64,000 nt of DNA from Tateyamaria omphalii (lineage in GTDB: Bacteria; Pseudomonadota; Alphaproteobacteria; Rhodobacterales; Rhodobacteraceae), in assembly GCF_001969365.1 (NCBI RefSeq), contig NZ_CP019312.1, positions 992,001 through 1,056,000 on the forward strand, read 5' to 3'. The position numbers were made by a program, and so were the translations under genes. A model generated the notes under the pieces. That model ran no database searches and was not told the origin of the DNA. It was given only the letters and a program-made list of their open reading frames with translations. Within the stretch, counting starts at the first letter, position 1; the number at the start of each line of letters is the position of its first letter. This document shows positions 1 to 64,000 of this stretch, in pieces.

Positions 1-101
1 TGCACAGCCATGATGCCGTGTCGGTCCTGACCGAAGGAGACACGTTCGCGAGCGACAGCATCGACCCGCGGATGTTCCAGACGTTGTTCCACACAGGCTA
101 A
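1..101 (+). CDS. 3' end of an unidentified protein (truncated by window edge)
   Basis: One frame is open from base 3 to a TAA at 99-101 and gives about 32 C-terminal residues ending in LFHTG. It is followed directly by a palindrome and then an intrinsic terminator, as expected at the end of a real gene. The fragment is rich in Asp, Ser and Thr and has no motif I recognise, so no function is proposed. It belongs to a gene that begins before the window. Confidence 0.5.
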   Translation, partial: HSHDAVSVLTEGDTFASDSIDPRMFQTLFHTG

Positions 102-107
102 CGTGGG

Positions 108-126
108 GGCGGAGGGCACCTCCGCC
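108..126. repeat. Short palindrome GGCGGAGG-GCA-CCTCCGCC
   Basis: An 8-bp perfect stem with a 3-base loop lies just after the stop at 101. A near-identical palindrome with an even longer stem occurs at 22660-22682, so this is a dispersed element and not a chance hairpin. Confidence 0.6.
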
Positions 127-138
127 TTACGAAGTGAG

Positions 139-166
139 AAGCGCGCCGTCCATGGCGCGCTTTTTT
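139..166 (+). terminator. Rho-independent terminator
   Basis: AAGCGCGCC (139-147) pairs with GGCGCGCTT (154-162) around a 6-base loop, and a run of T follows to 166. It would end transcription of the gene that stops at 101. Confidence 0.75.
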
Positions 167-290
167 CGTTTTCACGCATGGTCTTGCAACCCGGCCATGC
201 AGTATCGGCATTGGTAAGTTCAGCCTTGTCGACCTATGTTTGTTCCAACGGGAGGACACACAATTCACGCATGAAATGCGAGGTTTTACA

Positions 291-518
291 ATGGCTTATG
301 TCTCCCATCCGAATTCATCCCTTCTGAGCAACATCCTTGACCGCGTCACTGCATTCTTTGCAGCTCTTGGTCATTCGGCTGCCATGTCGGCCGCCGCTGA
401 AAGCCGGTTCCGCCGCATCGAAGCGCTGCGCGCCAAGTCGGACGAAGAACTGGCAGCGATGAACCTGCGGCGCGAAGATATCGCGGCGTACGTCTTCCGG
501 GACATGATGCACCTGTGA
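291..518 (+). CDS. DUF1127 (YjiS-like) small protein
   Basis: A 75-residue protein. Its C-terminal half (FRRIEALRAKSDEELAAM followed by LRREDIAAYVF) matches the DUF1127 pattern: a basic helix, a segment of the type L..LSD.EL..., then an arginine-rich helix. Family members are small soluble proteins, and some bind RNA and affect phosphate or carbon metabolism; no specific role can be given here. The start at 291 is chosen because GAGG lies at about 280-283 with good spacing. In-frame starts at 240 and 276 lack a convincing ribosome binding site. Confidence 0.75.
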   Translation: MAYVSHPNSSLLSNILDRVTAFFAALGHSAAMSAAAESRFRRIEALRAKSDEELAAMNLRREDIAAYVFRDMMHL

Positions 519-616
519 CCTGTTTGCGGCGCCCATCGGTGTCGCACACATGCTGACCTAACGGCGCGGTGCCAGTTGCTTGACACCGCCCGCACAGCCC
601 GCCAACGCTGAGCGCA

Positions 617-2065
617 ATGATCGACCTGCGCCCCGTTGGATATGTGATCGGCCTGCTTGTGGCCGTGCTTGGACTGGCCATGATCCTGCCGATGCTCGTC
701 GATGTGGCGGAGGGGCGGGGGCACTGGCCGGTCTTTGCGGAATCCGCCCTGATCACCGTTCTGACCGGCGGTATGATCGCGCTGAGTTGCCAAAACGGCC
801 TGCGCGAAGGGCTGACGATCCAGCAGACTTTTCTTCTGACGACCGGCGTCTGGCTGACCTTGCCTATTTTTGGCGCGCTGCCCTTCTTTTTTGGCGAGAC
901 GGACGCCCGCTTTGTCGATGCATTTTTCGAGGCGATGTCGGGCCTGACCACCACTGGCTCCACAGTCCTATCCGGCCTCGACACGTTGCCCAAGGGGCTG
1001 TTGTTGTGGCGCGGGATCCTTCAATGGCTGGGCGGCATCGGGATCATTGTTGTGGCCATGGTGTTCCTGCCGGAATTGCGGGTCGGCGGCATGCAAATCT
1101 TTCGTACCGAAGCCTTCGACACCTTTGGCAAGATCCTGCCCCGCGCGACTGAAATTGCAAGCCGCATCTCGGTCATCTACGTGGCTTTGACCCTGATTTG
1201 CGCACTCTGCTATATCGCCGCTGGTATGGGAGCGTTCGATGCCACCGTGCACGCGATGACCACCATCGCGACCGGCGGGTTTGCGAATTACGACGCCTCC
1301 TTTGGCGCATTCGGCCCTGCCGTGTCTTACGTCGCGACCGTGTTCATGATCCTGGCGGCACTGCCCTTTGTCCGGTTTGTCCAGCTGAGCGCAGGCACCG
1401 CCCAACCGCTGTTGCGAGACCGGCAAATCCACGTCTTTCTGATCACCGCCTTTTCCATCGTCGGCGTCATCGCGGCCTGGAACCTGTGGCAGCAAAATGC
1501 AGCAGACGAGGGCGCGGTGCGCGCGGCCCTGTTCAACACCGTGTCATTGATGACCGGCACAGGATACGCCAACGCCGATTATGGCCAATGGGGTAGCTTT
1601 GCGGTCGCGGTCCTGTTCTTCACCGGCCTGATCGGAGGCTGCGCGGGCTCGACCGCCTGTTCGATCAAGGTGTTTCGCTATCAATTGCTGTTCGCCTCAA
1701 TCAAGGCACAGTTGCAGAAAACCCGCAGCCCCCATGGCATCTTCACCCCACGCTACGCGGGCCGCCCAGTGGGCGAGGATGTGCTGAACTCGGTCATGTC
1801 GTTCTTCATGTTCTTTGTAGTTACGCTGGGTGTCTTGGCCGTGGCGCTGGCGATGACGGGTCTCGACTTCGTCACCGCGCTGTCGGGGGCCGCAACGGCG
1901 CTCGCCAATATTGGACCGGGGTTCGGGGATCAGATTGGTCCCGCTGGCAACTTCGCGGGCCTGAATGACACGGCCAAGTGGTTGCTGGCCGCCGCAATGT
2001 TGATTGGGCGGCTCGAACTGATGGCCGTCTACGTGATGTTTACCGTTCAATTCTGGAGAGCGTGA
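617..2065 (+). CDS. trkH: TrkH/KtrB family potassium uptake protein
   Basis: A 482-residue polytopic membrane protein of normal TrkH length. It carries the repeated pore-type segments of the family: MSGLTTTGST near residue 110, a TTIATGGFANYD segment near 218, SLMTGTGYA near 310 and a last one with ATALANIGPGFG near 430. Glycines at the selectivity-filter positions are kept. TrkH is the K+-translocating subunit and normally works with the NAD-binding protein TrkA, which is not in the window. The stop codon overlaps the start of the next gene (TGATG), so the two are probably translated together, although no functional link is obvious. Confidence 0.9.
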   Translation: MIDLRPVGYVIGLLVAVLGLAMILPMLVDVAEGRGHWPVFAESALITVLTGGMIALSCQNGLREGLTIQQTFLLTTGVWLTLPIFGALPFFFGETDARFVDAFFEAMSGLTTTGSTVLSGLDTLPKGLLLWRGILQWLGGIGIIVVAMVFLPELRVGGMQIFRTEAFDTFGKILPRATEIASRISVIYVALTLICALCYIAAGMGAFDATVHAMTTIATGGFANYDASFGAFGPAVSYVATVFMILAALPFVRFVQLSAGTAQPLLRDRQIHVFLITAFSIVGVIAAWNLWQQNAADEGAVRAALFNTVSLMTGTGYANADYGQWGSFAVAVLFFTGLIGGCAGSTACSIKVFRYQLLFASIKAQLQKTRSPHGIFTPRYAGRPVGEDVLNSVMSFFMFFVVTLGVLAVALAMTGLDFVTALSGAATALANIGPGFGDQIGPAGNFAGLNDTAKWLLAAAMLIGRLELMAVYVMFTVQFWRA

Positions 2066-3669
2066 TGACGCAAAACCGCCCCCTTGGTGCACAGATTTCG
2101 CACATGCTCAAAGACCGCGGGGTCGATGTGATCTTTGGCATTCCGGGCGTGCACAATCAGGAAATGTACCGCGGCATCGAAGAGGCCGGGATCACCCACG
2201 TGCTTGCGCGCCACGAGCAGGGCGCGGGGTTCATGGCCGACGGGTATGCGCGGGCGACGGGCAGGCCGGGCGTGGCCTATGTCATCACCGGACCGGGGCT
2301 GACAAACATCATGACGCCGATGGGGCAGGCGTACAGCGACAGCGTGCCGATGCTGGTGATTTCGTCTTGTCTGGACGAAACGGCAGCGACGAAGGGCCAG
2401 TTGCACCAGATGAAGGACCAGCGCGCGGCAGCAGAAACCGTCTGTGACTGGTCGGAAGAGGCGCGCACGGCGGAGGCGGCTTACGCGCTGATTGATCGAG
2501 CCCTGATGGAGTTCGACACACGCCGCGCCCGTCCAAAGCACCTGCAGGTGCCCATTCGCGTGCTTGAAGCGGATGCGCCATCGCCGCCGCCCACACCGAA
2601 CAGCGAACTCGCAGGCGACATCCCGCGGGATGACCTGACGGTGCGGCGCATCGCGGATGCTCTGATGTCAGCCAAGCGCCCTGCGATGGTGCTGGGGGGC
2701 GGCGCGACCATTGGCGCGTCGCTTTATCCCAAGCTCGCAGATGCCGTTGGCGCTGCGGTTTTCACCAGCTATGCAGGCCGCGGCATCATGCCGCCAGACC
2801 ATCCCTTGTCGTTCGGGGCGACACTCGCGCGCCCCGAGTCTGCGCGGGTGCTGAACACGGCTGATCTGGTGTTGGTCGTCGGCTGCGAGTTGGCCGAAGT
2901 CGATCTATGGCGCAGCGCATTGGGGTGTGATGCCCCCATGATCCGCATCGATATTGACCCCGCGGTGCTCGCCACACATCAGCGGTCGCAGGACCGCATC
3001 GTGCTGGGCGAAGGCTATGAGATCATGGAGGCTGTGCTCGATGCGGTTGCGGGCCAGACGCCCGCGACCCTGTGGAACACGGCAGAGATCGCGCAGACAC
3101 GCACCCGCTGGCGGGCCGAGGTCGATGCCGAACGCCCGGGCATCGTCCCTGTCTGCAATGCCCTGCGCGACTGCCTGCCGGACGGCACCATGATCTATTC
3201 CGACATGACCCAGTTCGCCTATACGGCCAAGGAAGTCTGGGATATGGATCGCCCCGGCCACTGGCACCACCCGACTGGCTTCGGCACCCTCGGCTATGCA
3301 ACACCGGCAGCCATCGGCGGCGCTGTCGCCCGCAACGGCAAGCCCACGATGGCCATCATCGGCGACTACGGCTTCCACTACACAATGCAGGAGTTGGGCG
3401 TAGCGGTCGAACTGGGCCTGCCGCTGCCCATCATCCTGTGGGACAACGGCAAGCTGAAAGAGATCGAGGAAAGCATGGTGCGCGCCCAGATCGCGCCCAA
3501 CGCTGTCGTCGCACGCAACCCGGATTTCTGCAAACTGGCCGAAGCCTTTGGCGCGTCTTCCGAAGCGCCCCACACCCTGCACGACATGCAAAACGCCGTC
3601 CGCGCGGCGTTTGACGCAGACGGTCCGACACTGATCTACCTCACACCAGATATCGCCATTCCGACTTGA
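2065..3669 (+). CDS. ThDP-dependent decarboxylase, AruI-like (5-guanidino-2-oxopentanoate decarboxylase)
   Basis: A 534-residue member of the acetolactate synthase/pyruvate decarboxylase superfamily. The N-terminal ThDP domain has FGIPGVHNQEMYRG and the activating glutamate in RHEQGAGFMADGYAR. A central FAD/NAD-like domain follows, then a C-terminal ThDP domain with YSDMTQFAYT, HPTGFGTLGY and the metal site GDYGFHYTMQEL...WDN. The HPTGxGTLGY and SDMTQxAYT segments recall AruI, which acts in arginine catabolism through the transaminase pathway. The usual GDGG at the metal site is GDYG here, with the metal-binding Asp kept. The start at 2065 overlaps the trkH stop. No arginine transaminase gene is nearby, so the substrate is an inference from similarity; another 2-oxoacid is possible. 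Confidence 0.65.
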   Translation: MTQNRPLGAQISHMLKDRGVDVIFGIPGVHNQEMYRGIEEAGITHVLARHEQGAGFMADGYARATGRPGVAYVITGPGLTNIMTPMGQAYSDSVPMLVISSCLDETAATKGQLHQMKDQRAAAETVCDWSEEARTAEAAYALIDRALMEFDTRRARPKHLQVPIRVLEADAPSPPPTPNSELAGDIPRDDLTVRRIADALMSAKRPAMVLGGGATIGASLYPKLADAVGAAVFTSYAGRGIMPPDHPLSFGATLARPESARVLNTADLVLVVGCELAEVDLWRSALGCDAPMIRIDIDPAVLATHQRSQDRIVLGEGYEIMEAVLDAVAGQTPATLWNTAEIAQTRTRWRAEVDAERPGIVPVCNALRDCLPDGTMIYSDMTQFAYTAKEVWDMDRPGHWHHPTGFGTLGYATPAAIGGAVARNGKPTMAIIGDYGFHYTMQELGVAVELGLPLPIILWDNGKLKEIEESMVRAQIAPNAVVARNPDFCKLAEAFGASSEAPHTLHDMQNAVRAAFDADGPTLIYLTPDIAIPT

Positions 3670-3671
3670 TG

Positions 3672-3717
3672 CTTCTTCTGGCTGAAAATACTTCGGGGGT
3701 TTGGGGGCAGAGCCCCC
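3672..3717 (+). repeat. Dispersed 3'-end element (TTCTTCTGGCTGAAAATAC type)
   Basis: The sequence CTTCTTCTGGCTGAAAATAC is followed by a G-rich segment and a GGGGGC-AGA-GCCCCC hairpin. It starts three bases after the stop of the decarboxylase gene. Related copies lie at 10121, 37127 and, on the minus strand, at 30880 and 52175, always downstream of a stop codon and in the same orientation as the gene. Confidence 0.7.
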
Positions 3718-3754
3718 ATTCATTCGTAAATCGTGTCGCGCAGCGTCCTTTGGA

Positions 3755-4027
3755 TCACATCTTGGATCCCTCGGCGCGGTAGATCCCGCCCCAGGTCTTG
3801 CCTGCGATGTAAGCCGGGCACCCTTTCTTGCGGGTGTTGACGATCAGAAACCACATGGTTTCACCGGGACGGCCCGCGCGGCTGTACTCACAGCCCAGGG
3901 GATGCGTCCACCATTGCCCCTGATGCGAGGCCGGCGGTTTCACAACGGCCGTCGCCGCCACAACCTGTGCCGCTGGCACGATGACGAACGCGGCTGCAGC
4001 CGCCGCCTTGATAAGGAATTTGAACAT
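3755..4027 (-). CDS. Small exported protein of unknown function
   Basis: A 90-residue protein. It has a basic N-terminus, a hydrophobic Ala-rich core and a likely signal peptidase site after AAQVVAA near residue 25. The mature part has two cysteines (LGCEY and KKGCPAY), which could form a periplasmic disulfide, and several tryptophans. GGAG lies six bases before the ATG. I do not recognise the family. It is transcribed in the same direction as the exported protein upstream (4151-5896), with about 120 bp between them. Confidence 0.65.
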   Translation of the reverse strand: MFKFLIKAAAAAAFVIVPAAQVVAATAVVKPPASHQGQWWTHPLGCEYSRAGRPGETMWFLIVNTRKKGCPAYIAGKTWGGIYRAEGSKM

Positions 4028-4095
4028 GACACACTCCGTTCACTGAAAAAGGATCAGCGCCCCCACGCCTTGCCCCGACAGTGAGCCGGGCCGCG

Positions 4096-4110
4096 TTAAC
4101 GCGGACCTAA
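4096..4110. promoter_or_regulatory. Possible CtrA-like box with one mismatch
   Basis: TTAA at 4096-4099 and CTAA at 4107-4110 are separated by seven bases. This is one mismatch from the TTAA-N7-TTAA consensus of the alphaproteobacterial regulator CtrA. It lies about 70 bp upstream of the small exported protein gene. A single near-match is weak evidence. Confidence 0.25.
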
Positions 4111-4150
4111 CGGCGCGCCTCGGAATGTGGTGGATTTTAACGAATGGTCA

Positions 4151-5896
4151 TCAGTCCCAGCAGCTGACCAGCACGGTCATACCGGTCGCCGCCTCTGACA
4201 GGTCCACCGGATCAATAGGTGCAGCGCTGTTCGTGCCCGCGGCGGCCATTCCAGCCTGCGACAGCACGTCCTGCAGCACCTCGCGGTCAAGGGCAAAGCG
4301 CACGCCGTCCGGCAGCGCGCGACCGGTCTGCGCGTCGGGGAGCAGCATGCCAAGCACGCCGCCGCCTGCATCCAGCACAGGACCGCCCGCATCGCCCGGC
4401 AGCGTGTTCATCGCCAACCGTGTCACGTCGGGCTCACCGTTCAGGCCGCGCACATCGCTGAGCGTGCCAAAGGTCATCGACGGCGCGCCAAGCACCCCCT
4501 CGAAACTGAAACCGGCGGCGGCCACTTCGGATTGCAGACGCGGTTGCGCCTCGGCAAAGCGTGCCACAGCGCGCGGCGCGAGCAGCGTTTCAGGTTTCAG
4601 CACGGCCACACCACGCGCGTCATCCAGAACCGACACCTCCGCCTCGATGTCTGAATCGAGCGTCACGCGGGCGCAGCTGTTGACCGCCTCAACCGTGGTC
4701 AGGACCGTGCCGCGTCGATCCACGAAAAAGCCCGAGCGCGACAAGCGCGGTTTGCGGATTTCCAGCCCCGACACAAGGTCAATGGCCTGCTCGGCGGTGC
4801 TGGCACTGGTCGGAATGACGCCGTCGATCCGGACAAAGCTCTTCTCCATCTCGTCCATCAACCGCGTGCGTCGTTCTTCGTCCCCGGCAGGCCAGACCAC
4901 GGTAAAGCCCTTGATCTGCCCGTCCTCAAGCGCCACGCGGGTTTCGGACACGCGCGTGGCATCCTCGCCCACAAGCGTGAACGACCGCTCCGTGCGCGTG
5001 CGCGGCCCGTCGAGCGGCACGATGTCGAGCGTCTGCATGATATCATAGAGGCCAAAGAGCGTCGTCTGATCGCCCTCTTGGCTGATCAGCAGAATGGTCG
5101 CTTCCAGGTCGCCCGTGGCTGTGTAATGGGCAAACGGATACTCGTATTTATCGAAGGCCACGATTTCTGTTGGCATCAGCATCTCGATCCCTGCGGTATC
5201 ATCTCGCACGATCTCGAGCCCCAGCCCGTCCAGCACAGAGTTGTAGTCCTGCAAAAGTGCCGCGCGCTGGCGCGTGGTCAGGATGCCCGTCACGTCAAAG
5301 CCCTCGCGCTCTTGCCAGACCGCCATCGCATTGCGCGTACCGCGACCAAAGGCACCATCGATGCCCCCCTGATAGGTACCCGCCCACTGCAGGGCGATCT
5401 GCAGATCCTCGCGCTCGGCGCGGCTCAGCTGCCGCTCGCTGCGCTGCGCCTGCGCAGGCGTTTCATCGGCGGGTTCAGGGGCAGGCAGCTCTGCTGTGGG
5501 TTCGGGAGTCTGCGGTGTTGTTGGCGCCGTAGGCAAAGGCGCGTTCACCACGCCGCGGTTCAGCACATTCGCCCCAATGGGCCAGAACTGCTGCCGAAAG
5601 GCAGAGCTGAGTGCGATGTAGCTGTCGCGGGGGATCACCCCCTCGGACCGATAAACGCGCAGCACTTGCTGTGCGTCCGACCGTGCGTAGGGACCAAGTG
5701 CAATGCCATACCATCCGCCGCCCAGGGCAAACCCGTTCACATCCGGCAATTCCGCGGCATAGGCGCGCGCGCGTTCCGTTGCGGCATTCAGGTTCGGCTG
5801 GGCTTCGATCTGGATCCAGACCGGATCCTCCTGTGCCGCGGTCCCGACAACCGATGCAAGCACCATCACCCACGCCAGCATCATACGCTTTAACAT
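4151..5896 (-). CDS. Exported SPOR/peptidoglycan-binding protein with an inactive trypsin-like domain
   Basis: A 581-residue protein. A signal peptide (about 1-20) is followed by a SPOR-like segment (about 23-100), a Pro-rich linker, a PG_binding_1 domain (about 155-215, with QGGIDGAFGRGTR), a region of unknown fold, and a trypsin/HtrA-like domain (about 375-560). In that last domain the positions of the catalytic triad appear substituted: VLTTVEAV has Glu403 where His is expected, RGVAVLK has Gly429 for Asp, and LPGDAGGPVL has Ala503 for Ser. The spacing fits the family, so it looks like a pseudoprotease held at the cell wall. The start is the ATG before the hydrophobic stretch; the frame stays open further upstream, but only antisense to glyQ. 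Confidence 0.75.
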   Translation of the reverse strand: MLKRMMLAWVMVLASVVGTAAQEDPVWIQIEAQPNLNAATERARAYAAELPDVNGFALGGGWYGIALGPYARSDAQQVLRVYRSEGVIPRDSYIALSSAFRQQFWPIGANVLNRGVVNAPLPTAPTTPQTPEPTAELPAPEPADETPAQAQRSERQLSRAEREDLQIALQWAGTYQGGIDGAFGRGTRNAMAVWQEREGFDVTGILTTRQRAALLQDYNSVLDGLGLEIVRDDTAGIEMLMPTEIVAFDKYEYPFAHYTATGDLEATILLISQEGDQTTLFGLYDIMQTLDIVPLDGPRTRTERSFTLVGEDATRVSETRVALEDGQIKGFTVVWPAGDEERRTRLMDEMEKSFVRIDGVIPTSASTAEQAIDLVSGLEIRKPRLSRSGFFVDRRGTVLTTVEAVNSCARVTLDSDIEAEVSVLDDARGVAVLKPETLLAPRAVARFAEAQPRLQSEVAAAGFSFEGVLGAPSMTFGTLSDVRGLNGEPDVTRLAMNTLPGDAGGPVLDAGGGVLGMLLPDAQTGRALPDGVRFALDREVLQDVLSQAGMAAAGTNSAAPIDPVDLSEAATGMTVLVSCWD

Positions 5897-6073
5897 CCGC
5901 CCATATCCCCTTGGTTGGTCTTGGTGCCATACTTGAACTTCGGCGCAGATTAAGCAGGATTTCGCCACAATGGAAATGGTGGAATACCCGCAAAAAGCCT
6001 CCTCGCGCGCAATTGACCATTCGGGGGGCGGGCCGTAGGAAAGGCACGCAAACTCAACCGATGGCAGCCTCCC

Positions 6074-7015
6074 ATGTCCGACACCGTGACCACGCCCAAA
6101 TCCTTCCAGGAGATCATCCTGCGTCTGCAGAATTACTGGGCGGAAAAAGGCTGCGCCGTGCTGCAACCCTACGACATGGAAGTGGGGGCAGGGACGTTCC
6201 ATCCGGCCACGACGCTGCGCAGTTTGGGCACTCGGCCTTGGGCTGCGGCTTACGTCCAGCCGTCGCGCCGCCCGACCGACGGGCGGTATGGCGAGAATCC
6301 CAACCGGTTGCAGCACTACTACCAATACCAGGTGCTGATCAAACCCAGCCCGCCCGACCTTCAGGACCTGTACCTTGGCTCGTTGCGCGCCATAGGCATC
6401 GACATGGACCTGCACGATATCCGCTTTGTCGAAGACGACTGGGAAAGCCCCACCCTGGGCGCCTGGGGGCTTGGCTGGGAGGTCTGGTGCGATGGCATGG
6501 AAGTGTCGCAATTCACCTATTTTCAACAGGTTGGCGGGCATGATTGCCACCCCGTGTCGGGTGAGCTGACCTACGGCCTCGAACGGCTGGCCATGTATAT
6601 CCTGGGCGTCGATCACGTTATGGACATGCCCTTCAACGACCCGCAGACGCCCATTGCGCTCAGCTACGGCGACATCTTCAAGCAGACGGAAGAAGAATAC
6701 GCCCGCTGGAATTTCGACACCGCCAACACCGAGGTGCTGTTGCGCCATTTCGAAGAGGCGGAGGCCGAGTGCGAAAAGGTTCTTGCCCAAGAGCATGACG
6801 ACCCCAAAACCGGCAAGCGCATCATCATGGCGCACCCGGCCTATGACCAGTGCATCAAGGCATCCCACATCTTCAACCTGCTGGACGCGCGGGGGGTGAT
6901 TTCCGTCACCGAACGCCAAGCCTATATCGGACGTGTGCGCGCGTTGGCAAAACAATGCGCCGACGCTTTCGTGCAGACCCGCGCAGGCGGCTGGCAACCC
7001 GAGGATGCAGCGTGA
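6074..7015 (+). CDS. glyQ: Glycine--tRNA ligase alpha subunit
   Basis: A 313-residue protein with the full set of GlyQ signatures: [17 protein letters not shown] at the N-terminus, then [41 protein letters not shown] and [19 protein letters not shown]. It catalyses glycine activation and works as an alpha2beta2 enzyme with the beta subunit GlyS encoded at 7883. Two short genes lie between them, all with overlapping stop and start codons, so glyQ-VOC-DUF6446-glyS is one operon. Confidence 0.97.
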
Positions 7016-7371
7016 CCTATACCAATGCCACCCCGGTGCTGCGCGTCTCCGACTACCAGCGGGCCAAGGCGTTCTATGTGGACGTGCTCGGGTTTGAGGT
7101 CATGCAGGAAGCGGGCGAACCGATCATCGGTTTTGGCATCTTTCGGGCCGGTGCGGCCCAGATCTTCCTGATCGCATGGGAGGGGGCAGAGGCCGCATAT
7201 GACGGCTGGCGCGTTTATCTCTACCCGCAGGATCTGGACGCGCAACTGGCCCATATCGCGTCGACCGGCACCGCGGTGACGGGGCCAACGGTCACCGAAT
7301 ACGGCATGCGAGAGGTCCAGCTGACCGATCCCGACGGCAACGTCATCTGCCTGGGCGAGGATGCGGCGTGA
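7012..7371 (+). CDS. VOC (glyoxalase/bleomycin resistance-like) family protein
   Basis: A 119-residue single VOC module: [24 protein letters not shown] at the start (beta-alpha-beta) and [17 protein letters not shown] at the end. The first part resembles bleomycin-resistance and lyase members that form dimers of paired beta-alpha-beta-beta-beta units. The start is a GTG that overlaps the glyQ stop. The substrate is unknown; its place inside the glycyl-tRNA synthetase operon is conserved in the group, but I know of no mechanistic link. Confidence 0.8.
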
Positions 7372-7883
7372 GCGGAAAAATCATTGGAATTGTCATCGTG
7401 CTGAGTGGGATCATCGCGGGCGCCGCCCTTTATTACCTGCAAGTCTACGGTTTTTATGAAGAGGTGCAGGTGGCCGAGGTGAACCTTGTGTCGGTCGTGT
7501 CGGGCGAACCCGAGCCGATCCCCTTCGACACCTTTCAGGCCATCGACGCCGACAGCTCGCCCATCCGCTACCGGGCCTGCTTTACGACCGAACTGTCACT
7601 GGCCCTGCTGACGGAAACCTATGTGGGCCTCGACGACATCACCCCCCGCAACGCGCCGGGCTGGTTCGACTGTTTCGACGCCGAAGCCATTGCGGGCGAG
7701 TTGGACGCCGGGACCGCCTTGCCGTTCCTTGGCGAAAAGAACGTTGATTTCGGCGTCGACCGGGTTGTCGCCATCACCGAAGACGGGCGCGGCTATGTCT
7801 GGCACGAGCTGAACGATTGCGGCGAAAAAGCCTATGACGGCACGATTGTGGGCGAAGAATGCCCAAGACGGGACACTGACTAA
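7368..7883 (+). CDS. DUF6446 family single-pass membrane protein
   Basis: A 171-residue protein. It has one N-terminal membrane helix (about residues 5-26) and an exported domain of about 140 residues that contains paired cysteines (YRACFTT, GWFDCFD, NDCGEK, EECPRR). The GTG start overlaps the stop of the VOC gene, and the stop overlaps the ATG of glyS. I recognise it as the family usually found between glyQ and glyS in Rhodobacterales. Its function is unknown. Confidence 0.75.
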   Translation: MSGKIIGIVIVLSGIIAGAALYYLQVYGFYEEVQVAEVNLVSVVSGEPEPIPFDTFQAIDADSSPIRYRACFTTELSLALLTETYVGLDDITPRNAPGWFDCFDAEAIAGELDAGTALPFLGEKNVDFGVDRVVAITEDGRGYVWHELNDCGEKAYDGTIVGEECPRRDTD

Positions 7884-10117
7884 TGCCTGACCTCCTGATC
7901 GAACTCTTCTCCGAAGAAATCCCCGCGCGGATGCAAAAACGGGCCGGTGAGGATCTGCAAAAGCTGGTCACAAACGGTCTGGTCGAGGCGGGCCTGACCT
8001 ACGCCTCCGCCGCCGCTTTCACCACGCCGCGCCGCCTGTGCCTGACGGTCGAGGGGCTGCTGGCGGAAAGCCCCACCACACGCGAAGAGCGCAAAGGCCC
8101 CAAGGCCGACGCACCCGAAAAAGCGATCGAGGGGTTCTTGCGCGGTGCTGGCCTGACCCGCGACCAGGTCGAGGAACGCGAAACCCCCAAAGGCAACGTC
8201 CTCTTCGCCGTGATCGAAAAGCCGGGCCGCCCGGCCGCCGAGATCATCGCCGAGGTGCTGACCCACACCATCCGCACCTTCCCCTGGCCCAAATCCATGC
8301 GCTGGGGCGACGGTGCCCTGAAATGGGTGCGCCCGCTGCACTCGATCCTGTGCATCCTGACGGATGAAGCCGGGACAGAAGTTGTGCCTGGCGATGTCGA
8401 CGGCATCACGTTCGGCGACACGACCGAAGGCCACCGTTTCATGGCGCCGGGCCGGTTTTCCGTCACGTCCTTCGAGGATTACGAGCGTAAGCTCAAGCAA
8501 GCTCGCGTCGTCCTGAACGCTGCCGACCGGGCCGAAACCATCTGGCACGACGCCACCAACGCGGCCTTCGCCAGCGGGCTCGAAGTGGTCGAGGACAAGG
8601 GCCTGCTTGCGGAAGTCGCGGGCCTTGTCGAATGGCCCGTGGTGCTGATGGGCAAGATCGGGAGCGACTTCCTCGATCTGCCGCCCGAGGTGCTGCAAAC
8701 CTCCATGAAAGAGCACCAAAAGTTCTTCTCCGTCCGCAACCCCAAAACGGGGCGCATCGAACGGTTCGTCACGGTGGCGAACCGCGAAACGGCGGACAAC
8801 GGGGCCACGATTTTGGCGGGCAACGAAAAGGTGCTGAGCGCACGTCTGGCGGACGCCAAATTCTTCTGGGAGAATGACTTACGCACCGTTCGTGACGTGG
8901 GACTTGAAGGCATGGCCAAGCCGCTGGCCGATGTCACCTTCCACAACAAACTGGGCTCCCAAGCAGAACGCGTCGCCCGGATCGAAGCGCTCGCCCGCGA
9001 GCTTGCCCCCGTGGTCGGCGCCAAACCCGACCTCGCCGCCGAAGCGGCCCGCATCGTCAAGGCCGACCTCGCTTCCGAAATGGTTTACGAATTCCCCGAA
9101 TTGCAGGGGATCATGGGGCGCTACTATGCCCAAGCGGCCGGCCACGACGACGGCGTGCCCGAGGCCTGCGAAGACCACTATTCGCCGCTGGGTCCGTCCG
9201 ATGACGTGCCAACTGCGCCAGTGTCAGTCGCCGTGGCGCTGGCGGACAAGCTGGACACCCTGACGGCATTTTGGGTGATCGACGAAAAACCAACGGGATC
9301 CAAAGACCCCTTCGCATTGCGCAGAGCCGCACTGGGAGTTGTGAGGTCTGTTTTGGCCAACGACATCAGAATGCCACTCGAAGCTATTCTGGCCATATTG
9401 GCTCCGACGATTGCTGGCGAAGCAAAGGGTCGTGGGTTGCGCGAAGCTCGTTACATTCTTGGGTCGGTGATGAAGGAAGTCGGCGTAGACGACGTTTCTG
9501 ACGAATTAGTCGATGCGAAACTCAAAAAAATGGAGATCGACGTCGATACCCAAGAGGGTCTCGAAATTGTTCGAAAGCGAATGGGTCAAGTTCGTGATCT
9601 CCTCGCCTTCTTCCACGACCGCCTCAAAGTCTACCTTCGCGACCAAGGCATCCGCCACGACATCATCGACGCCTGCATCGCGATGCCCCAAAACGACGAC
9701 CTCACCCTGCTGGTAAAACGGGCGCGCGCCCTCTCCGAAACGCTCAAAACCGACGACGGCGAAAACCTGATCCAGGGCTTCAAGCGCGCCAACAACATCC
9801 TGACCCAGGCCGAGGAAGCCGACGGCGTCGAATACTCCTACGGTGCCGACATCAAATTCGCCGAGGAACCGCAGGAAAAAGCCCTCTTCGAAGCGCTCGA
9901 CGACGCCGAGGCCAAGATCACCCCGGCCATGCAAGCACAGGACTTCGCCACCGCCATGCACACCATGGCCACCCTGCGCGGCCCCATCGACGCCTTTTTT
10001 GAAACCGTGCAAATCAACGCCGACAATCAGACGGTCCGCCGCAACCGCCTGAACTTGCTCAGCCGTATACGCACGCTGTGCCTGTCGGTCGCGGACCTGA
10101 CCAAGGTCGAAGGCTAA
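7883..10117 (+). CDS. glyS: Glycine--tRNA ligase beta subunit
   Basis: A 744-residue protein with the normal GlyS beginning (MPDLLIELFSEEIPARMQ) and conserved blocks such as FPWPKSMRWG, EHQKFFSV, NDLRTVRDV and DPFALRRAALGV. The C-terminal anticodon-binding part includes FFHDRLKVYLRDQGIRHD. It is the tRNA-binding partner of GlyQ. A stretch around 9290-9600 has lower GC and different codon choice from the rest of the gene, although the reading frame is intact; this may be a patch brought in by recombination. Confidence 0.96.
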   Translation: MPDLLIELFSEEIPARMQKRAGEDLQKLVTNGLVEAGLTYASAAAFTTPRRLCLTVEGLLAESPTTREERKGPKADAPEKAIEGFLRGAGLTRDQVEERETPKGNVLFAVIEKPGRPAAEIIAEVLTHTIRTFPWPKSMRWGDGALKWVRPLHSILCILTDEAGTEVVPGDVDGITFGDTTEGHRFMAPGRFSVTSFEDYERKLKQARVVLNAADRAETIWHDATNAAFASGLEVVEDKGLLAEVAGLVEWPVVLMGKIGSDFLDLPPEVLQTSMKEHQKFFSVRNPKTGRIERFVTVANRETADNGATILAGNEKVLSARLADAKFFWENDLRTVRDVGLEGMAKPLADVTFHNKLGSQAERVARIEALARELAPVVGAKPDLAAEAARIVKADLASEMVYEFPELQGIMGRYYAQAAGHDDGVPEACEDHYSPLGPSDDVPTAPVSVAVALADKLDTLTAFWVIDEKPTGSKDPFALRRAALGVVRSVLANDIRMPLEAILAILAPTIAGEAKGRGLREARYILGSVMKEVGVDDVSDELVDAKLKKMEIDVDTQEGLEIVRKRMGQVRDLLAFFHDRLKVYLRDQGIRHDIIDACIAMPQNDDLTLLVKRARALSETLKTDDGENLIQGFKRANNILTQAEEADGVEYSYGADIKFAEEPQEKALFEALDDAEAKITPAMQAQDFATAMHTMATLRGPIDAFFETVQINADNQTVRRNRLNLLSRIRTLCLSVADLTKVEG

Positions 10118-10120
10118 ACC

Positions 10121-10190
10121 CTTCTTCTGACTGAAAATACCACGGGGGTGAGGGCGCAAGCCCGAGGGGGCTGGCCCCCTCCCTCCGCCT
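10121..10190 (+). repeat. Dispersed 3'-end element
   Basis: CTTCTTCTGACTGAAAATAC begins three bases after the glyS stop and is followed by a strong GC hairpin with arms GAGGGGGC and GCCCCCTC. It is the second copy of the element seen at 3672. Confidence 0.7.
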
Positions 10191-10267
10191 AAACACCTGC
10201 ACCACCGCTCAAAATCCTTGTCACACCAATGTCACAAGGTATGGTGCGCGGCGAAAGGATCGCCGCA

Positions 10268-12805
<2,538 letters not shown>

Positions 12806-12960
12806 CTCGCGGTTCGCGGTTCCGCAGCATTCAGTGTGTCACAACAAGCCATATTACGCTGATGCATAGCGGCCATGTGCGACCAAATCGCTCGAAAACT
12901 GGACGTCAAGGCCAATTTTTACTAAATGCGCCGGATCAAGAATGATCCTGGGGTTGATCA

Positions 12961-13602
12961 ATGCGAAGTTTGGTGAAGGCGCTTCTGGCGAGCTGCATGC
13001 TCGTGGGCTCTCCGCTTGCGGCATCCGAAACCGATGAGGCGGCGGCAACCGGCGAGCTGTTGCGCGCGGCTGAAGCACGTGGTCTGCGCGGTGTGTCGCA
13101 AGCGCTGTTGAGCGATCTGCTGACGCCTCCCGCGCAACCGACGGATGTCTCCTTTTCCCGCAGTTGGCTGGATGGCCAGCCCAAGGCCCAGGGTGGCGCG
13201 CACTGGAAATGCCTGAGCGAAGCACTTTATTTCGAAGCGCGGGGCGAAACGGTCAAGGGCCAGTTTGCCGTGGCCGAGGTGATCATGAACCGCGTCCGCA
13301 GCGCACGATTTCCCGACAACGTGTGCGGTGTGATCAATCAGGGGACGGGGCGCAAATACCAGTGCCAGTTCACCTACACCTGCGACGGTAACCCCGAAAC
13401 CATCCGCGAACCGCGCGCGTTCGAACGTGTGTCCAAGGTGGCCCGCGCCGTGCTGGATGGCCGCGCACCCGACTTGACCAAGGGGGCGACGCATTACCAC
13501 ACGACGGCGGTGCGCCCCCGCTGGGCGCGGGTCTACACCAGGACGGCCGCCATCGGCGTCCACGTCTTTTACCGGCATACGTTCCGCACCGCGTCGAACT
13601 GA
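12961..13602 (+). CDS. Exported cell wall hydrolase (SleB/CwlJ-type)
   Basis: A 213-residue protein with a signal peptide (about 1-20) and a Hydrolase_2 domain from about residue 80: LSEALYFEARGE with the conserved Glu, AEVIMNRVRS, FPDNVCGVINQG, CQFTYTCDG and GATHYHT. The family are peptidoglycan hydrolases related to spore-cortex lytic enzymes; in Gram-negative bacteria they are thought to act on septal or growing wall. The order PPDK-like gene then cell wall hydrolase is common in the group. Confidence 0.88.
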   Translation: MRSLVKALLASCMLVGSPLAASETDEAAATGELLRAAEARGLRGVSQALLSDLLTPPAQPTDVSFSRSWLDGQPKAQGGAHWKCLSEALYFEARGETVKGQFAVAEVIMNRVRSARFPDNVCGVINQGTGRKYQCQFTYTCDGNPETIREPRAFERVSKVARAVLDGRAPDLTKGATHYHTTAVRPRWARVYTRTAAIGVHVFYRHTFRTASN

Positions 13603-13634
13603 CGTTTTCGGGCGCTGGGGCGGCGTCTTTGCCC

Positions 13635-13651
13635 CTGTCCCGCAGGGACAG
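13635..13651. repeat. Hairpin CTGTCCC-GCA-GGGACAG
   Basis: A perfect 7-bp stem between the cell wall hydrolase and folB. It resembles the GTCCCCGCGGGGAC palindromes seen elsewhere in the window. There is no T-tract, so it is not a classical terminator. Confidence 0.45.
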
Positions 13652-13695
13652 CTTGGCTAGAAGGGCGCGAGTTCTTCTGCAAAGGCCACGCACCC

Positions 13696-14625
13696 ATGGC
13701 ATCCGAAATCCGCCTCGCCTTTTCGCATCCGTCCGAACGGTCAGAGGCGACGGCGACCTCCGCCCCGCTCGACCGCATCTCGGTTCGCGACCATATCGTC
13801 GAGGTCGAGATCGGCGCTTTTCAGGCCGAGCGCGGCGTGACGCAACGCATCTGCTTCAACATCGTGGTCGAGGTGCGTCCGCTCACCGGCCCAATCGACG
13901 ACGATGTGGACCGTATCCTGTCCTATGACAAAGTGACCGAAGCCATCACCTACGAACTGGCCGCCGAGCGTCTGAACCTGCTGGAAACCCTGTCCGAACG
14001 TGTCGCCGACCGCATCCTGATGGAGCCGCAGGCGATGCGCGTCTTTGTCCGCATCGAAAAGCTGGACCGCGGCCCCGGTGCGCTGGGGGTCGAGATCGTG
14101 CGCAGCCGTGGCACCGCCCGGCCCGTCGCAGCTGAGCATTTGGAAGAGGACGTGATGCACCCCGAGCTGGTGTATCTGTCGAACGCGGCCATCACCTCTG
14201 AACACCTGAGCGGCTGGATCGACCAGCTTGAAGCCATGGGCCGCCCGCTGATTTTCTGTGTCGGCCCTGCCGACATAGACGCACCGCAAGCCAGCCATCC
14301 TTTGGCGCAACGCCGCATCGACCTGCTGGCCATAGAACAGAACGCTTGGGTGCTGGCGGCGCGCGATGCGCGGTGCAAGGTTGTTGACACGCGGACCGAG
14401 CTGGATTGGGCCATGCGGAACGGGCAAGCCTGCGTCTGGGCCCCGTCCAAGATCGTGCTGGATGCGGTCGATGGACCGTCAGCCAAGGGTGCGGACGCGG
14501 TGGCGCTCGCCTCATGGTTCGCAGCCACCTTCGACGTGCGCGAGATGCTGGTGATCGGCGATGACGGTCCCAAGGATGCGCCTGTGGCCTTGCGCGCGAT
14601 CCCGGTGGATCAGGCCACGCTCTGA
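13696..14625 (+). CDS. folB: Dihydroneopterin aldolase with a C-terminal amino acid kinase-like extension
   Basis: A 309-residue protein. Residues about 25-145 are FolB-like: LDRISVRDHIVEVEIG, GAFQAERGVTQ, a YDKV segment and the VRIEKLDRGPGA block with the conserved Lys. FolB converts dihydroneopterin to hydroxymethyl-dihydropterin in folate synthesis. Residues about 150-309 are extra relative to the usual protein of about 120 residues. Segments such as LDWAMRNGQACVWAPSK and a helix followed by REMLVIGDDG recall amino acid kinase folds, but I see no clear active site. The gene overlaps folP (TGATG), so folB-folP-glmM is an operon. Confidence 0.85.
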   Translation: MASEIRLAFSHPSERSEATATSAPLDRISVRDHIVEVEIGAFQAERGVTQRICFNIVVEVRPLTGPIDDDVDRILSYDKVTEAITYELAAERLNLLETLSERVADRILMEPQAMRVFVRIEKLDRGPGALGVEIVRSRGTARPVAAEHLEEDVMHPELVYLSNAAITSEHLSGWIDQLEAMGRPLIFCVGPADIDAPQASHPLAQRRIDLLAIEQNAWVLAARDARCKVVDTRTELDWAMRNGQACVWAPSKIVLDAVDGPSAKGADAVALASWFAATFDVREMLVIGDDGPKDAPVALRAIPVDQATL

Positions 14626-15602
14626 TGCGCTACATCCGTCCGTTGATGCAGGTTGGTCCAGCGGTGCCTGAAGGGGCCGTCATGTGCGGCGCGTGCTGGT
14701 TTACACATATCGAGATACTGTCGCGCACCGCTAACCCGTGTGTGCGTCCTGCGTCAGAAATGACAGGGCCCGAACGCGCCGCCTTTGACCGCGCGTGGGA
14801 TGCACCGCAGATCATGGGCATCCTGAACACCACGCCCGACAGCTTCTCGGATGGGGGGCAGCACAATGCGCGCAGTGATGCGGTCGCACACGGGCAGTCG
14901 CTGGTCGGGCAGGGGGCTGGAATCCTGGACATCGGCGGCGAAAGCACCCGCCCCGGCGCGCAGACCGTGGAGATCGACGAGGAAATCGCGCGCACGGCTC
15001 CGGTAATCCGCGACCTGCGCGCGGCGGGTGTGACCACGCCCATTTCCATCGACACGCGCAAGGCTGCGGTGGCCGCGGCGGCGCTGGACGCGGGTGCGAC
15101 CGTCGTCAACGATGTCTCGGGCTTCACCTACGATACCGACCTCGCGCCCCTGTGCGCCGCGCGCGGCGTGCCCGTCTGCGTCATGCATGCGCAGGGCGAC
15201 CCGCAGACCATGCAGGACAGTCCAGCCTACGATGATGTCCTGCTGGATGTGTATGATTTCCTCGCTGAGCGGATCGAGATCTTGGAGGCTGCGGGCATTG
15301 CCCGGAACCGGATCATCGCAGATCCCGGTATTGGTTTTGGCAAGACGCTGAACCACAACCTCGCCCTGCTGAACCGCATTAGCTTGTTCCACAGCCTGGG
15401 CGTGCAGATCCTTCTGGGCGCATCGCGCAAACGCTTCATCGGCACCATCGGTAACGCGCCCGACCCTGCCGCCCGTGCGCCGGGCTCGGTTGCGGTGGCC
15501 CTGGCCGCCATCGCCCAAGGCGTGCAGATCATCCGTGCGCATGACGTCGCCGACCATGCGCAGGCCATTGCGCTGTGGCGGGCGTCTGTGGCACATCCCT
15601 GA
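14625..15602 (+). CDS. folP: Dihydropteroate synthase
   Basis: A 325-residue TIM-barrel enzyme that joins dihydropterin pyrophosphate with p-aminobenzoate. Signatures are [53 protein letters not shown] and GASRKRFIG. The first 50 or so residues are longer than in most FolP proteins and may not all be translated; the ATG at 14625 is taken because it overlaps the folB stop. This is the target enzyme of sulfonamides. Confidence 0.95.
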
Positions 15603-15603
15603 C

Positions 15604-16950
15604 ATGACAAAGCTTTTCGGGACGGACGGCGTCCGGGGCACGGCCAACGTGGCCCCCATGACCGCCGAGATGGCGCTGCGCATCGGCGCCGCAGTGGGGC
15701 GGTACTTTCGCAGGGATGGTGACAGCGTACACCGCGTGGTCATCGGCAAGGATACACGCCTGTCGGGCTATATGTTCGAAAACGCGCTGACGGCGGGGCT
15801 GACCAGTACGGGCATGAATGTTCTGCTGCTGGGTCCGGTGCCGACGCCGGCGGTGGGCTTGCTCACCCGGTCGATGCGCGCCGATCTGGGCGTGATGATC
15901 TCGGCCAGCCACAACCCGGCCCATGATAACGGCATCAAATTCTTTGGCCCCGATGGCTACAAGCTGAGTGACGCTGCGGAAGCGGAAATAGAAAACCTTG
16001 TATCTCAAGGCGTTGACCCTGTCCCCGCGGGGACAATCGGGCGCGCCAAGCGGATTGACGATGGGCGGTTCCGCTATGTGGAGCGGGTGAAATCCTCGTT
16101 TCCGCGGCAGATGCGGCTCGACGGTCTGAAGGTCGTCGTGGACTGTGCCAATGGTGCGTCCTACCGCGTGGCGCCCGAGGCATTGTGGGAACTGGGTGCG
16201 ACCGTGATCCCCGTGGGCACGTCACCCAACGGCCACAACATCAACGAAGGCTGCGGCTCCATGCACCCGCAAACCGCCGCCGAAGCGGTCGTGGCCCATG
16301 GCGCCGATGTCGGCATCTGTCTGGACGGCGATGCGGATCGCGTGATCCTGCTGGACGAGCAGGGGCGCGTCGGCAATGGCGATCAGTTCATGGGGCTGAT
16401 GGCGGCCCGCTGGGCGTCAGAGGGGCGGTTGAAGAACAACGCGCTGGTGGCGACGGTGATGTCGAACCTTGGACTCGAACGGTTCTTGCAAGGGCATGGC
16501 GTCGCCCTGGAACGTACGAGCGTGGGCGACCGTTATGTGGTCGAACGGATGCGGCAGGGCGACTTCAACCTTGGCGGCGAGCAGTCGGGCCACATTGTGA
16601 TGACCGACTATGCCACGACGGGCGACGGTCTGATGGCGGGGCTGCAATTCCTCGCCGAGCTGGTGCAATCGGGCAAGCGCGCGAGCGAGGTGCTCCATGT
16701 CTTTGACCCGGTGCCGCAGCTTTTGAAAAACGTGCGTTTTGCGGCCGGGCAAGCCCCGCTTGAGGTAGACAGCGTGCAGGCGGCGATTTCCGAGGCGGAG
16801 GGGCAACTGAATGGCAACGGGCGTTTGCTGATCCGCAAATCAGGGACCGAGCCGCTGATCCGCGTGATGGCCGAGAGTGAGGACGAGGCGGTGTTGAACG
16901 CCAGTGTTGAGCACGTCGTGAGTGCTGTAGAAGCGGTTGTCGCGCAGTAG
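15604..16950 (+). CDS. glmM: Phosphoglucosamine mutase
   Basis: A 448-residue protein that converts glucosamine-6-phosphate to glucosamine-1-phosphate for UDP-GlcNAc and hence peptidoglycan and lipid A. It begins [15 protein letters not shown] and has the phosphoserine loop [12 protein letters not shown] (Ser102), the metal loop CLDGDADR, the sugar-binding GGEQSGHIV and the phosphate site [12 protein letters not shown]. It lies one base after the folP stop. A 14-bp palindrome shared with intergenic sites is embedded in the coding sequence at 16021-16034. Confidence 0.97.
16021..16034. repeat. Palindrome GTCCCCGCGGGGAC inside glmM
   Basis: A perfect 14-bp palindrome. Identical copies stand in intergenic DNA at 56228-56241 and 59648-59661. 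Here it is read as codons for Val-Pro-Ala-Gly-Thr. Confidence 0.6.
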
Positions 16951-16999
16951 TCCGATCGGCCCTCCGGGGGGAGTTCTTCTGGCCAAGTGAAGCCATTGA

Positions 17000-17917
17000 T
17001 CAGCGCGCAAAGAGCCTGCGTAGCGCGCCGTATTGGCTGAGGCCGACACCCCCGAGGATCAGGAGCATGGCCGAAAGGAGGCTCGGGGGGAGAGGTTCGT
17101 TCAGGATGAGGGCGCCCATGACCACGGACCAGGCTGGGACCTGGTAATTCGTGATCGACATGAACACCGGGCCCGCACTGCGGATGACCAGCACGCGCAG
17201 CATGTTGGCGGCTGCTGTCGGGATCAGGCCGAGGCAGGCGATGACGATCAGTGTGTCCGTGTCGGGAAGAGGTGGGGGCCCTTCGACGATCCAAGCTACG
17301 GGTAGGGTGATGCAGGCGGCGATGAGCAGCAGGACCGTTGAGAGGTCGACAGGATCCACGGGCGGCAGGCGCCGCATCAGGATGGACGAGATGCCATAGC
17401 AACAGGCTGCGCTGACGCAGGCGATACGTCCTGCCGTTTCCAGTTGCGCGCCGCTTGCTTCGAATGCCTGGCCGCCGATCAGGATGCAGACGCCGACAAA
17501 GCCGATGATGAACCCCAGGGTGCGCCGCCGCGTCATGTGTTCGCCGGGGACGAAGACATGCGCCAGGGGCAGCACGATCAGGGCGACCGAGGCCATGGAG
17601 ACGCCAGCGAAGCCCGAGGTGACGTATTGCTGTCCCCAGGCGAGCAGCATGAAGGGGATGGCGGAACTGAACGCGCCAATGGCGATGAGGGCGGTCCAAG
17701 TACTTGATATCATGGGGCTCTTGAACAGTTTTCCACCCGAGGCTTGCCAGATGGCCACCATGAGCACGGCAGCAAAACAGATGCGCCCGGCCGCGAGCCA
17801 GAAGGGCGTGATGCCGCGCAGCGCGATTTCGGTGACAAGGAAAGTGCCACCCCAGGTAAAGCCCAAAGTGGCGACCATCAGCCAGTTTGCGCCCGTGATC
17901 TTTGGGTTAGCGGTCAT
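17000..17917 (-). CDS. EamA/DMT-family transporter
   Basis: A 305-residue protein with about ten predicted membrane helices in two repeated EamA halves: GFTWGGTFLVTEIALRG at the start of the first, then a second half with the SITNYQVPAWSVVMGAL segment. The superfamily includes exporters of amino acids and other metabolites; the substrate is not evident. Its start overlaps the end of the ABM-domain gene by 11 bp, so it is the last gene of an operon read from 18574 down to 17000. Confidence 0.85.
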   Translation of the reverse strand: MTANPKITGANWLMVATLGFTWGGTFLVTEIALRGITPFWLAAGRICFAAVLMVAIWQASGGKLFKSPMISSTWTALIAIGAFSSAIPFMLLAWGQQYVTSGFAGVSMASVALIVLPLAHVFVPGEHMTRRRTLGFIIGFVGVCILIGGQAFEASGAQLETAGRIACVSAACCYGISSILMRRLPPVDPVDLSTVLLLIAACITLPVAWIVEGPPPLPDTDTLIVIACLGLIPTAAANMLRVLVIRSAGPVFMSITNYQVPAWSVVMGALILNEPLPPSLLSAMLLILGGVGLSQYGALRRLFAR

Positions 17918-18254
17918 GAAGGGCCTTGCTGTCTGCAGGGGTCTGATCGCGTTCGGTCATGCCGTAGTCGCGGATCACACCCGCCACGCGCAGTCGGTAG
18001 TTGTCGAAATGGATGTCGCGCCCCGCGCTCTGCGCATCGCGGTGTTCGGGCAGTTTGCGCCAGTGTTCGAGCGCGGCTTCGTCTTCCCAGACGGACAGGG
18101 AGAGCAGTTTGCCGGGTTCCATCAGGCTTTCGAAGCGCTCGACCGAGATGAAGCCGGGGATGTCGCTGAGATGGTGTTTCAGCGCGGCGGCCCGGTTCAG
18201 ATAGGGTGTGCGTTGCCCGTCCTTGGGCCAAACTTCGAAGATGACAGCGATCAT
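17907..18254 (-). CDS. Antibiotic biosynthesis monooxygenase (ABM) domain protein
   Basis: A 115-residue ferredoxin-like fold protein: MIAVIFEVWPKDGQ at the N-terminus, the IPGFISVERFES strand-turn, then SLSVWEDEAALEHWRKLPEH. This is the ABM pattern found in small heme-degrading or quinol-oxidising monooxygenases and in many proteins of unknown role. The ATG at 18254 overlaps the stop of the upstream NIPSNAP gene by four bases. With NIPSNAP upstream and an EamA transporter downstream it may belong to detoxification of a small aromatic or reactive compound, which is an inference. Confidence 0.8.
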   Translation of the reverse strand: MIAVIFEVWPKDGQRTPYLNRAAALKHHLSDIPGFISVERFESLMEPGKLLSLSVWEDEAALEHWRKLPEHRDAQSAGRDIHFDNYRLRVAGVIRDYGMTERDQTPADSKALHDR

Positions 18255-18574
18255 GTGGCGCCTCCCTGCAGTGCGGACACGTTTTGCAGCCATGTCCTGT
18301 CTTCCTTGAGAATGAATTTCTCAGATTGTGCAAACAGGTAATTCTCGCGCCCCAGTGGATCGGCCGCGAGGCGGGCGCGGTAGGCCTCATAAGCGGCAAG
18401 GTTTTCAATGTGATAGATTCCGTAGGCGAGGGTGGATGATCCTTCGTGCGGTGCATAATATCCCACGAGGTCCGCGCCGCAGCGGGGGATGCACTTGCCC
18501 CAGCGTGCCCCGTATTCGGCGAAGGCGGCGCGTTTCGTGGGGTCGATCTGGTACTGGATGATGCAGGTGAGCAT
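18251..18574 (-). CDS. NIPSNAP family protein
   Basis: A 107-residue protein with the NIPSNAP pattern: an N-terminal strand (MLTCIIQYQIDPTKRAAFAEY), an ADLVGYYAPHEG turn, and a YEAYRARLAADP helix. It is another dimeric ferredoxin-like fold, often encoded beside ABM proteins. First gene of the three-gene minus-strand operon. It is divergent from the ArsR-type regulator at 18646, with only about 70 bp between the two starts. Confidence 0.8.
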   Translation of the reverse strand: MLTCIIQYQIDPTKRAAFAEYGARWGKCIPRCGADLVGYYAPHEGSSTLAYGIYHIENLAAYEAYRARLAADPLGRENYLFAQSEKFILKEDRTWLQNVSALQGGAT

Positions 18575-18645
18575 GGGGGATCCTTTCGTTGCAGGGATTT
18601 GCCTAGCACTTTGACGAACGGGAATGCTTCGGTTACGGTCAAACT

Positions 18646-19329
18646 ATGAAAGAAGGACCAGATATTTCTCACATTGCGGCGCTGATCGGTGATCCGGCGC
18701 GGGCAAATATCCTGACGGCGCTGATGGATGGGCGGGCGTTGACAGCATCTGAGCTGGCGGAGGAGGCGGGTGTGGGGCTGTCGACGGCCAGTGGGCATTT
18801 GTCCAAGCTGGCGGAAGCGGAGTTGATCGCGCCTCGCAAGTCGGGGCGGCACAAGTATTTCAATCTGGCGGATGCCGAAGTTGCAGGTGTGCTGGAGGCG
18901 CTGATGGGGCTGGCCGCGCGGCGGGGTGCCACACGGGTGCGCACGGGGCCGCGCGATGCGCAGATGCAGGTGGCGCGTGTGTGCTACAACCACTTGGCCG
19001 GGCGGATGGGCGTGCAGATGTACAGCAGTTTGATTGGGCGCAGATTGCTGGCCGAGACTGGAGAGGATGTGGCGCTGACCGACACCGGTCGCATGTTTGC
19101 CACCGGGTTTGGTATTGACCTGGCTGCATTGGAAACGGGGCGGACGCGTCTGTGCCGGACGTGCCTCGACTGGTCAGAGCGGCGCAATCATCTCGCAGGC
19201 TCGCTGGGCCGTGCCATGCTGACCCGGATGGAGGAACAGGGATGGATGCGCCGGGATCCGGGTAGCCGGGCGGTTCTGCTGTCGGAAAAAGGAAAGGCCG
19301 CTTTTGCAGCGGCCTTTCCGGAAACATGA
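18646..19329 (+). CDS. ArsR-type winged-helix transcriptional regulator
   Basis: A 227-residue protein. The N-terminal half is a winged helix: LIGDPARANILTALMDG, then TASELAEEAGVGLSTASGHLSKL as the helix-turn-helix and PRKSGRHKYFNL as the wing. The C-terminal half (about 110-227) is an extra domain with two cysteines in RLCRTCLDWSERR, typical of a subfamily of larger ArsR-like regulators. Its divergence from the NIPSNAP/ABM/EamA operon suggests that it represses that operon. Its 3' end contains a perfect 11-bp hairpin that acts for ilvC on the other strand. Confidence 0.85.
   Translation: MKEGPDISHIAALIGDPARANILTALMDGRALTASELAEEAGVGLSTASGHLSKLAEAELIAPRKSGRHKYFNLADAEVAGVLEALMGLAARRGATRVRTGPRDAQMQVARVCYNHLAGRMGVQMYSSLIGRRLLAETGEDVALTDTGRMFATGFGIDLAALETGRTRLCRTCLDWSERRNHLAGSLGRAMLTRMEEQGWMRRDPGSRAVLLSEKGKAAFAAAFPET
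19286..19319 (-). terminator. ilvC terminator, embedded in the 3' end of the ArsR-type gene
   Basis: GGAAAGGCCGC (19291-19301) and GCGGCCTTTCC (19309-19319) form a perfect 11-bp stem with a 7-base loop. Reading on the minus strand, five T residues follow (19290-19286). It lies about 20 bp after the ilvC stop and inside the last codons of the convergent regulator. Confidence 0.8.
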
Positions 19330-19339
19330 AGAGCCAAGT

Positions 19340-20423
<1,084 letters not shown>

Positions 20424-20495
20424 CGTTATATTTTGAGTTTATTTGGCCAAGTGAAGATTAGATCATTCGTCAAATAAAAGAAAAGCGACAAGATC

Positions 20496-20951
20496 ATGTT
20501 AGACGATGCGGACAGGCGTGTATTGCGCCAATGGCAAGCCGACCCGTCGTTGGCACCTGCGGAATTGGCGGAACGGGCGCGCGTGAGCCCCGGGCAGTTG
20601 ACCCGGCGGCAGGCTAAACTGCGTGAAGCGGGTGTGGTCAAGGGGGTGCAGGCAGTCATCGATTGGGGCGCGTTGGGTTACGCTGTTGAGGTGTCGTTGC
20701 GCGTGACCTTGGACAAGACACAATCCCGCGCTTTTGATGAGTTTATTGTCGCTGCGCGCGCGGTGCCAGAGGTGATCGAAATCCAGACCTTTCTGGGCCG
20801 GGTGGATGTGCGCCTGTCCGTGATCGCGCGGGATATGGCGCACTACCAGCACCTTTATCGCAGTCGTATTCTGACCCTGCCGCATATCGCGGATATCGAG
20901 GCGCTGATGCATGTTGCCCGGATCAAAAGCGATGAGGCGCTGCCGCTGTGA
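20496..20951 (+). CDS. Lrp/AsnC family regulator (first of two)
   Basis: A 151-residue protein with an N-terminal helix-turn-helix (LDDADRRVLRQWQAD, then LAERARVSPGQLTRRQAKLREAGVV) and a RAM ligand-binding domain (VSLRVTLDKTQSRAFDEF, PEVIEIQTFLGRVDVRLSVIA). Lrp proteins sense amino acids and often control neighbouring or branched-chain amino acid genes. It is divergent from ilvC and overlaps the second Lrp gene by four bases, which suggests the two are made together and may form mixed oligomers. Confidence 0.9.
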   Translation: MLDDADRRVLRQWQADPSLAPAELAERARVSPGQLTRRQAKLREAGVVKGVQAVIDWGALGYAVEVSLRVTLDKTQSRAFDEFIVAARAVPEVIEIQTFLGRVDVRLSVIARDMAHYQHLYRSRILTLPHIADIEALMHVARIKSDEALPL

Positions 20952-21406
20952 ATGATCTGGATGACACCGACTTCGCGATCCTGCGGTTGCTGGCCGAGGA
21001 TGCAGGGCAGGGGGCTGGGGCGATTGGCCGTGCGTGCGGGCTGTCGCAGCCTGCGGCGTGGCGTCGGATCAAGCGGTTGCGAGAGGTCGGGGTGATCCGG
21101 AGCCAACGGCTGCGCCTTGATGCCGAGAAGCTGGGATTCGGTGTAACCGTCTTTCTGGGTGTAAAGCTGGCGACCAAAGGGCGGGTGAGCCTTGAGGATT
21201 TCGAGCGAGCCGTGTCTGCAATTCCCGAAGTCCAGACGGTTGAGCATGTGCTGGGTCTTTATGATTACCGTCTGCGTGTTGTCGCTCGTGACCTGCCGGA
21301 TTTCGAACGTGTCCTGCGCCGCCGTATCATGACGCTGCCGGGCGCGGGTGAGGTTGAGGCCAACGTTTTGCTGAGCGAAGAGCGCAGACCGGGGCCCATC
21401 GGCTGA
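20948..21406 (+). CDS. Lrp/AsnC family regulator (second of two)
   Basis: A 152-residue Lrp protein. The HTH is DTDFAILRLLAEDAGQ with LSQPAAWRRIKRLREVGVI, and the RAM domain includes VFLGVKLATKG, IPEVQTVEHVLGLYDYRLRVVA. The start is a GTG that overlaps the stop of the first Lrp gene. It differs clearly in sequence from its partner, so this is an old pair and not a recent duplication. The aminotransferase gene at 21523 follows and is a possible target. Confidence 0.9.
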   Translation: MNDLDDTDFAILRLLAEDAGQGAGAIGRACGLSQPAAWRRIKRLREVGVIRSQRLRLDAEKLGFGVTVFLGVKLATKGRVSLEDFERAVSAIPEVQTVEHVLGLYDYRLRVVARDLPDFERVLRRRIMTLPGAGEVEANVLLSEERRPGPIG

Positions 21407-21522
21407 CAAGGTTTCCCATAGGCGGCACCGGTCGCTGCACTGCCGCGAATGTATACCGTGATAGGCTTTGTTCCCACGCACCCAAGCCGCTATGTCCTGC
21501 GCAAAGAAGAAAGGACACCGTC

Positions 21523-22650
21523 ATGCCTGCTTTGCTTGATACCGTTGACCCGCAGGGGCTCGAAGAATTTTCCGTCGTGTTCACCGACCGTTCGCTGAAT
21601 CACATGAGTTCCGCCTTTCAGGGTGTGATGAACGACATTTCAGCCATGCTGAAAGAGGTTTATGCTGCGGATGCCGTGGTGATCGTGCCGGGCGGCGGTA
21701 CCTTTGGGATGGAGGCTGTGGCCCGTCAGTTTGGCCGCGGTGCCGACGTGCTGGTCGTGCGCAACGGGTGGTTTTCCTATCGTTGGAGTCAGATTTTCGA
21801 GACGGGTGGGCTGACCGCAAATACCACTGTGCTGAAGGCACGCCAGACCGGCAATGCGGCGCCGTCGCCCTTTGCCCCTGCGCCCATCGACACGGTGGTC
21901 GAGGCGATCCGCGAGCAGAAGCCGGATGTCGTCTTTGCTCCGCATGTCGAGACCAGCGCGGGCGTGATCCTGCCGGATGATTACATTGCGGCGATGTCCA
22001 AAGCCGCGCATGAGGTCGGCGCGCTGATGGTGCTGGATTGCATCGCCTCGGGCTGTGCTTGGGTGGATATGCGCGCTCTGGGTGTCGATGTGCTGATCTC
22101 TGCCCCACAGAAAGGGTGGAGCGCATCGCCGTGCGCGGGCCTTGTCATGCTGTCCGACCGTGCCGTGGCGCGGATGGAGGAGACGACGTCGGACAGTTTC
22201 GCCATCGACCTGAAGAAATGGCATCAGATCATGGCGGCCTATGAGGCGGGTGGGCATGCCTACCACGCTACAATGCCTACGGACGCGTTGCGCGATTTCC
22301 GCGATACGATGAAAGAGACGCAGGCGTATGGGTTTGCCAAGCTGAAGGACGCGCAGTGGGCATTGGGCGGCGCGGTTCGGTCGATGTTAGCAGAAAAAGG
22401 CGTCACATCTGTGGCTGCGGACGGCTATGGCGCGCCAGGCGTTGTGGTCAGCTATACCTCTGACCCGGATATCCAGACCGGCAAACGGTTCGCGGCAGAG
22501 GGCATGCAGATCGCCGCAGGTGTGCCGTTGCAATGTGATGAGCCTGCCGATTTTCGGACGTTCCGGCTTGGGCTTTTTGGTCTCGACAAACTCTATGACG
22601 TTGATGGTACGGCCGCCCGCTTGCGCCGTGTGGTGGATCAGGTGCTGTAG
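21523..22650 (+). CDS. Class V PLP-dependent aminotransferase (alanine-glyoxylate/serine type)
   Basis: A 375-residue fold-type I enzyme. It has the class V features VVIVPGGGTFGMEAVARQFG, VFAPHVETSAGV, LMVLDCIASG and the PLP-lysine region ISAPQKGWSASPC. The C-terminal small domain ends with FRLGLFGLDKLYDV. Related enzymes transaminate alanine, serine or glyoxylate; the exact substrate is not set by sequence alone. The position after two Lrp regulators suggests amino acid-responsive control. Confidence 0.85.
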   Translation: MPALLDTVDPQGLEEFSVVFTDRSLNHMSSAFQGVMNDISAMLKEVYAADAVVIVPGGGTFGMEAVARQFGRGADVLVVRNGWFSYRWSQIFETGGLTANTTVLKARQTGNAAPSPFAPAPIDTVVEAIREQKPDVVFAPHVETSAGVILPDDYIAAMSKAAHEVGALMVLDCIASGCAWVDMRALGVDVLISAPQKGWSASPCAGLVMLSDRAVARMEETTSDSFAIDLKKWHQIMAAYEAGGHAYHATMPTDALRDFRDTMKETQAYGFAKLKDAQWALGGAVRSMLAEKGVTSVAADGYGAPGVVVSYTSDPDIQTGKRFAAEGMQIAAGVPLQCDEPADFRTFRLGLFGLDKLYDVDGTAARLRRVVDQVL

Positions 22651-22659
22651 GCCAATCGT

Positions 22660-22682
22660 AAGGCGGAGGTGTCCTCCGCCTT
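22660..22682. terminator. Palindromic hairpin between convergent genes (AAGGCGGAGG-TGT-CCTCCGCCTT)
   Basis: A perfect 10-bp stem with a 3-base loop between the aminotransferase and the convergent UbiH-like gene; it overlaps the stop codon of the latter. A related palindrome lies at 108-126. There is no clear T-tract, so the terminator role is inferred from position. Confidence 0.5.
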
Positions 22683-23886
22683 AGCTGGCCGCTTGCACGC
22701 CGAGACCCAGTTTCATCAGCGTTTTGCGCACTGGGGCGATCTCGTGCAGCGCTTTCAGCCCCATTGCGCGCGCGTCGCGGGCCAGCGGTGATGTTGCCTG
22801 ACTCGTGCGGTTCAAAAGGTCGATGCCTGTCACGCGCATGCGGATGTCGCGGTAGCGGGCCGCGTGGTAGGCATCGAGCATCCGGGCGTCGCCCAGAGTG
22901 TCGGGATTGGCAACCGCCAGATCGAGCAGGGTGGACGTGTCCGCTAGCGACATGTTCAGCCCTTGGGCGCCTATAGGGGGCACGACATGTGCCGCTTCGG
23001 CGATCAGGGCCAGTCGCGTGCCGTTCAGCCGCTCTGCGATCTGGCTGATGATAGGCCAGATGGAGCGGGGCGAGGCCAATGTCAACGGGCCGAGGATGTG
23101 GCAGCTGCGCTCGGTCATCTCAGCCTCGAACGCGTCTGTGTCCAGCGCCATCCGCGCGACGGACTTTGGCCCGTCATCCATCCAGACAACGGCAGAGCAG
23201 GGCATGCCGTCGCGGTCGGGCAGGGGGACGAGGGTGAAGGGGCCGCCGGTGCGGTGGACCTCGGTCGAGACATGGTCGTGTGGGATCGGGTGGGTCACAG
23301 CAAAGGCGAGCGCCTTTTGCCCATAGCGCCGTGTGGTGACGCCGATCCCAGCGGCCTGCCGCATGGGCGAGTTGCGCCCATCGGCGGCGATCACGAGGCG
23401 GGCCTTGACGGATGTGCCATCGCTCAGCCCTACGCGCGCTTCTGTTGTGCGGCCCAGGAAACGGGTGGTGCCGGTGCCGGGGCGGAAATCGACACTCGGA
23501 AGCGTATCAAGGCGGGCCAGCAATTCGCGCCGCAGCCGCCAGTTCGGGAAGTTCCAGCCGAAGGGCATCTCGGACACGTCCGAAGCGCGAAATGCTTTGA
23601 CCTCGCGTACAGCATCCGTTTCGGTCGCGGCATCTGCTATCTGCATCACCTCAAGGGCGGCGGCATGGGGCGCCAGCTCATCCCAGACGCCCGCGCTGTC
23701 CAGAAGCGCGCGGGCCGGTTGCAGCATCGCCGTGGTGCGCATGTCGGCGCCGTCCGCATCGTGGTCTATCACAGGCGGTTTCGGATCGACGCAGATCACG
23801 TCAAACCCGGCCGTTCCGAAGGCCGCCGCCGCTGTCAGCCCGGCGATGCCGCCGCCGGAAATCAGAATGTCACAGGTTTGGGTCAT
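22681..23886 (-). CDS. FAD-dependent monooxygenase, UbiH/UbiF/COQ6 family
   Basis: A 401-residue flavoprotein. It has an N-terminal dinucleotide motif (ILISGGGIAGLTAAAA), the RRELL region near the first FAD site, a VIAADGRNSPMRQAAGI motif and LIAEAAHVVPPIGAQGLNMSLAD, the second FAD motif. The family hydroxylates the ubiquinone ring, but some members act elsewhere. The GD motif that normally reads GDAAH is EAAH here. The ATG at 23886 is chosen because GGAGG precedes it with good spacing. Confidence 0.85.
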   Translation of the reverse strand: MTQTCDILISGGGIAGLTAAAAFGTAGFDVICVDPKPPVIDHDADGADMRTTAMLQPARALLDSAGVWDELAPHAAALEVMQIADAATETDAVREVKAFRASDVSEMPFGWNFPNWRLRRELLARLDTLPSVDFRPGTGTTRFLGRTTEARVGLSDGTSVKARLVIAADGRNSPMRQAAGIGVTTRRYGQKALAFAVTHPIPHDHVSTEVHRTGGPFTLVPLPDRDGMPCSAVVWMDDGPKSVARMALDTDAFEAEMTERSCHILGPLTLASPRSIWPIISQIAERLNGTRLALIAEAAHVVPPIGAQGLNMSLADTSTLLDLAVANPDTLGDARMLDAYHAARYRDIRMRVTGIDLLNRTSQATSPLARDARAMGLKALHEIAPVRKTLMKLGLGVQAAS

Positions 23887-23947
23887 GTCGTGCCTCCGCG
23901 TCTGCAACCTATGCTGCCCTGCTGCGCGGCCAAGGCGGCATCCTGTC

Positions 23948-24595
23948 CTACCCTGTCAACCGGGCCAGAAAGGCACCGAGGTCGTCGGTGTGGTGGTGGA
24001 TATGGTCGCCGTCGGCGCGGGCCGGGGCCACATGCACCGTGCGCATACCCATGTCGTGTGGCACGGCCAGATTGCGCGGCTCATCCTCGAACATCGCGGC
24101 CTCTTCCGGTGCCAACCCATCGCGGCCAAACACGCGGGCAAAGGCGGCACGCTCGGGCTTGGGTTGGAAATCGGCATGCTCCACGCCGTAGGTGGCGTCG
24201 AAGAGCCCGGTCAGCCCTCGCGCCGCAAGCACCCGTTCGGCATAGGGCGCGCAGCCGTTGGTATAGATGATCTTGCGCCCCGGCAGGTCGCGGATCCGGG
24301 CGGCGAGGTCTGCGTCGGGCGTCAGCTGATCGAACGAGATGTCGTGTACATCGTCGAGGAACGGCAGTGGGTCGAGATCATGTTCCCGCATCAGCCCGGC
24401 AAGCGTCGTGCCATGGGTGTGCCAGTAGTGCACACGCAGACGGTCGGCTTCGGCCCGCGTGACGTTCAGGGCATTCATGACATATGCCACCATGCGCACT
24501 TCAATCTGGTCGAACAGGCGCACGGACGGCGGGTAGAGCGTGTTGTCGAGGTCAAAGACCCACGTGCGGACATGTGTGAAATCGGCGGCTGGCAT
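23948..24595 (-). CDS. HAD-family pyrimidine 5'-nucleotidase-like hydrolase
   Basis: About 215 residues with the HAD motif I WVFDLDNTLYPP (nucleophile Asp15, acid Asp17), motif II IYTNGC, the lysine in FQPKPE and motif III MFEDEPRNL. The pattern matches the SDT1/PHM8-like nucleotidase group. The ATG at 24595 is chosen by comparison with the usual N-terminus; the frame stays open to an ATG at 24631. It is about 60 bp upstream of, and in the same direction as, the UbiH-like gene. Confidence 0.8.
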   Translation of the reverse strand: MPAADFTHVRTWVFDLDNTLYPPSVRLFDQIEVRMVAYVMNALNVTRAEADRLRVHYWHTHGTTLAGLMREHDLDPLPFLDDVHDISFDQLTPDADLAARIRDLPGRKIIYTNGCAPYAERVLAARGLTGLFDATYGVEHADFQPKPERAAFARVFGRDGLAPEEAAMFEDEPRNLAVPHDMGMRTVHVAPARADGDHIHHHTDDLGAFLARLTG

Positions 24596-24700
24596 GGCGC
24601 CGGGCATAGGGCGTGCCGCGCCCATCTGCAAGCGCTTGGGGTTGCGCGAAACGGGGTGCCCGCACTACGGTGTTGAAAAACAACGACTTGCGAAGATGAC

Positions 24701-25354
24701 ATGCCTGCCCCACGCCCCAACAACACCGACGCCTATTCCATGATCCTCGAGGCGATTGACATCGGAACCTATCGCCCCGGTGACCGGCTGGTGGAGAGTG
24801 AATTGGCCGAACGGTTCGGCGTGTCCCGCACGCCCGTGCGCGAGGCGTTGCAGCGACTTGAAACCCAATCGCTCTTGTCGCGCGACGGGCGCAGCCTGAT
24901 CGTGGCGTCGCTGGATCACAACCAGATGTCCGAGCTTTACGTCGTGCGGCGTGAGCTTGAAGGGTTGGCCGCATCGCTTGCTGCGCAGCATGCGACGGCA
25001 GAGGAGGTGCGCATCCTGCGCGAGATGGTCGAGGCCGACAATGCGCTGGTCAACGACCCGCCTGCTCTGGCCCGCGCCAATCGGCGGTTTCACACGCAGA
25101 TCCATCTTGCCTCGCACAACCGTTATCTGGTGCAGCAACTGGATCTTGTGCACCGCACCATGGCCCTGATGGCTACGACGTCGCTGGCTGCGGACGGACG
25201 GACCCGTATTGCGCAGGAAGAGCATGACCGCATCGTCCGTGCGATCGAGGCCAAGAACGAAGGTGAGGCGGGGCAGGCACTGCGCGACCACATCTCGGTC
25301 GCATTCATGACGCGTCTGAAACAGGACGCTGAAACACGGCGCGACGAAGCCTAG
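24701..25354 (+). CDS. GntR family regulator, FCD subgroup
   Basis: A 217-residue protein with an N-terminal winged helix (GDRLVESELAERFGVSRTPV, then REALQRLETQSLL) and a C-terminal all-helical FCD ligand domain with the metal-binding pattern Asp/His spread over DNALVND, FHTQIHLASHNRYL and EEHDRIVRAI. Such proteins respond to organic acids or sugar acids. Its end overlaps the end of the convergent glycosyltransferase gene by four bases. The target genes are unknown. Confidence 0.9.
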   Translation: MPAPRPNNTDAYSMILEAIDIGTYRPGDRLVESELAERFGVSRTPVREALQRLETQSLLSRDGRSLIVASLDHNQMSELYVVRRELEGLAASLAAQHATAEEVRILREMVEADNALVNDPPALARANRRFHTQIHLASHNRYLVQQLDLVHRTMALMATTSLAADGRTRIAQEEHDRIVRAIEAKNEGEAGQALRDHISVAFMTRLKQDAETRRDEA

Positions 25355-27261
25355 GGCATCTTTCCGTCTTCGCAATGCAGGGGACGCACGATGTCACCCG
25401 TGGCCGTCCCGTGCTGTGTCTTGTCCCAGTAGAACGGCGCGCAGACCATCTCGTAAAGCGCCTTGTAACTGGCGATGGCAGCCAGCGGGAAATAGAAGGG
25501 CAGCGTGAGGACCCAGGGCATCAGGTGCCGGTGGTGCCGGTCCGACACGGCCATCATGCCGATGGCCAAGTTTAACAGCTCGGCTAGGATAAAGAAGATG
25601 GCGATGGGCCAGACTACGGCCTGCCCAAGTGTGATGATCACCGGGTGCGGTAGCCCGGCGGCGGGCAGCCAGAAACTCCACAGGAGCGGCAGGGCGGCAA
25701 ATTGCGAGACGGTGGCGAGGAACATCGCCTGCACGCCGCAGAACCGTTTGAATCCCAGGTCGCGCAACAGCGCGCCGGGTTTGCGCATGTGCACGCAATA
25801 GGTGATCAGATAGCCCTTGAGCCAGCGCGAGCGCTGCTTGACCCAGGGCCACGCCCGGCAATTGGCCTCTTCATAGGTGACGGTGCGGATCAGCTCGGTC
25901 CGGTATCCGCGCCGCGCCAGGCGCAGGCCCAGATCGGCGTCCTCGGTCACGTTGTGAGCGTCCCACCCGCCAAGCTCTTCAAGGATGTCGCGGCGAAAGA
26001 ACAGGGTCGTGCCGCCGAGCGGGAGGACCATGCCAAGCTGCTCAACGCCCGGCAGGACAAGGCGCCACCAGCTTGCATATTCGATGGTGAAACAGCGCGC
26101 GAGCCAGTTGTGCCGGGCATTGTAGTAGTCCAGCATCCCTTGCAGACACGCCACGTCTGACGCGGCAGCGGCGAACTTTGCGACCACCTTTTCGATCTGA
26201 TCCGGTTCGGGTGCGTCTTCGGCATCCCAGACGCCGATGATGTCGCCCTTGCAGAAGTCGAGCGCATAGTTCAGGGCGCGCGGCTTGGTGGTGATGGTGC
26301 CGTCGTCGGGCACTTCGATCACGCGCATCCACTGGGGCAGTTTGGTCCGGGCGAGTGTGGAGCGGGTAACGTTGTCCTTGGCCTCGAGCACCAGCACAAC
26401 ATCCAGAAGCGCCTTTGGGTAGGTCAACCGGGACAGCCGCTTGATCAGCGCCTCGGCAATGCGCTCTTCCTTGAAGAGGGGCACCAGGACAGAAACGCGC
26501 GGCAAACGTTCCGGCAGCTGCGGTGGCATTGGTTCGGTCTGTGCCGGGATGTGGTACATCAACCGTGCTGCAAGTGCTGCCAGTTTCAAGCCCGTCGTCA
26601 TCGCAAGGGTCAGAACCGCCCAACCGATCGCGAGTGTTGCGGCCCAGGCCGGGTACATGACGCTGAGTAACAGGAGCGCAAACAGGATCCAGATCGCCAC
26701 GCTGCGCGCATTTTTCCGCGGTGTCCAAGTCCGGCAACTCAGAGCCTCTGGCACTTTGTGCGCGGCCTTGTGTGCCAGACCCGCGCCATAAATTGCGGTG
26801 ATCTGGTCGTGAATCTGGTCGATGGGGGCCAGCACCGGCAGCACGGCCCAGGCAGGTTGATCAAGCGCGCGCGCCAGATCCGCCAAGCGGTCCGGGCGCG
26901 TCGTGGCCACAAGCAGCGTGTTGCCGATCCACCGCCAGGGCACCACGCCGAAACTTTGGCACAGATGAACCGGAACAGCCTGCGCCATCAGCGGGCTCGG
27001 CGGATCAACGTTCAGGTCGACTCGGTCGGCATCGTGTTGGACCGCCAGTGCATCCAGCACATCGCTTGGATCTACATGTCCGTCCGCCACCAGAATTTCG
27101 CCCAGCGGCGCATCGAGCCGATGTTGCTTGCTGAGGGCGTCGAGCAGAGTTGTCTGGTTGATCAGCCCCGCATTCACCAATTGCCGTCCCACAGGGACTG
27201 CGGGACGCGACCGCCGCGCAACCGGCTGCGGCGATGACAAGCGTAAGAGCGGATCACTCAT
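25351..27261 (-). CDS. Membrane glycosyltransferase family 2 with N-terminal MshEN/GspE-N-like domain
   Basis: A 636-residue protein. Residues about 24-165 resemble the MshEN/GspII_E_N module: GRQLVNAGLINQTTLLDAL, then Q, then LGEILVADGHV. Residues about 185-230 are membrane helices. Residues about 250-500 are a processive GT2 domain with VSVLVPLFKE, an acidic motif VWDAEDAP, TEDADLG and QRSRWLKG. Several membrane helices follow to the end. The QxxRW motif fits polysaccharide synthases. MshEN domains of this pattern can bind cyclic di-GMP, so this may be a c-di-GMP-responsive exopolysaccharide synthase; that is inference. A full CtrA-type box lies 46 bp upstream. Confidence 0.85.
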   Translation of the reverse strand: MSDPLLRLSSPQPVARRSRPAVPVGRQLVNAGLINQTTLLDALSKQHRLDAPLGEILVADGHVDPSDVLDALAVQHDADRVDLNVDPPSPLMAQAVPVHLCQSFGVVPWRWIGNTLLVATTRPDRLADLARALDQPAWAVLPVLAPIDQIHDQITAIYGAGLAHKAAHKVPEALSCRTWTPRKNARSVAIWILFALLLLSVMYPAWAATLAIGWAVLTLAMTTGLKLAALAARLMYHIPAQTEPMPPQLPERLPRVSVLVPLFKEERIAEALIKRLSRLTYPKALLDVVLVLEAKDNVTRSTLARTKLPQWMRVIEVPDDGTITTKPRALNYALDFCKGDIIGVWDAEDAPEPDQIEKVVAKFAAAASDVACLQGMLDYYNARHNWLARCFTIEYASWWRLVLPGVEQLGMVLPLGGTTLFFRRDILEELGGWDAHNVTEDADLGLRLARRGYRTELIRTVTYEEANCRAWPWVKQRSRWLKGYLITYCVHMRKPGALLRDLGFKRFCGVQAMFLATVSQFAALPLLWSFWLPAAGLPHPVIITLGQAVVWPIAIFFILAELLNLAIGMMAVSDRHHRHLMPWVLTLPFYFPLAAIASYKALYEMVCAPFYWDKTQHGTATGDIVRPLHCEDGKMP

Positions 27262-27306
27262 AAAAGGGTCCTGAAATCAGGGCCCTTCACCCATCGCAAT
27301 CCGTGG

Positions 27307-27321
27307 TTAACAAGTGGTTAA
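27307..27321. promoter_or_regulatory. CtrA-type box TTAA-N7-TTAA
   Basis: TTAA (27307-27310) and TTAA (27318-27321) are exactly seven bases apart, the consensus of the cell-cycle and motility regulator CtrA. It lies 46 bp before the start of the glycosyltransferase gene (minus strand) and downstream of carA, so the glycosyltransferase is the likely target. Confidence 0.6.
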
Positions 27322-27344
27322 GGTTGTGCGTTTATCGCTAAGAT

Positions 27345-28493
27345 TCAACCTGTTCGGGAGGCCATGGCCTCCGCAAAGCGCTCGAACAGGTAGTAGCTGT
27401 CCTGCGGGCCAGGGCTGGCCTCCGGGTGGTATTGCACGGAATAGACCGGTTTGCCTTCGACCCGGATGCCGCAATTCGAGCCGTCGAACAGGGAAGTGTG
27501 AGTCTCGACCACACCGTCGGGCAGGGTTTGTGCATCCACGGCAAAGCCATGATTCATGGAAGTTATTTCAACCTTGCCGGTCTCCAGATCCTTGACCGGA
27601 TGGTTGGCGCCGTGGTGACCGTGGTTCATCTTGACCGTTTTGGCGCCAAGGGCGAGGGCCAGCATCTGATGGCCCAGGCAAATGCCGAAGACGGGCAGGT
27701 CCTTCTCCAGCACGTTGCGGATCATCGGCACGGCGTATTCACCTGTCGCCGCAGGGTCGCCGGGGCCATTTGACAGGAACACGCCGTCGGGGTTGTGAGC
27801 CATGACGTCGTCGGCCGTAGCCGTTGCGGGCAGGACGGTGACGTCGCACCCGGCAGAGGCGAGGCACCGCAAGATGTTGCGTTTGGCGCCGTAATCGACC
27901 GCGACCACTTTGAACTTGGGATCGGTTTGGGGCGTGTAGCCGTCGGGCCAGGCCCAGCGTTTTTCGTTCCAGCGGTAGGACTGCGCGCAGGTGACGTCTT
28001 TGGCCAGGTCCATCCCCTCCAGACCGGCGAAGCTACGGGCAGATGCAACCAGCGCTTCGATGTCAAATGTGCCGTCTGGGTTGTGTGCGAGGGCGACATG
28101 TGGCGCCCCGGCCTGCCGGATGGCGCGGGTCAGACGGCGCGTGTCCACACCGCCGATGGCGATGCGGCCGCGGCTTGCCAGCCAGCGTGACAGGTCCTGT
28201 GCGGCGCGCCAGTTCGACGGGTCGGTCGGCATCCACTTGACCACCATGCCGGAGGCCACGGGATCACCGGTTTCGTCATCTTCAGGGTTCACGCCGACAT
28301 TGCCGATATGCGGGAAGGTGAAAGTTACGACCTGCCCGGCATAGGACGGGTCGGTCATGATTTCCTGATAGCCCGTCATGGCGGTGTTGAAACAGAGCTC
28401 AGCTTCGGTCTGTCCGGTGGCGCCAAACCCTTGACCGTAAAAGAGAGTTCCGTCGGCGAGGGCGAGGCAGGCGGTCGGTTTGGCAGGGGTCAT
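27345..28493 (-). CDS. carA: Carbamoyl phosphate synthase small subunit
   Basis: A 382-residue protein that hydrolyses glutamine to supply ammonia to CarB for arginine and pyrimidine synthesis. The N-terminal half has LADGTLFYGQGFGATGQ and FNTAMTGYQEIMTDPSY. The glutaminase half has FLSNGPGDP, the catalytic Cys in GICLGHQ and the His-Glu of YHPEASPGP. The ATG at 28493 follows an AGGA site. carB is not in the window. It is divergent from yqeY, an arrangement common in alphaproteobacteria. Confidence 0.97.
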   Translation of the reverse strand: MTPAKPTACLALADGTLFYGQGFGATGQTEAELCFNTAMTGYQEIMTDPSYAGQVVTFTFPHIGNVGVNPEDDETGDPVASGMVVKWMPTDPSNWRAAQDLSRWLASRGRIAIGGVDTRRLTRAIRQAGAPHVALAHNPDGTFDIEALVASARSFAGLEGMDLAKDVTCAQSYRWNEKRWAWPDGYTPQTDPKFKVVAVDYGAKRNILRCLASAGCDVTVLPATATADDVMAHNPDGVFLSNGPGDPAATGEYAVPMIRNVLEKDLPVFGICLGHQMLALALGAKTVKMNHGHHGANHPVKDLETGKVEITSMNHGFAVDAQTLPDGVVETHTSLFDGSNCGIRVEGKPVYSVQYHPEASPGPQDSYYLFERFAEAMASRTG

Positions 28494-28698
28494 GGCGGGG
28501 CTTCCTGATGCGGGCAAAGACAGGTGGGTGCAGGCAAATTGCGCGGAAACTAGTGTGGGCGCAGGCATTGGTCAAGCCTGTTCATCAATTTACTTTGTGT
28601 AATGAAAACAGCATCTTACGCGGCTTTCGTGCCCTTGCCACAACCGGGCGTATGACCTAGTTTACGCATTCAACACGTGCCATGGGGATGGACATCAA

Positions 28699-29166
28699 AT
28701 GGATTTGCGCACCAAGATTTCGGCCGCGCTCAAGCAGGCCATGAAAGACAAGGATGCAGACCGGTTGTCGACATTGCGGCTGATCAATGCCGCGATAAAG
28801 GACAAGGATATCGACGCCCGTGCCGCCGGTCAGGATGATGGGGTGGGCGAGGGCGAAGTCCTTGCGATCCTTGGCAAAATGGTCAAGCAACGCAAGGAAA
28901 GCGCCAAGACTTATGAAGAGGGCGGGCGGCTGGACCTGGCCGAGCGGGAGATGGCCGAGACGACGGTCATCGAGGAGTTTTTGCCGCAGAAACTGGACGA
29001 CGCGGCATCCGCCAAGGCGGTGGATGAGGCCATTGCCGAAGTGGGCGCCGACAGCATCCGTGACATGGGCAAGGTGATGGGCGTGCTGAAGTCCAAGTAC
29101 ACCGGCCAGATGGATTTCGGCGCCGTCGGCCCGATGGTCAAGGATCGGCTTTGCGCCGCGTCCTGA
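28699..29166 (+). CDS. yqeY: GatB/YqeY domain protein
   Basis: A 155-residue helical protein: TLRLINAAIKDKDIDAR, then VLAILGKMVKQRKESAKTYEEGG, FLPQKLDD and DMGKVMGVLKSKYTGQMD. The last part matches the tRNA-binding tail domain of GatB. YqeY proteins may bind tRNA or help amidation of misacylated tRNA; the role is not settled. The gene stands alone, opposite carA. Confidence 0.92.
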   Translation: MDLRTKISAALKQAMKDKDADRLSTLRLINAAIKDKDIDARAAGQDDGVGEGEVLAILGKMVKQRKESAKTYEEGGRLDLAEREMAETTVIEEFLPQKLDDAASAKAVDEAIAEVGADSIRDMGKVMGVLKSKYTGQMDFGAVGPMVKDRLCAAS

Positions 29167-29382
29167 GCGGGCAGCGCGCGATGTGTTAAAGGCCGTCAAT
29201 GGCCGCTCTTCAGTGGCATCGCGGCGCGCCCGCGCGGCGTAAACTGCGGTTTTTGGCGGGGGAATTGCGCACTCCGCAAAGCGCCAAACCGGTCGTTTCG
29301 GCGCCGTTTTGCGGAAACTACACATTTTCACACGGAAAATGGGTGTTTGGTCAAGTGGTCGAAATTGCGCTGGTAACGCTGG

Positions 29383-29865
29383 TCAACGGCGCAGCGCGCG
29401 CAGCAGTTCATCGTAGAGCGCGATCCGCTCTTCCTCGCTGAGGAAAGCTCCGATCTCGACCTCGCGCCCCTTGCCCTTGAGAGTGACGTAATGGGGTACA
29501 GGCCCCTCATCGTCGTATTTGGTGACTTGCGTCCAGTAGCGGTTGCAGTCCCATTCCTGGACCCGGCCATTTGCCTCTGTCCGGGTGAGGTGCGTGTCAT
29601 CTGCGTCGAGCGTCAACACCTCAATGATCTGGCGCGCACGTCGGTTGCGGCGCAGGGCAAAATACATGGCCCAGACCGCGCCCATGACAAACGGCAAGAG
29701 GCCCCACAGCACGACGCTGCCCAGAAGCGGCAGGGCGGGGATCAGGATCAGGGTGAAGGTGGCCAGAACAAAGGCCGCCATGCCCCGCTGGGGCAGAGAG
29801 TTGTGCGGCCAGAGGTGCAGTTCCTGCACCTGCGCGTCGGGCGGTGATGTCCAGCGATACGGCAT
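29383..29865 (-). CDS. DUF2244 family integral membrane protein
   Basis: A 160-residue protein with two adjacent membrane helices (about residues 28-70) and a C-terminal cytoplasmic beta-rich domain including WDCNRYWTQV and KGKGREVEIGAFLSEEER. This is the DUF2244 pattern, found near cytochrome oxidase or amino acid genes in alphaproteobacteria. Function unknown. Confidence 0.85.
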   Translation of the reverse strand: MPYRWTSPPDAQVQELHLWPHNSLPQRGMAAFVLATFTLILIPALPLLGSVVLWGLLPFVMGAVWAMYFALRRNRRARQIIEVLTLDADDTHLTRTEANGRVQEWDCNRYWTQVTKYDDEGPVPHYVTLKGKGREVEIGAFLSEEERIALYDELLRALRR

Positions 29866-29953
29866 GCCATCGTTATACGCCGGACATGCACGAAGTCGAA
29901 GGGCAGGATGTCGCGGGGCGGCACCGCTGCGTCGCCCCGCTTACTCGGGTCAT

Positions 29954-30568
29954 TTACAGGTCTGTGAACTCCGTCGTCGCAGCCGACGGTTCGGGGCGCA
30001 GGGTACGCTCGCTTGTGCTGCCTGTGGCCAGATCTTCGCGGTAGATCTTGAGCAGCCCGCGTGTGCCGTCGGGATGCGATGCGATGTCCTGGAAGGTACG
30101 GTTGCCGCCTGCTTCGGCGCGAAAATAAGCCGACGTCAGCAGGTGCTGCTGGAAGCTGGTCAGCGTACCGGTGCCCTCGTAGCCCATATAGCGCTGGTAG
30201 TCGGCGATGGCGTCGCGGGTGCGCGACCCGACCTTGCCGTCGATCGTGCCCGCGTCAAAGCCAAAATAGTTGAGCGAGGATTGGATCTCGCGTCCTTCGG
30301 GTGTTGCCGGAATGGAAGGGCGGTATGTCTTCTTGGCCGGGGCGCGGTAGGCGCGGGGCTGCGTGGCATAGGTGCGCGGGGCGACGGCGCGCTGCCGCGC
30401 GGCTTGACGCGCTTTGTTCTTACGCACTTCGTTGTTGATGATCGCGCCGCCGATGCCGCCGATGATGGCCCCTGCGATGAAGTCGCGGCTGTCTGCCGCG
30501 GCACGGGTGGCGGGGACAAGGGCGAGCGCGGCCGCGATGGCGGCGGAGATGAGTGTTTTGGACAGCAT
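29954..30568 (-). CDS. Exported peptidoglycan-binding domain protein
   Basis: A 204-residue protein. It has a signal peptide (about 1-26), a glycine-rich hydrophobic stretch (FIAGAIIGGIGGAII) that could be a membrane anchor, a basic low-complexity linker, and a PG_binding_1 domain (about 95-150) with LNYFGFDAGTIDGKVGSRTR. The ATG at 30568 is preceded by AAAGGAGC. The likely role is attachment to the cell wall; no enzymatic domain is visible. Confidence 0.8.
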   Translation of the reverse strand: MLSKTLISAAIAAALALVPATRAAADSRDFIAGAIIGGIGGAIINNEVRKNKARQAARQRAVAPRTYATQPRAYRAPAKKTYRPSIPATPEGREIQSSLNYFGFDAGTIDGKVGSRTRDAIADYQRYMGYEGTGTLTSFQQHLLTSAYFRAEAGGNRTFQDIASHPDGTRGLLKIYREDLATGSTSERTLRPEPSAATTEFTDL

Positions 30569-30923
30569 GACTGCTCCTTTCTTCAAATGGCCTGACGCCG
30601 GGATGTTCAGGCAGCACGGTGTCGCAGGCTGTTATGGTATCTGCATATGGGCCGGGTGCTGTGCCGGGGAAGGTGGTTTGTACCCCTCGCGCGCGCGGTG
30701 GCGGTGATCTGCGCGTTTTGGCAGGTGTGTGGGCGGGGGATGGCCCAATTTTGTTACGTGATATTGCATAACAACGCGTGTGATACTGCTGTTTTGCGGG
30801 TTTTGGCCCGGGTGATCGGCGATTGGCCGGGTGGCCAGCCCCCCAGCCCCCGAGGTACTTTCAGCCAGAAGAAATAAGGTGGTCTGCACTGTGTGCTGGT
30901 ACCGGGGGTGGCCGCGTCTTCGT
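30569..30923. other. Intergenic region with no supported gene
   Basis: About 355 bp between two minus-strand genes. It holds the promoter region of the peptidoglycan-binding protein and, at its far end, a copy of the dispersed 3'-end element. Short open frames exist, but none has a convincing start or protein-like sequence. Confidence 0.5.
30835..30880 (-). repeat. Dispersed 3'-end element (minus strand)
   Basis: On the minus strand it reads TTCTTCTGGCTGAAAGTACC followed by GGGGGCTGGGGGG. It lies about 45 bp downstream of the LuxR-type gene stop and in the same orientation relative to the gene as the other copies. Confidence 0.6.
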
Positions 30924-32000
30924 TTAAGAGCAACCGTTGATCAACGCCCGCAGGTCGCAGGTGCGGTTCAGTTCAAGCTTGTCCAGAATGTTCCTGATTG
31001 TCCACCGGACGGTGCTGAGCGCGCGGTTGCGTTGTCGGGCAATTGCGGAGGGCGTGTCACCGCGTGCGAGCGCGCAGGCGATTTCGGCTTCGGTCGGTGT
31101 GAGCCCGAAGACTTCGGCGACCTCCCTTGGATCGGCGCATATTGGGGATTGAAGATTTTTCAGCACCACCATTACTTCGGCATGGCGTGTGCCCAGGCTG
31201 TTGAACGGCGCAGGGACGGCACGGAGTATGTCAATCGACACGACGGGGCGATTGCCGAGCGTGCGCAGAGCAAGCGGCAGCACAGGATCACCCGCCAGCA
31301 CGTTCTGCACGCGCATGTCGAAGGCGCGTGTCAGCTGGTTCCGCCCAAGAAACAACCGGCCGAATTGCAAGGACAGCTCTGGTGTGTCGGCGATGAAGCG
31401 CCGTGCCGCGGTCGTGCTGTCTATGACTTGTCCGTCTCGATCCAGGTAGAGCATTTGCTGCATGTCGGCGGTGCTCTTGTGGTGGGCAAATGTTCGGTCA
31501 ACAAATTGTTGCCTCAGCCGGACAATCGCCATCAGATGGAGGTGAAGCGTTTCCCACATCCGTACTTCGGCTTTGGTGTAGTTACCGAGGTTTTCGGGTC
31601 GGAAGGCTGTGCTGCACAGTAACAGGTGTGGCCCGGCATGTGTCATAATACCCATGCCCGCCTGGGCATCATGCGATTTGAGCCACTCATTGTAGACCGG
31701 ACATGTCCGGCGTTCATCATCTGTATAAAGATCGGCCTGGTGCCAAACCCGGTCCCGAGGTTGCGCAAGCCCCCGTACGATACGTTTGTCGCGATGTGCC
31801 CAGTTGGTGCGGAATTCGGCATCTATTGACGGATCTCCGCTCGTGATGCCGGCTACAGGCGCTCCGCTCTGCGCGTCGAAGGCCAGAAAGTTCAGCACAC
31901 TGGAATGGTTGTGTCGGGCAAGATCAACAAGTGAAGCAGCGAGTGCTGCATCATCGAAGGCCGCGTTGTAGAGCCGCGCAACGTCCTGTTCAAAAGACAT
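30924..32000 (-). CDS. LuxR-type helix-turn-helix regulator
   Basis: A 358-residue protein. Residues about 295-355 form a GerE/LuxR HTH: FGLTPTEAEIACALARGDTP, then IARQRNRALSTVRWTIRNIL and LDKLELNRTCDL. The 290-residue N-terminal part has no receiver or autoinducer domain that I recognise; LDRDGQVIDSTTAARRFI may belong to a PAS-like fold. No partner synthase or kinase is adjacent. The signal and targets are unknown. Confidence 0.8.
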   Translation of the reverse strand: MSFEQDVARLYNAAFDDAALAASLVDLARHNHSSVLNFLAFDAQSGAPVAGITSGDPSIDAEFRTNWAHRDKRIVRGLAQPRDRVWHQADLYTDDERRTCPVYNEWLKSHDAQAGMGIMTHAGPHLLLCSTAFRPENLGNYTKAEVRMWETLHLHLMAIVRLRQQFVDRTFAHHKSTADMQQMLYLDRDGQVIDSTTAARRFIADTPELSLQFGRLFLGRNQLTRAFDMRVQNVLAGDPVLPLALRTLGNRPVVSIDILRAVPAPFNSLGTRHAEVMVVLKNLQSPICADPREVAEVFGLTPTEAEIACALARGDTPSAIARQRNRALSTVRWTIRNILDKLELNRTCDLRALINGCS

Positions 32001-32182
32001 ACCAGATCCCCCAGACCCCTCTGCGCAGTGTAGCGAAACGTTGTGCGTGTGTCATCGGACTGGACCATGCGCCGTCTCTGAACGGCCCCCTCAATTCTGA
32101 TGGGGGCAGCGCCGGGCATCTTGATTAGCGTTCCGGGGACGGCAAGGCCGTTGCAGTTACGATGTAAACAGAAGGAAATGAT

Positions 32183-32566
32183 ATGATGTCAGGGGTAAAG
32201 AGGTACGTGCCAGCCTGTCTTGCAGGGGCGCTTGCCGTGTCGATCGGAGCCATCGCATATGCCGACGCGTCCAATCGGATCGCGTTCAAGGACCGGGTGC
32301 GTTTGAACGTCGGGCAGGCGATGATAGTGCATGGCCATCGCGGAGAATGTGGTCAGTTGCCGACGCAGGCGCGCATGAAGCGGTCGGCTGAACGGATCAA
32401 TGCGGCGCTGACAACAGGACGGGTTCAACACGGCAAGCCCGGCGTGCGGCGCAGCGGGGCCTGCAATGGCGATACGCCGGCCGTGGAGCTTATTTTTGTC
32501 GCGACCAGCCCAGGGCGGGAACGTGTCGAGGTTTTTGGCGACGAGATACTTTTCATCGTTCGGTGA
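32183..32566 (+). CDS. Exported protein of unknown function
   Basis: A 127-residue protein with a signal peptide (about 1-27, ending AIAYADA) and a mature domain with two cysteines (RGECGQLP and SGACNGDTP) likely joined by a disulfide. It ends in an Ile/Val-rich strand. AAGGA precedes the ATG. I do not recognise the family. A bidirectional terminator separates it from ctaD. Confidence 0.6.
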   Translation: MMSGVKRYVPACLAGALAVSIGAIAYADASNRIAFKDRVRLNVGQAMIVHGHRGECGQLPTQARMKRSAERINAALTTGRVQHGKPGVRRSGACNGDTPAVELIFVATSPGRERVEVFGDEILFIVR

Positions 32567-32591
32567 TCCGCCTCCGGGCTCGGTACGGCAA

Positions 32592-32635
32592 ATGAAAAAG
32601 GGCCCCGGTCGCCACCGGAGCCCTTTGGTTTTTCA
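32592..32635. terminator. Bidirectional intrinsic terminator
   Basis: AAAGGGC-CCGGT pairs with ACCGG-GCCCTTT around a short loop (about 32597-32627). An A-run lies on the left and a T-run on the right, so it can stop ctaD from the minus side and the exported-protein gene from the plus side. Confidence 0.75.
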
Positions 32636-32649
32636 GGTCAGTCCGTCGC

Positions 32650-34323
32650 TTAGTGCGAGGGCTGCTTGTCCCAGTCTTCCTGCTTGGGCAGGATTTCGAA
32701 CGTGTGTTCCGGCGGCGGGCTGGGCAGGGTCCATTCCAGCGTGTCGGCATATTCGTTCCAGGGGTTGTTCTCGGTCACCTTGGCGCCGCGCAGCAGCGAG
32801 TAGGCGATCACACCGAAGAAGAACAGGAACGAGGCGAAGGACAGGAACGCGCCCCAGGACGACCAGGCATTCCAGTATGCGAACTGCTCAGGGTAGTCGA
32901 TGTAGCGGCGCGGCATGCCCTGGCGGCCCAGGAAGTGCTGCGGGAAGAAGGTGATGTTGGCACCGATGAACATGGTCCAGAAGTGCAGCTTGCCTGCCCA
33001 TTCGGGGTACATGCGGCCCGTCATCTTGGGAAAGTAGAAGTAGATCCCCGCAAAGATGGCGAAGACGGCGCCCAGCGACATCACGTAGTGGAAGTGCGCC
33101 ACGACGTAGTATGTGTCGTGGTAATAGCGGTCCACTGCGGCTTGGCTCAGCACGATGCCTGTGACCCCACCCACGGTGAAGAGGAACAGGAAGCCGAAGG
33201 CCCAGAGCATGGGTGTCTTGAACTCGACCGAGCCGCCCCACATGGTGGCGATCCAGCTGAATACCTTCACCCCCGTGGGCACGGCGATCACCATAGTGGC
33301 CAGCATGAAGTAGGCCTGTTGGTTCAGCGACATGCCGACCGTGTACATGTGGTGCGCCCAAACGACGAAGCCCAAGGCGCCGATCGCGATGATCGCCCAG
33401 ACCATCGGCAGATAGCCGAAGATGGGCTTGCGGCTGAACGTGGCGATCACGTGACTGATGATGCCGAAGCCCGGCAGGATGATGATGTAGACCTCCGGGT
33501 GGCCAAAGAACCACAGGATGTGCTGGTAGAGCACGGGGTCACCGCCACCGGCTGGGTCAAAGAAGGTGAAGCCGAAGTTGCGGTCCATCAGCAGCATGGT
33601 GATCGCACCCGCCAGAACCGGCAGAGACAGGAGGATCAGCCACGATGTGACAAAGATCGACCAGGAAAACAGAGGCACCTTGAACAATGTCATGCCGGGC
33701 GCGCGCATGTTCAGGAAGGTCGTGATCATGTTGATCGCGCCCAGGATCGAAGAGGCACCCGAGACGTGGACCGCAAAGATGGCGAGATCCATCGACATGC
33801 CCTGTTCGTTGGTCGACAGCGGTGGATAGAGAACCCAGCCGACGCCGGAGCCCAACTGGCCGTTGCCGCCCGGTGCGAGGACGGAGCAGACCGCCAGCGT
33901 GGTGCCCGCGACGTAAAGCCAGAAGGACAGGTTGTTCATGCGGGGGAACGCCATATCAGGCGCGCCGATCTGCAAGGGCATGAAATAGTTGCCGAACCCG
34001 CCAAAGAGTGCCGGGATCACGACGAAGAACATCATCAGGATGCCGTGGCCCGTGATCAGCACGTTCCAGAGGTGGCCGTTGGGGGTACATTCGCCCGCGG
34101 CTGCGGCTGTCAGGCGCGCGCCTTCCATACACATATATTGAACGCCCGGGTCCATCAGCTCGAGGCGCATGTATACGGTGAATGCGACCGAGATGAAGCC
34201 GACGAAGGCCGAGGTGATCAGGTATAGGATCCCGATATCTTTGTGGTTGGTGGACATGAACCAACGGGTGAAAAAGCCCCGTTCGTCTTCGTGCTCTTGC
34301 CCGTGAATGGCTGCGTCTGCCAT
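32650..34323 (-). CDS. ctaD: Cytochrome c oxidase subunit I (aa3 type)
   Basis: A 557-residue protein with about 12 membrane helices. It contains the heme a ligand region GHGILMMFF, the CuB site with the His-Tyr pair in [17 protein letters not shown], the HH of [10 protein letters not shown] and the heme a3/a ligands in [14 protein letters not shown]. It reduces oxygen and pumps protons together with subunits II and III. The gene stands apart from the other cox genes. The ATG at 34323 follows AGGAGG. Confidence 0.97.
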
Positions 34324-34700
34324 GCGGTGCCTCCTGGCTGTTAGTTGCTTCGCACACGGGGTTCCCGTTCCATGCGCGGATTCTTGAATGGTTCTAGAGT
34401 TTTGCCACGTGCGCATCAATGGAAGATGCGGCGAATGGCCGGGATGAATTGTCGCGTGTGAAACATGCTGCACACTGCCGGTAACGTTTGGTCACGCTCG
34501 GTTGCGGGGGTGCAGGCCGTGTTTTTCCGTGATACCCTTAAAACGTGTATTGCGGTATTGTTTCCAAAAATTGACGCAATGCCGCGGAATGGCCTCATTA
34601 TGGGACGTCCAAGGGCGCTTTTCATCCCTTGTTAAGCCCGATTCCACCGCCATTCCTGACAGAAACGCGCCCCGGCGCATCCGATATCGAGTGCAGGATA
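34324..34700. other. Divergent intergenic region
   Basis: About 375 bp between the starts of ctaD and the RTX/Hint gene. The middle is AT-rich and has an imperfect inverted repeat (ATTGCGG and CGCAAT arms near 34551-34580). It must hold both promoters, but I cannot assign clear elements. No gene is supported. Confidence 0.45.
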
Positions 34701-37124
34701 ATGGCAACGAACGACAACACGAACCCGGGCACAGAGGACAGTCAGGCGATCTCTGGCAGCAGCGGGGCGGACACGCTGACCGGCGCCTTTGGCAGTGATA
34801 CCATCACGGGCGGCGCGGGGGCGGATGTTCTGTCCGGCGACGGGCCGGTCGAAGGCGCGTGGCATTTCGAGACGTTCGACTTCAACTTCTCATCTTCCGC
34901 CGGGCAGGCCTTTGACATCGAAAGCGGCACACGGACGGCATCGGGATATGTCACCGATTTCAACGAAGGTGGCCTGACCAACACGGTGCGCGGCACAACG
35001 GGCAACCCCGAGGACTTCGGGGTGATCTATACCAGCACTTTGAATGTAACGAGCGGCGGGACGTATCGGCTGACCACGTCTTCGGATGATGGGTCGACGA
35101 TTCAGATTTTTGACTCCAGTGGCAATCCTGTCCAGTTCAACAACCAGACCGGCGGCACGCTGGACTATCTGAACAACGACTTTCACCAGGGGACTACAAC
35201 CCGTTTTGGCGATGTAACGCTTGATCCGAACGAGACGTATACGATCCAGATCCGGTATTGGGAAAACCAGGGCGGCGATACGCTGTCGGCGACGATCAGT
35301 GGGCCGGACACCGGCAATAGCAGCGAAAACCTTCTGACGTCCCCGATGATCGGGGTGCCGCCGGGGCCGGAATACTCGGTCACGGGCACGCCCGCCGGGG
35401 TTGAAGGCGACGATGTGATCGACGGCGGCGCCGGGGATGACACAATCACCGGTGATGGCGGCAATGATACGCTGTCGGGCGGGGCGGACAATGACAGCGT
35501 CGATGGCGGCAGCGGCGCCGACAACGTGTCGGGCAATGGCGGTTCCGACACCCTGAGTGGTGGATCGGGTGACGACACGCTTGAGGGTGGAGGCGGCAGC
35601 GACACGCTTTTGGGCGAGCAGGGCGCTGACAGCCTTGTCGGTGGCGGCGGTGCGGACGTGCTGGTGGGCGATGACGGGTCCGACAGCACAACACTTTTTG
35701 AAGATGATTTTGAATCCGGCGCCAGTGGCTGGTCGAACAGTACAACGGAATCCGATCCGAACCTGGGCACGTCGCTCGGCCGCTTTGGTGCCACCGATGG
35801 CGTTGTGGCGACTGAACGCACGTTTGAGCTGGGTGCCGATTCCGAAGAGGTGCAGGTGGAATTCGACGCCCTGCTGCTCGACAGCTGGGACGGCGAAGAC
35901 TTTGTGATCACACTCAACGGTGAGGAGGTGCGGTTTTCGCACCAGGCGGGGGATACATCGTCGCCCGCGAGCCAGAGTTTCGTGAGCGCCGACGGGGCAA
36001 CCTACACCATCGACTTCACCAACACGCAAACGGGCGAGTTGGGATATACGTCCGGCGGCGTGTCAAATTCCCAAGACACGATCATGAACGTCGTGATCAC
36101 GATCACGGATGCGCCAGCCGAATTGACGCTTGGCCTTGGCAGCACGCTGAATTCCAGCATCACGAACGAGAGTTTTGCGATCGACAATTTCTCGGTCGTG
36201 CGGGTGGACACGGTCAACGACACGCTTGAGGGCGGCACCGGGAATGACACGCTGACCGGCGGGGCGGGCGACGACACCTACGTGTTCAATTCCGGTGATG
36301 GCGACGATGTCATCACCGATTTCAATGCGGGCAACACCGGCACGATCAGCGACGGCGATCAGACCAACAACGATTTCATCGACCTGAGCACTTATTACAC
36401 CAATATTTTCGAGCTGCGTGCGGACCTCGCGGATGACGGTGTTCTGAACCAGTCGGTCGGCGATTTCGGCGACAATACCGGTTTGGGCGGGTCGATCACC
36501 ATGACGGGTGTGACCGGGGGCGATCTGACCTTTGACAACACCAACGTGGCCTGTTTCACCAAAGGTGCCCTGATCGAGACGACCGAGGGGTCGGTTCCGG
36601 TCGACGGGTTGCGCCGCGGCATGCGGTTGCGCACCTGGGACAATGGCGACCGGCCTGTGCGGGCCGTGTTGCGGCGTTCTGTGGATGCGATGGGTACATT
36701 GGCGCCGGTCCATATCTCTGCAGGTGCGCTTGGCAATGCGCGGGACCTGCTTGTGTCACCTGCGCACCGGATGCTGATCGCGGATTGGCGGGCACAGATG
36801 CTCTTTGGTGCGGACGAAGTGCTGGTGGGTGCGGTCAACCTTGTGCGCGGTGATCTGATCTATCGCGCGCCCAGACCGCGCATCACCTACTACCATATCC
36901 TGATGGATCGGCATGAGGTGATCTATGCCGAAGGCGCACCCACAGAAAGCTTCCACCTGACCCGCGAAGCGGTCGAGGCAGCCGAATATGGCGACGCAGA
37001 GGAAGGGGCCGTGGCGATGGAAATCGCGCGCCTGTTCCCGGAACTCCTGATTTGCGCAAGCCGCTGTGTCCGCCCGGTCATGAAAGGGTACGAAGCGCGC
37101 GCGCTTGCAGGCATGCTGACTTGA
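34701..37124 (+). CDS. Secreted PA14/RTX calcium-binding protein with C-terminal Hint domain
   Basis: An 807-residue acidic protein with no classical signal peptide. In order: short RTX repeats (about 10-50), a PA14-like domain (about 50-210, with RLTTSSDDGSTIQIFD), a block of RTX nonapeptides (about 235-335, GGxGxDxLx), a beta-sandwich possibly lectin-like (about 345-505), a second RTX block (GNDTLTGGAGDDTYVF, about 515-545) and a Hint_2-like domain from Cys618 (CFTKGALIETTEG, then VSPAHRMLI). RTX proteins usually leave through a type I secretion system, and Hint folds can cleave autocatalytically. The ATG at 34701 has AGGA just before it; a TTG at 34629 is in frame but weaker. Likely an adhesin or surface protein. 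Confidence 0.85.
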   Translation: MATNDNTNPGTEDSQAISGSSGADTLTGAFGSDTITGGAGADVLSGDGPVEGAWHFETFDFNFSSSAGQAFDIESGTRTASGYVTDFNEGGLTNTVRGTTGNPEDFGVIYTSTLNVTSGGTYRLTTSSDDGSTIQIFDSSGNPVQFNNQTGGTLDYLNNDFHQGTTTRFGDVTLDPNETYTIQIRYWENQGGDTLSATISGPDTGNSSENLLTSPMIGVPPGPEYSVTGTPAGVEGDDVIDGGAGDDTITGDGGNDTLSGGADNDSVDGGSGADNVSGNGGSDTLSGGSGDDTLEGGGGSDTLLGEQGADSLVGGGGADVLVGDDGSDSTTLFEDDFESGASGWSNSTTESDPNLGTSLGRFGATDGVVATERTFELGADSEEVQVEFDALLLDSWDGEDFVITLNGEEVRFSHQAGDTSSPASQSFVSADGATYTIDFTNTQTGELGYTSGGVSNSQDTIMNVVITITDAPAELTLGLGSTLNSSITNESFAIDNFSVVRVDTVNDTLEGGTGNDTLTGGAGDDTYVFNSGDGDDVITDFNAGNTGTISDGDQTNNDFIDLSTYYTNIFELRADLADDGVLNQSVGDFGDNTGLGGSITMTGVTGGDLTFDNTNVACFTKGALIETTEGSVPVDGLRRGMRLRTWDNGDRPVRAVLRRSVDAMGTLAPVHISAGALGNARDLLVSPAHRMLIADWRAQMLFGADEVLVGAVNLVRGDLIYRAPRPRITYYHILMDRHEVIYAEGAPTESFHLTREAVEAAEYGDAEEGAVAMEIARLFPELLICASRCVRPVMKGYEARALAGMLT

Positions 37125-37126
37125 TG

Positions 37127-37170
37127 TCTTCTTCTGGCGAAAAACACTTCGGTGTCTGGAGTAGAGCCCC
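37127..37170 (+). repeat. Dispersed 3'-end element
   Basis: TCTTCTTCTGGCGAAAAACACTTC starts close after the stop of the RTX/Hint gene, a diverged copy of the element at 3672. Confidence 0.55.
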
Positions 37171-37208
37171 AACAAAAAACTAAATTGCGTCGCGTAGCGG
37201 CCTCTGGA

Positions 37209-37865
37209 TCACGCCTTGGGTTCGAAAACAGTGTCGAATGTCTGACGCAAGGCCACGTCCACATCCTCCATCGTCACCGGCAGACCAAGGTCCACCAGTG
37301 ACGTGACCCCGTGTTCTGCGATCCCGCATGGGACGATGCCGTCGAAATGGGTGAGGTCCGGCTCGACATTGATGCTCAGCCCGTGAAAGCTGACCCATTT
37401 GCGCAGGCGGATGCCGATGGCGGCGATCTTGTCATCGGCCATGGACCCGTCGGGCTGGCGTGGCTTTTCGGGGCGCGCGACCCAGACGCCGACGCGGCCT
37501 TCGCGGATCTCGCCCGTCACGTTGAACGTCTCCAGCGTGGCGATCACCCAGGTTTCCAACTGTTTGACAAAGGCGCGCACATCGCGCCCGCGCCTGCCTA
37601 CGTCGAGCAGGGTATAGGCCACGCGCTGGCCTGGCCCGTGATAGGTGTATTGCCCGCCGCGCCGCGTGTCGAACACGGGGAAGCGGTCGGGATCGGTGAG
37701 GTCCTCGGGCTTGGCCGAGGTGCCGGCAGTGTAAAGCGCTGGATGTTCGACCAGCCAGATGCACTCTTCTGCCGCGCCAGCGGCGATGGCGGTGGCGCGC
37801 GCTTCCATCCATGCCTCGGCTGTACGGTAATCGGTGAGGCCCGGTGTGGTGATCCATTCGACCAT
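37209..37865 (-). CDS. lipB: Octanoyl-(acyl carrier protein) transferase
   Basis: A 218-residue LipB that moves octanoyl groups from ACP to lipoyl domains in lipoic acid synthesis. It has [27 protein letters not shown], the catalytic Lys in [14 protein letters not shown] followed by FHGLSINV, and the catalytic Cys in [14 protein letters not shown]. The ATG at 37865 lies four bases downstream of the stop of the dsbA-like gene (37870), so the two genes are in one operon. Confidence 0.95.
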
Positions 37866-37869
37866 CGTG

Positions 37870-38538
37870 TCAGGCGGCCTCCTGCGCGGCCTTGCGCAGG
37901 ATTTGGGCGTAATGGTCCGCCCCTTGGGCGCCGGTGACCAGGTATGCGCCGCCAAAGATCATTGATGGCACGCCAGTGATGCCGTGCCCGTTCCAGAACG
38001 CCTGTTGTTCGCGCACGCGGTCTTGATGCGATCCGGTCGCCAGGACGTCCTCAGCTGCATTTCGGTCCAGACCGACCTGTTCTGCCACATCCAGCAACAC
38101 GTTGCGGTCCGATACATCGCGCGTTTCGGTGAAATGCGCATGGAAAAGCGCCAGTTTCAGCGGGTGTTGCTTGCCCTGCGATAGGGCAAAGTCGAGCAGT
38201 TGGTGCGCTTCGAACGTGTTGACGATCCGGCTGTCGGTGGCAAAGGCGAAGTCGATTCCGAGGCTTTGACCCAGTTTTTGCAGATGCGCGCGGTTCTGTG
38301 CGGATTGCGCGGGGCTGGCGCCGTATTTTTCGGCAATATGTTCCGTCAGGTTCTGACCTTCGGGCGGCATGTCGGGGTTCAGCTCAAACGGATGCCAACG
38401 GATGCGTGCACCCATGCCAGTCATGCCAAGCGCCTGTTCCAGCTGCCGGAATCCGACTATGCACCAGGGGCACATCACGTCCGACACGATATCAATATCG
38501 AGGACGGGTGCGGTTTTCGGTTCGGTCTCGGGGGGCAA
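37870..38538 (-). CDS. DsbA-family oxidoreductase (FrnE-like)
   Basis: A 222-residue thioredoxin-fold protein with the active site CPWC (Cys23, Cys26), preceded by [11 protein letters not shown], and the cis-Pro region [14 protein letters not shown] helical insertion lies between them, as in the FrnE group of cytoplasmic DsbA-like proteins. No signal peptide is visible. The start is a TTG; no ATG or GTG is available before the first strand. Confidence 0.88.
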
Positions 38539-38860
38539 GATTGTCTTTTGTCCTTATTGCCTTCGGCGCGCGGCCGTTGTCGGAGTCATGCGGACGCCAG
38601 GATCGACTCGGCGCCACCTGGGTGCGTTTTGCAGACCGCTGAATGCTGCATCGGCCCGGTCCAAGTCAACGCACACCGTGTGGCTGCCATCCGCGATGTT
38701 CCGGTCGGCGCCAGTATTGCCGCTATTGTCAGTGTGGCTGCAAACAAAAAGGTGCGAGCGACGCCGATCGGGCCACTTTCGGACCGATGTTTTTCTTTGA
38801 GTTTTCGGTCTTGGCAAGTGCTGCGTTCGTCGCTAAACCCCGGCTACCAAGTCAAGGCGT
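38539..38860. other. Intergenic region upstream of tRNA-Leu
   Basis: About 320 bp. Small open frames occur on both strands, but none has a good start or recognisable sequence. It should contain promoters for the tRNA and for the dsbA-lipB pair. Confidence 0.4.
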
Positions 38861-38947
38861 GCGGCCGTGGCGGAATTGGTAGACGCGCAGCGTTGAGGTC
38901 GCTGTGAGGTAACACTCGTGCGAGTTCGAGTCTCGCCGGCCGCACCA
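38861..38947 (+). tRNA. tRNA-Leu (anticodon GAG)
   Basis: An 87-base gene including an encoded CCA end. The acceptor stem GCGGCCG pairs with CGGCCGC, the D-arm has GGTAGAC, the anticodon stem CAGCG/CGCTG holds the loop TTGAGGT with anticodon GAG, a long variable arm follows as expected for tRNA-Leu, and the T-arm has GTTCGAGTC. It reads CUC and CUU codons. Confidence 0.95.
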
Positions 38948-39066
38948 TTGTCATCCTCTCCTTGCTGGTCGTCCATTGGATAAACCGCCTTTACATTTGT
39001 GCGGTGTGTTCCCTCACCGCGTCTTGAAACACTCTGGTATGAGAATTTGAGGAAGAGGGGACACCG

Positions 39067-39960
39067 ATGGACCGACGGTCATTTCTGGTGCCTGGAAATG
39101 TGGCGGCGGGCGGCGCGGGTTTTACTCCGGCCATTGCGCGGGCGGAGGTGGGGGATACGACCCTGACCACTGTCAGCGATGGCAACCTGACCTTGCTCGG
39201 CAGATTTGTCTTTGACCCGATGCCGAAGGATCAGTTGCAGCCGATCCTCGCCGCCTATGATCTGTCGCCCACGCAATTGACCCCGTAGTGCAGTCTCCCG
39301 CTTTACCGCGATGCGCATAGCACAGTGTCGTTGGATTTGGGCTCCGGTCCCGATTTCATGCCGAAGGCGGGGTGGAGACGGACAGTCTGATCGCCCTCGG
39401 TCCGATGCCGGAGGACATCACCCATGTGGTGTTCACCCATGTGCATCCCGATCACATTAGGGGACTGTTCAACGATTTTGATGAGCCGCTTTTTTGCCAA
39501 CGCCACCGATCTGATGGGCCGGACCGCGTGGTAATATTGGCAGAACCCTGCGACCGTCGACACCATTGGCGAGGTGCGCGCGGCCTTTGCCGTGGGCGCC
39601 AAGCGCCGGAGGCGGGTGATCGAGGACAGTGTGGCGCTGTTTGAGAATGAAGACGTCGTCTTGCCGGGCATCGGCGCGGTCGCTTCGCCGGGGCATGCGA
39701 GTTTCGAGCCGCCCAGCGGGCGTGACAACGCCTTGATTCTGGGCAATGCGATCGGCAATCATCATGTCGCCTTTCACAAGCCCGCGTAGATCAGTTGGTT
39801 GGATCAGGATGGGGATAGGGCCGCTGTGACCCGTGCAGTGCTGTTTGATCGCACCGTGTCGGAGCCGATGCGGATTGTTGGCTTTCACTTGCCACACGGC
39901 GGGATGTGGCGCGTAGATCAGACATCGGAAGGGTACGTGTTCGTGCCTGAGCGCGCATGA
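39067..39960 (+). pseudogene. Decayed MBL-fold hydrolase with Tat-type leader
   Basis: The N-terminus MDRRSFL followed by an Ala/Gly-rich stretch looks like a Tat signal. The metallo-beta-lactamase motif THVHPDHIRG is readable near 39430. The frame is broken repeatedly: an in-frame TAG at 39286, a frame change near 39370, another near 39495 inside the segment after FDEPLF, a TAA near 39530 and a TAG near 39787. The final segment ends at 39960. At least two frameshifts and three stops show that it is not functional. Confidence 0.8.
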
Positions 39961-40184
39961 TGCGCTGTGCTGTCGCATTCGCGCTGTGCGCAGCCCCCGC
40001 GTTTGCCAGCTAGGATATTGCCGACCAGCACCCCGGCTCGGTCCTTTGTTCCAAACCGGTCAAGGTGGTCCCGCATGTCTGGTCCGCCATCGGCGTCACT
40101 GCGCCGCCGGCCCATGAAAACAGCGGGCACAGCAACATGAGTTTCATCCTGACGGGCGACGGGGTGGTCGTGACCAATGGCAGG
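39957..40184 (+). pseudogene. N-terminal remnant of a second MBL-fold hydrolase
   Basis: A signal peptide-like start (MMRCAVAFALCAAPAFAS) runs into a TAG at 40011, then continues in frame as a typical exported MBL-fold N-terminus (VKVVPHVWSAIG, ENSGHSN, TGDGVVVTNG). The remaining two thirds of the enzyme, including its metal-binding motif, are missing. The frame passes directly into Crp/Fnr sequence near 40185. Confidence 0.7.
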
Positions 40185-40550
40185 CGGCCATATCAGGGCT
40201 ATGGCTATGCCGAAGGGGCGGTGACGGCAGTAGCCATCAGTGCGGCACGGTTTCAGACCCTGATGGGCCGCGATGCGGCGTTTCGCGAACCGGTGTTTCG
40301 CGGCTTTGCGCATCGGGAGGGCGAATTGACGGACGTGATCGACGCGCTGCTTTTGCACCGATCCGAAGCTGGCGCGGTGTCTGGGCAGGCAACCGGCCAC
40401 GGTGGGGCGCATCCAGCAGGACATCCCGCAGGAATTGGGCATGGTGCGCGAGGTGGTGTCGCGGACGCTCCCGTCGTTTGAACGGAATGTCTGGATCCGG
40501 GGCGAGCGGGGCACGATTGCGGTTCTGGAACCCATGGAGAGGCACAGCTT
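40185..40550 (+). pseudogene. C-terminal remnant of a Crp/Fnr regulator
   Basis: AVAISAARFQTLMGRDAAFRE resembles the end of a cyclic nucleotide-binding domain in Crp/Fnr proteins. After a frameshift near 40370 the helix-turn-helix is readable as IQQDIPQELGMVREVVSRTL, then FERNVWIRGERGTIAVLEP. The N-terminal sensor half is missing, and the fragment is joined at both ends to unrelated genes. Confidence 0.65.
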
Positions 40551-40902
40551 TGTTTCCCCGATCGGTGACACGCTGTTTTACGTGACGACAGCGCAGGGCA
40601 ACACGTTGTCGTTCAGCGTGGGATCAGTCTTTGGGGGTGATGATTGGCGCGGCCGTTGGATATTACTCCAAAGGGCATTTCCGATGGGTAGCCTGAGAAG
40701 ACCCGCGTGAATTGCGGCGTCAGATCAGCGGTGCGGTCCTGATGGGGCCGGGGCGATCCTGGGAATGGGGTGCAACGTGGAGCAGGGGATCTTTGCATTT
40801 TCGACGCTGGTGTTCAGCGCACCGGGCGCGTTTGCCGCCATATTCATCGGCGCGAGCCTGAGCTTGAAACAGTTGATAAAGGGGGTCACACCCGCCGAGT
40901 GA
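40551..40902 (+). pseudogene. C-terminal remnant of a YeeE/YedE sulfur transporter
   Basis: SPIGDTLFYVTT is readable first; after a frame change, VMIGAAVGYYSKGHFRWVA is followed by a TGA, then EDPRELRRQISGAVLMG. After another frame change, ILGMGCNVEQGIFAFSTL is followed by a final segment ending in GVTPAE and TGA at 40900. This is the C-terminal half of a YeeE/YedE-type channel with its conserved Cys (GMGCNVEQG). The N-terminal half is missing. Confidence 0.7.
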
Positions 40903-40909
40903 GATGGTT

Positions 40910-41296
40910 CTAGGCGGTGATTGTCATGGCGACCGATTCCGGTGCCACATGGCCGACCATGGTGATCAGTTCACGCAGATCGACGGGTTTGCGCAGAACC
41001 ATGCGTGCGTTGCGGGTCATCGTGAACAACTCACCCTTCGCAAAAAGTCCGCTGCCCGTCACATAAATCACTTCGGCATCCGGCGCAGAATATCCGGCAT
41101 AATTCGCGACATCCGTCGACAACCCGCCATCCACCATCAGGTCGAGCAAGAGAACATCGGGGTTGCACCGCCGCAATTCGTTCATGGCTTGCTCATTATC
41201 GGATGCGATGTGCACTTCGTGCCCCGCGCCTTCCAGCGCCTCGCTGAACGTGAACTGCAGGCTAGGGTCATCTTCAAGCACCAGAACTACAGCCAT
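40910..41296 (-). CDS. Single-domain response regulator (receiver)
   Basis: A 128-residue CheY-like receiver: VLVLEDDPSLQ at the start with the acidic pair, phosphoacceptor Asp52 in VLLLDLMVDGG, the switch Thr in VIYVTGSG and Lys in VLRKPVD. No output domain. The ATG at 41296 is preceded by GGAG. Last gene of the minus-strand signalling operon that starts at 46467. Confidence 0.88.
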   Translation of the reverse strand: MAVVLVLEDDPSLQFTFSEALEGAGHEVHIASDNEQAMNELRRCNPDVLLLDLMVDGGLSTDVANYAGYSAPDAEVIYVTGSGLFAKGELFTMTRNARMVLRKPVDLRELITMVGHVAPESVAMTITA

Positions 41297-41383
41297 GAAC
41301 AACTCCGTTTTCTTGAGACAGATTTCTATGTGTCACAGATTAAAGAAACGTTTAACACGCCGTTCAATCTGTAAAGAAGTCCA

Positions 41384-42643
41384 TCATTCGGAAAAGATTG
41401 GATTATTTTGTTCCTTTTGTCGAGCTCTGTGTAAATTACTGAAATATACATTGAAATTTGCGCCGCTCTCGCCATCTGATGACGCAGATATGGCCCATCC
41501 ATGACGTCGGCACACTTCCGCACAGGTCGATAGGCCCATACCGGTCCCTTCCACCGATGCGTGCAGGCGTCGAAATGGCAAAAAGATCTCTTCCGCGCGC
41601 TTTGGATCGAATCCGCTGCCGTTGTCTGAAATGGTCAGCGTTTCGATGCCATCGGGATCAGAACGCAGCATGACCTCGACACACAACCGGCGCTCCGGGT
41701 GCCGATACTTGACGGCGTTGCCCAGTAAGTTGGCGAGCACCATGCGCAGCAGGGTCGGCTCCGCCATCACGGTCGAGGACGGGCCAGTGATCCGAAAGTC
41801 CATGTCTTCCGGCGTCAGCCCGTTCTGCAGATCTCGTCTCACGTCCTCTAACATCGCGCGCAGGTTGACCGGTTCTGCGGCGACCTCGGCAGACGCCGAG
41901 CGCGCGTGTTCTAAAAAGTCACAAGTCAGGTTGTCCATCTGTTCCGCGGCGCGGCGCATCACGTTCAGATATTCGTGCCCCTTTTCGGGCAAGCCATCAC
42001 CAAAGCGCGACGCGAACAGTTGCAGCATTCCGGATATCGTGCTGAGCGGGGTTCTCAGATCATGCGAGGCTTGATGCGCAAAGGATTCCATTGCGATCAA
42101 CGACGCATGAAGGTTCACGAGGCGCGCCTCGATCTGGGCCAGGTCATTGCGCGCCGCGACACGGCGCCTGTTCATCTGGCCAAGCGCTTCTGCTGCCGCT
42201 TTCAGATGGTCCTGCGTCAATAGATACAGCCGTTGCCCCAATGCGCTTGACCTGAGCAGGGCGACTCGAAACAGGGTGGGGCGCACGACGCTGGCCCCTT
42301 GCATGGCGATCATCGGTAATTCCATCGAACTGCTGGCGGCCCCGGTTTTCAGGACGTCCATCGTCTCTTCCAGTGTCAGCTTGGTCAATTTGTGCAGGCC
42401 AATGCCGCGCAAGCCATCCGATGCATCGTTTGTCGGTCTGCAATACAGACGTTCGGCCCGACGGTTGCAGACCAGCACACGGGCGTCCTGATCCAGTAGA
42501 AAACACGCGTAAGGTGACGCCAGAAAAGCCGCGCTGAGCGTGTCACGATCCACATCCGCGTCATCAGGCAGCAGGTTCAATGCCCGCTCTACATCCTGCG
42601 AATAGCGGTTTTTGACGGGGTGTGCCGAAGACATCATATTCAT
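41384..42643 (-). CDS. PAS-domain sensor histidine kinase (soluble)
   Basis: A 419-residue protein without membrane helices. Residues about 38-145 form a PAS-like sensor (FLASPYACFLLDQDARVLVCN). A helical linker leads to the HisKA box ASHDLRTPLS with His194, and an HATPase domain follows with LANLLGNAVKYRHPE, DNGSGFD and GTGMGLST. It probably phosphorylates one or both receivers in the same operon. The gap to the CheB-CheR gene upstream is about 60 bp. Confidence 0.92.
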   Translation of the reverse strand: MNMMSSAHPVKNRYSQDVERALNLLPDDADVDRDTLSAAFLASPYACFLLDQDARVLVCNRRAERLYCRPTNDASDGLRGIGLHKLTKLTLEETMDVLKTGAASSSMELPMIAMQGASVVRPTLFRVALLRSSALGQRLYLLTQDHLKAAAEALGQMNRRRVAARNDLAQIEARLVNLHASLIAMESFAHQASHDLRTPLSTISGMLQLFASRFGDGLPEKGHEYLNVMRRAAEQMDNLTCDFLEHARSASAEVAAEPVNLRAMLEDVRRDLQNGLTPEDMDFRITGPSSTVMAEPTLLRMVLANLLGNAVKYRHPERRLCVEVMLRSDPDGIETLTISDNGSGFDPKRAEEIFLPFRRLHASVEGTGMGLSTCAEVCRRHGWAISASSDGESGANFNVYFSNLHRARQKEQNNPIFSE

Positions 42644-42705
42644 GTGAGATAGGCTCTGCTCAGTTCCGATCCGGAGGATAGTGGCCCGAGTTGGTGAACG
42701 GACGG

Positions 42706-45700
42706 TTAACTGGCGGATTGAACCTGCATTGCGTTGTCTTGATGCGCCACCTCGGCATCGGTCAACAGACGCAAGCTGCCAAAGACATGGCTGACGCGGC
42801 CATCACTGGCGGACCGCGCCCGACCCCGACAGGTGCACGTTGTCTTCTCACCCGCTTCGTTTTGCAGCATCACGATGCGATCAAACGGCTCGCCACGCTC
42901 CAACACGGCCTGAAAATCCTCGGCCAGGGAATCGCGCTGGTCTTCGACCACGCGTTTCAGAAGCGCCTCGACCGATGGCGGGTGCCGTTCGGGGACAAAG
43001 CCCAATAGCTCGTACATCGCCTTGCTCCACAGCCCGATATTGTTTTCGATATCAAAGGAGTAGAAGCCGATACCCAGATCGTCCTGTACCGCTTCCAGGC
43101 TGGAAAGCTGAATGTCGCGGGCGAGGCCGGCAGCATCATCCCAGGTCACGCCCACCATTTGTACCGGCTCACCTTCCGAATCGCGAATAAGCGTGATGCT
43201 GCCCTTGATCTTCACAATCCGGCCTTCGGGCCCAAAGACACGCGCCGCATAGGTTTGCGATGTTCCCTCGTCCAGAAGCGCATCAATCATGGACCGATAT
43301 GCGGACCGATCCGCCGGATGGATCATGTTGATCGTGTCATCCCAGGTGAGCATGTCACCAGAGTCCGAGCGGCCATGAATGGTGAACATCTCGGAGGACC
43401 AGACCAGTTCCTGTGTGTCCAAATTGTAGGACCAATGCGCGATGTTGCTGGCCTTGCTCATCATATCGACGATCAGGTTCATCGGGTCGCTCACGTCCTT
43501 GGTAATCGTTATGGACAGGCCGATCAGCTTGCGGTGCACATCATGCACGGGCGACATCAGCATCGTGTAGTAGCTTCCGCGCGACAGGACAGGTACGCGG
43601 CGTTGCTCCTGCACGCGCAGCACGGTGTTCGCGATCGGGGCCAGGGCCGGAAAGCCCGAGGGCAGGTTGCACTGGCTCAGGTGAATGCCCGTAGGGGGGA
43701 TTTCGCCCACGCCAAAGAAGTCCATGGCTATGCGCGACATGCGCCGCACCATCAACGCCTGATCGGCAAGTGCCACCGAATAGGGGGCAGACGTCATCGT
43801 CGCCTCCAACTCCGACGCGAGCGCCTGACGTTCGGCCGAACTGATCTGCAACTCCTCGTTGACGGTCAGCAACTCTTCGTTGGTGGACTGCAACTCCTCG
43901 TTCGAGGTCTCCAACTCCTCGTTGGTGGCCTGGAATTCTTCGTTGGTGGATTGCAGTTCCTCGTTGGAAGATTGCAGTTCCTCGTTTGCGGTCTGCAGCT
44001 CTTCGATGGTCTGTTGCAGGGCTTCCTGCGTCGACTTGATCTCGAGCTCCATCTTTTCGACATAGGACCGATGGTCGAGGTTTTCGATGTCGCCCGAGAG
44101 GCTGTCGGACACGTCCTCGAATCTTGCGTTCACCCCGATAAGGCATTGCGGTTCTCCACCGCGTTGCCCCATGAACGGGAACACCTGCAATTGCACCTGG
44201 TTGCCAACCGGCAACGACACCCTGTGCCAGCGACCTGTCCGCCGCGCGCTGTTTCGGATGGCAACCGCGATCAGGCTGGTTGCTTCGGTTCGCAAGGGGT
44301 CAATCAACATGCGCACGTTCAATGACGTTGACGCGCCTGCGCGGATCTCCATGAACGGGCTCAGATCGCCCAGCACCTCGATGATGTTGCCGTTCTGGGT
44401 GCAGATCATGCCGTTGGGGGCAACGGCACGGGCAAGTGAAAGGTCACGTTTTTCGCCTTGCTCGGACTTTGAATGTGTCTTTTCATTCGCCGGATAGCTG
44501 CGCATGCCGCCCCGGTATCCCCGCACGGATGGATCAATAGACAATTCGCCCGATATCCCGCGTCGCTTGATATAGACCTTGTCCGCCCCCTGGAGGCCCT
44601 CGAAGAAAACCCCCATCTCGCCCACCGTCTCGGACGTGCCGACAAACAGCAACGCGCCTGCTGCCATGGCGTAGTGCAGGCGGCTCAGAACCCGTTCCTG
44701 TAGGGCAAGGTTGAAGTAGATCAGCAAGTTGCGAATGCTGACCAGATCCACGTTGATGAACGGTGGGTCCTGAAACACATTGTGATGGGAAAACAGCGTG
44801 ACGGCGCGCAATTCAGGCCGCACCGTAATGTCTGTAGTGCCAACGCTGAAATACTGGCTGAGCAGCTTGGCGGGAATGTCCGAGGCTGCTGCAATGGGAT
44901 AGATGCCCTTGCGCGCCACCTCAATCGCGTTCTGGTCGATGTCGGTGGCAAAAATCTGAACATTACGGCGGGCCAGCATCTCGATGCCGCCCAGAACCTC
45001 TGCCAGTATGATAGCGATCGTATAGGCTTCCTCGCCGGTGGCGCAGCCAACGATCCAGACCCGGATCGGGCTGTCATCGCGACTGCTGAACTTGGCGTCA
45101 ACTTCGCGCTGCAACTTATCGAACTGATCGGGGTCGCGGAAAAACCGGGTGACAGAGATCAGCAGATCGCGGTGCAGCGCGTCGACCTCTGGCATGTTGG
45201 TGCGGCAATAGTCCACGTAGTCGTCATAGCTCTGGATACCCAGGGCCGTCATGCGCCGCACGATGCGGCGGTTCAGGGTGTTTTCCTTGTAATCGGCGAA
45301 ATCGACCTGGGTCCGGGCGAGCAGGATGCCGAACAGTTCGCCCAGGGGTTTGGGTTCGTCCTGCAGTCTGCGCAGACCGTCCAGGTTGCGGGGCTGGGCC
45401 AGGATCTTTTCCAGATGTGTGCCGATCTGTTCCGGCGACAGGGTCAGGTCGATGCACCCTGTCTCGATCGCGGAAGTTGGCATGCCGTCATACTTGGCGC
45501 TGGCTGGCTCCTGCGCGATGGTGATGCCGCCCACCTCGCGGATGGCCTGCACCCCATAGCTGCCGTCCGACCCCGTGCCCGACAGCACGATGCCCATGCA
45601 GTTTTCACCCTGTTCGTTGGCCAGGCTCTTGAACAGGCGATCCGCCGACGGCTTGGGCGAGGCCGCGTGGCCAGACGGGTTGCGCAGACGCAGAATGCCG

Positions 45701-46023
45701 CTTTCCAGAACCACATCCGCATTCGGCGGTGTCACATATATATAGCCGCGCTCCAGCTCTGTTTCAGGACCCAGTTCCAAAACGGGCAGACTGATATCGC
45801 GCGATATCAGCGTCGACAGAACGCTCTTGTGGGTCGGCGACATGTGCTGTGCAATGACATAGACCGCATTGGCATCCTGCGGTAGGTTCTGCACCAGCAG
45901 GGAAACGGCCTCCAGCCCACCTGCAGAGGCGGCGATGCCAATCACACGCAAAGGTTCGATTGTTCCCGTATCGGTGGTATTATCGGAGGGGGCTGCAGGC
46001 TGTTCGGGCGTATCCGCGCTCAT
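42706..46023 (-). CDS. CheB-CheR-PAS hybrid signalling protein
   Basis: An 1105-residue protein. Residues about 25-215 are a CheB methylesterase with Ser33 (ASAGG), His60 (AQHM) and Asp153 (GSDGSYG). Residues about 230-500 are a CheR methyltransferase with RFFRDPDQF, VWIVGCATGEEAYT and FATDID. A coiled coil of eight NEELQST-type heptads follows (about 669-725), then three PAS-like domains (about 745-850, 860-985 and 1000-1090). Unlike many long relatives it has no kinase at the C-terminus; the separate kinase downstream may fill that role. The acetyl/methyl target is unknown, since no chemoreceptor is nearby. Confidence 0.92.
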   Translation of the reverse strand: MSADTPEQPAAPSDNTTDTGTIEPLRVIGIAASAGGLEAVSLLVQNLPQDANAVYVIAQHMSPTHKSVLSTLISRDISLPVLELGPETELERGYIYVTPPNADVVLESGILRLRNPSGHAASPKPSADRLFKSLANEQGENCMGIVLSGTGSDGSYGVQAIREVGGITIAQEPASAKYDGMPTSAIETGCIDLTLSPEQIGTHLEKILAQPRNLDGLRRLQDEPKPLGELFGILLARTQVDFADYKENTLNRRIVRRMTALGIQSYDDYVDYCRTNMPEVDALHRDLLISVTRFFRDPDQFDKLQREVDAKFSSRDDSPIRVWIVGCATGEEAYTIAIILAEVLGGIEMLARRNVQIFATDIDQNAIEVARKGIYPIAAASDIPAKLLSQYFSVGTTDITVRPELRAVTLFSHHNVFQDPPFINVDLVSIRNLLIYFNLALQERVLSRLHYAMAAGALLFVGTSETVGEMGVFFEGLQGADKVYIKRRGISGELSIDPSVRGYRGGMRSYPANEKTHSKSEQGEKRDLSLARAVAPNGMICTQNGNIIEVLGDLSPFMEIRAGASTSLNVRMLIDPLRTEATSLIAVAIRNSARRTGRWHRVSLPVGNQVQLQVFPFMGQRGGEPQCLIGVNARFEDVSDSLSGDIENLDHRSYVEKMELEIKSTQEALQQTIEELQTANEELQSSNEELQSTNEEFQATNEELETSNEELQSTNEELLTVNEELQISSAERQALASELEATMTSAPYSVALADQALMVRRMSRIAMDFFGVGEIPPTGIHLSQCNLPSGFPALAPIANTVLRVQEQRRVPVLSRGSYYTMLMSPVHDVHRKLIGLSITITKDVSDPMNLIVDMMSKASNIAHWSYNLDTQELVWSSEMFTIHGRSDSGDMLTWDDTINMIHPADRSAYRSMIDALLDEGTSQTYAARVFGPEGRIVKIKGSITLIRDSEGEPVQMVGVTWDDAAGLARDIQLSSLEAVQDDLGIGFYSFDIENNIGLWSKAMYELLGFVPERHPPSVEALLKRVVEDQRDSLAEDFQAVLERGEPFDRIVMLQNEAGEKTTCTCRGRARSASDGRVSHVFGSLRLLTDAEVAHQDNAMQVQSAS

Positions 46024-46083
46024 TAAGTCCTCGGGTATTCCTGGCGGCGATGCGCTTGTCTCTGTAGCTGGGGTAAGTTCAGG

Positions 46084-46467
46084 TTAGTGCACGGGGCAAT
46101 ACTGATCGATCAGGTCCATCAGATGGCCAGGTGACACGGGCTTGCTGGCAAAACCGTTCATGCCCAGCTTTTTGACGACCTGCGCGTTGTGATAATCGAC
46201 ATCGGCAGTGACGGCGATAATCGGCACGGCATTCGGCGGCACGCGCGTGCGGATATAGTTGGTCGCATCAATGCCGGACATTTCCGGCATATGCAGGTCC
46301 ATCAGAACCAGCCCGTAATCCTCGGGGTTATCATCCAACGTGTCGCAGCCCTGTTTGCCGTTTTCGGCAATGTCCACACCGACGCCAAGCATATCAATCA
46401 CTTCCTTCATCATGAAGCGACTGAACTGATCGTCTTCGATCAGAAGTACTTTCTTTTGCTGCTGCAT
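46084..46467 (-). CDS. Single-domain response regulator (receiver)
   Basis: A 127-residue receiver: [15 protein letters not shown], Asp57 in [21 protein letters not shown] and FASKPVSP. It resembles receivers of hybrid kinase or phosphorelay systems. First gene of the four-gene operon, 60 bp upstream of the CheB-CheR gene. Confidence 0.9.
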
Positions 46468-46734
46468 TGCTGGTGTCCTAACCGACGGACCGCACCGTCC
46501 AAAATGGAACTCTCGTTTTACGATAACAAATTAAGCGGCCCCCCACCATCTTTTTGCAAGAAACGCCGTGCGACAGTTTCTCGGTGCGCGGGCGACAGAC
46601 CTTTGGCGGGTCCTTCAAATTTGCACGCGGCGGTGGCCCAAGGCCCTTGCACACAGCCCACACCCTGCATAGAAGGGCGCGAATTTACGAACAGCCCTCC
46701 GCAGACAGGGGGCATTTACCCCATGGGAGCACAC

Positions 46735-48072
46735 ATGCAGGTCACCGAGACGCTGAACGAAGGGCTGAAACGCGGCTATGCCATCACCGTGACCGCCGCC
46801 GAGCTGGACGAGAAGGTCAACGAAAAGCTGACCGAAGCGCAGCCCGACGTCGAGATGAAGGGCTTTCGCAAAGGCAAGGTGCCTATGGCTCTGCTGAAAA
46901 AACAGTTTGGCCAGCGTCTGATGGGCGAAGCGATGCAGGAAAGCATCGACGGCGCCATGAGCAAGCATTTCGAAGACAGCGGCGACCGCCCCGCCATGCA
47001 GCCTGAGGTCAAGATGACCAACGAGGACTGGAAAGAAGGTGACGACGTGCAGGTCGAGATGTCCTATGAGGCGCTGCCGGACATCCCCGAGCTGGACCTG
47101 AGCAAGGTCACACTCGAGCGTCTGGTGGTCAAAGCCGACGACGCCGCGGTCGAGGAAACACTGGGCTCGCTCGCCGAAAACGCGCAAGACTTCAAACCGC
47201 GCAAGGCCGGCGTCAAAGCAAAGGACGGCGATCAGGTCGTCATGGATTTCGTGGGCAAGGTCGACGGTGAAGCGTTCGAGGGTGGTTCGGCCGAGGATTA
47301 TCCGCTGGTGCTGGGCTCCAACAGCTTTATTCCCGGTTTCGAGGAGCAGCTCGTCGGCGTAAAAGCGGGCGAGGAAAAGGCCGTGACCGTCACCTTCCCC
47401 GAGGATTACCAGGCCGAAAACCTCAAGGGCAAGGAAGCGACCTTTGATTGCACCATCAAAGAGGTGAAAAAGCCCGTCGCCGCCGAGATCGACGATGAAT
47501 TGGCCAAGAAATACGGGGCGGAGGATCTGGACGGCCTGAAAACGCGCATTTCTGAACAGCTGGAAAGCGAATATGCCGGTGCCGCGCGCGCCGTGATGAA
47601 GCGCGGTCTGCTCGACCAGTTGGACGACATCGTCAACTTTGACCTGCCGCCCTCGCTGGTCGAGGCCGAGGCCAAGCAGATCGCGCACCAGCTCTGGCAC
47701 GAGGACAACCCAGACGTCGAAGGGCACGATCACCCCGAGATCGAGACCACGGACGAACACACCGCGCTGGCTGAACGCCGCGTGCGCCTGGGTCTGCTGT
47801 TGGCTGAACTGGGTCAGAAAGCAGAGGTTGAAGTGACTGACGCCGAGATGAGCCAAGCTATCATGCAACAAGCGCGGCAGTATCCCGGCCAGGAACGTCA
47901 GTTCTTTGAATTCGTGCAGCAAAACGCCCAGATGCAACAGCAACTGCGCGCGCCGCTTTTTGAAGACAAGGTCGTGGACCATATCGTCGAAAACGCGGCT
48001 GTGACGGACAAAGAGGTCAGCAAGGACGACCTGCAAAAGGCCGTCGAAGCGCTGGAAGAAGACGACAGCTAA
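46735..48072 (+). CDS. tig: Trigger factor
   Basis: A 445-residue ribosome-associated chaperone. The N-terminal ribosome-binding domain has the signature GFRKGKVP. The FKBP-type peptidyl-prolyl isomerase domain (about 160-245) has [20 protein letters not shown], split here by function into strand and loop, and [17 protein letters not shown] long helical C-terminal arm follows and ends in an acidic tail. The ATG at 46735 follows GGGAG; the frame is open much further upstream, but that part does not look like trigger factor. Confidence 0.96.
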
Positions 48073-48098
48073 GCCGCTTTATCAGACTTGCGAACAAG

Positions 48099-48126
48099 GG
48101 GCCGCGCCATTGGTGTGGCCCTTTTT
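48099..48126 (+). terminator. tig terminator
   Basis: GGGCCGCGCC (48099-48108) pairs with GGTGTGGCCC (48112-48121), including two G-T pairs, and five T residues follow. Confidence 0.75.
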
Positions 48127-48243
48127 CTTTGCGCGGACTGCATATTCGCACATGGCGGTATTCCGCACTGCGCTGCCACGGCCCTATTGCGACCGTCTCG
48201 CGGTATTTATCTGTCAGGCTCAACCGATCGGAAAGGACCGCAC

Positions 48244-48663
48244 ATGTCTTCTGCACTCATCCGCCTCAACCCCGATACGCTCCCCGACACCAGCGACCTT
48301 GGATATTCACAAATCTCTATCGCCGGACCTGGCCGGTTGGCCTTTGTCTCTGGCCAAGTCGCCATTCCTGCGGACGGGGGTGAAGTCCCGGCATCGCTTG
48401 AGGGGCAGGTGGCGCAGGTGGTCGAAAATCTGGGCCGCGCTCTTGATGCCCTGACTGCCACACCGCAGGACATTGCGCAGATGCGTATCTACGTAAGGGA
48501 GCTGGATGATGCGGCGATGGGCATTGCCATGCCGCCACTGACGGCGTTCTTTCAGGGCGCGCGGCCCAGCGTGACCGGCATCGGTGTTGCGGCGCTTGCC
48601 GCGCCGGATCTGCGGATCGAGGTCGAGATGGTGGTTCATCTACCTGCCGAAAACGCGACGTGA
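48244..48663 (+). CDS. RidA/YjgF/Rid family protein
   Basis: A 139-residue protein with the Rid fold: YSQISIAGPGRLAFVSGQVA, a helix with VVENLGRALDALTATPQDI, MRIYVRELDD, then GARPSVTGIGVAALAAPD. The Arg in ARPSVT matches the residue needed for imine deaminase activity in true RidA, but the acidic partner differs in spacing, so it may be a Rid subfamily member of other function. Its stop nearly touches the stop of the convergent lipoprotein gene. Confidence 0.82.
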   Translation: MSSALIRLNPDTLPDTSDLGYSQISIAGPGRLAFVSGQVAIPADGGEVPASLEGQVAQVVENLGRALDALTATPQDIAQMRIYVRELDDAAMGIAMPPLTAFFQGARPSVTGIGVAALAAPDLRIEVEMVVHLPAENAT

Positions 48664-48664
48664 T

Positions 48665-49228
48665 TCAATACGGGCGCAAGTCCTGCAAGGTGTAGCGGTC
48701 GCGCACCGGAAACTCCGGGTCTTCCTCAAACCGGGCATCGCTCACCAGACACTGCGCCCCGCAGATCAGCCGCGCTTCCCGTGCGCGGGCATCAATGTAC
48801 CAAAACCGCCCGCCCGGCGTGGCAATATACCCGTCCGTACCGTCCTCAATATCGGTGCGCATGTCGTCGTAGGACGGGATTTCGGTCAGGAAATCAGGGT
48901 CATAGGCGCTGTGGGTATGGTATGAGGCCAGAACCGTGACTCCGGGCCGGGCCCGTTCGGGCGGCAGGCAGCTGGATGCGCCACCACGTCGGGCTGGGGT
49001 GGCGACATAGTCCCCCGACGCCGTGATCCCGATCAGCCCGCAATACTCGCGCCGCTCGTCAATGGATGCGGGTTGCAGATCGTTGAAGAGATCTGCGGCA
49101 AAGGCGATCTCCGCCTCTGTTTGCGGAACGGCGCGGGGGGCCATCACGATGTCACCGACATCGCCCACAGGGTCAATGACGTCGCACCCTGTCAGCAGAA
49201 CAAGTAAAAGGACAACCCGTTGCAACAT
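48665..49228 (-). CDS. Putative lipoprotein with DUF4329-like domain
   Basis: A 187-residue protein with a lipobox (LLTGC, Cys near residue 15). The mature part has EYCGLIGIT, SYHTHSAYDPDF, PSYDDM and GGRFWYID, which fit DUF4329. The HTH motif followed by SYDDM resembles the metal site of JAMM/JAB-type metalloproteases (His-x-His then Ser-x-x-Asp), although the spacing is longer than usual. The ATG at 49228 is preceded by AAGGTG. Function unknown; a zinc hydrolase is possible. Confidence 0.65.
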   Translation of the reverse strand: MLQRVVLLLVLLTGCDVIDPVGDVGDIVMAPRAVPQTEAEIAFAADLFNDLQPASIDERREYCGLIGITASGDYVATPARRGGASSCLPPERARPGVTVLASYHTHSAYDPDFLTEIPSYDDMRTDIEDGTDGYIATPGGRFWYIDARAREARLICGAQCLVSDARFEEDPEFPVRDRYTLQDLRPY

Positions 49229-49275
49229 GCGGTGCACCTTGGGTCTCACGAGACCAAACGTCAAACCGGTCCGGC

Positions 49276-49308
49276 CAAGAAAAAACCGCGCCCCGAAAGG
49301 CGCGGTTT
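49276..49308 (-). terminator. Terminator of the rpsF-rpsR-rplI operon
   Basis: AAACCGCGCC (49283-49292) pairs with GGCGCGGTTT (49299-49308). Reading on the minus strand, a T-rich run follows the stem. It lies just after the rplI stop. Confidence 0.8.
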
Positions 49309-49331
49309 CAATCTGTCAGCGATGGGCCGGA

Positions 49332-49967
49332 TCAGGCCTTGGGCTCGTCTTCCGCAGGGGCCTCTTCGGTCGCGATGCCCGCGGTCTCGGCCAGCTCCTC
49401 GTCGTCGGATGCGGCAGCACCGATATCGTCGAACAGCTCCTGGATTTCGAACTCGGCTGCGGCTTCCTCTTCGGCGGCCAGCTCCTGGATCGACTTGCCC
49501 GAGGCCTGCAGCTCGGCTTCTTCTGCCGAACGGGCCACGTTCAACTGGATGACCACGTCTACCTCAGGGTGCAGGGAGATGTGCACGTTGTGCAGGCCCA
49601 ATTCCTTGATAGGTTGCGGGATCACGACCTGCTTGCGGTCAACACTGAAGCCTTCGGCAGTCGCCACGTCGGATGCGTCGCGGGGTGTGACGGAGCCGTA
49701 AAGGTTCCCACCGTCGGACGCTTGGCGAATCACGATGAACTGCTGGCCATCCAGCTTGTCACCGAGGGCCTCGGCCTCTTTCTTGGTTTCCAGGTTGCGG
49801 GCTTCCAGCTGTGCCTTTTGGGATTCGAAGTCGGCAATGTTCGCCTCGGAGGCGACCAGCGCTTTCTTCTGCAGCAGCAGGTAGTTGCGGGCGTAGCCGG
49901 GCTTGACGTCGACGACGTCGCCCATCTGGCCCAGCTTGGCCACGCGTTCGAGAAGGATAACTTGCAT
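49332..49967 (-). CDS. rplI: 50S ribosomal protein L9
   Basis: A 211-residue protein starting [19 protein letters not shown] with the L9 signature [13 protein letters not shown]. The globular part ends near residue 150 with [12 protein letters not shown]. The rest is a strongly acidic, alanine-rich tail of about 60 residues not found in E. coli L9 (about 149 residues). Last gene of the operon. Confidence 0.96.
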
Positions 49968-49979
49968 ATCAGTCGCTCC

Positions 49980-50207
49980 TTATTTCACGGCGTAGGGCAG
50001 AAGGGCCAGGAAACGGGCGCGCTTGATGGCGCGGGCCAGCTCGCGTTGCTTCTTGGCCGACACGGCGGTGATACGGGAAGGCACGATCTTGCCACGCTCA
50101 GAGATATAGCGTTGCAGCAGGCGCGTGTCCTTGTAGTCGATCTTGGGTGCGTTCTCGCCCGAGAAGGGGCACACTTTACGACGGCGGAAAAACGGTTTTG
50201 CAGCCAT
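49980..50207 (-). CDS. rpsR: 30S ribosomal protein S18
   Basis: A 75-residue protein with [19 protein letters not shown] and [20 protein letters not shown], the classic S18 pattern. It binds S6 on the ribosome platform, and the S6 gene is directly upstream. Confidence 0.97.
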
Positions 50208-50224
50208 GGTTTAGCTCCCTTTGC

Positions 50225-50578
50225 TCAGCGGCGCTCGCGACGGCTGTCGCGTTCGTCACGTTTCTGCATCTGGATCGAGGGGCCTTCGGCGTGCTCGTCC
50301 ACCTTGATCGTCAGAACGCGCATGACGTCGTCATGCAGGCGCATAAGGCGCTCCATTTCCTGAATGGCAGGAGCCGGTGCATCGGTGCGCATATAAGCGT
50401 AGTGGCCTTTACGGTTCTTGTTGATCTTGTAGGCCATTGTCTTGACGCCCCAGTACTCGTTATCCACGAGTTGACCGCCATTGTCGGCCAGAACGGTGCC
50501 AAAATGTTCGATGAGCCCCTCGGCCTGCGTGTTCGACAGGTCCTGACGGGCAATCATCACATGCTCATAAAGAGGCAT
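50225..50578 (-). CDS. rpsF: 30S ribosomal protein S6
   Basis: A 117-residue protein starting MPLYEHVMIARQDLS with YWGVKTMAYKINKNRKGHY and the conserved end VLTIKVDEH followed by an Arg-rich tail. First gene of the operon rpsF-rpsR-rplI. The ATG at 50578 was chosen on the conserved N-terminus. Confidence 0.97.
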   Translation of the reverse strand: MPLYEHVMIARQDLSNTQAEGLIEHFGTVLADNGGQLVDNEYWGVKTMAYKINKNRKGHYAYMRTDAPAPAIQEMERLMRLHDDVMRVLTIKVDEHAEGPSIQMQKRDERDSRRERR

Positions 50579-50816
50579 GGACTTCTCCACTTCTATCAAG
50601 GCGCATTTCATAGACCGATCCATAAACCCTGCGGATGGTCACGAGAGACTGCGCGGCAAAACAGGTTTGCAGGGATGCGCCCATATACACCGCTGGGCCT
50701 GCGGCGCAAGGGTCGAATGGAAATGTGCCACGTCCACGGCCTTTCCTTGGACGGGCCGCAATTTGGTCACGATTCGACGACACCAACAACATTAACCACG
50801 CTGGAGGATCACTGTC

Positions 50817-51302
50817 ATGACTGCCACTTTCGACGCCGCCACAGACACCAAAGGGGCCAAAGGACCACAGCCACCGTTCGACATGCGGGCGATTGCGGGT
50901 TTTGCGACACATGCCGCCGGAGCGATCCTCGTACTGGGGGCCATCGGCGTCTGGCTTGAACCCACCACCTATGCGGGCGCAGACCTGGTCGTGATGAAGC
51001 TGGCCGTGTCGCTCTTTCTCAGCCTGGCGGGGTTCCTGATCCTACTGGATCGCCGAGCAAATGACGTGCCCGAAGTGGAAATCGACACGGTGCGGCGCGA
51101 AGTACGGGTCGTCACGGGTGGCGGACGCCGTCGCAAGATCACGCGGCGCACGGCCATCCGCGATCTGGGCAGGGCCGAGGTGATGGGTGAGACCGTCCGA
51201 CTGAAGGCAGCCAACGGTGATGTGCTGGTGGACGTATCACTGCACGACGCGCAGGTGCGCAATCACTTGTTCGGTGCACTGCAAGACGCCGGTAAGCTGT
51301 AA
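50817..51302 (+). CDS. Membrane protein of unknown function
   Basis: A 161-residue protein with two membrane helices (about residues 26-45 and 58-78) and a basic C-terminal domain rich in beta strands (VEIDTVRREVRVVTGGG, then RRKITRRTAIRDLG). It is divergent from rpsF. The architecture is like that of small PH-like membrane proteins, but I do not recognise the family. Confidence 0.65.
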   Translation: MTATFDAATDTKGAKGPQPPFDMRAIAGFATHAAGAILVLGAIGVWLEPTTYAGADLVVMKLAVSLFLSLAGFLILLDRRANDVPEVEIDTVRREVRVVTGGGRRRKITRRTAIRDLGRAEVMGETVRLKAANGDVLVDVSLHDAQVRNHLFGALQDAGKL

Positions 51303-51435
51303 CACGTCGGGGATGCGCTTTATGCGCATGGGCGATGTTCAGCCATGCGCACAATCTGTTGAGCGATGTGCAGTTGTCTCTGCGTCAATCTGCGACATCT
51401 TGGTCTCATACAGAAACTCTTGCGGAGCACACCCC

Positions 51436-52005
51436 ATGAAATCCTTTCTCCTCGCCACGACATTGGCCGCCTCGGCTTCCCTTGCCGCCGCGGCGGACCG
51501 TTACACGCTGGATGCAAGCCACAGCCAGGTGCTGTTTTCCTACAACCACCTCGGCTTCTCCACGACCTGGGGCATGTTCTCCGGCTTTGAAGGCGAGATC
51601 ATGTTCGATCAGGAAGACCCGGCCAATTCCAGCGTGACTGTGTCGATGCCCACAACGTCGATGTTCACGGGCTGGGAACAACGCGACGGACACTTCATGT
51701 CCGAAGACTTTTTTGGCGCCACAGACGAGGACCTGATCACATTTACCTCCACCGCCATCGAGGTGACGGGCGAGGGGACTGCCCAGATCACTGGCGATCT
51801 GACCATGAACGACGTCACCAAGGAGGTCGTGCTGGACGCCACGCTGAACCAGGCGGGCGCCAACCCGATCAACCAGAAGGACTGGGCCGGGTTCAACGCC
51901 ACAACGACGCTGCTGCGTTCGGATTTCGGCGTCGGTGCCTTTGCCCCCGCAGTGAGCGACGAGGTGCAGGTCCAGATCTCGATCGAGGCCGAAAGGGCCG
52001 AGTAA
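51436..52005 (+). CDS. yceI: YceI family periplasmic protein
   Basis: A 189-residue protein with a signal peptide (about 1-20) and the lipocalin-like YceI beta barrel: YTLDASHSQVLFSYNHLGFS, TWGMFSGFEGEI, FMSEDFFGA and ITGDLTMNDVTKEVVLDA. The family binds isoprenoid-type molecules such as polyisoprenyl or ubiquinone-like chains. The convergent gene next to it carries a second YceI domain fused to a cytochrome b561. Confidence 0.9.
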   Translation: MKSFLLATTLAASASLAAAADRYTLDASHSQVLFSYNHLGFSTTWGMFSGFEGEIMFDQEDPANSSVTVSMPTTSMFTGWEQRDGHFMSEDFFGATDEDLITFTSTAIEVTGEGTAQITGDLTMNDVTKEVVLDATLNQAGANPINQKDWAGFNATTTLLRSDFGVGAFAPAVSDEVQVQISIEAERAE

Positions 52006-52026
52006 ACCAAGACCACCACTCACATC

Positions 52027-52059
52027 AGGGCCGCCCGATCCGTTCGCGCGGCCCTTTCT
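52027..52059 (+). terminator. yceI terminator
   Basis: AGGGCCGC (52027-52034) pairs with GCGGCCCT (52048-52055) and a T-rich run follows. Confidence 0.7.
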
Positions 52060-52129
52060 CGTGGCTGCTGTCGAAATGACGCGCCGGTGGCGCGACACGA
52101 TTCTATTCAGGAGGGCCTTTTCAGACCCT

Positions 52130-52175
52130 CCTGGGATATGCCTCCGGCGGTGGTATTTTCAGTCAGAAGAAACGG
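52130..52175 (-). repeat. Dispersed 3'-end element (minus strand)
   Basis: On the minus strand it reads TTCTTCTGACTGAAAATACC followed by a CCGCCGGAGG hairpin-like segment. It lies about 30 bp after the stop of the b561-YceI gene, in the usual orientation. A GGAGGG/CCCTCC hairpin lies next to it at 52109-52132. Confidence 0.6.
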
Positions 52176-52203
52176 GCAGGCCCGCGCGCAGATATGCGCG
52201 GTG

Positions 52204-53430
52204 TCACTCCGTTGCCGCCCGCGTGGCCGTCAGCGACACGTCCACGGCCACCGCGAACATCAGCGAGCTTTCATCGGCCATGGTTTCGCCGATGTTGAAG
52301 TCGCGCCGGTCGAGGGTCAGGCCCCCGGCCATCGAAGCCGTGTCGCCGTCAACCGAAAGACCGAAGGGCAGTGTGACGGGCACCGATTGTCCCTTGATCG
52401 TCAGCGTGCCCTGCGCTTCGTATCCGTCAACAACCGGGATGATGTCGGCCACATAGGTTGCAGTCGGAAAGTCCGTTGCGTGGAAGAAGTCCGGCCCCAT
52501 CGCCTGATCCGTGACCGAGCCGAGCGTGAGCGAGCCGATGGAAATGGTGACCTCGACACTGCCCGCAACTCCGTTCTCTACGGTTTCGTCAAAGCTGATC
52601 GCCGCCGTCCAGTCGTTGAATTGCCCCACAACGTCCGAACCGAGCTGTGTGACGGTGATACCCAACGTACCTTCCTGTACCTGCCAGTCCGACTGGACCT
52701 CTTCCAGTTCGGCAGCGTCCACCACGGCGCTGTGCGGCGCATAAACACCCAAGGCCGCACCGCCCGACAGGGCCAGCGCCCACAAGGCCAGCGCCGCGGT
52801 CACCGGCAGGGCGTGCCTGTGCGCGTGACCCGTGACAGGCACATCCGCGCGTCCGAACCACATGCGTTTGAGCGTCGCGTCCTTGTCGATGATGTGGTGC
52901 TTCAAGGCTCCCGCGATGTGCAAGACCAGCGCCGCGGCCAGAACTTTGGTCAGCACCCAATGCGCGCCTGCCATGGCGCCTGCCAGTGCTTCGGACTTTG
53001 GAACAAGGGGCAGGTTCTGGCTGAATGGCCACCAGATCGGAGCAAAACCGCTGGCTGCTGCATGATGGATCCAACCTGACAGCGGGACCACCACCAGGCT
53101 GCCATAAAGCAGCCAATGTACGGTCTCTGCCGCCAGGCTCTCGACCTTGCGGTCGGGATGCAGGAGGCCCGGTTTGGGTTGACTCAGTGCCCAGGCGATG
53201 CGGGCGAGTGCCACAAAGAACACCGCGACGCCCAGCGTCTTGTGCAGTGAAAACAACCAGGCGGTGCGTGCAATCAGCGCGTCAGCGGGCGCTGACGATG
53301 CCTTGATCTCATACGCCATGTTGTTGGCGATGATCCCCAACGGGATCAGCGTGATGATCAAAAGGGCGGTCAGCCAATGGAAGGTCTTGGCCAGATCGCC
53401 ATAGCGGTCAGTGGTGTTGGAAAGGGACAT
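52204..53430 (-). CDS. Cytochrome b561 fused to a YceI domain
   Basis: A 408-residue protein. Residues about 10-190 are a four-helix cytochrome b561 with heme-ligand histidines in TFHWLTALL, SLHKTLGV, TVHWLLYG and GAHWVLTK plus LHIAGALKHH. A fifth hydrophobic helix (about 208-228) leads to an exported YceI domain (about 245-405) with VGQFNDWTAAISFDE, GPDFFHATDFPTAT and LTIKGQSVPVTLPFG. b561 proteins move electrons between quinols and other carriers; the fused YceI part could present a quinone-type molecule. The domain fusion is seen in the sequence, the role is inferred. Confidence 0.9.
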   Translation of the reverse strand: MSLSNTTDRYGDLAKTFHWLTALLIITLIPLGIIANNMAYEIKASSAPADALIARTAWLFSLHKTLGVAVFFVALARIAWALSQPKPGLLHPDRKVESLAAETVHWLLYGSLVVVPLSGWIHHAAASGFAPIWWPFSQNLPLVPKSEALAGAMAGAHWVLTKVLAAALVLHIAGALKHHIIDKDATLKRMWFGRADVPVTGHAHRHALPVTAALALWALALSGGAALGVYAPHSAVVDAAELEEVQSDWQVQEGTLGITVTQLGSDVVGQFNDWTAAISFDETVENGVAGSVEVTISIGSLTLGSVTDQAMGPDFFHATDFPTATYVADIIPVVDGYEAQGTLTIKGQSVPVTLPFGLSVDGDTASMAGGLTLDRRDFNIGETMADESSLMFAVAVDVSLTATRAATE

Positions 53431-53602
53431 GTGTGGTCTCCGGACGTGTGCAGGGGTCTAACACCTCTGCCCCTAATGTTATGCGTCCGCACGGCACGGC
53501 AACATGCAATTGGCGCACATATGCCGTGCGGCACTCTCTTGTGTGGCCCGTGCCGTCCGATTACACCCGTCACGGAACAAAAGACCAAAAGGGGGGCAGG
53601 CC

Positions 53603-54535
53603 ATGAGCGTGGCATTCGTATTTCCAGGGCAGGGCGCCCAGACCGTCGGCATGGGCAAGGCGCTGGCTGAGGCCTATCCCGCAGCCCAAGCCGTGTTTGA
53701 CGAGGTGGACGAGGCGCTTGGCGAAAAGCTGAGCAGCCTGATCTGGGAAGGCAACCAGGACACGCTCACCCTGACCCAGAATGCCCAACCGGCGCTGATG
53801 GCCACATCTATTGCTGCCATGCGCGCGCTCGAGGCCGAAGGGATCACCATTGAAAAGGCGAGTTTCGTGGCCGGGCACTCGCTTGGTGAGTATTCTGCCC
53901 TCTGCGCGGCCGGTGCGCTGAGCGTCGGGGACACCGCACGGCTTCTGCGTACGCGAGGCGAGGCCATGCAAAAGGCGGTGCCAGTGGGTGTCGGCGCCAT
54001 GGCCGCACTGCTGGGCCTCGACTTTGAGACAGCCTCCGACGTTGCGAAAGAAGCGGCAAATGGCGAGGTTTGCCAGGCCGCAAACGACAATGACCCTGCC
54101 CAGGTGGTCGTTTCGGGCCACAAGGGTGCCGTTGAGCGCGCCGTGGAAATCGCCAAGACACGCGGCGCGAAGCGGGCTGTCATGCTGCCCGTCTCTGCCC
54201 CCTTTCATTGCAGCCTGATGGAGCCCGCCGCTGGCGTCATGGCCGAAGCGCTGAGCCACGTGGACATCGAGGCCCCCGCCGTGCCGGTCATTCCAAACGT
54301 CACGGCGCATAGCTGCCAAAGTGCCACGCTCGTGCGCAATCATCTCGTTGATCAGGTCACCGGGTCGGTCCGCTGGCGCGAAAGCGTGATGTATATGGCG
54401 TCCGAAGGCGTGAGCGATATCTGGGAGATCGGCGCGGGCAAGGCGCTGTCGGGCATGATCCGCCGCATCGACCGGTCCATCACCACCCGCGCCGTGGGCA
54501 CACCGGATGATATCAAGGCCGTATTGGATGGCTGA
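53603..54535 (+). CDS. fabD: Malonyl-CoA:ACP transacylase
   Basis: A 310-residue enzyme that loads malonyl groups on ACP for fatty acid synthesis. It has the N-terminal FVFPGQGAQ, the active-site Ser in GHSLGEYSAL, and SAPFHCSLM with the catalytic His. The ATG at 53603 follows a purine-rich site (GGGGGGCAGG). It heads the cluster fabD, GyrI-like gene, fabG, acpP. Confidence 0.96.
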   Translation: MSVAFVFPGQGAQTVGMGKALAEAYPAAQAVFDEVDEALGEKLSSLIWEGNQDTLTLTQNAQPALMATSIAAMRALEAEGITIEKASFVAGHSLGEYSALCAAGALSVGDTARLLRTRGEAMQKAVPVGVGAMAALLGLDFETASDVAKEAANGEVCQAANDNDPAQVVVSGHKGAVERAVEIAKTRGAKRAVMLPVSAPFHCSLMEPAAGVMAEALSHVDIEAPAVPVIPNVTAHSCQSATLVRNHLVDQVTGSVRWRESVMYMASEGVSDIWEIGAGKALSGMIRRIDRSITTRAVGTPDDIKAVLDG

Positions 54536-54965
54536 TCTGTTCACCCTCCCGGCTGAGACGCTGGGCGGCGTGATCGACACAGTGCCGTTCGCCAAACGCT
54601 TTCAACTGATTCCGGACGTCTTCGGACGTATGGATTCGGCGATGGCACAGGCGGGCATCTTCTTTGCCGGGCCGCAAACAGCGCTCTACCGGGTGACCGG
54701 GGAGGATATGGACATCCGCATCGGCGTGGCCCTGCGCAAACCAATGCCGGGGTTCGAGATGTTCGATGTGGCCGAGACACGTGCGCTGCACATGCGTCAT
54801 CATGGAGCGTTCGACACGCTGCCGCAGGTCTACCAGGCGCTGACGGCGGAGGTTGAGGCACGGGGACTGACGCGCACGGGATGGGCGCGCGAGGTCTATC
54901 GGTTCATGGCCAGTGAGTCGTCCTTGAATATCTGTGACGTCTATATGGACGTCGCCACAGCTTGA
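54528..54965 (+). CDS. GyrI-like small-molecule-binding domain protein
   Basis: A 145-residue protein with the pattern of the GyrI/AraC effector-binding fold: an N-terminal strand, AMAQAGIFFAGPQTALYRV, DIRIGVALRKP and TRALHMRHHGAFDTLPQVY, then a C-terminal YRFM...CDVYMDV segment. Such domains bind small molecules or modulate other proteins. It overlaps the end of fabD by eight bases and is followed closely by fabG, but no link to fatty acid synthesis is known. Confidence 0.75.
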   Translation: MADLFTLPAETLGGVIDTVPFAKRFQLIPDVFGRMDSAMAQAGIFFAGPQTALYRVTGEDMDIRIGVALRKPMPGFEMFDVAETRALHMRHHGAFDTLPQVYQALTAEVEARGLTRTGWAREVYRFMASESSLNICDVYMDVATA

Positions 54966-54981
54966 GACAAAAGAGGTTCAC

Positions 54982-55719
54982 ATGTTTGATCTAACAGGAA
55001 AATCAGCGCTCATTACCGGCGCATCGGGCGGCATCGGGGCCGAGATTGCGCGCACGCTGCACGCCTCAGGCGCCACCGTCGGGCTGAGCGGGACGCGCAC
55101 CGACCCGCTTGAGGCGCTGGCCGCCGAACTGGGCGACCGGGCGCACGTGCTGCCCTGCAACCTCAGCGACTTCGACGCCGTCGATGCGTTGCCCAAACAG
55201 GCGACTGAGGCGATGGGCAGCCTCGACATCCTGGTCAACAACGCGGGCATCACGCGCGACAACCTGTTCATGCGGATGTCGGACGACGAATGGCAGTCGG
55301 TGATCGACGTGAACCTCACCTCGACCTTCAAGCTGTGCAAGGGCGTGATGCGCGGCATGATGAAGGCGCGCTGGGGGCGGATCGTGAATATCTCGTCCGT
55401 CGTGGGGGCGACGGGCAACCCCGGCCAGGCCAACTATGCGGCATCGAAGGCCGGGATGGTCGGCATGTCCAAAAGCCTCGCCTACGAGGTGGCGAGCCGC
55501 GGGATCACCGTGAACGCGATTGCACCGGGCTTTATCGCCACGGCCATGACGGACAAGCTGACCGACGACCAAAAGTCTGGAATCATGGGGCAAATTCCCG
55601 CCGGGCGCATGGGCGAGGCGCATGAAATCGCCGCCGCCACGCTCTATCTTGCCAGCCCCGAAGCGGCCTATGTCACGGGCGCGACCTTGCACGTCAATGG
55701 CGGCATGGCCATGTTGTAG
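54982..55719 (+). CDS. fabG: 3-oxoacyl-ACP reductase
   Basis: A 245-residue short-chain dehydrogenase: cofactor motif TGASGGIGAEIA, LVNNAGITRDNLFMRM, catalytic Ser139, Tyr152 and Lys156 (NISSVV, YAASK), and the C-terminal TGATLHVNGGMAM typical of FabG. It performs the first reduction step with NADPH. AGAGG precedes the ATG. Confidence 0.97.
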   Translation: MFDLTGKSALITGASGGIGAEIARTLHASGATVGLSGTRTDPLEALAAELGDRAHVLPCNLSDFDAVDALPKQATEAMGSLDILVNNAGITRDNLFMRMSDDEWQSVIDVNLTSTFKLCKGVMRGMMKARWGRIVNISSVVGATGNPGQANYAASKAGMVGMSKSLAYEVASRGITVNAIAPGFIATAMTDKLTDDQKSGIMGQIPAGRMGEAHEIAAATLYLASPEAAYVTGATLHVNGGMAML

Positions 55720-55902
55720 GCGCTAACACGCCGCGTATTGCCATCTATCCGGGATGTGCTATAGGCGGCGCAGATTCCGGCAGCGGGCCATCGCTTGGCC
55801 CAATGTCTCACCGCCCCAAGGGGGCAAGACCAGAGCCCCGCTTGCACGGGGACACCACTTGGGGGCGCGCAAATTTGCCCCGGACAGAATGAGGACAGTC
55901 AT

Positions 55903-56136
55903 ATGAGCGACATCGCCGATCGCGTGAAGAAGATCGTTGTGGAACACTTGGGTGTGGACGAAGAAAAGGTTAGCGAAAACGCGTCCTTCATCGACGATCT
56001 GGGCGCAGACAGCCTGGACACCGTGGAACTGGTGATGGCGTTCGAAGAAGAATTCGGGATCGAGATCCCCGATGACGCGGCCGAAACCATCCAGACTTTC
56101 GGCGACGCAGTGGGCTTCATCACCAAAGCCTCGTAA
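55903..56136 (+). CDS. acpP: Acyl carrier protein
   Basis: A 77-residue acidic four-helix protein with the phosphopantetheine site ADSLD (Ser37), [13 protein letters not shown] at the start and [16 protein letters not shown]. It carries growing acyl chains. Followed by a strong terminator, so transcription of the block probably ends here. Confidence 0.98.
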
Positions 56137-56162
56137 GTCATTCGGGCATATGCCTGATCAGG

Positions 56163-56195
56163 CGGCGTCCTTCCTTGCGGAAGGGCGCCGTTTTT
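56163..56195 (+). terminator. acpP terminator
   Basis: CGGCGTCCTTCC (56163-56174) pairs with GGAAGGGCGCCG (56179-56190) around TTGC, with one G-T pair, and five T residues follow. Confidence 0.85.
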
Positions 56196-56227
56196 CTTTG
56201 TCCGTACGATGGGCACTTGCCTTTGAT

Positions 56228-56241
56228 GTCCCCGCGGGGAC
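56228..56241. repeat. Palindrome GTCCCCGCGGGGAC
   Basis: Perfect 14-bp palindrome between acpP and the GNAT gene, identical to copies at 16021 and 59648. Confidence 0.6.
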
Positions 56242-56286
56242 AAGATTGTGAAAAATCAAAAATCATGTTCGGGCAGGACAATATTC

Positions 56287-56823
56287 ATGGGCAGACATGT
56301 GCCGACCATCAACACGGCGCGCGTGACATTGCGCGCAATGCGGCCGGGCGAATTTGACCGCTTTGCCGAGATCTGGGCGCTGCCCGAGGTTGCCGTCTAT
56401 ATCGGCGGCGCACCGCGCGACCGCGACGCCTCGTGGCGGTCCTTTCTGGGCATCGCAGGACATTGGCAGGTCACGGGCTTTGGTCAGTGGGGCATTGAAG
56501 AACACGCCACCCAGCGGCTCGTCGGGCAGGTCGGCTTTTTCTACGGCGCCCGGGGCTTGGGGGAGGATTTCGATTCCGTGCCCGAAGCGGGCTGGGTTCT
56601 TGCGCCCGAAGCACAGGGGCGCGGTCTGGGCCTTGAGGCGGCATCGGCGGCACATGACTGGTTTGATCGTGTCGTGACGGGGCCTTTGGTCTGTATGATG
56701 GACCCTGATCACGGCGCATCGGCGCGGATTGCAGAACAGCTTGGCTATGTGGATCTGCGCGCGGCGGCGGATGGGGCCGGGCCGATCCAGTTGAAGCTGC
56801 GGAAGTCTCCGCCCCAGGCGTGA
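56287..56823 (+). CDS. GNAT family N-acetyltransferase (RimJ/RimL-like)
   Basis: A 178-residue protein with the RimJ/RimL pattern: TARVTLRAMRPGEFDRFAEI near the N-terminus, GQWGIEEHATQRLVGQVGF and the acetyl-CoA loop APEAQGRGLGLEAASA. It transfers acetyl groups to an amine, possibly a protein N-terminus or small molecule. The ATG at 56287 follows AGGA; a GTG at 56248 is also in frame. Confidence 0.85.
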   Translation: MGRHVPTINTARVTLRAMRPGEFDRFAEIWALPEVAVYIGGAPRDRDASWRSFLGIAGHWQVTGFGQWGIEEHATQRLVGQVGFFYGARGLGEDFDSVPEAGWVLAPEAQGRGLGLEAASAAHDWFDRVVTGPLVCMMDPDHGASARIAEQLGYVDLRAAADGAGPIQLKLRKSPPQA

Positions 56824-56895
56824 TCCAAATGCGCGCCTTGCGGCGCATTACATTGTCGGTTTGGCGCCGCAGGCTCACCAAAGCGAAAGCGGTCG

Positions 56896-57077
56896 CGGTT
56901 GCGCAGGCAACCGCGACCAGTGGCAAGGGTAGCTTTGCAAGCAAAGCTGCCAGCCACACCGTGGAGCATTTGGGAGAAACGGTCTCCGGTTGCGCAGGCA
57001 AACGCGACCGGTGGCAAGGGCAGCTTTTGCAAAATAAAAGCTGTCAGCGACACCATAGAGCATCTCGGCGCGCACCC
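56896..57077 (+). repeat. Tandem imperfect repeat of about 91 bp with internal hairpins
   Basis: Two copies (56896-56986 and 56987-57077) share CGGTTGCGCAGGCAA, GCGACC, GTGGCAAGGG, CAGC, ACACC and GAGCAT in the same order. Copy 1 has the perfect stem GTCGCGGTTGC/GCAACCGCGAC and the palindrome AGCTTTGC/GCAAAGCT. Copy 2 keeps the second stem with changed bases (CAGCTTTT/AAAAGCTG), which suggests that the structure is under selection. No gene is supported in this 330-bp gap before fabF. Confidence 0.6.
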
Positions 57078-57150
57078 CCGCGTCGGGACTTGAACAGGGA
57101 CAGGCGCGCAGGGTATGACGCGGGCCAGAAACGTAAAGGGGCATGAGCAG

Positions 57151-58410
57151 ATGCGCAGAGTTGTCGTGACGGGTCTTGGGCTGGTGACGCCGTTGGCGGA
57201 CGGGGTCGAGGCAAGCTGGAGCCGTATTCTGGACGGACAGTCGGGCGCAGGTCCGATCACCCAGTTCGATCCCGAGGGCTTGACCACCACATACGCCTGC
57301 GAAGTGCCCCGCGGGGACGGATCGGACGGGACGTTCAATGCCGATGCCTATATGGCGCCCAAGGAACAGCGCAAGGTCGATACCTTTATCATGTTTGGTC
57401 TGGCCGCGGCCCAGCAGGCGGTCGAGGATTCCGGTTGGATGCCCGATGATCAAGAGAGCCTGGAGCGCACGGGTGTTCTGATCGGCTCCGGCATTGGCGG
57501 GCTGAACTCCATCGCGAACACCGCCGTGATGATGGAAGAGAAGGGGCCGCGCCGCGTGTCGCCCTTCTTTGTGCCCGGCGCGCTGATCAACCTGATCTCT
57601 GGTCAGGTGAGCATCAAATACGGCTTCAAGGGGCCGAACCATTCGGTTGTGACGGCCTGTTCGACAGGTGCGCATGCCATCGGTGACGCGTCGCGTCTGA
57701 TCCAGCACGGCGACGCTGATGTCATGATTGCCGGTGGGGCCGAGGCTGCGATCTGCAAGATCGGGATTGCGGGGTTCAACGCTTGCAAGGCGCTGTCAAC
57801 CAAGCGCGCGGACGATCCGCAACACGCAAGCCGCCCCTATGACGCGGACCGCGATGGGTTCGTCATGGGCGAGGGTGCGGGCATCGTGGTGCTTGAGGAT
57901 TACGATCATGCCGTGGCGCGGGGCGCCAAGATCTATGCCGAGGTGAAGGGCTATGGCCTGTCGGGCGATGCCTATCACATCACTGCGCCGTCGGAGGACG
58001 GTGAGGGGGGTGAGCGGTCCATGCGTGCGGCCTTGCGCAATGCGGGGCTGGAGCCTTCGGATATCGACTATATCAACGCGCACGGCACCTCGACCATGGC
58101 CGACACGATTGAGTTGGGTGCGGTTGAACGGCTCTTGGGCGATCATGCGGGCAACGTCACCATGTCCTCGACCAAGTCGGCGACGGGGCATTTGCTGGGC
58201 GCGGCGGGCGCGATCGAGGCGATCTTTTCGATCCTGGCGATCCGCGATCAGGTCTGTCCGCCGACGATCAACCTGGACAATCCGGCCGTTGAAACCTCGG
58301 TTGATCTGGCCCCAAATGCCAAGCGGGAACGCAAGGTGGACTATGCGTTGTCCAACAGCTTTGGCTTTGGCGGCACGAATGCCAGCGTGATCTTTGGAAA
58401 GGTCAGCTGA
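57151..58410 (+). CDS. fabF: 3-oxoacyl-ACP synthase II
   Basis: A 419-residue elongating condensing enzyme with the Cys-His-His triad: Cys170 in TACSTGAH, His311 in NAHGTST and His347 in TKSATGHLLGA (with Lys342). It starts MRRVVVTGLGLVTPL. It extends acyl-ACP with malonyl-ACP. The ATG at 57151 was chosen on the conserved N-terminus. The stop overlaps the start of mltG. Confidence 0.96.
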   Translation: MRRVVVTGLGLVTPLADGVEASWSRILDGQSGAGPITQFDPEGLTTTYACEVPRGDGSDGTFNADAYMAPKEQRKVDTFIMFGLAAAQQAVEDSGWMPDDQESLERTGVLIGSGIGGLNSIANTAVMMEEKGPRRVSPFFVPGALINLISGQVSIKYGFKGPNHSVVTACSTGAHAIGDASRLIQHGDADVMIAGGAEAAICKIGIAGFNACKALSTKRADDPQHASRPYDADRDGFVMGEGAGIVVLEDYDHAVARGAKIYAEVKGYGLSGDAYHITAPSEDGEGGERSMRAALRNAGLEPSDIDYINAHGTSTMADTIELGAVERLLGDHAGNVTMSSTKSATGHLLGAAGAIEAIFSILAIRDQVCPPTINLDNPAVETSVDLAPNAKRERKVDYALSNSFGFGGTNASVIFGKVS

Positions 58411-59576
58411 TGTGGCGATCCATCGCCTCGAATGCGCTGACATTTTTGATTGTGGCCCTGTTTGTGCTGGGCGGTTTGATCCTGTGGGGACGCGGCCAGT
58501 ACGAGGGGCCGGGTCCGCTGAGCGAGGCCATTTGCGTGCAGGTGGATCGCGGGTCGAATTTCAGCCGCGTGAGCCGTGATCTGGAAGAGCAGGGCGCCGT
58601 TGAGTATGGCTGGATCTTTCGCACGGGCGCGGACTATTCCGGCAAGTCGGGCGATTTGAAGGCGGGCAGCTTTCTGGTCGAACCGGGGGCGTCCATGGAA
58701 GAGATTGTGGATGTCGTGACCCGGGGCGGGGCCAGCACCTGCGGGACGGAAGTGGTGTACCGGATCGGTGTGAACAGGCTGAGCGCGCAGGTGCGGGAGT
58801 TGGACCCTGCCACCAACCGTTTTGTGGAACGGGCGGAGTTTGAGCCGGGTGAGGAAGATGCGCCCGCTGTTTACACTGAGGTGCGCGCCGCGGCGGACAC
58901 CCGTTACCGCATTGCTTTTGCAGAAGGGGTGACAAGCTGGCAGGTTGTGGACGCGCTGCGCAACATGGATGTGCTGGACGGGGAGGTGGACGATGTACCG
59001 CCCGAGGGTGCTCTGGCACCCGACAGCTATGAAGTGCGCAGTGGTGACAGCCGGGCGGATGTACTGGCGCAGATGGCCGAACAGCAGGAGTTGTGGGTGT
59101 CTGCGGCATGGGAGGCGCGCGATGCGGACCTGCCGCTGGAAAGCCCGGAGGAGTTGCTGACCCTGGCGTCGATCATCGAGAAGGAGACCGGTGTGGCCGA
59201 GGAGCGGGGGCAGGTGGCGTCCGTCTTTGTGAACCGGTTGAACCGGGGGATGCGCCTGCAGACCGACCCGACGGTGATCTATGGCATCACCCGTGGGCAG
59301 GGCGTGCTTGGGCGCGGTTTGCGCCGATCGGAGCTGCGGGCGGCGACACCCTGGAACACCTATGTCATTCTGGGGCTGCCGCCGACGCCCATTGCCAACC
59401 CCGGTCGCGCCAGCCTGATGGCGGCGGCGCAGCCCGATGAGACGCCTTATGTGTTCTTTGTCGCGGATGGGACGGGCGGGCACGCGTTTGCCGAGACGCT
59501 GGATGAGCACAACCGGAACGTGGCGCGGTGGCGTGAGATTGAGGCAGAGCGGGCCAATCAGAATGATGGTGGGTGA
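58410..59576 (+). CDS. mltG: Endolytic murein transglycosylase MltG
   Basis: A 388-residue protein with one N-terminal membrane helix (about 9-29), a LysM-like first domain, and the YceG catalytic domain with the essential Glu in LASIIEKETG near residue 257, then FVNRLNRGMRLQTDPTVIYG and LPPTPIANPG. It cleaves nascent glycan strands in the periplasm and may set their length. The ATG overlaps the fabF stop. It is the last gene before the GTA cluster. Confidence 0.94.
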   Translation: MWRSIASNALTFLIVALFVLGGLILWGRGQYEGPGPLSEAICVQVDRGSNFSRVSRDLEEQGAVEYGWIFRTGADYSGKSGDLKAGSFLVEPGASMEEIVDVVTRGGASTCGTEVVYRIGVNRLSAQVRELDPATNRFVERAEFEPGEEDAPAVYTEVRAAADTRYRIAFAEGVTSWQVVDALRNMDVLDGEVDDVPPEGALAPDSYEVRSGDSRADVLAQMAEQQELWVSAAWEARDADLPLESPEELLTLASIIEKETGVAEERGQVASVFVNRLNRGMRLQTDPTVIYGITRGQGVLGRGLRRSELRAATPWNTYVILGLPPTPIANPGRASLMAAAQPDETPYVFFVADGTGGHAFAETLDEHNRNVARWREIEAERANQNDGG

Positions 59577-59585
59577 CGTGCCTGC

Positions 59586-59606
59586 GGTGCGCAGTGAATG
59601 CGCACC
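59586..59606. repeat. Hairpin GGTGCGCA-GTGAA-TGCGCACC
   Basis: Perfect 8-bp stem with a 5-base loop ten bases after the mltG stop; it may act as a terminator or RNA stabiliser, although no T-tract follows. Confidence 0.5.
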
Positions 59607-59647
59607 CTACGGGCCTCGTGTGAGGCGGAGGTGACCTTTACCCGTTT

Positions 59648-59661
59648 GTCCCCGCGGGGAC
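59648..59661. repeat. Palindrome GTCCCCGCGGGGAC
   Basis: Third perfect copy of this 14-bp palindrome, between mltG and the GTA regulatory region. Confidence 0.6.
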
Positions 59662-59703
59662 ACGCAAGGGTTGTTTTGCGTTCTCAACGGGTTACGGCCT
59701 CCG

Positions 59704-59718
59704 TTAACCACATCTTAA
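59704..59718. promoter_or_regulatory. CtrA-type box TTAA-N7-TTAA upstream of the GTA cluster
   Basis: TTAA at 59704-59707 and TTAA at 59715-59718 are separated by exactly seven bases, and both half-sites are followed by C, a perfect match to the CtrA consensus. It lies 65 bp before the -35 element of the GTA promoter. CtrA is known to be needed for GTA expression in Rhodobacter, usually thought to be indirect. Confidence 0.7.
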
Positions 59719-59745
59719 CCATGCAATTAGGGTTTTGTTAATCGT

Positions 59746-59755
59746 ACCGTACGGT
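59746..59755. promoter_or_regulatory. Candidate operator palindrome ACCGTACGGT
   Basis: Perfect 10-bp palindrome between the CtrA-type box and the -35 element, in a region that is otherwise AT-rich. It could bind a dimeric regulator such as the GTA activator GafA, but that is conjecture. Confidence 0.4.
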
Positions 59756-59783
59756 TAGCGTCCATAGCTCATCCGGATTTCGC

Positions 59784-59812
59784 TTGACTCTGCGAACGGT
59801 CACACGTATAAC
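59784..59812 (+). promoter_or_regulatory. Likely GTA cluster promoter
   Basis: TTGACT (59784-59789) and TATAAC (59807-59812) are 17 bases apart, close to the sigma70 consensus. Transcription would start near 59819, about 100 bp before the first GTA gene. Confidence 0.65.
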
Positions 59813-59840
59813 TTGTGTCAAGCTAGAAGAAGTGGGCAAG

Positions 59841-59870
59841 CGACCTCGGGGTGACCCGGTGGTCGTTTTT
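59841..59870 (+). terminator. Leader terminator with GTGA tetraloop
   Basis: Outer stem CGACC (59841-59845) with GGTCG (59861-59865) and inner stem CGGG (59847-59850) with CCCG (59855-59858) enclose a GTGA loop of the stable GNRA class; five T residues follow at 59866-59870. It sits between the likely promoter and the first GTA gene, so it would stop transcripts after about 50 bases unless read through. Confidence 0.7.
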
Positions 59871-59919
59871 CTGTTTCTCTCGTGCGGAAAACATTCCAAC
59901 GCATGAGAGGTCATATCAC

Positions 59920-60264
59920 ATGACATTGATTACCCCGGAGGCTGAAGAGGCCCGCAGCGAGGAGCTTGTCTCTTCGATGCAGGCGTCGCTCGCAGAATTG
60001 CGGCGGACCATTCAAGCCCTCAAAGAAAGGGCGAATGCCGGGGAGGAATTCAAGGAAACCGAGGTGAACGGTCAGCTGACATCCTTGTCCAAGCTGGTCG
60101 TTGCCCTTCAAGGAGCGGAGCAGAAACTTGACAAGTTTCGAGAAAGCCGAAGTGGCATTGCCCAAAACGGATATGCCTTCGACCTTAACATTGCCAGCGC
60201 TCAGGTTCGGTGCGCGCTTGGTCGCCTCCGCACCTGTGGAGGCACAGGAACGGTTTCTGAATGA
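59920..60264 (+). CDS. GTA small terminase subunit (TerS, RcGTA g1-type)
   Basis: A 114-residue, mostly helical protein (EELVSSMQASLAELRRTIQ, then LTSLSKLVVALQGAEQKLDK) in the place of RcGTA g1, directly before the large terminase gene. g1 of Rhodobacter capsulatus has been identified as the small terminase. The coiled-coil character fits an oligomerising TerS, and no DNA-binding HTH is visible, as expected for GTAs that package without sequence preference. The ATG at 59920 follows GAGAGG. Its 3' part overlaps the large terminase gene. Confidence 0.75.
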   Translation: MTLITPEAEEARSEELVSSMQASLAELRRTIQALKERANAGEEFKETEVNGQLTSLSKLVVALQGAEQKLDKFRESRSGIAQNGYAFDLNIASAQVRCALGRLRTCGGTGTVSE

Positions 60265-61546
60265 GTTGGAAGTGGAGGGCGCCCTGGGTGCCCTCCCCTT
60301 TTTATTCGAGTTCTGGGCCATGGAGCACCAGCTGCCACCGGAGGGGGATTGGCGGACCTGGGTGATCATGGGCGGGCGCGGTGCAGGCAAGACCCGTGCG
60401 GGTGCCGAATGGGTACGGTCCATGGTCGAGGGCGACATGCCGCTGGACAAGGGACAGGCCCGGCGCGTTGCGCTGGTGGGCGAGACCATCGAGCAGGTCC
60501 GCGAAGTGATGGTGTTTGGTGACAGCGGCTTGCTGGCCTGTAGCCCGTCGGACCGTCGACCGAAATATCACGTCGGGCGCAAGATGCTGGAATGGCCCAA
60601 TGGCGCCATTGCCACCATTCACACGGCGCATGACCCTGAAGGGCTGCGGGGGCCACAGTTTGATTGTGCCTGGGTGGACGAGCTGGCCAAGTGGAAGCGG
60701 GGCGCCGAGACCTGGGACATGCTGCAATTTGCGTTGCGGCTGGGCGACGATCCGCGCTGTTGCGTGACGACGACGCCCCGCAACGTAGAGGTTTTGAAGG
60801 AGTTGCTGGCGCAATCGTCGACCGTGATGACCCATGCGACGACCGAGGCCAACGCTGCCAACCTGGCCGATGGGTTTTTGAAAGAGGTGCGTCGCCGCTA
60901 TGCCGGGACCCGTCTGGGACGGCAGGAATTGGAAGGCGTGTTGCTGAGCGACGTCGAGGGGGCGTTTTGGACCACGGCGATGCTGGATGCGGTGCGCCGC
61001 AAGCGCAAGCCGAAGTTGGACCGTGTGGTGGTGGGGCTGGATCCCGCGGTGAGTGCCGGCCGCTCCTCTGACGCCTGTGGCATCATCGTCGCAGGGGTGT
61101 CGATGGACGGCCCGCCGCAGGATTGGCGCGCCCATGTTATTGCGGATTGCACGGTGCAGGGGGTGGGGCCCAATGGTTGGGCCAGGGCGGCGATAGCGGC
61201 GATGGACAAGTACAACGCGGATCGGCTGGTGGCCGAGGTGAACCAGGGCGGGCAGCTGGTCAGTGAGGTGATCCGACAGGTCGATCCGATGGTGTCGTTG
61301 AAGACGGTCCATGCCTCCAAGGGGAAGGTCGCGCGGGCGGAGCCTGTCGCGGCATTGTATGAACAGAACCGGGTGACGCATGGTTTGAACCTTGGGCCGC
61401 TTGAGGATCAGATGACCCGAATGACGCGGGCCGGATATGAGGGGCAGGGATCGCCCGATCGGGTGGATGCGCTGGTTTGGGCCCTGCATGAGTTGATGAT
61501 CGAGCCTGCCAATGCCTATCGCAGGCCGGGGGTGCGCAGTTTGTGA
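60173..61546 (+). CDS. GTA large terminase (RcGTA g2-type)
   Basis: About 457 residues. It has the packaging ATPase with Walker A GGRGAGKT (67-74), Walker B CAWVDELAKW and CCVTTTPRN, then a RNase H-like nuclease beginning VVVGLDPAVSAGRSSDA and ending GSPDRVDALVWAL. It drives DNA into the GTA head. The ATG at 60173 overlaps TerS by about 90 bp; a TTG at 60101 is in frame too. The homologous region begins near residue 15, so the exact start is open. Confidence 0.93.
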   Translation: MPSTLTLPALRFGARLVASAPVEAQERFLNELEVEGALGALPFLFEFWAMEHQLPPEGDWRTWVIMGGRGAGKTRAGAEWVRSMVEGDMPLDKGQARRVALVGETIEQVREVMVFGDSGLLACSPSDRRPKYHVGRKMLEWPNGAIATIHTAHDPEGLRGPQFDCAWVDELAKWKRGAETWDMLQFALRLGDDPRCCVTTTPRNVEVLKELLAQSSTVMTHATTEANAANLADGFLKEVRRRYAGTRLGRQELEGVLLSDVEGAFWTTAMLDAVRRKRKPKLDRVVVGLDPAVSAGRSSDACGIIVAGVSMDGPPQDWRAHVIADCTVQGVGPNGWARAAIAAMDKYNADRLVAEVNQGGQLVSEVIRQVDPMVSLKTVHASKGKVARAEPVAALYEQNRVTHGLNLGPLEDQMTRMTRAGYEGQGSPDRVDALVWALHELMIEPANAYRRPGVRSL

Positions 61547-61602
61547 GCGGCCCTGCGGGGCGAGTTTAGAGTGCCAAGTGAAGATGTGATCTTGGCCTGA
61601 TG

Positions 61603-61629
61603 AGGCGGCTCGGTGCGGGCCGCCTTTTT
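61603..61629 (+). terminator. Intrinsic terminator between large terminase and portal genes
   Basis: AGGCGGC (61603-61609) pairs with GCCGCCT (61619-61625) around a 9-base loop and T residues follow to 61629. It sits inside what should be a single GTA operon, just before a strong AAGGAG site for the portal gene. Confidence 0.7.
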
Positions 61630-61679
61630 CTTTGGACGGCGGGCCGGGCGGCCCCTTTGGGATCAAAAGGAGACCCTTC

Positions 61680-62864
61680 GTGTTTGATTTCTTTCGAAAC
61701 CGGGCTGTGGCGGATGTACCAGAGCAGAAGGCGAGTGCGACGGGGAAGGTTGTGGCCTGGCAGACCGGCGGTCGGGTGGCGTGGTCCCCGCGCGATGCGG
61801 TGTCGTTGACCCGGTCCGGGTTTTCCGGAAACCCCGTGGGGTTTCGGTCCGTCAAGCTGATTGCCGAGGCGGCGGCGGCGCTGCCGCTGGTGTTGCAGGA
61901 TGTGGAGCAGCGGTTTGAGACGCATCCGCTTTTGAGCCTGATCAAGCGGCCCAATCCAGGGCAGGGACGGGCCGAGTTGCTGGAGGCGCTTTATGCGCAG
62001 TTGCTGTTGTCGGGCAATGCCTATGTCGAGGCGGTAGCGGGTGAGAGCGGGGCGCCGCTGGAGCTGCATGTGTTGCGGTCGGATCGGATGTCTGTCGTGC
62101 CGGGGTCGGATGGGTGGCCTGTGGCCTATGAGTATGCTGTCGGTGGTGCCAAGCATCGCTTTGATGCGGGCGGTGCGGTGAGCCCGATCTGTCATATCAA
62201 ATCGTTTCATCCGCAGGATGATCATTACGGGTTTTCGCCCATGCAGGCGGCGGCGATGGCGCTGGATGTCCATACGGCGGCGTCGCGGTGGTCGAAGTCT
62301 TTGCTGGACAATGCGGCGCGTCCTTCGGGGGCGATTGTATATCGCGGATCTGATGGGCAGTCGCAGCTGTCGGGAGATCAGTACGAGCGCTTGGTGAGTG
62401 AGATCGAGACCAACCATTCGGGCGCACGGAATGCGGGGCGGCCGATGCTGCTTGAGGGTGGTCTGGATTGGAAGCCGATGGGCTTTTCGCCCTCCGACAT
62501 GGAGTTTCAGAAGACTAAGGAGGCCGCAGCGCGTGAGATCGCGCTGGCCTTTGGGGTGCCGCCGATGCTGCTGGGCATTCAGGGGGATGCCACTTACGCC
62601 AATTATCAGGAGGCGAACCGTGCGTTTTATCGGTTGACGGTGCTGCCGTTGGCGACGCGGGTCGCTGCCGCCTTGGCCGAGTGGTTGGGGGCGCATACGG
62701 GCGAGGACGTGGTGTTGGCGCCGGATCTGGATCAGGTGCCGGCCTTGTCCGCTGAGCGGGATGCGCAGTGGGCACGGGTGGCGGCGGCCGATTTCCTGAG
62801 CGTTGCCGAGAAGCGCCGGTTGCTGGGCTTGCCTGCGGTGGCCGAGGACGGTGCGGATGAATGA
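61680..62864 (+). CDS. GTA portal protein (HK97 family, RcGTA g3-type)
   Basis: A 394-residue phage portal protein: FRSVKLIAEAAAALPLVL, LLSGNAYVEAVAG, HIKSFHPQDDHYGFSPMQAA, GVPPMLLGIQGDATYANYQE and ANRAFYRLTVLPLATRV. It forms the ring through which DNA enters and to which the tail attaches. The GTG at 61680 is chosen because AAGGAG lies seven bases before it. The stop overlaps the next gene. Confidence 0.94.
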   Translation: MFDFFRNRAVADVPEQKASATGKVVAWQTGGRVAWSPRDAVSLTRSGFSGNPVGFRSVKLIAEAAAALPLVLQDVEQRFETHPLLSLIKRPNPGQGRAELLEALYAQLLLSGNAYVEAVAGESGAPLELHVLRSDRMSVVPGSDGWPVAYEYAVGGAKHRFDAGGAVSPICHIKSFHPQDDHYGFSPMQAAAMALDVHTAASRWSKSLLDNAARPSGAIVYRGSDGQSQLSGDQYERLVSEIETNHSGARNAGRPMLLEGGLDWKPMGFSPSDMEFQKTKEAAAREIALAFGVPPMLLGIQGDATYANYQEANRAFYRLTVLPLATRVAAALAEWLGAHTGEDVVLAPDLDQVPALSAERDAQWARVAAADFLSVAEKRRLLGLPAVAEDGADE

Positions 62865-63084
62865 CGCCAAGCTGTGGGAAAAGTTCGCCTGTGGGCCGGG
62901 CCTGAAGCTGGAGGCGCATGAGCGGCTGACCGAGGTGCATTTTGCCAATATCTTGGACCGTTTGGCGCGGCTCGAGACGTTGATGGAGCGGCTGGAGAAG
63001 CGGTTGTGGCTGACCGTTTACGGCGTTGTGGCCGTTGTTTTGGCGACCGGGTTTCAGTCGATCATGGCGGCGATACCCCAGTGA
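62857..63084 (+). CDS. GTA head formation protein (RcGTA g3.5-type)
   Basis: A 75-residue protein with an amphipathic helical N-terminal part (LTEVHFANILDRLARLETL, then MERLEKR) and one C-terminal membrane helix (WLTVYGVVAVVLATGFQSI). It matches the small gene g3.5 between portal and protease in RcGTA. The ATG overlaps the portal stop by eight bases. The exact role in head formation is not clear. Confidence 0.8.
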   Translation: MNDAKLWEKFACGPGLKLEAHERLTEVHFANILDRLARLETLMERLEKRLWLTVYGVVAVVLATGFQSIMAAIPQ

Positions 63085-63101
63085 ATATGAGGAGTGAGCG
63101 G

Positions 63102-63665
63102 ATGCAGGTGGAAACCGGTCTGGAGACGAAATTTGCGCGCTTTGGCGAGGGTGTCGAAGTGCAGGACGGGACGGTCATCGAGGGCTATGCCAGCCTGTTC
63201 GGGGCCTGTGACCAGGGTGGCGATGTGGTGACGAAGGGGGCCTATGCGGCGTCCCTGAAGGCCATTGCTGCCGAGGGTCGCAATGTAAAGATGCTGTGGC
63301 AGCACGATCCGGCCCATCCCATCGGCGTGTGGGATGAGGTGCGGGAGGATGCCAAGGGGCTTTGGGTGAAGGGCCGGTTGCTGCCGTCCATTGCCAAGGG
63401 TCGCGAGGCGGCGGAGTTGATCGGGGCGGGGGCCATTGATGGGCTGTCCATCGGCTACCGCACCGTGAAGGCCACGAAGAATGACAAGGGCCAGCGGCTC
63501 TTGACCGAACTGGAGCTTTGGGAGGTGTCTTTGGTCACGTTCCCGATGCTGCCCAGTGCGCGGGTGGCGGCCAAGGCCGAAGAGATGTCTTCGGATCAGG
63601 ACGCCCATCTGCGCGACATGGCGGCGGCCCTGCGGGCTGCGCGCGCGGAGTTGGCAACGCGCTGA
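63102..63665 (+). CDS. GTA prohead protease (HK97 family, RcGTA g4-type)
   Basis: A 187-residue herpesvirus/HK97-type maturation protease: EGYASLFGACDQGGDVV, GAYAASL, MLWQHDPAHPIGVW with the catalytic His, GAIDGLSIGYRT with the catalytic Ser and LLTELELWEVSLVTFPM. It trims the capsid protein during assembly. The ATG at 63102 is preceded by AGGAG; upstream in-frame starts at 63081 (GTG) and 63087 (ATG) are possible. Confidence 0.93.
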   Translation: MQVETGLETKFARFGEGVEVQDGTVIEGYASLFGACDQGGDVVTKGAYAASLKAIAAEGRNVKMLWQHDPAHPIGVWDEVREDAKGLWVKGRLLPSIAKGREAAELIGAGAIDGLSIGYRTVKATKNDKGQRLLTELELWEVSLVTFPMLPSARVAAKAEEMSSDQDAHLRDMAAALRAARAELATR

Positions 63666-63705
63666 CGCGCAGCGCCGTTTCACACCAACCATCAAGGACA
63701 TGCTG

Positions 63706-64000
63706 ATGAGCAAGACCGAGATCAAGGCTCGGGCCGGGGAAGGTTTGTCCCCAGCCCAGGACATTGCCGAGGCCATGAATAGTTTCGTCAATGAACTGAA
63801 AGGCTTCAAGGCCGACATTCAAACCAAACTTCAACAAACGGAAGAGCGACTGACCATGCTGGATCGGAAAAACATGACTGCGGCGCGCACCCCTCTGGCT
63901 GGTGCGGTTGAAACGGGTGCCCCCCATCAGAAGGCGTTCAATGCCTATCTGCGGTCGGGCGAAGATGATGGCCTGCGGGGCCTGGAGCTGGAGGGCAAGT
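63706..64000 (+). CDS. GTA major capsid protein, 5' part (RcGTA g5-type)
   Basis: The first 98 residues of an HK97-type capsid protein, cut by the window end. The N-terminal part is a helical scaffolding (delta) region (ELKGFKADIQTKLQQTEERL) that the protease would remove, followed by KAFNAYLRSGEDDGLRGLEL, the typical start of the mature GTA capsid protein. AAGGA precedes the ATG at 63706. Confidence 0.92.
   Translation, partial: MSKTEIKARAGEGLSPAQDIAEAMNSFVNELKGFKADIQTKLQQTEERLTMLDRKNMTAARTPLAGAVETGAPHQKAFNAYLRSGEDDGLRGLELEGK

Follow-up and report, generated by a model that had tools for sequence, protein, structure and literature searches.

A conserved promoter–terminator unit ahead of the gene transfer agent cluster of Tateyamaria omphalii: a probable GafA-dependent antitermination module

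In Tateyamaria omphalii, a gene transfer agent (GTA) cluster of the RcGTA type lies directly behind a control region at positions 59704-59871 of the window (the whole stretch of 64,000 nucleotides analyzed here), as read from the sequence and its open reading frames (ORFs). Comparison with related loci indicates that the promoter, the first ~25 transcribed bases and an intrinsic terminator of this region are one conserved unit. On the basis of this conservation and of its likeness to published systems, we consider the unit to be probably the late promoter of the GTA, built in the manner of a phage Q-type antitermination module with GafA as the factor. The features referred to below are as follows.

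59704..59718, no strand: distal CtrA-type box TTAACCACATCTTAA, an exact TTAA-N7-TTAA, 80 bp before the -35
59727..59741, no strand: proximal CtrA-like site TTAGGGTTTTGTTAA, 8 bp downstream of the distal box and the one of the pair that is conserved
59746..59755, no strand: palindrome ACCGTACGGT, with CGTACGGT inside it at 59748-59755; putative GafA site on the upstream side
59784..59789, plus strand: -35 hexamer TTGACT
59793..59800, plus strand: CGAACGGT, within the spacer between -35 and -10; by analogy with the GafZ, AlpA and Q elements, a proposed loading element
59807..59812, plus strand: -10 hexamer TATAAC at spacing 17
59813..59837, plus strand: conserved initial transcribed sequence TTGTGTCAAGCTAGAAGAAGTGGGC
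59838..59871, plus strand: leader intrinsic terminator with GTGA loop and T-tract (from the sequence, scans and a covariance model)
59876..59910, plus strand: second hairpin, formed by 59876-59886 with 59900-59910; GAGAGG, the ribosome-binding site of g1, lies in the 3' arm
59920..60264, plus strand: g1 of the GTA, going by its position; probably encodes the small terminase
60143..61546, plus strand: g2, terminase large subunit (Pfam Terminase_6N and 6C; start codon unsettled)
61602..61631, plus strand: second terminator, in the g2-g3 gap (from the terminator scan; hairpin 61602-61626)

The control region and the genes behind it

A sequence-only reading of the window had described a CtrA-type box followed in order by a palindrome, a promoter and a terminator, and direct reading of the sequence found all four where that description had placed them, including the 17-bp spacing of the promoter hexamers (59784-59812) and the GTGA loop of the terminator (59841-59870). 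The distance to the first gene had been given as within 170 bp. This figure has to be corrected: the most likely start codon of g1 is ATG 59920, so that the described stretch opens ~220 bp ahead of it. No Pfam family matched g1. The g1-g2 order, with a terminase and a conserved cluster behind it, is that of an RcGTA-type element, the genes after g2 being known as ORFs alone. Among the best 80 of at least 593 g2 loci, the nearest seven g2 proteins were those of Tateyamaria (89-91% identity), and g2 was found in 236/244 genomes of the order Rhodobacterales. On the upstream side, the control region adjoins genes that we take, from their sequences, to be fabF-like and mltG-like.

TTGACT-N17-TATAAC (59784-59812) was the only match without mismatches to the promoter pattern in the window, where two matches were found at up to two mismatches against 0.64 expected; a generic promoter scan missed it owing to the final C of the -10. 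RNA synthesis would start near 59818-59820, and the initial GCTAGAAG is part of the early transcribed region behind the -10. Counted from this putative start to the leader terminator, the default RNA is predicted to be ~52 nt long. The hairpin of the terminator reads CGACC-T-CGGG-GTGA-CCCG-GT-GGTCG, followed by TTTTT (59841-59870), and places a predicted stop for RNA polymerase between the promoter and the first gene, as in Q-type modules. The folding energy of the window's leader was -43.1 kcal/mol (z -4.05). A generic terminator scan of the window alone found six terminators against 3.8 +/- 2.1 in shuffles, which is not significant, and the case for the terminator therefore stands on its conservation.

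Conservation and spread of the promoter–terminator unit

Two sets of loci were compared with the window. The named set consisted of 80 loci with g2 (the best 80 of at least 593), of which L076 was too short, leaving 79 usable; the genus set held one region for each of 70 genera, taken from the best-scoring g2 rows, with distant genera under-sampled. R. capsulatus was absent by name from the loci examined. Entry into an alignment (A1) followed a strict rule (TTGA[CT] and TA, spacing 17 being tried first), which was passed by 52/70 genus regions, five of them doubtful, and failed by 18/70. The TA was at spacing 17 in all 52, and the TTGA[CT] and TA columns of A1 are conserved by selection of the entries, because the rule demanded both. 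L102, L123, L125, L146 and L153 were dropped from A1 as doubtful, and L143 was re-anchored. With the sequences anchored on the -35, mean information per column was 0.79 bits in the spacer and 0.72 bits in the first transcribed bases, vs 0.08-0.14 bits upstream, where the values are lowered because the upstream columns of the profile were not realigned.

A covariance model spanning the -35 to the T-tract (R1) was in place in 77/79 usable named Rhodobacterales loci. The sequence-only reading had proposed an alignment of related Roseobacter GTA clusters as a check, and the hairpin is kept in most of the loci examined. The two loci without R1 in place were L071, with no match, and L073, where the match was to another hairpin; L062 had a weak match of 25 bits. 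R1 scored at least 32 bits in 52/70 genus regions, 47 of which were its training set. When whole genomes of the order were searched, 193/244 gave a match at E<=0.01 and 51/244 did not, and E was below 1e-9 in 153 of the 243 genomes bearing a DUF6456 protein (72/99 genera). The T. omphalii genome had a single strong match (97.7 bits), the next (14.2 bits) being antisense at the same place. In a class-wide scan of 289 genomes, matches outside the family were weak, none exceeding 27.6 bits among the matches listed (33/289, five of these rows being from this family); the ten weak out-of-family matches (23.7-27.6 bits) are taken as chance terminators. The distance from the start of the element to the g2 reference point was 345-379 bp in 19 of 20 hand-picked genomes and 433 bp in the remaining one. 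R1 thus provides a sequence signature that marks the GTA late promoter in the 193 genomes matched.

The terminator was also recovered independently of the model. It was found within 100 nt behind the -10 in 74/79 sequences (the window and 78 named loci), vs 12/237 dinucleotide-shuffled copies and 2/79 windows placed in the upstream gene. By scan, 76/79 named loci had a hairpin with a T-run in the leader, and L015, L071 and L073 had none; in L015 the hairpin is visible by eye with the T-run displaced, and the scan match of L019 is doubtful. In a structure-blind alignment of 48 leaders (the window and 47 genera), 87.2% of the stem cells paired, vs 79.8% after shuffling and 35-62% for slid structures, and 8/12 pairs showed compensatory changes, being altered on both sides. 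Stem covariation was 0.306 vs 0.183 +/- 0.012, a value reached by 0/500 shuffles, and relatedness alone can exceed such a control. These statistics were counted on a structure named by hand, after RNAalifold on a MAFFT alignment had returned 5 pairs only (-0.63 kcal/mol), probably because the variable apical part was misaligned. The aligned leaders indicate that the stem is a selected structure.

The unit was also met next to altered GTA clusters. In L172 (G002), L173 (G027) and L176 (G007), where g2 was weak, its reading stops near residue 181 and continues, at about residue 651, into the long tail-gene frame known from the T. omphalii cluster; the promoter–terminator unit is intact. The sequences indicate that one and the same internal deletion has removed part of the GTA cluster in these three genera, and no long exact repeat in the T. 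omphalii genome explains the junction. Four further loci, L170 (G142), L171 (G020), L174 (G138) and L175 (G163), had no g2 match and kept the unit (44.7-87.3 bits); L171 and L174 carry pieces of the long tail gene behind it, and nothing GTA-like was found within 2.5 kb behind the unit in L170 and L175. Free phages carrying the module were considered as well. In IMG/VR, a search for the exact pattern returned 21 contigs (L178-L198). Each of them has the unit and, directly downstream, a GTA-like g2; they are most likely GTA clusters called viral, and the idea was dropped.

GafA and the probable antitermination module

The motif CGNACGGT occurs twice in the control region, at 59748-59755 within the palindrome and at 59793-59800 within the promoter spacer, 45 bp apart, and both positions were enriched across genera. 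With up to one mismatch, it was present at the fixed spacer position in 39/52 sequences (0.6% in shuffles) and upstream in 22/52 (3% in shuffles). The conserved spacer copy, a putative factor site, would be the promoter-internal element of a Q-type module. The complete palindrome was found once in the window (shuffle mean, 0.02) and in three exact copies in the genome. The other two copies, one between convergent genes and one among tad-like pilus genes (L083 1822-1831, C1:2149821), are away from GTA promoters; the palindrome alone is therefore no mark of such promoters, and its use as a regulon mark was abandoned.

The genome encodes one DUF6456 protein (DUF6456 at residues 248-385, HTH at 42-78), which by its architecture is GafA, so that the factor expected of a GafA-controlled operon has its gene here. 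The presence of gafA is useless as a discriminating test, as 243/244 genomes of the order were positive for DUF6456; among 14 control genomes, it was detected in Caulobacter only. Genomes with a strong element had higher GafA profile scores than the others (median -log10 E, 60.5 vs 52.8; Mann-Whitney p 2e-25), and element strength followed the GafA score within genera (rho 0.41, 116 genomes), with agreement in 7/9 mixed genera and the opposite trend in two. The correlation is partly phylogenetic, which counts against its weight as evidence for antitermination. Since 51/244 genomes had no R1 match and 243/244 had DUF6456, either GafA can work without the terminator or those clusters are decaying.

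In phage lambda, the late genes likewise lie behind a promoter and a leader terminator (tR') and give a short default RNA; lambda differs in having a longer leader, a different element, an unrelated protein and a sigma-dependent pause. The Q element of lambda is located in the promoter spacer (PMC11150451, PMC7969949). Another such system is GafY/GafZ of Caulobacter crescentus, which shares with the present locus a GTA main cluster, a DUF6456 factor, an element confined to the main promoter, where it sits between the -35 and the -10, and a terminator early in the cluster (PMC11150451). GafZ, homologous to the C-terminal part of GafA, causes antitermination past this terminator, which follows the first GTA gene, and mutation of a palindrome in the spacer abolishes both GafZ enrichment and GTA production (PMC11150451). 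The sequence-only reading was unaware of any leader terminator that serves as a control point; a precedent exists in GafZ, which acts past an early GTA terminator, and leader read-through is closer to a known kind of control than that reading assumed. The Caulobacter arrangement differs in that its terminator lies after the first gene, with 150-bp repeats, whereas that of T. omphalii is compact and precedes the first gene; in that a consensus -35 is lacking there, whereas TTGAC is present here; and in that GafY and GafZ are two proteins with IHF involved, whereas GafA is one (PMC11150451). AlpA of Pseudomonas aeruginosa also combines a -35/-10 spacer element with an intrinsic terminator between the promoter and the first gene, alpB, but the protein is apparently unrelated, and loss of omega hardly matters for AlpA (PMC7969949), whereas GafA is reported to need omega (PMC9638019). 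To judge by its title, a study of the Bartonella GTA (Korotaev et al. 2025, cited in PMC13236601) also treats antitermination as a GTA control step.

For R. capsulatus, the cluster is of the same type, and GafA binds a single probe 76-125 bp before g1, over the -10 and the start (PMC6363796); the putative start of T. omphalii is ~101 bp before g1. No terminator is mentioned in PMC6363796, PMC9638019 or PMC6854486. No leader terminator at an RcGTA-type promoter was found in the literature covered, outside which lies early RcGTA promoter work in subscription journals. An unrecognized antitermination by GafA in Rhodobacter has been suggested as a possibility (Tran & Le 2024, PMC11150451). The present comparison adds the cis element itself, the parts that compose it and the genomes in which it occurs; with a conserved terminator right behind the promoter, the suggestion becomes testable.

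From these comparisons, we propose the following mechanism. RNA polymerase would start near 59819 and stop by default at the leader terminator, and this stop would bar stray transcription, whether from the GTA promoter itself or from the upstream gene, from the GTA genes. GafA would bind CGNACGGT upstream and in the spacer and join the polymerase at initiation, or else early in elongation, while the conserved initial transcribed sequence is being copied. So modified, the polymerase would pass the leader terminator, and in this clade also the second one after g2. The terminator would suggest a reason for the silence of the GTA in most cells, as polymerase without GafA would stop after ~52 nt. 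The occurrence of the unit in 77/79 named loci, the spacer motif, the second terminator, the presence of a GafA-type gene, the relation of element strength to GafA score and the GafZ and AlpA precedents (PMC11150451, PMC7969949) all argue for this mechanism. Against it stand the published role of GafA as an activator of initiation working via the omega subunit (PMC9638019), the 18/70 genus regions that fail the strict rule and the 51/244 genomes without a match. The regulated read-through postulated by the sequence-only reading is well supported, at the level of comparison, by the conservation of the parts and by a layout like that of antitermination promoters already published.

The second terminator, in the g2-g3 gap, differs in sequence among the 13 nearest relatives (L001-L013), yet it was present in all 13. 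A scan of 59 of the 80 named loci, at permissive settings and with no shuffle control, found it in 33/59; it was missing from six of seven Ruegeria, L064 having one. The second part of the picture is missing in 20/70 genus regions and in all but 33/59 loci, which speaks against antitermination. The same permissive scan is unspecific by itself, giving 19 candidates on the plus strand and 8 on the minus strand over the 17 kb of the T. omphalii cluster. The next clean terminator after the g2-g3 gap lies behind a presumably cysE-like gene, at the operon end. These data bear on an alternative in which the leader hairpin is a passive insulator that blocks stray transcription, GafA acts on initiation and polymerase leaks through. 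The activity of GafA via omega (PMC9638019) and the genera without a terminator are in its favor. However, a terminator behind the promoter, at near-fixed distance and after a conserved initial sequence, would cost the GTA most of its own transcript, and in this clade a second terminator follows; we therefore regard passive insulation as unlikely.

The sequence-only reading left the choice between attenuation and antitermination open, and protein-mediated antitermination fits better. Under RNA-based attenuation, a leader RNA with a ligand, a ribosome or a small RNA would toggle between terminator and antiterminator. The leader is conserved as RNA too, and in 23/50 sequences the initial sequence can form at least 5 pairs with the 5' stem arm, but these alternative folds are weak (median -5.1 kcal/mol, vs -6.1 in shuffled sequences and about -25 for the full leader), and an RNA switch is disfavored. 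A leader peptide was rejected: the would-be ATG is ATG in 25/48 sequences and otherwise AAG, ACG or AGG. An Rfam search of 59550-60300 matched no family and returned only a chance microRNA match (60122-60141) below threshold. RNA-based attenuation is thus highly improbable, and antitermination by GafA is retained as the preferred reading.

A second hairpin follows the leader terminator. Its stem was found in 60/77 named sequences (5.8 expected; L062, L071, L073 and L076 left out) and 27/50 genus sequences (4.7 expected; L123 and L125 left out), with arm pairs that vary as GTGCG/CGCAT, GTACG/CGTAT and GTGTG/CACAT. As its 3' arm holds the ribosome-binding site, this hairpin may occlude translation of g1. 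L073 (Shimia thalassica) has no promoter–terminator unit at ~2550-2850 and has apparently kept the second hairpin, so that one RNA feature may be lost without the other.

CtrA-type sites upstream of the promoter

The promoter carries CtrA-type sites, as would a member of the CtrA regulon, and gafA of the same genome has a TTAA-N7-GTAA site upstream. Exact TTAA-N7-TTAA boxes occurred twice in the 64 kb (mean of 0.07 in dinucleotide shuffles), and the 200 bp before the -35 held exact boxes in 18/79 sequences vs 0.05 expected. With up to one mismatch, the box was found in 35/76 sequences (3.4 expected) and 26/51 genera (2.1 expected), about tenfold over shuffles, and 28 such sites in the 76 sequences gather at 55-58 bp before the -35. 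The box singled out by the sequence-only reading is the distal one, whose offset, at up to one mismatch, is common to 10/76 sequences. Its proposal of direct CtrA input therefore holds better for the neighboring proximal site than for the box itself, and it is weakened by work in R. capsulatus, where gel-shift assays gave no binding of CtrA at the RcGTA promoter, the gafA promoter being bound instead (PMC6363796).

Direct CtrA input is plausible in this clade from the enrichment and the common offset of the sites. That CtrA directly controls initiation, alone or beside GafA, is compatible with antitermination; we consider it possible but lean against it. Besides the gel-shift result, roughly one sequence in two lacks such a site, the site lies ~85 bp upstream of the putative start, and other proteins with AT-rich sites may be the binders. 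More speculatively, the region could be a three-layer lock derived from a phage late promoter and wired to the host, in which CtrA (cell state) and GafA (commitment) act at one promoter, GafA then travels with polymerase past one or two terminators as an omega-dependent antiterminator, and the long transcript has yet to unfold the second hairpin over the g1 ribosome-binding site, with the conserved ~52-nt RNA as a counterpart, perhaps functional, of the lambda leader; we hold this combined scheme to be rather doubtful.

The other exact TTAA-N7-TTAA of the window (27307-27321) lies between two minus-strand reading frames, which we judge by eye to be glycosyltransferase-like and carbamoyl-phosphate-synthase-like.
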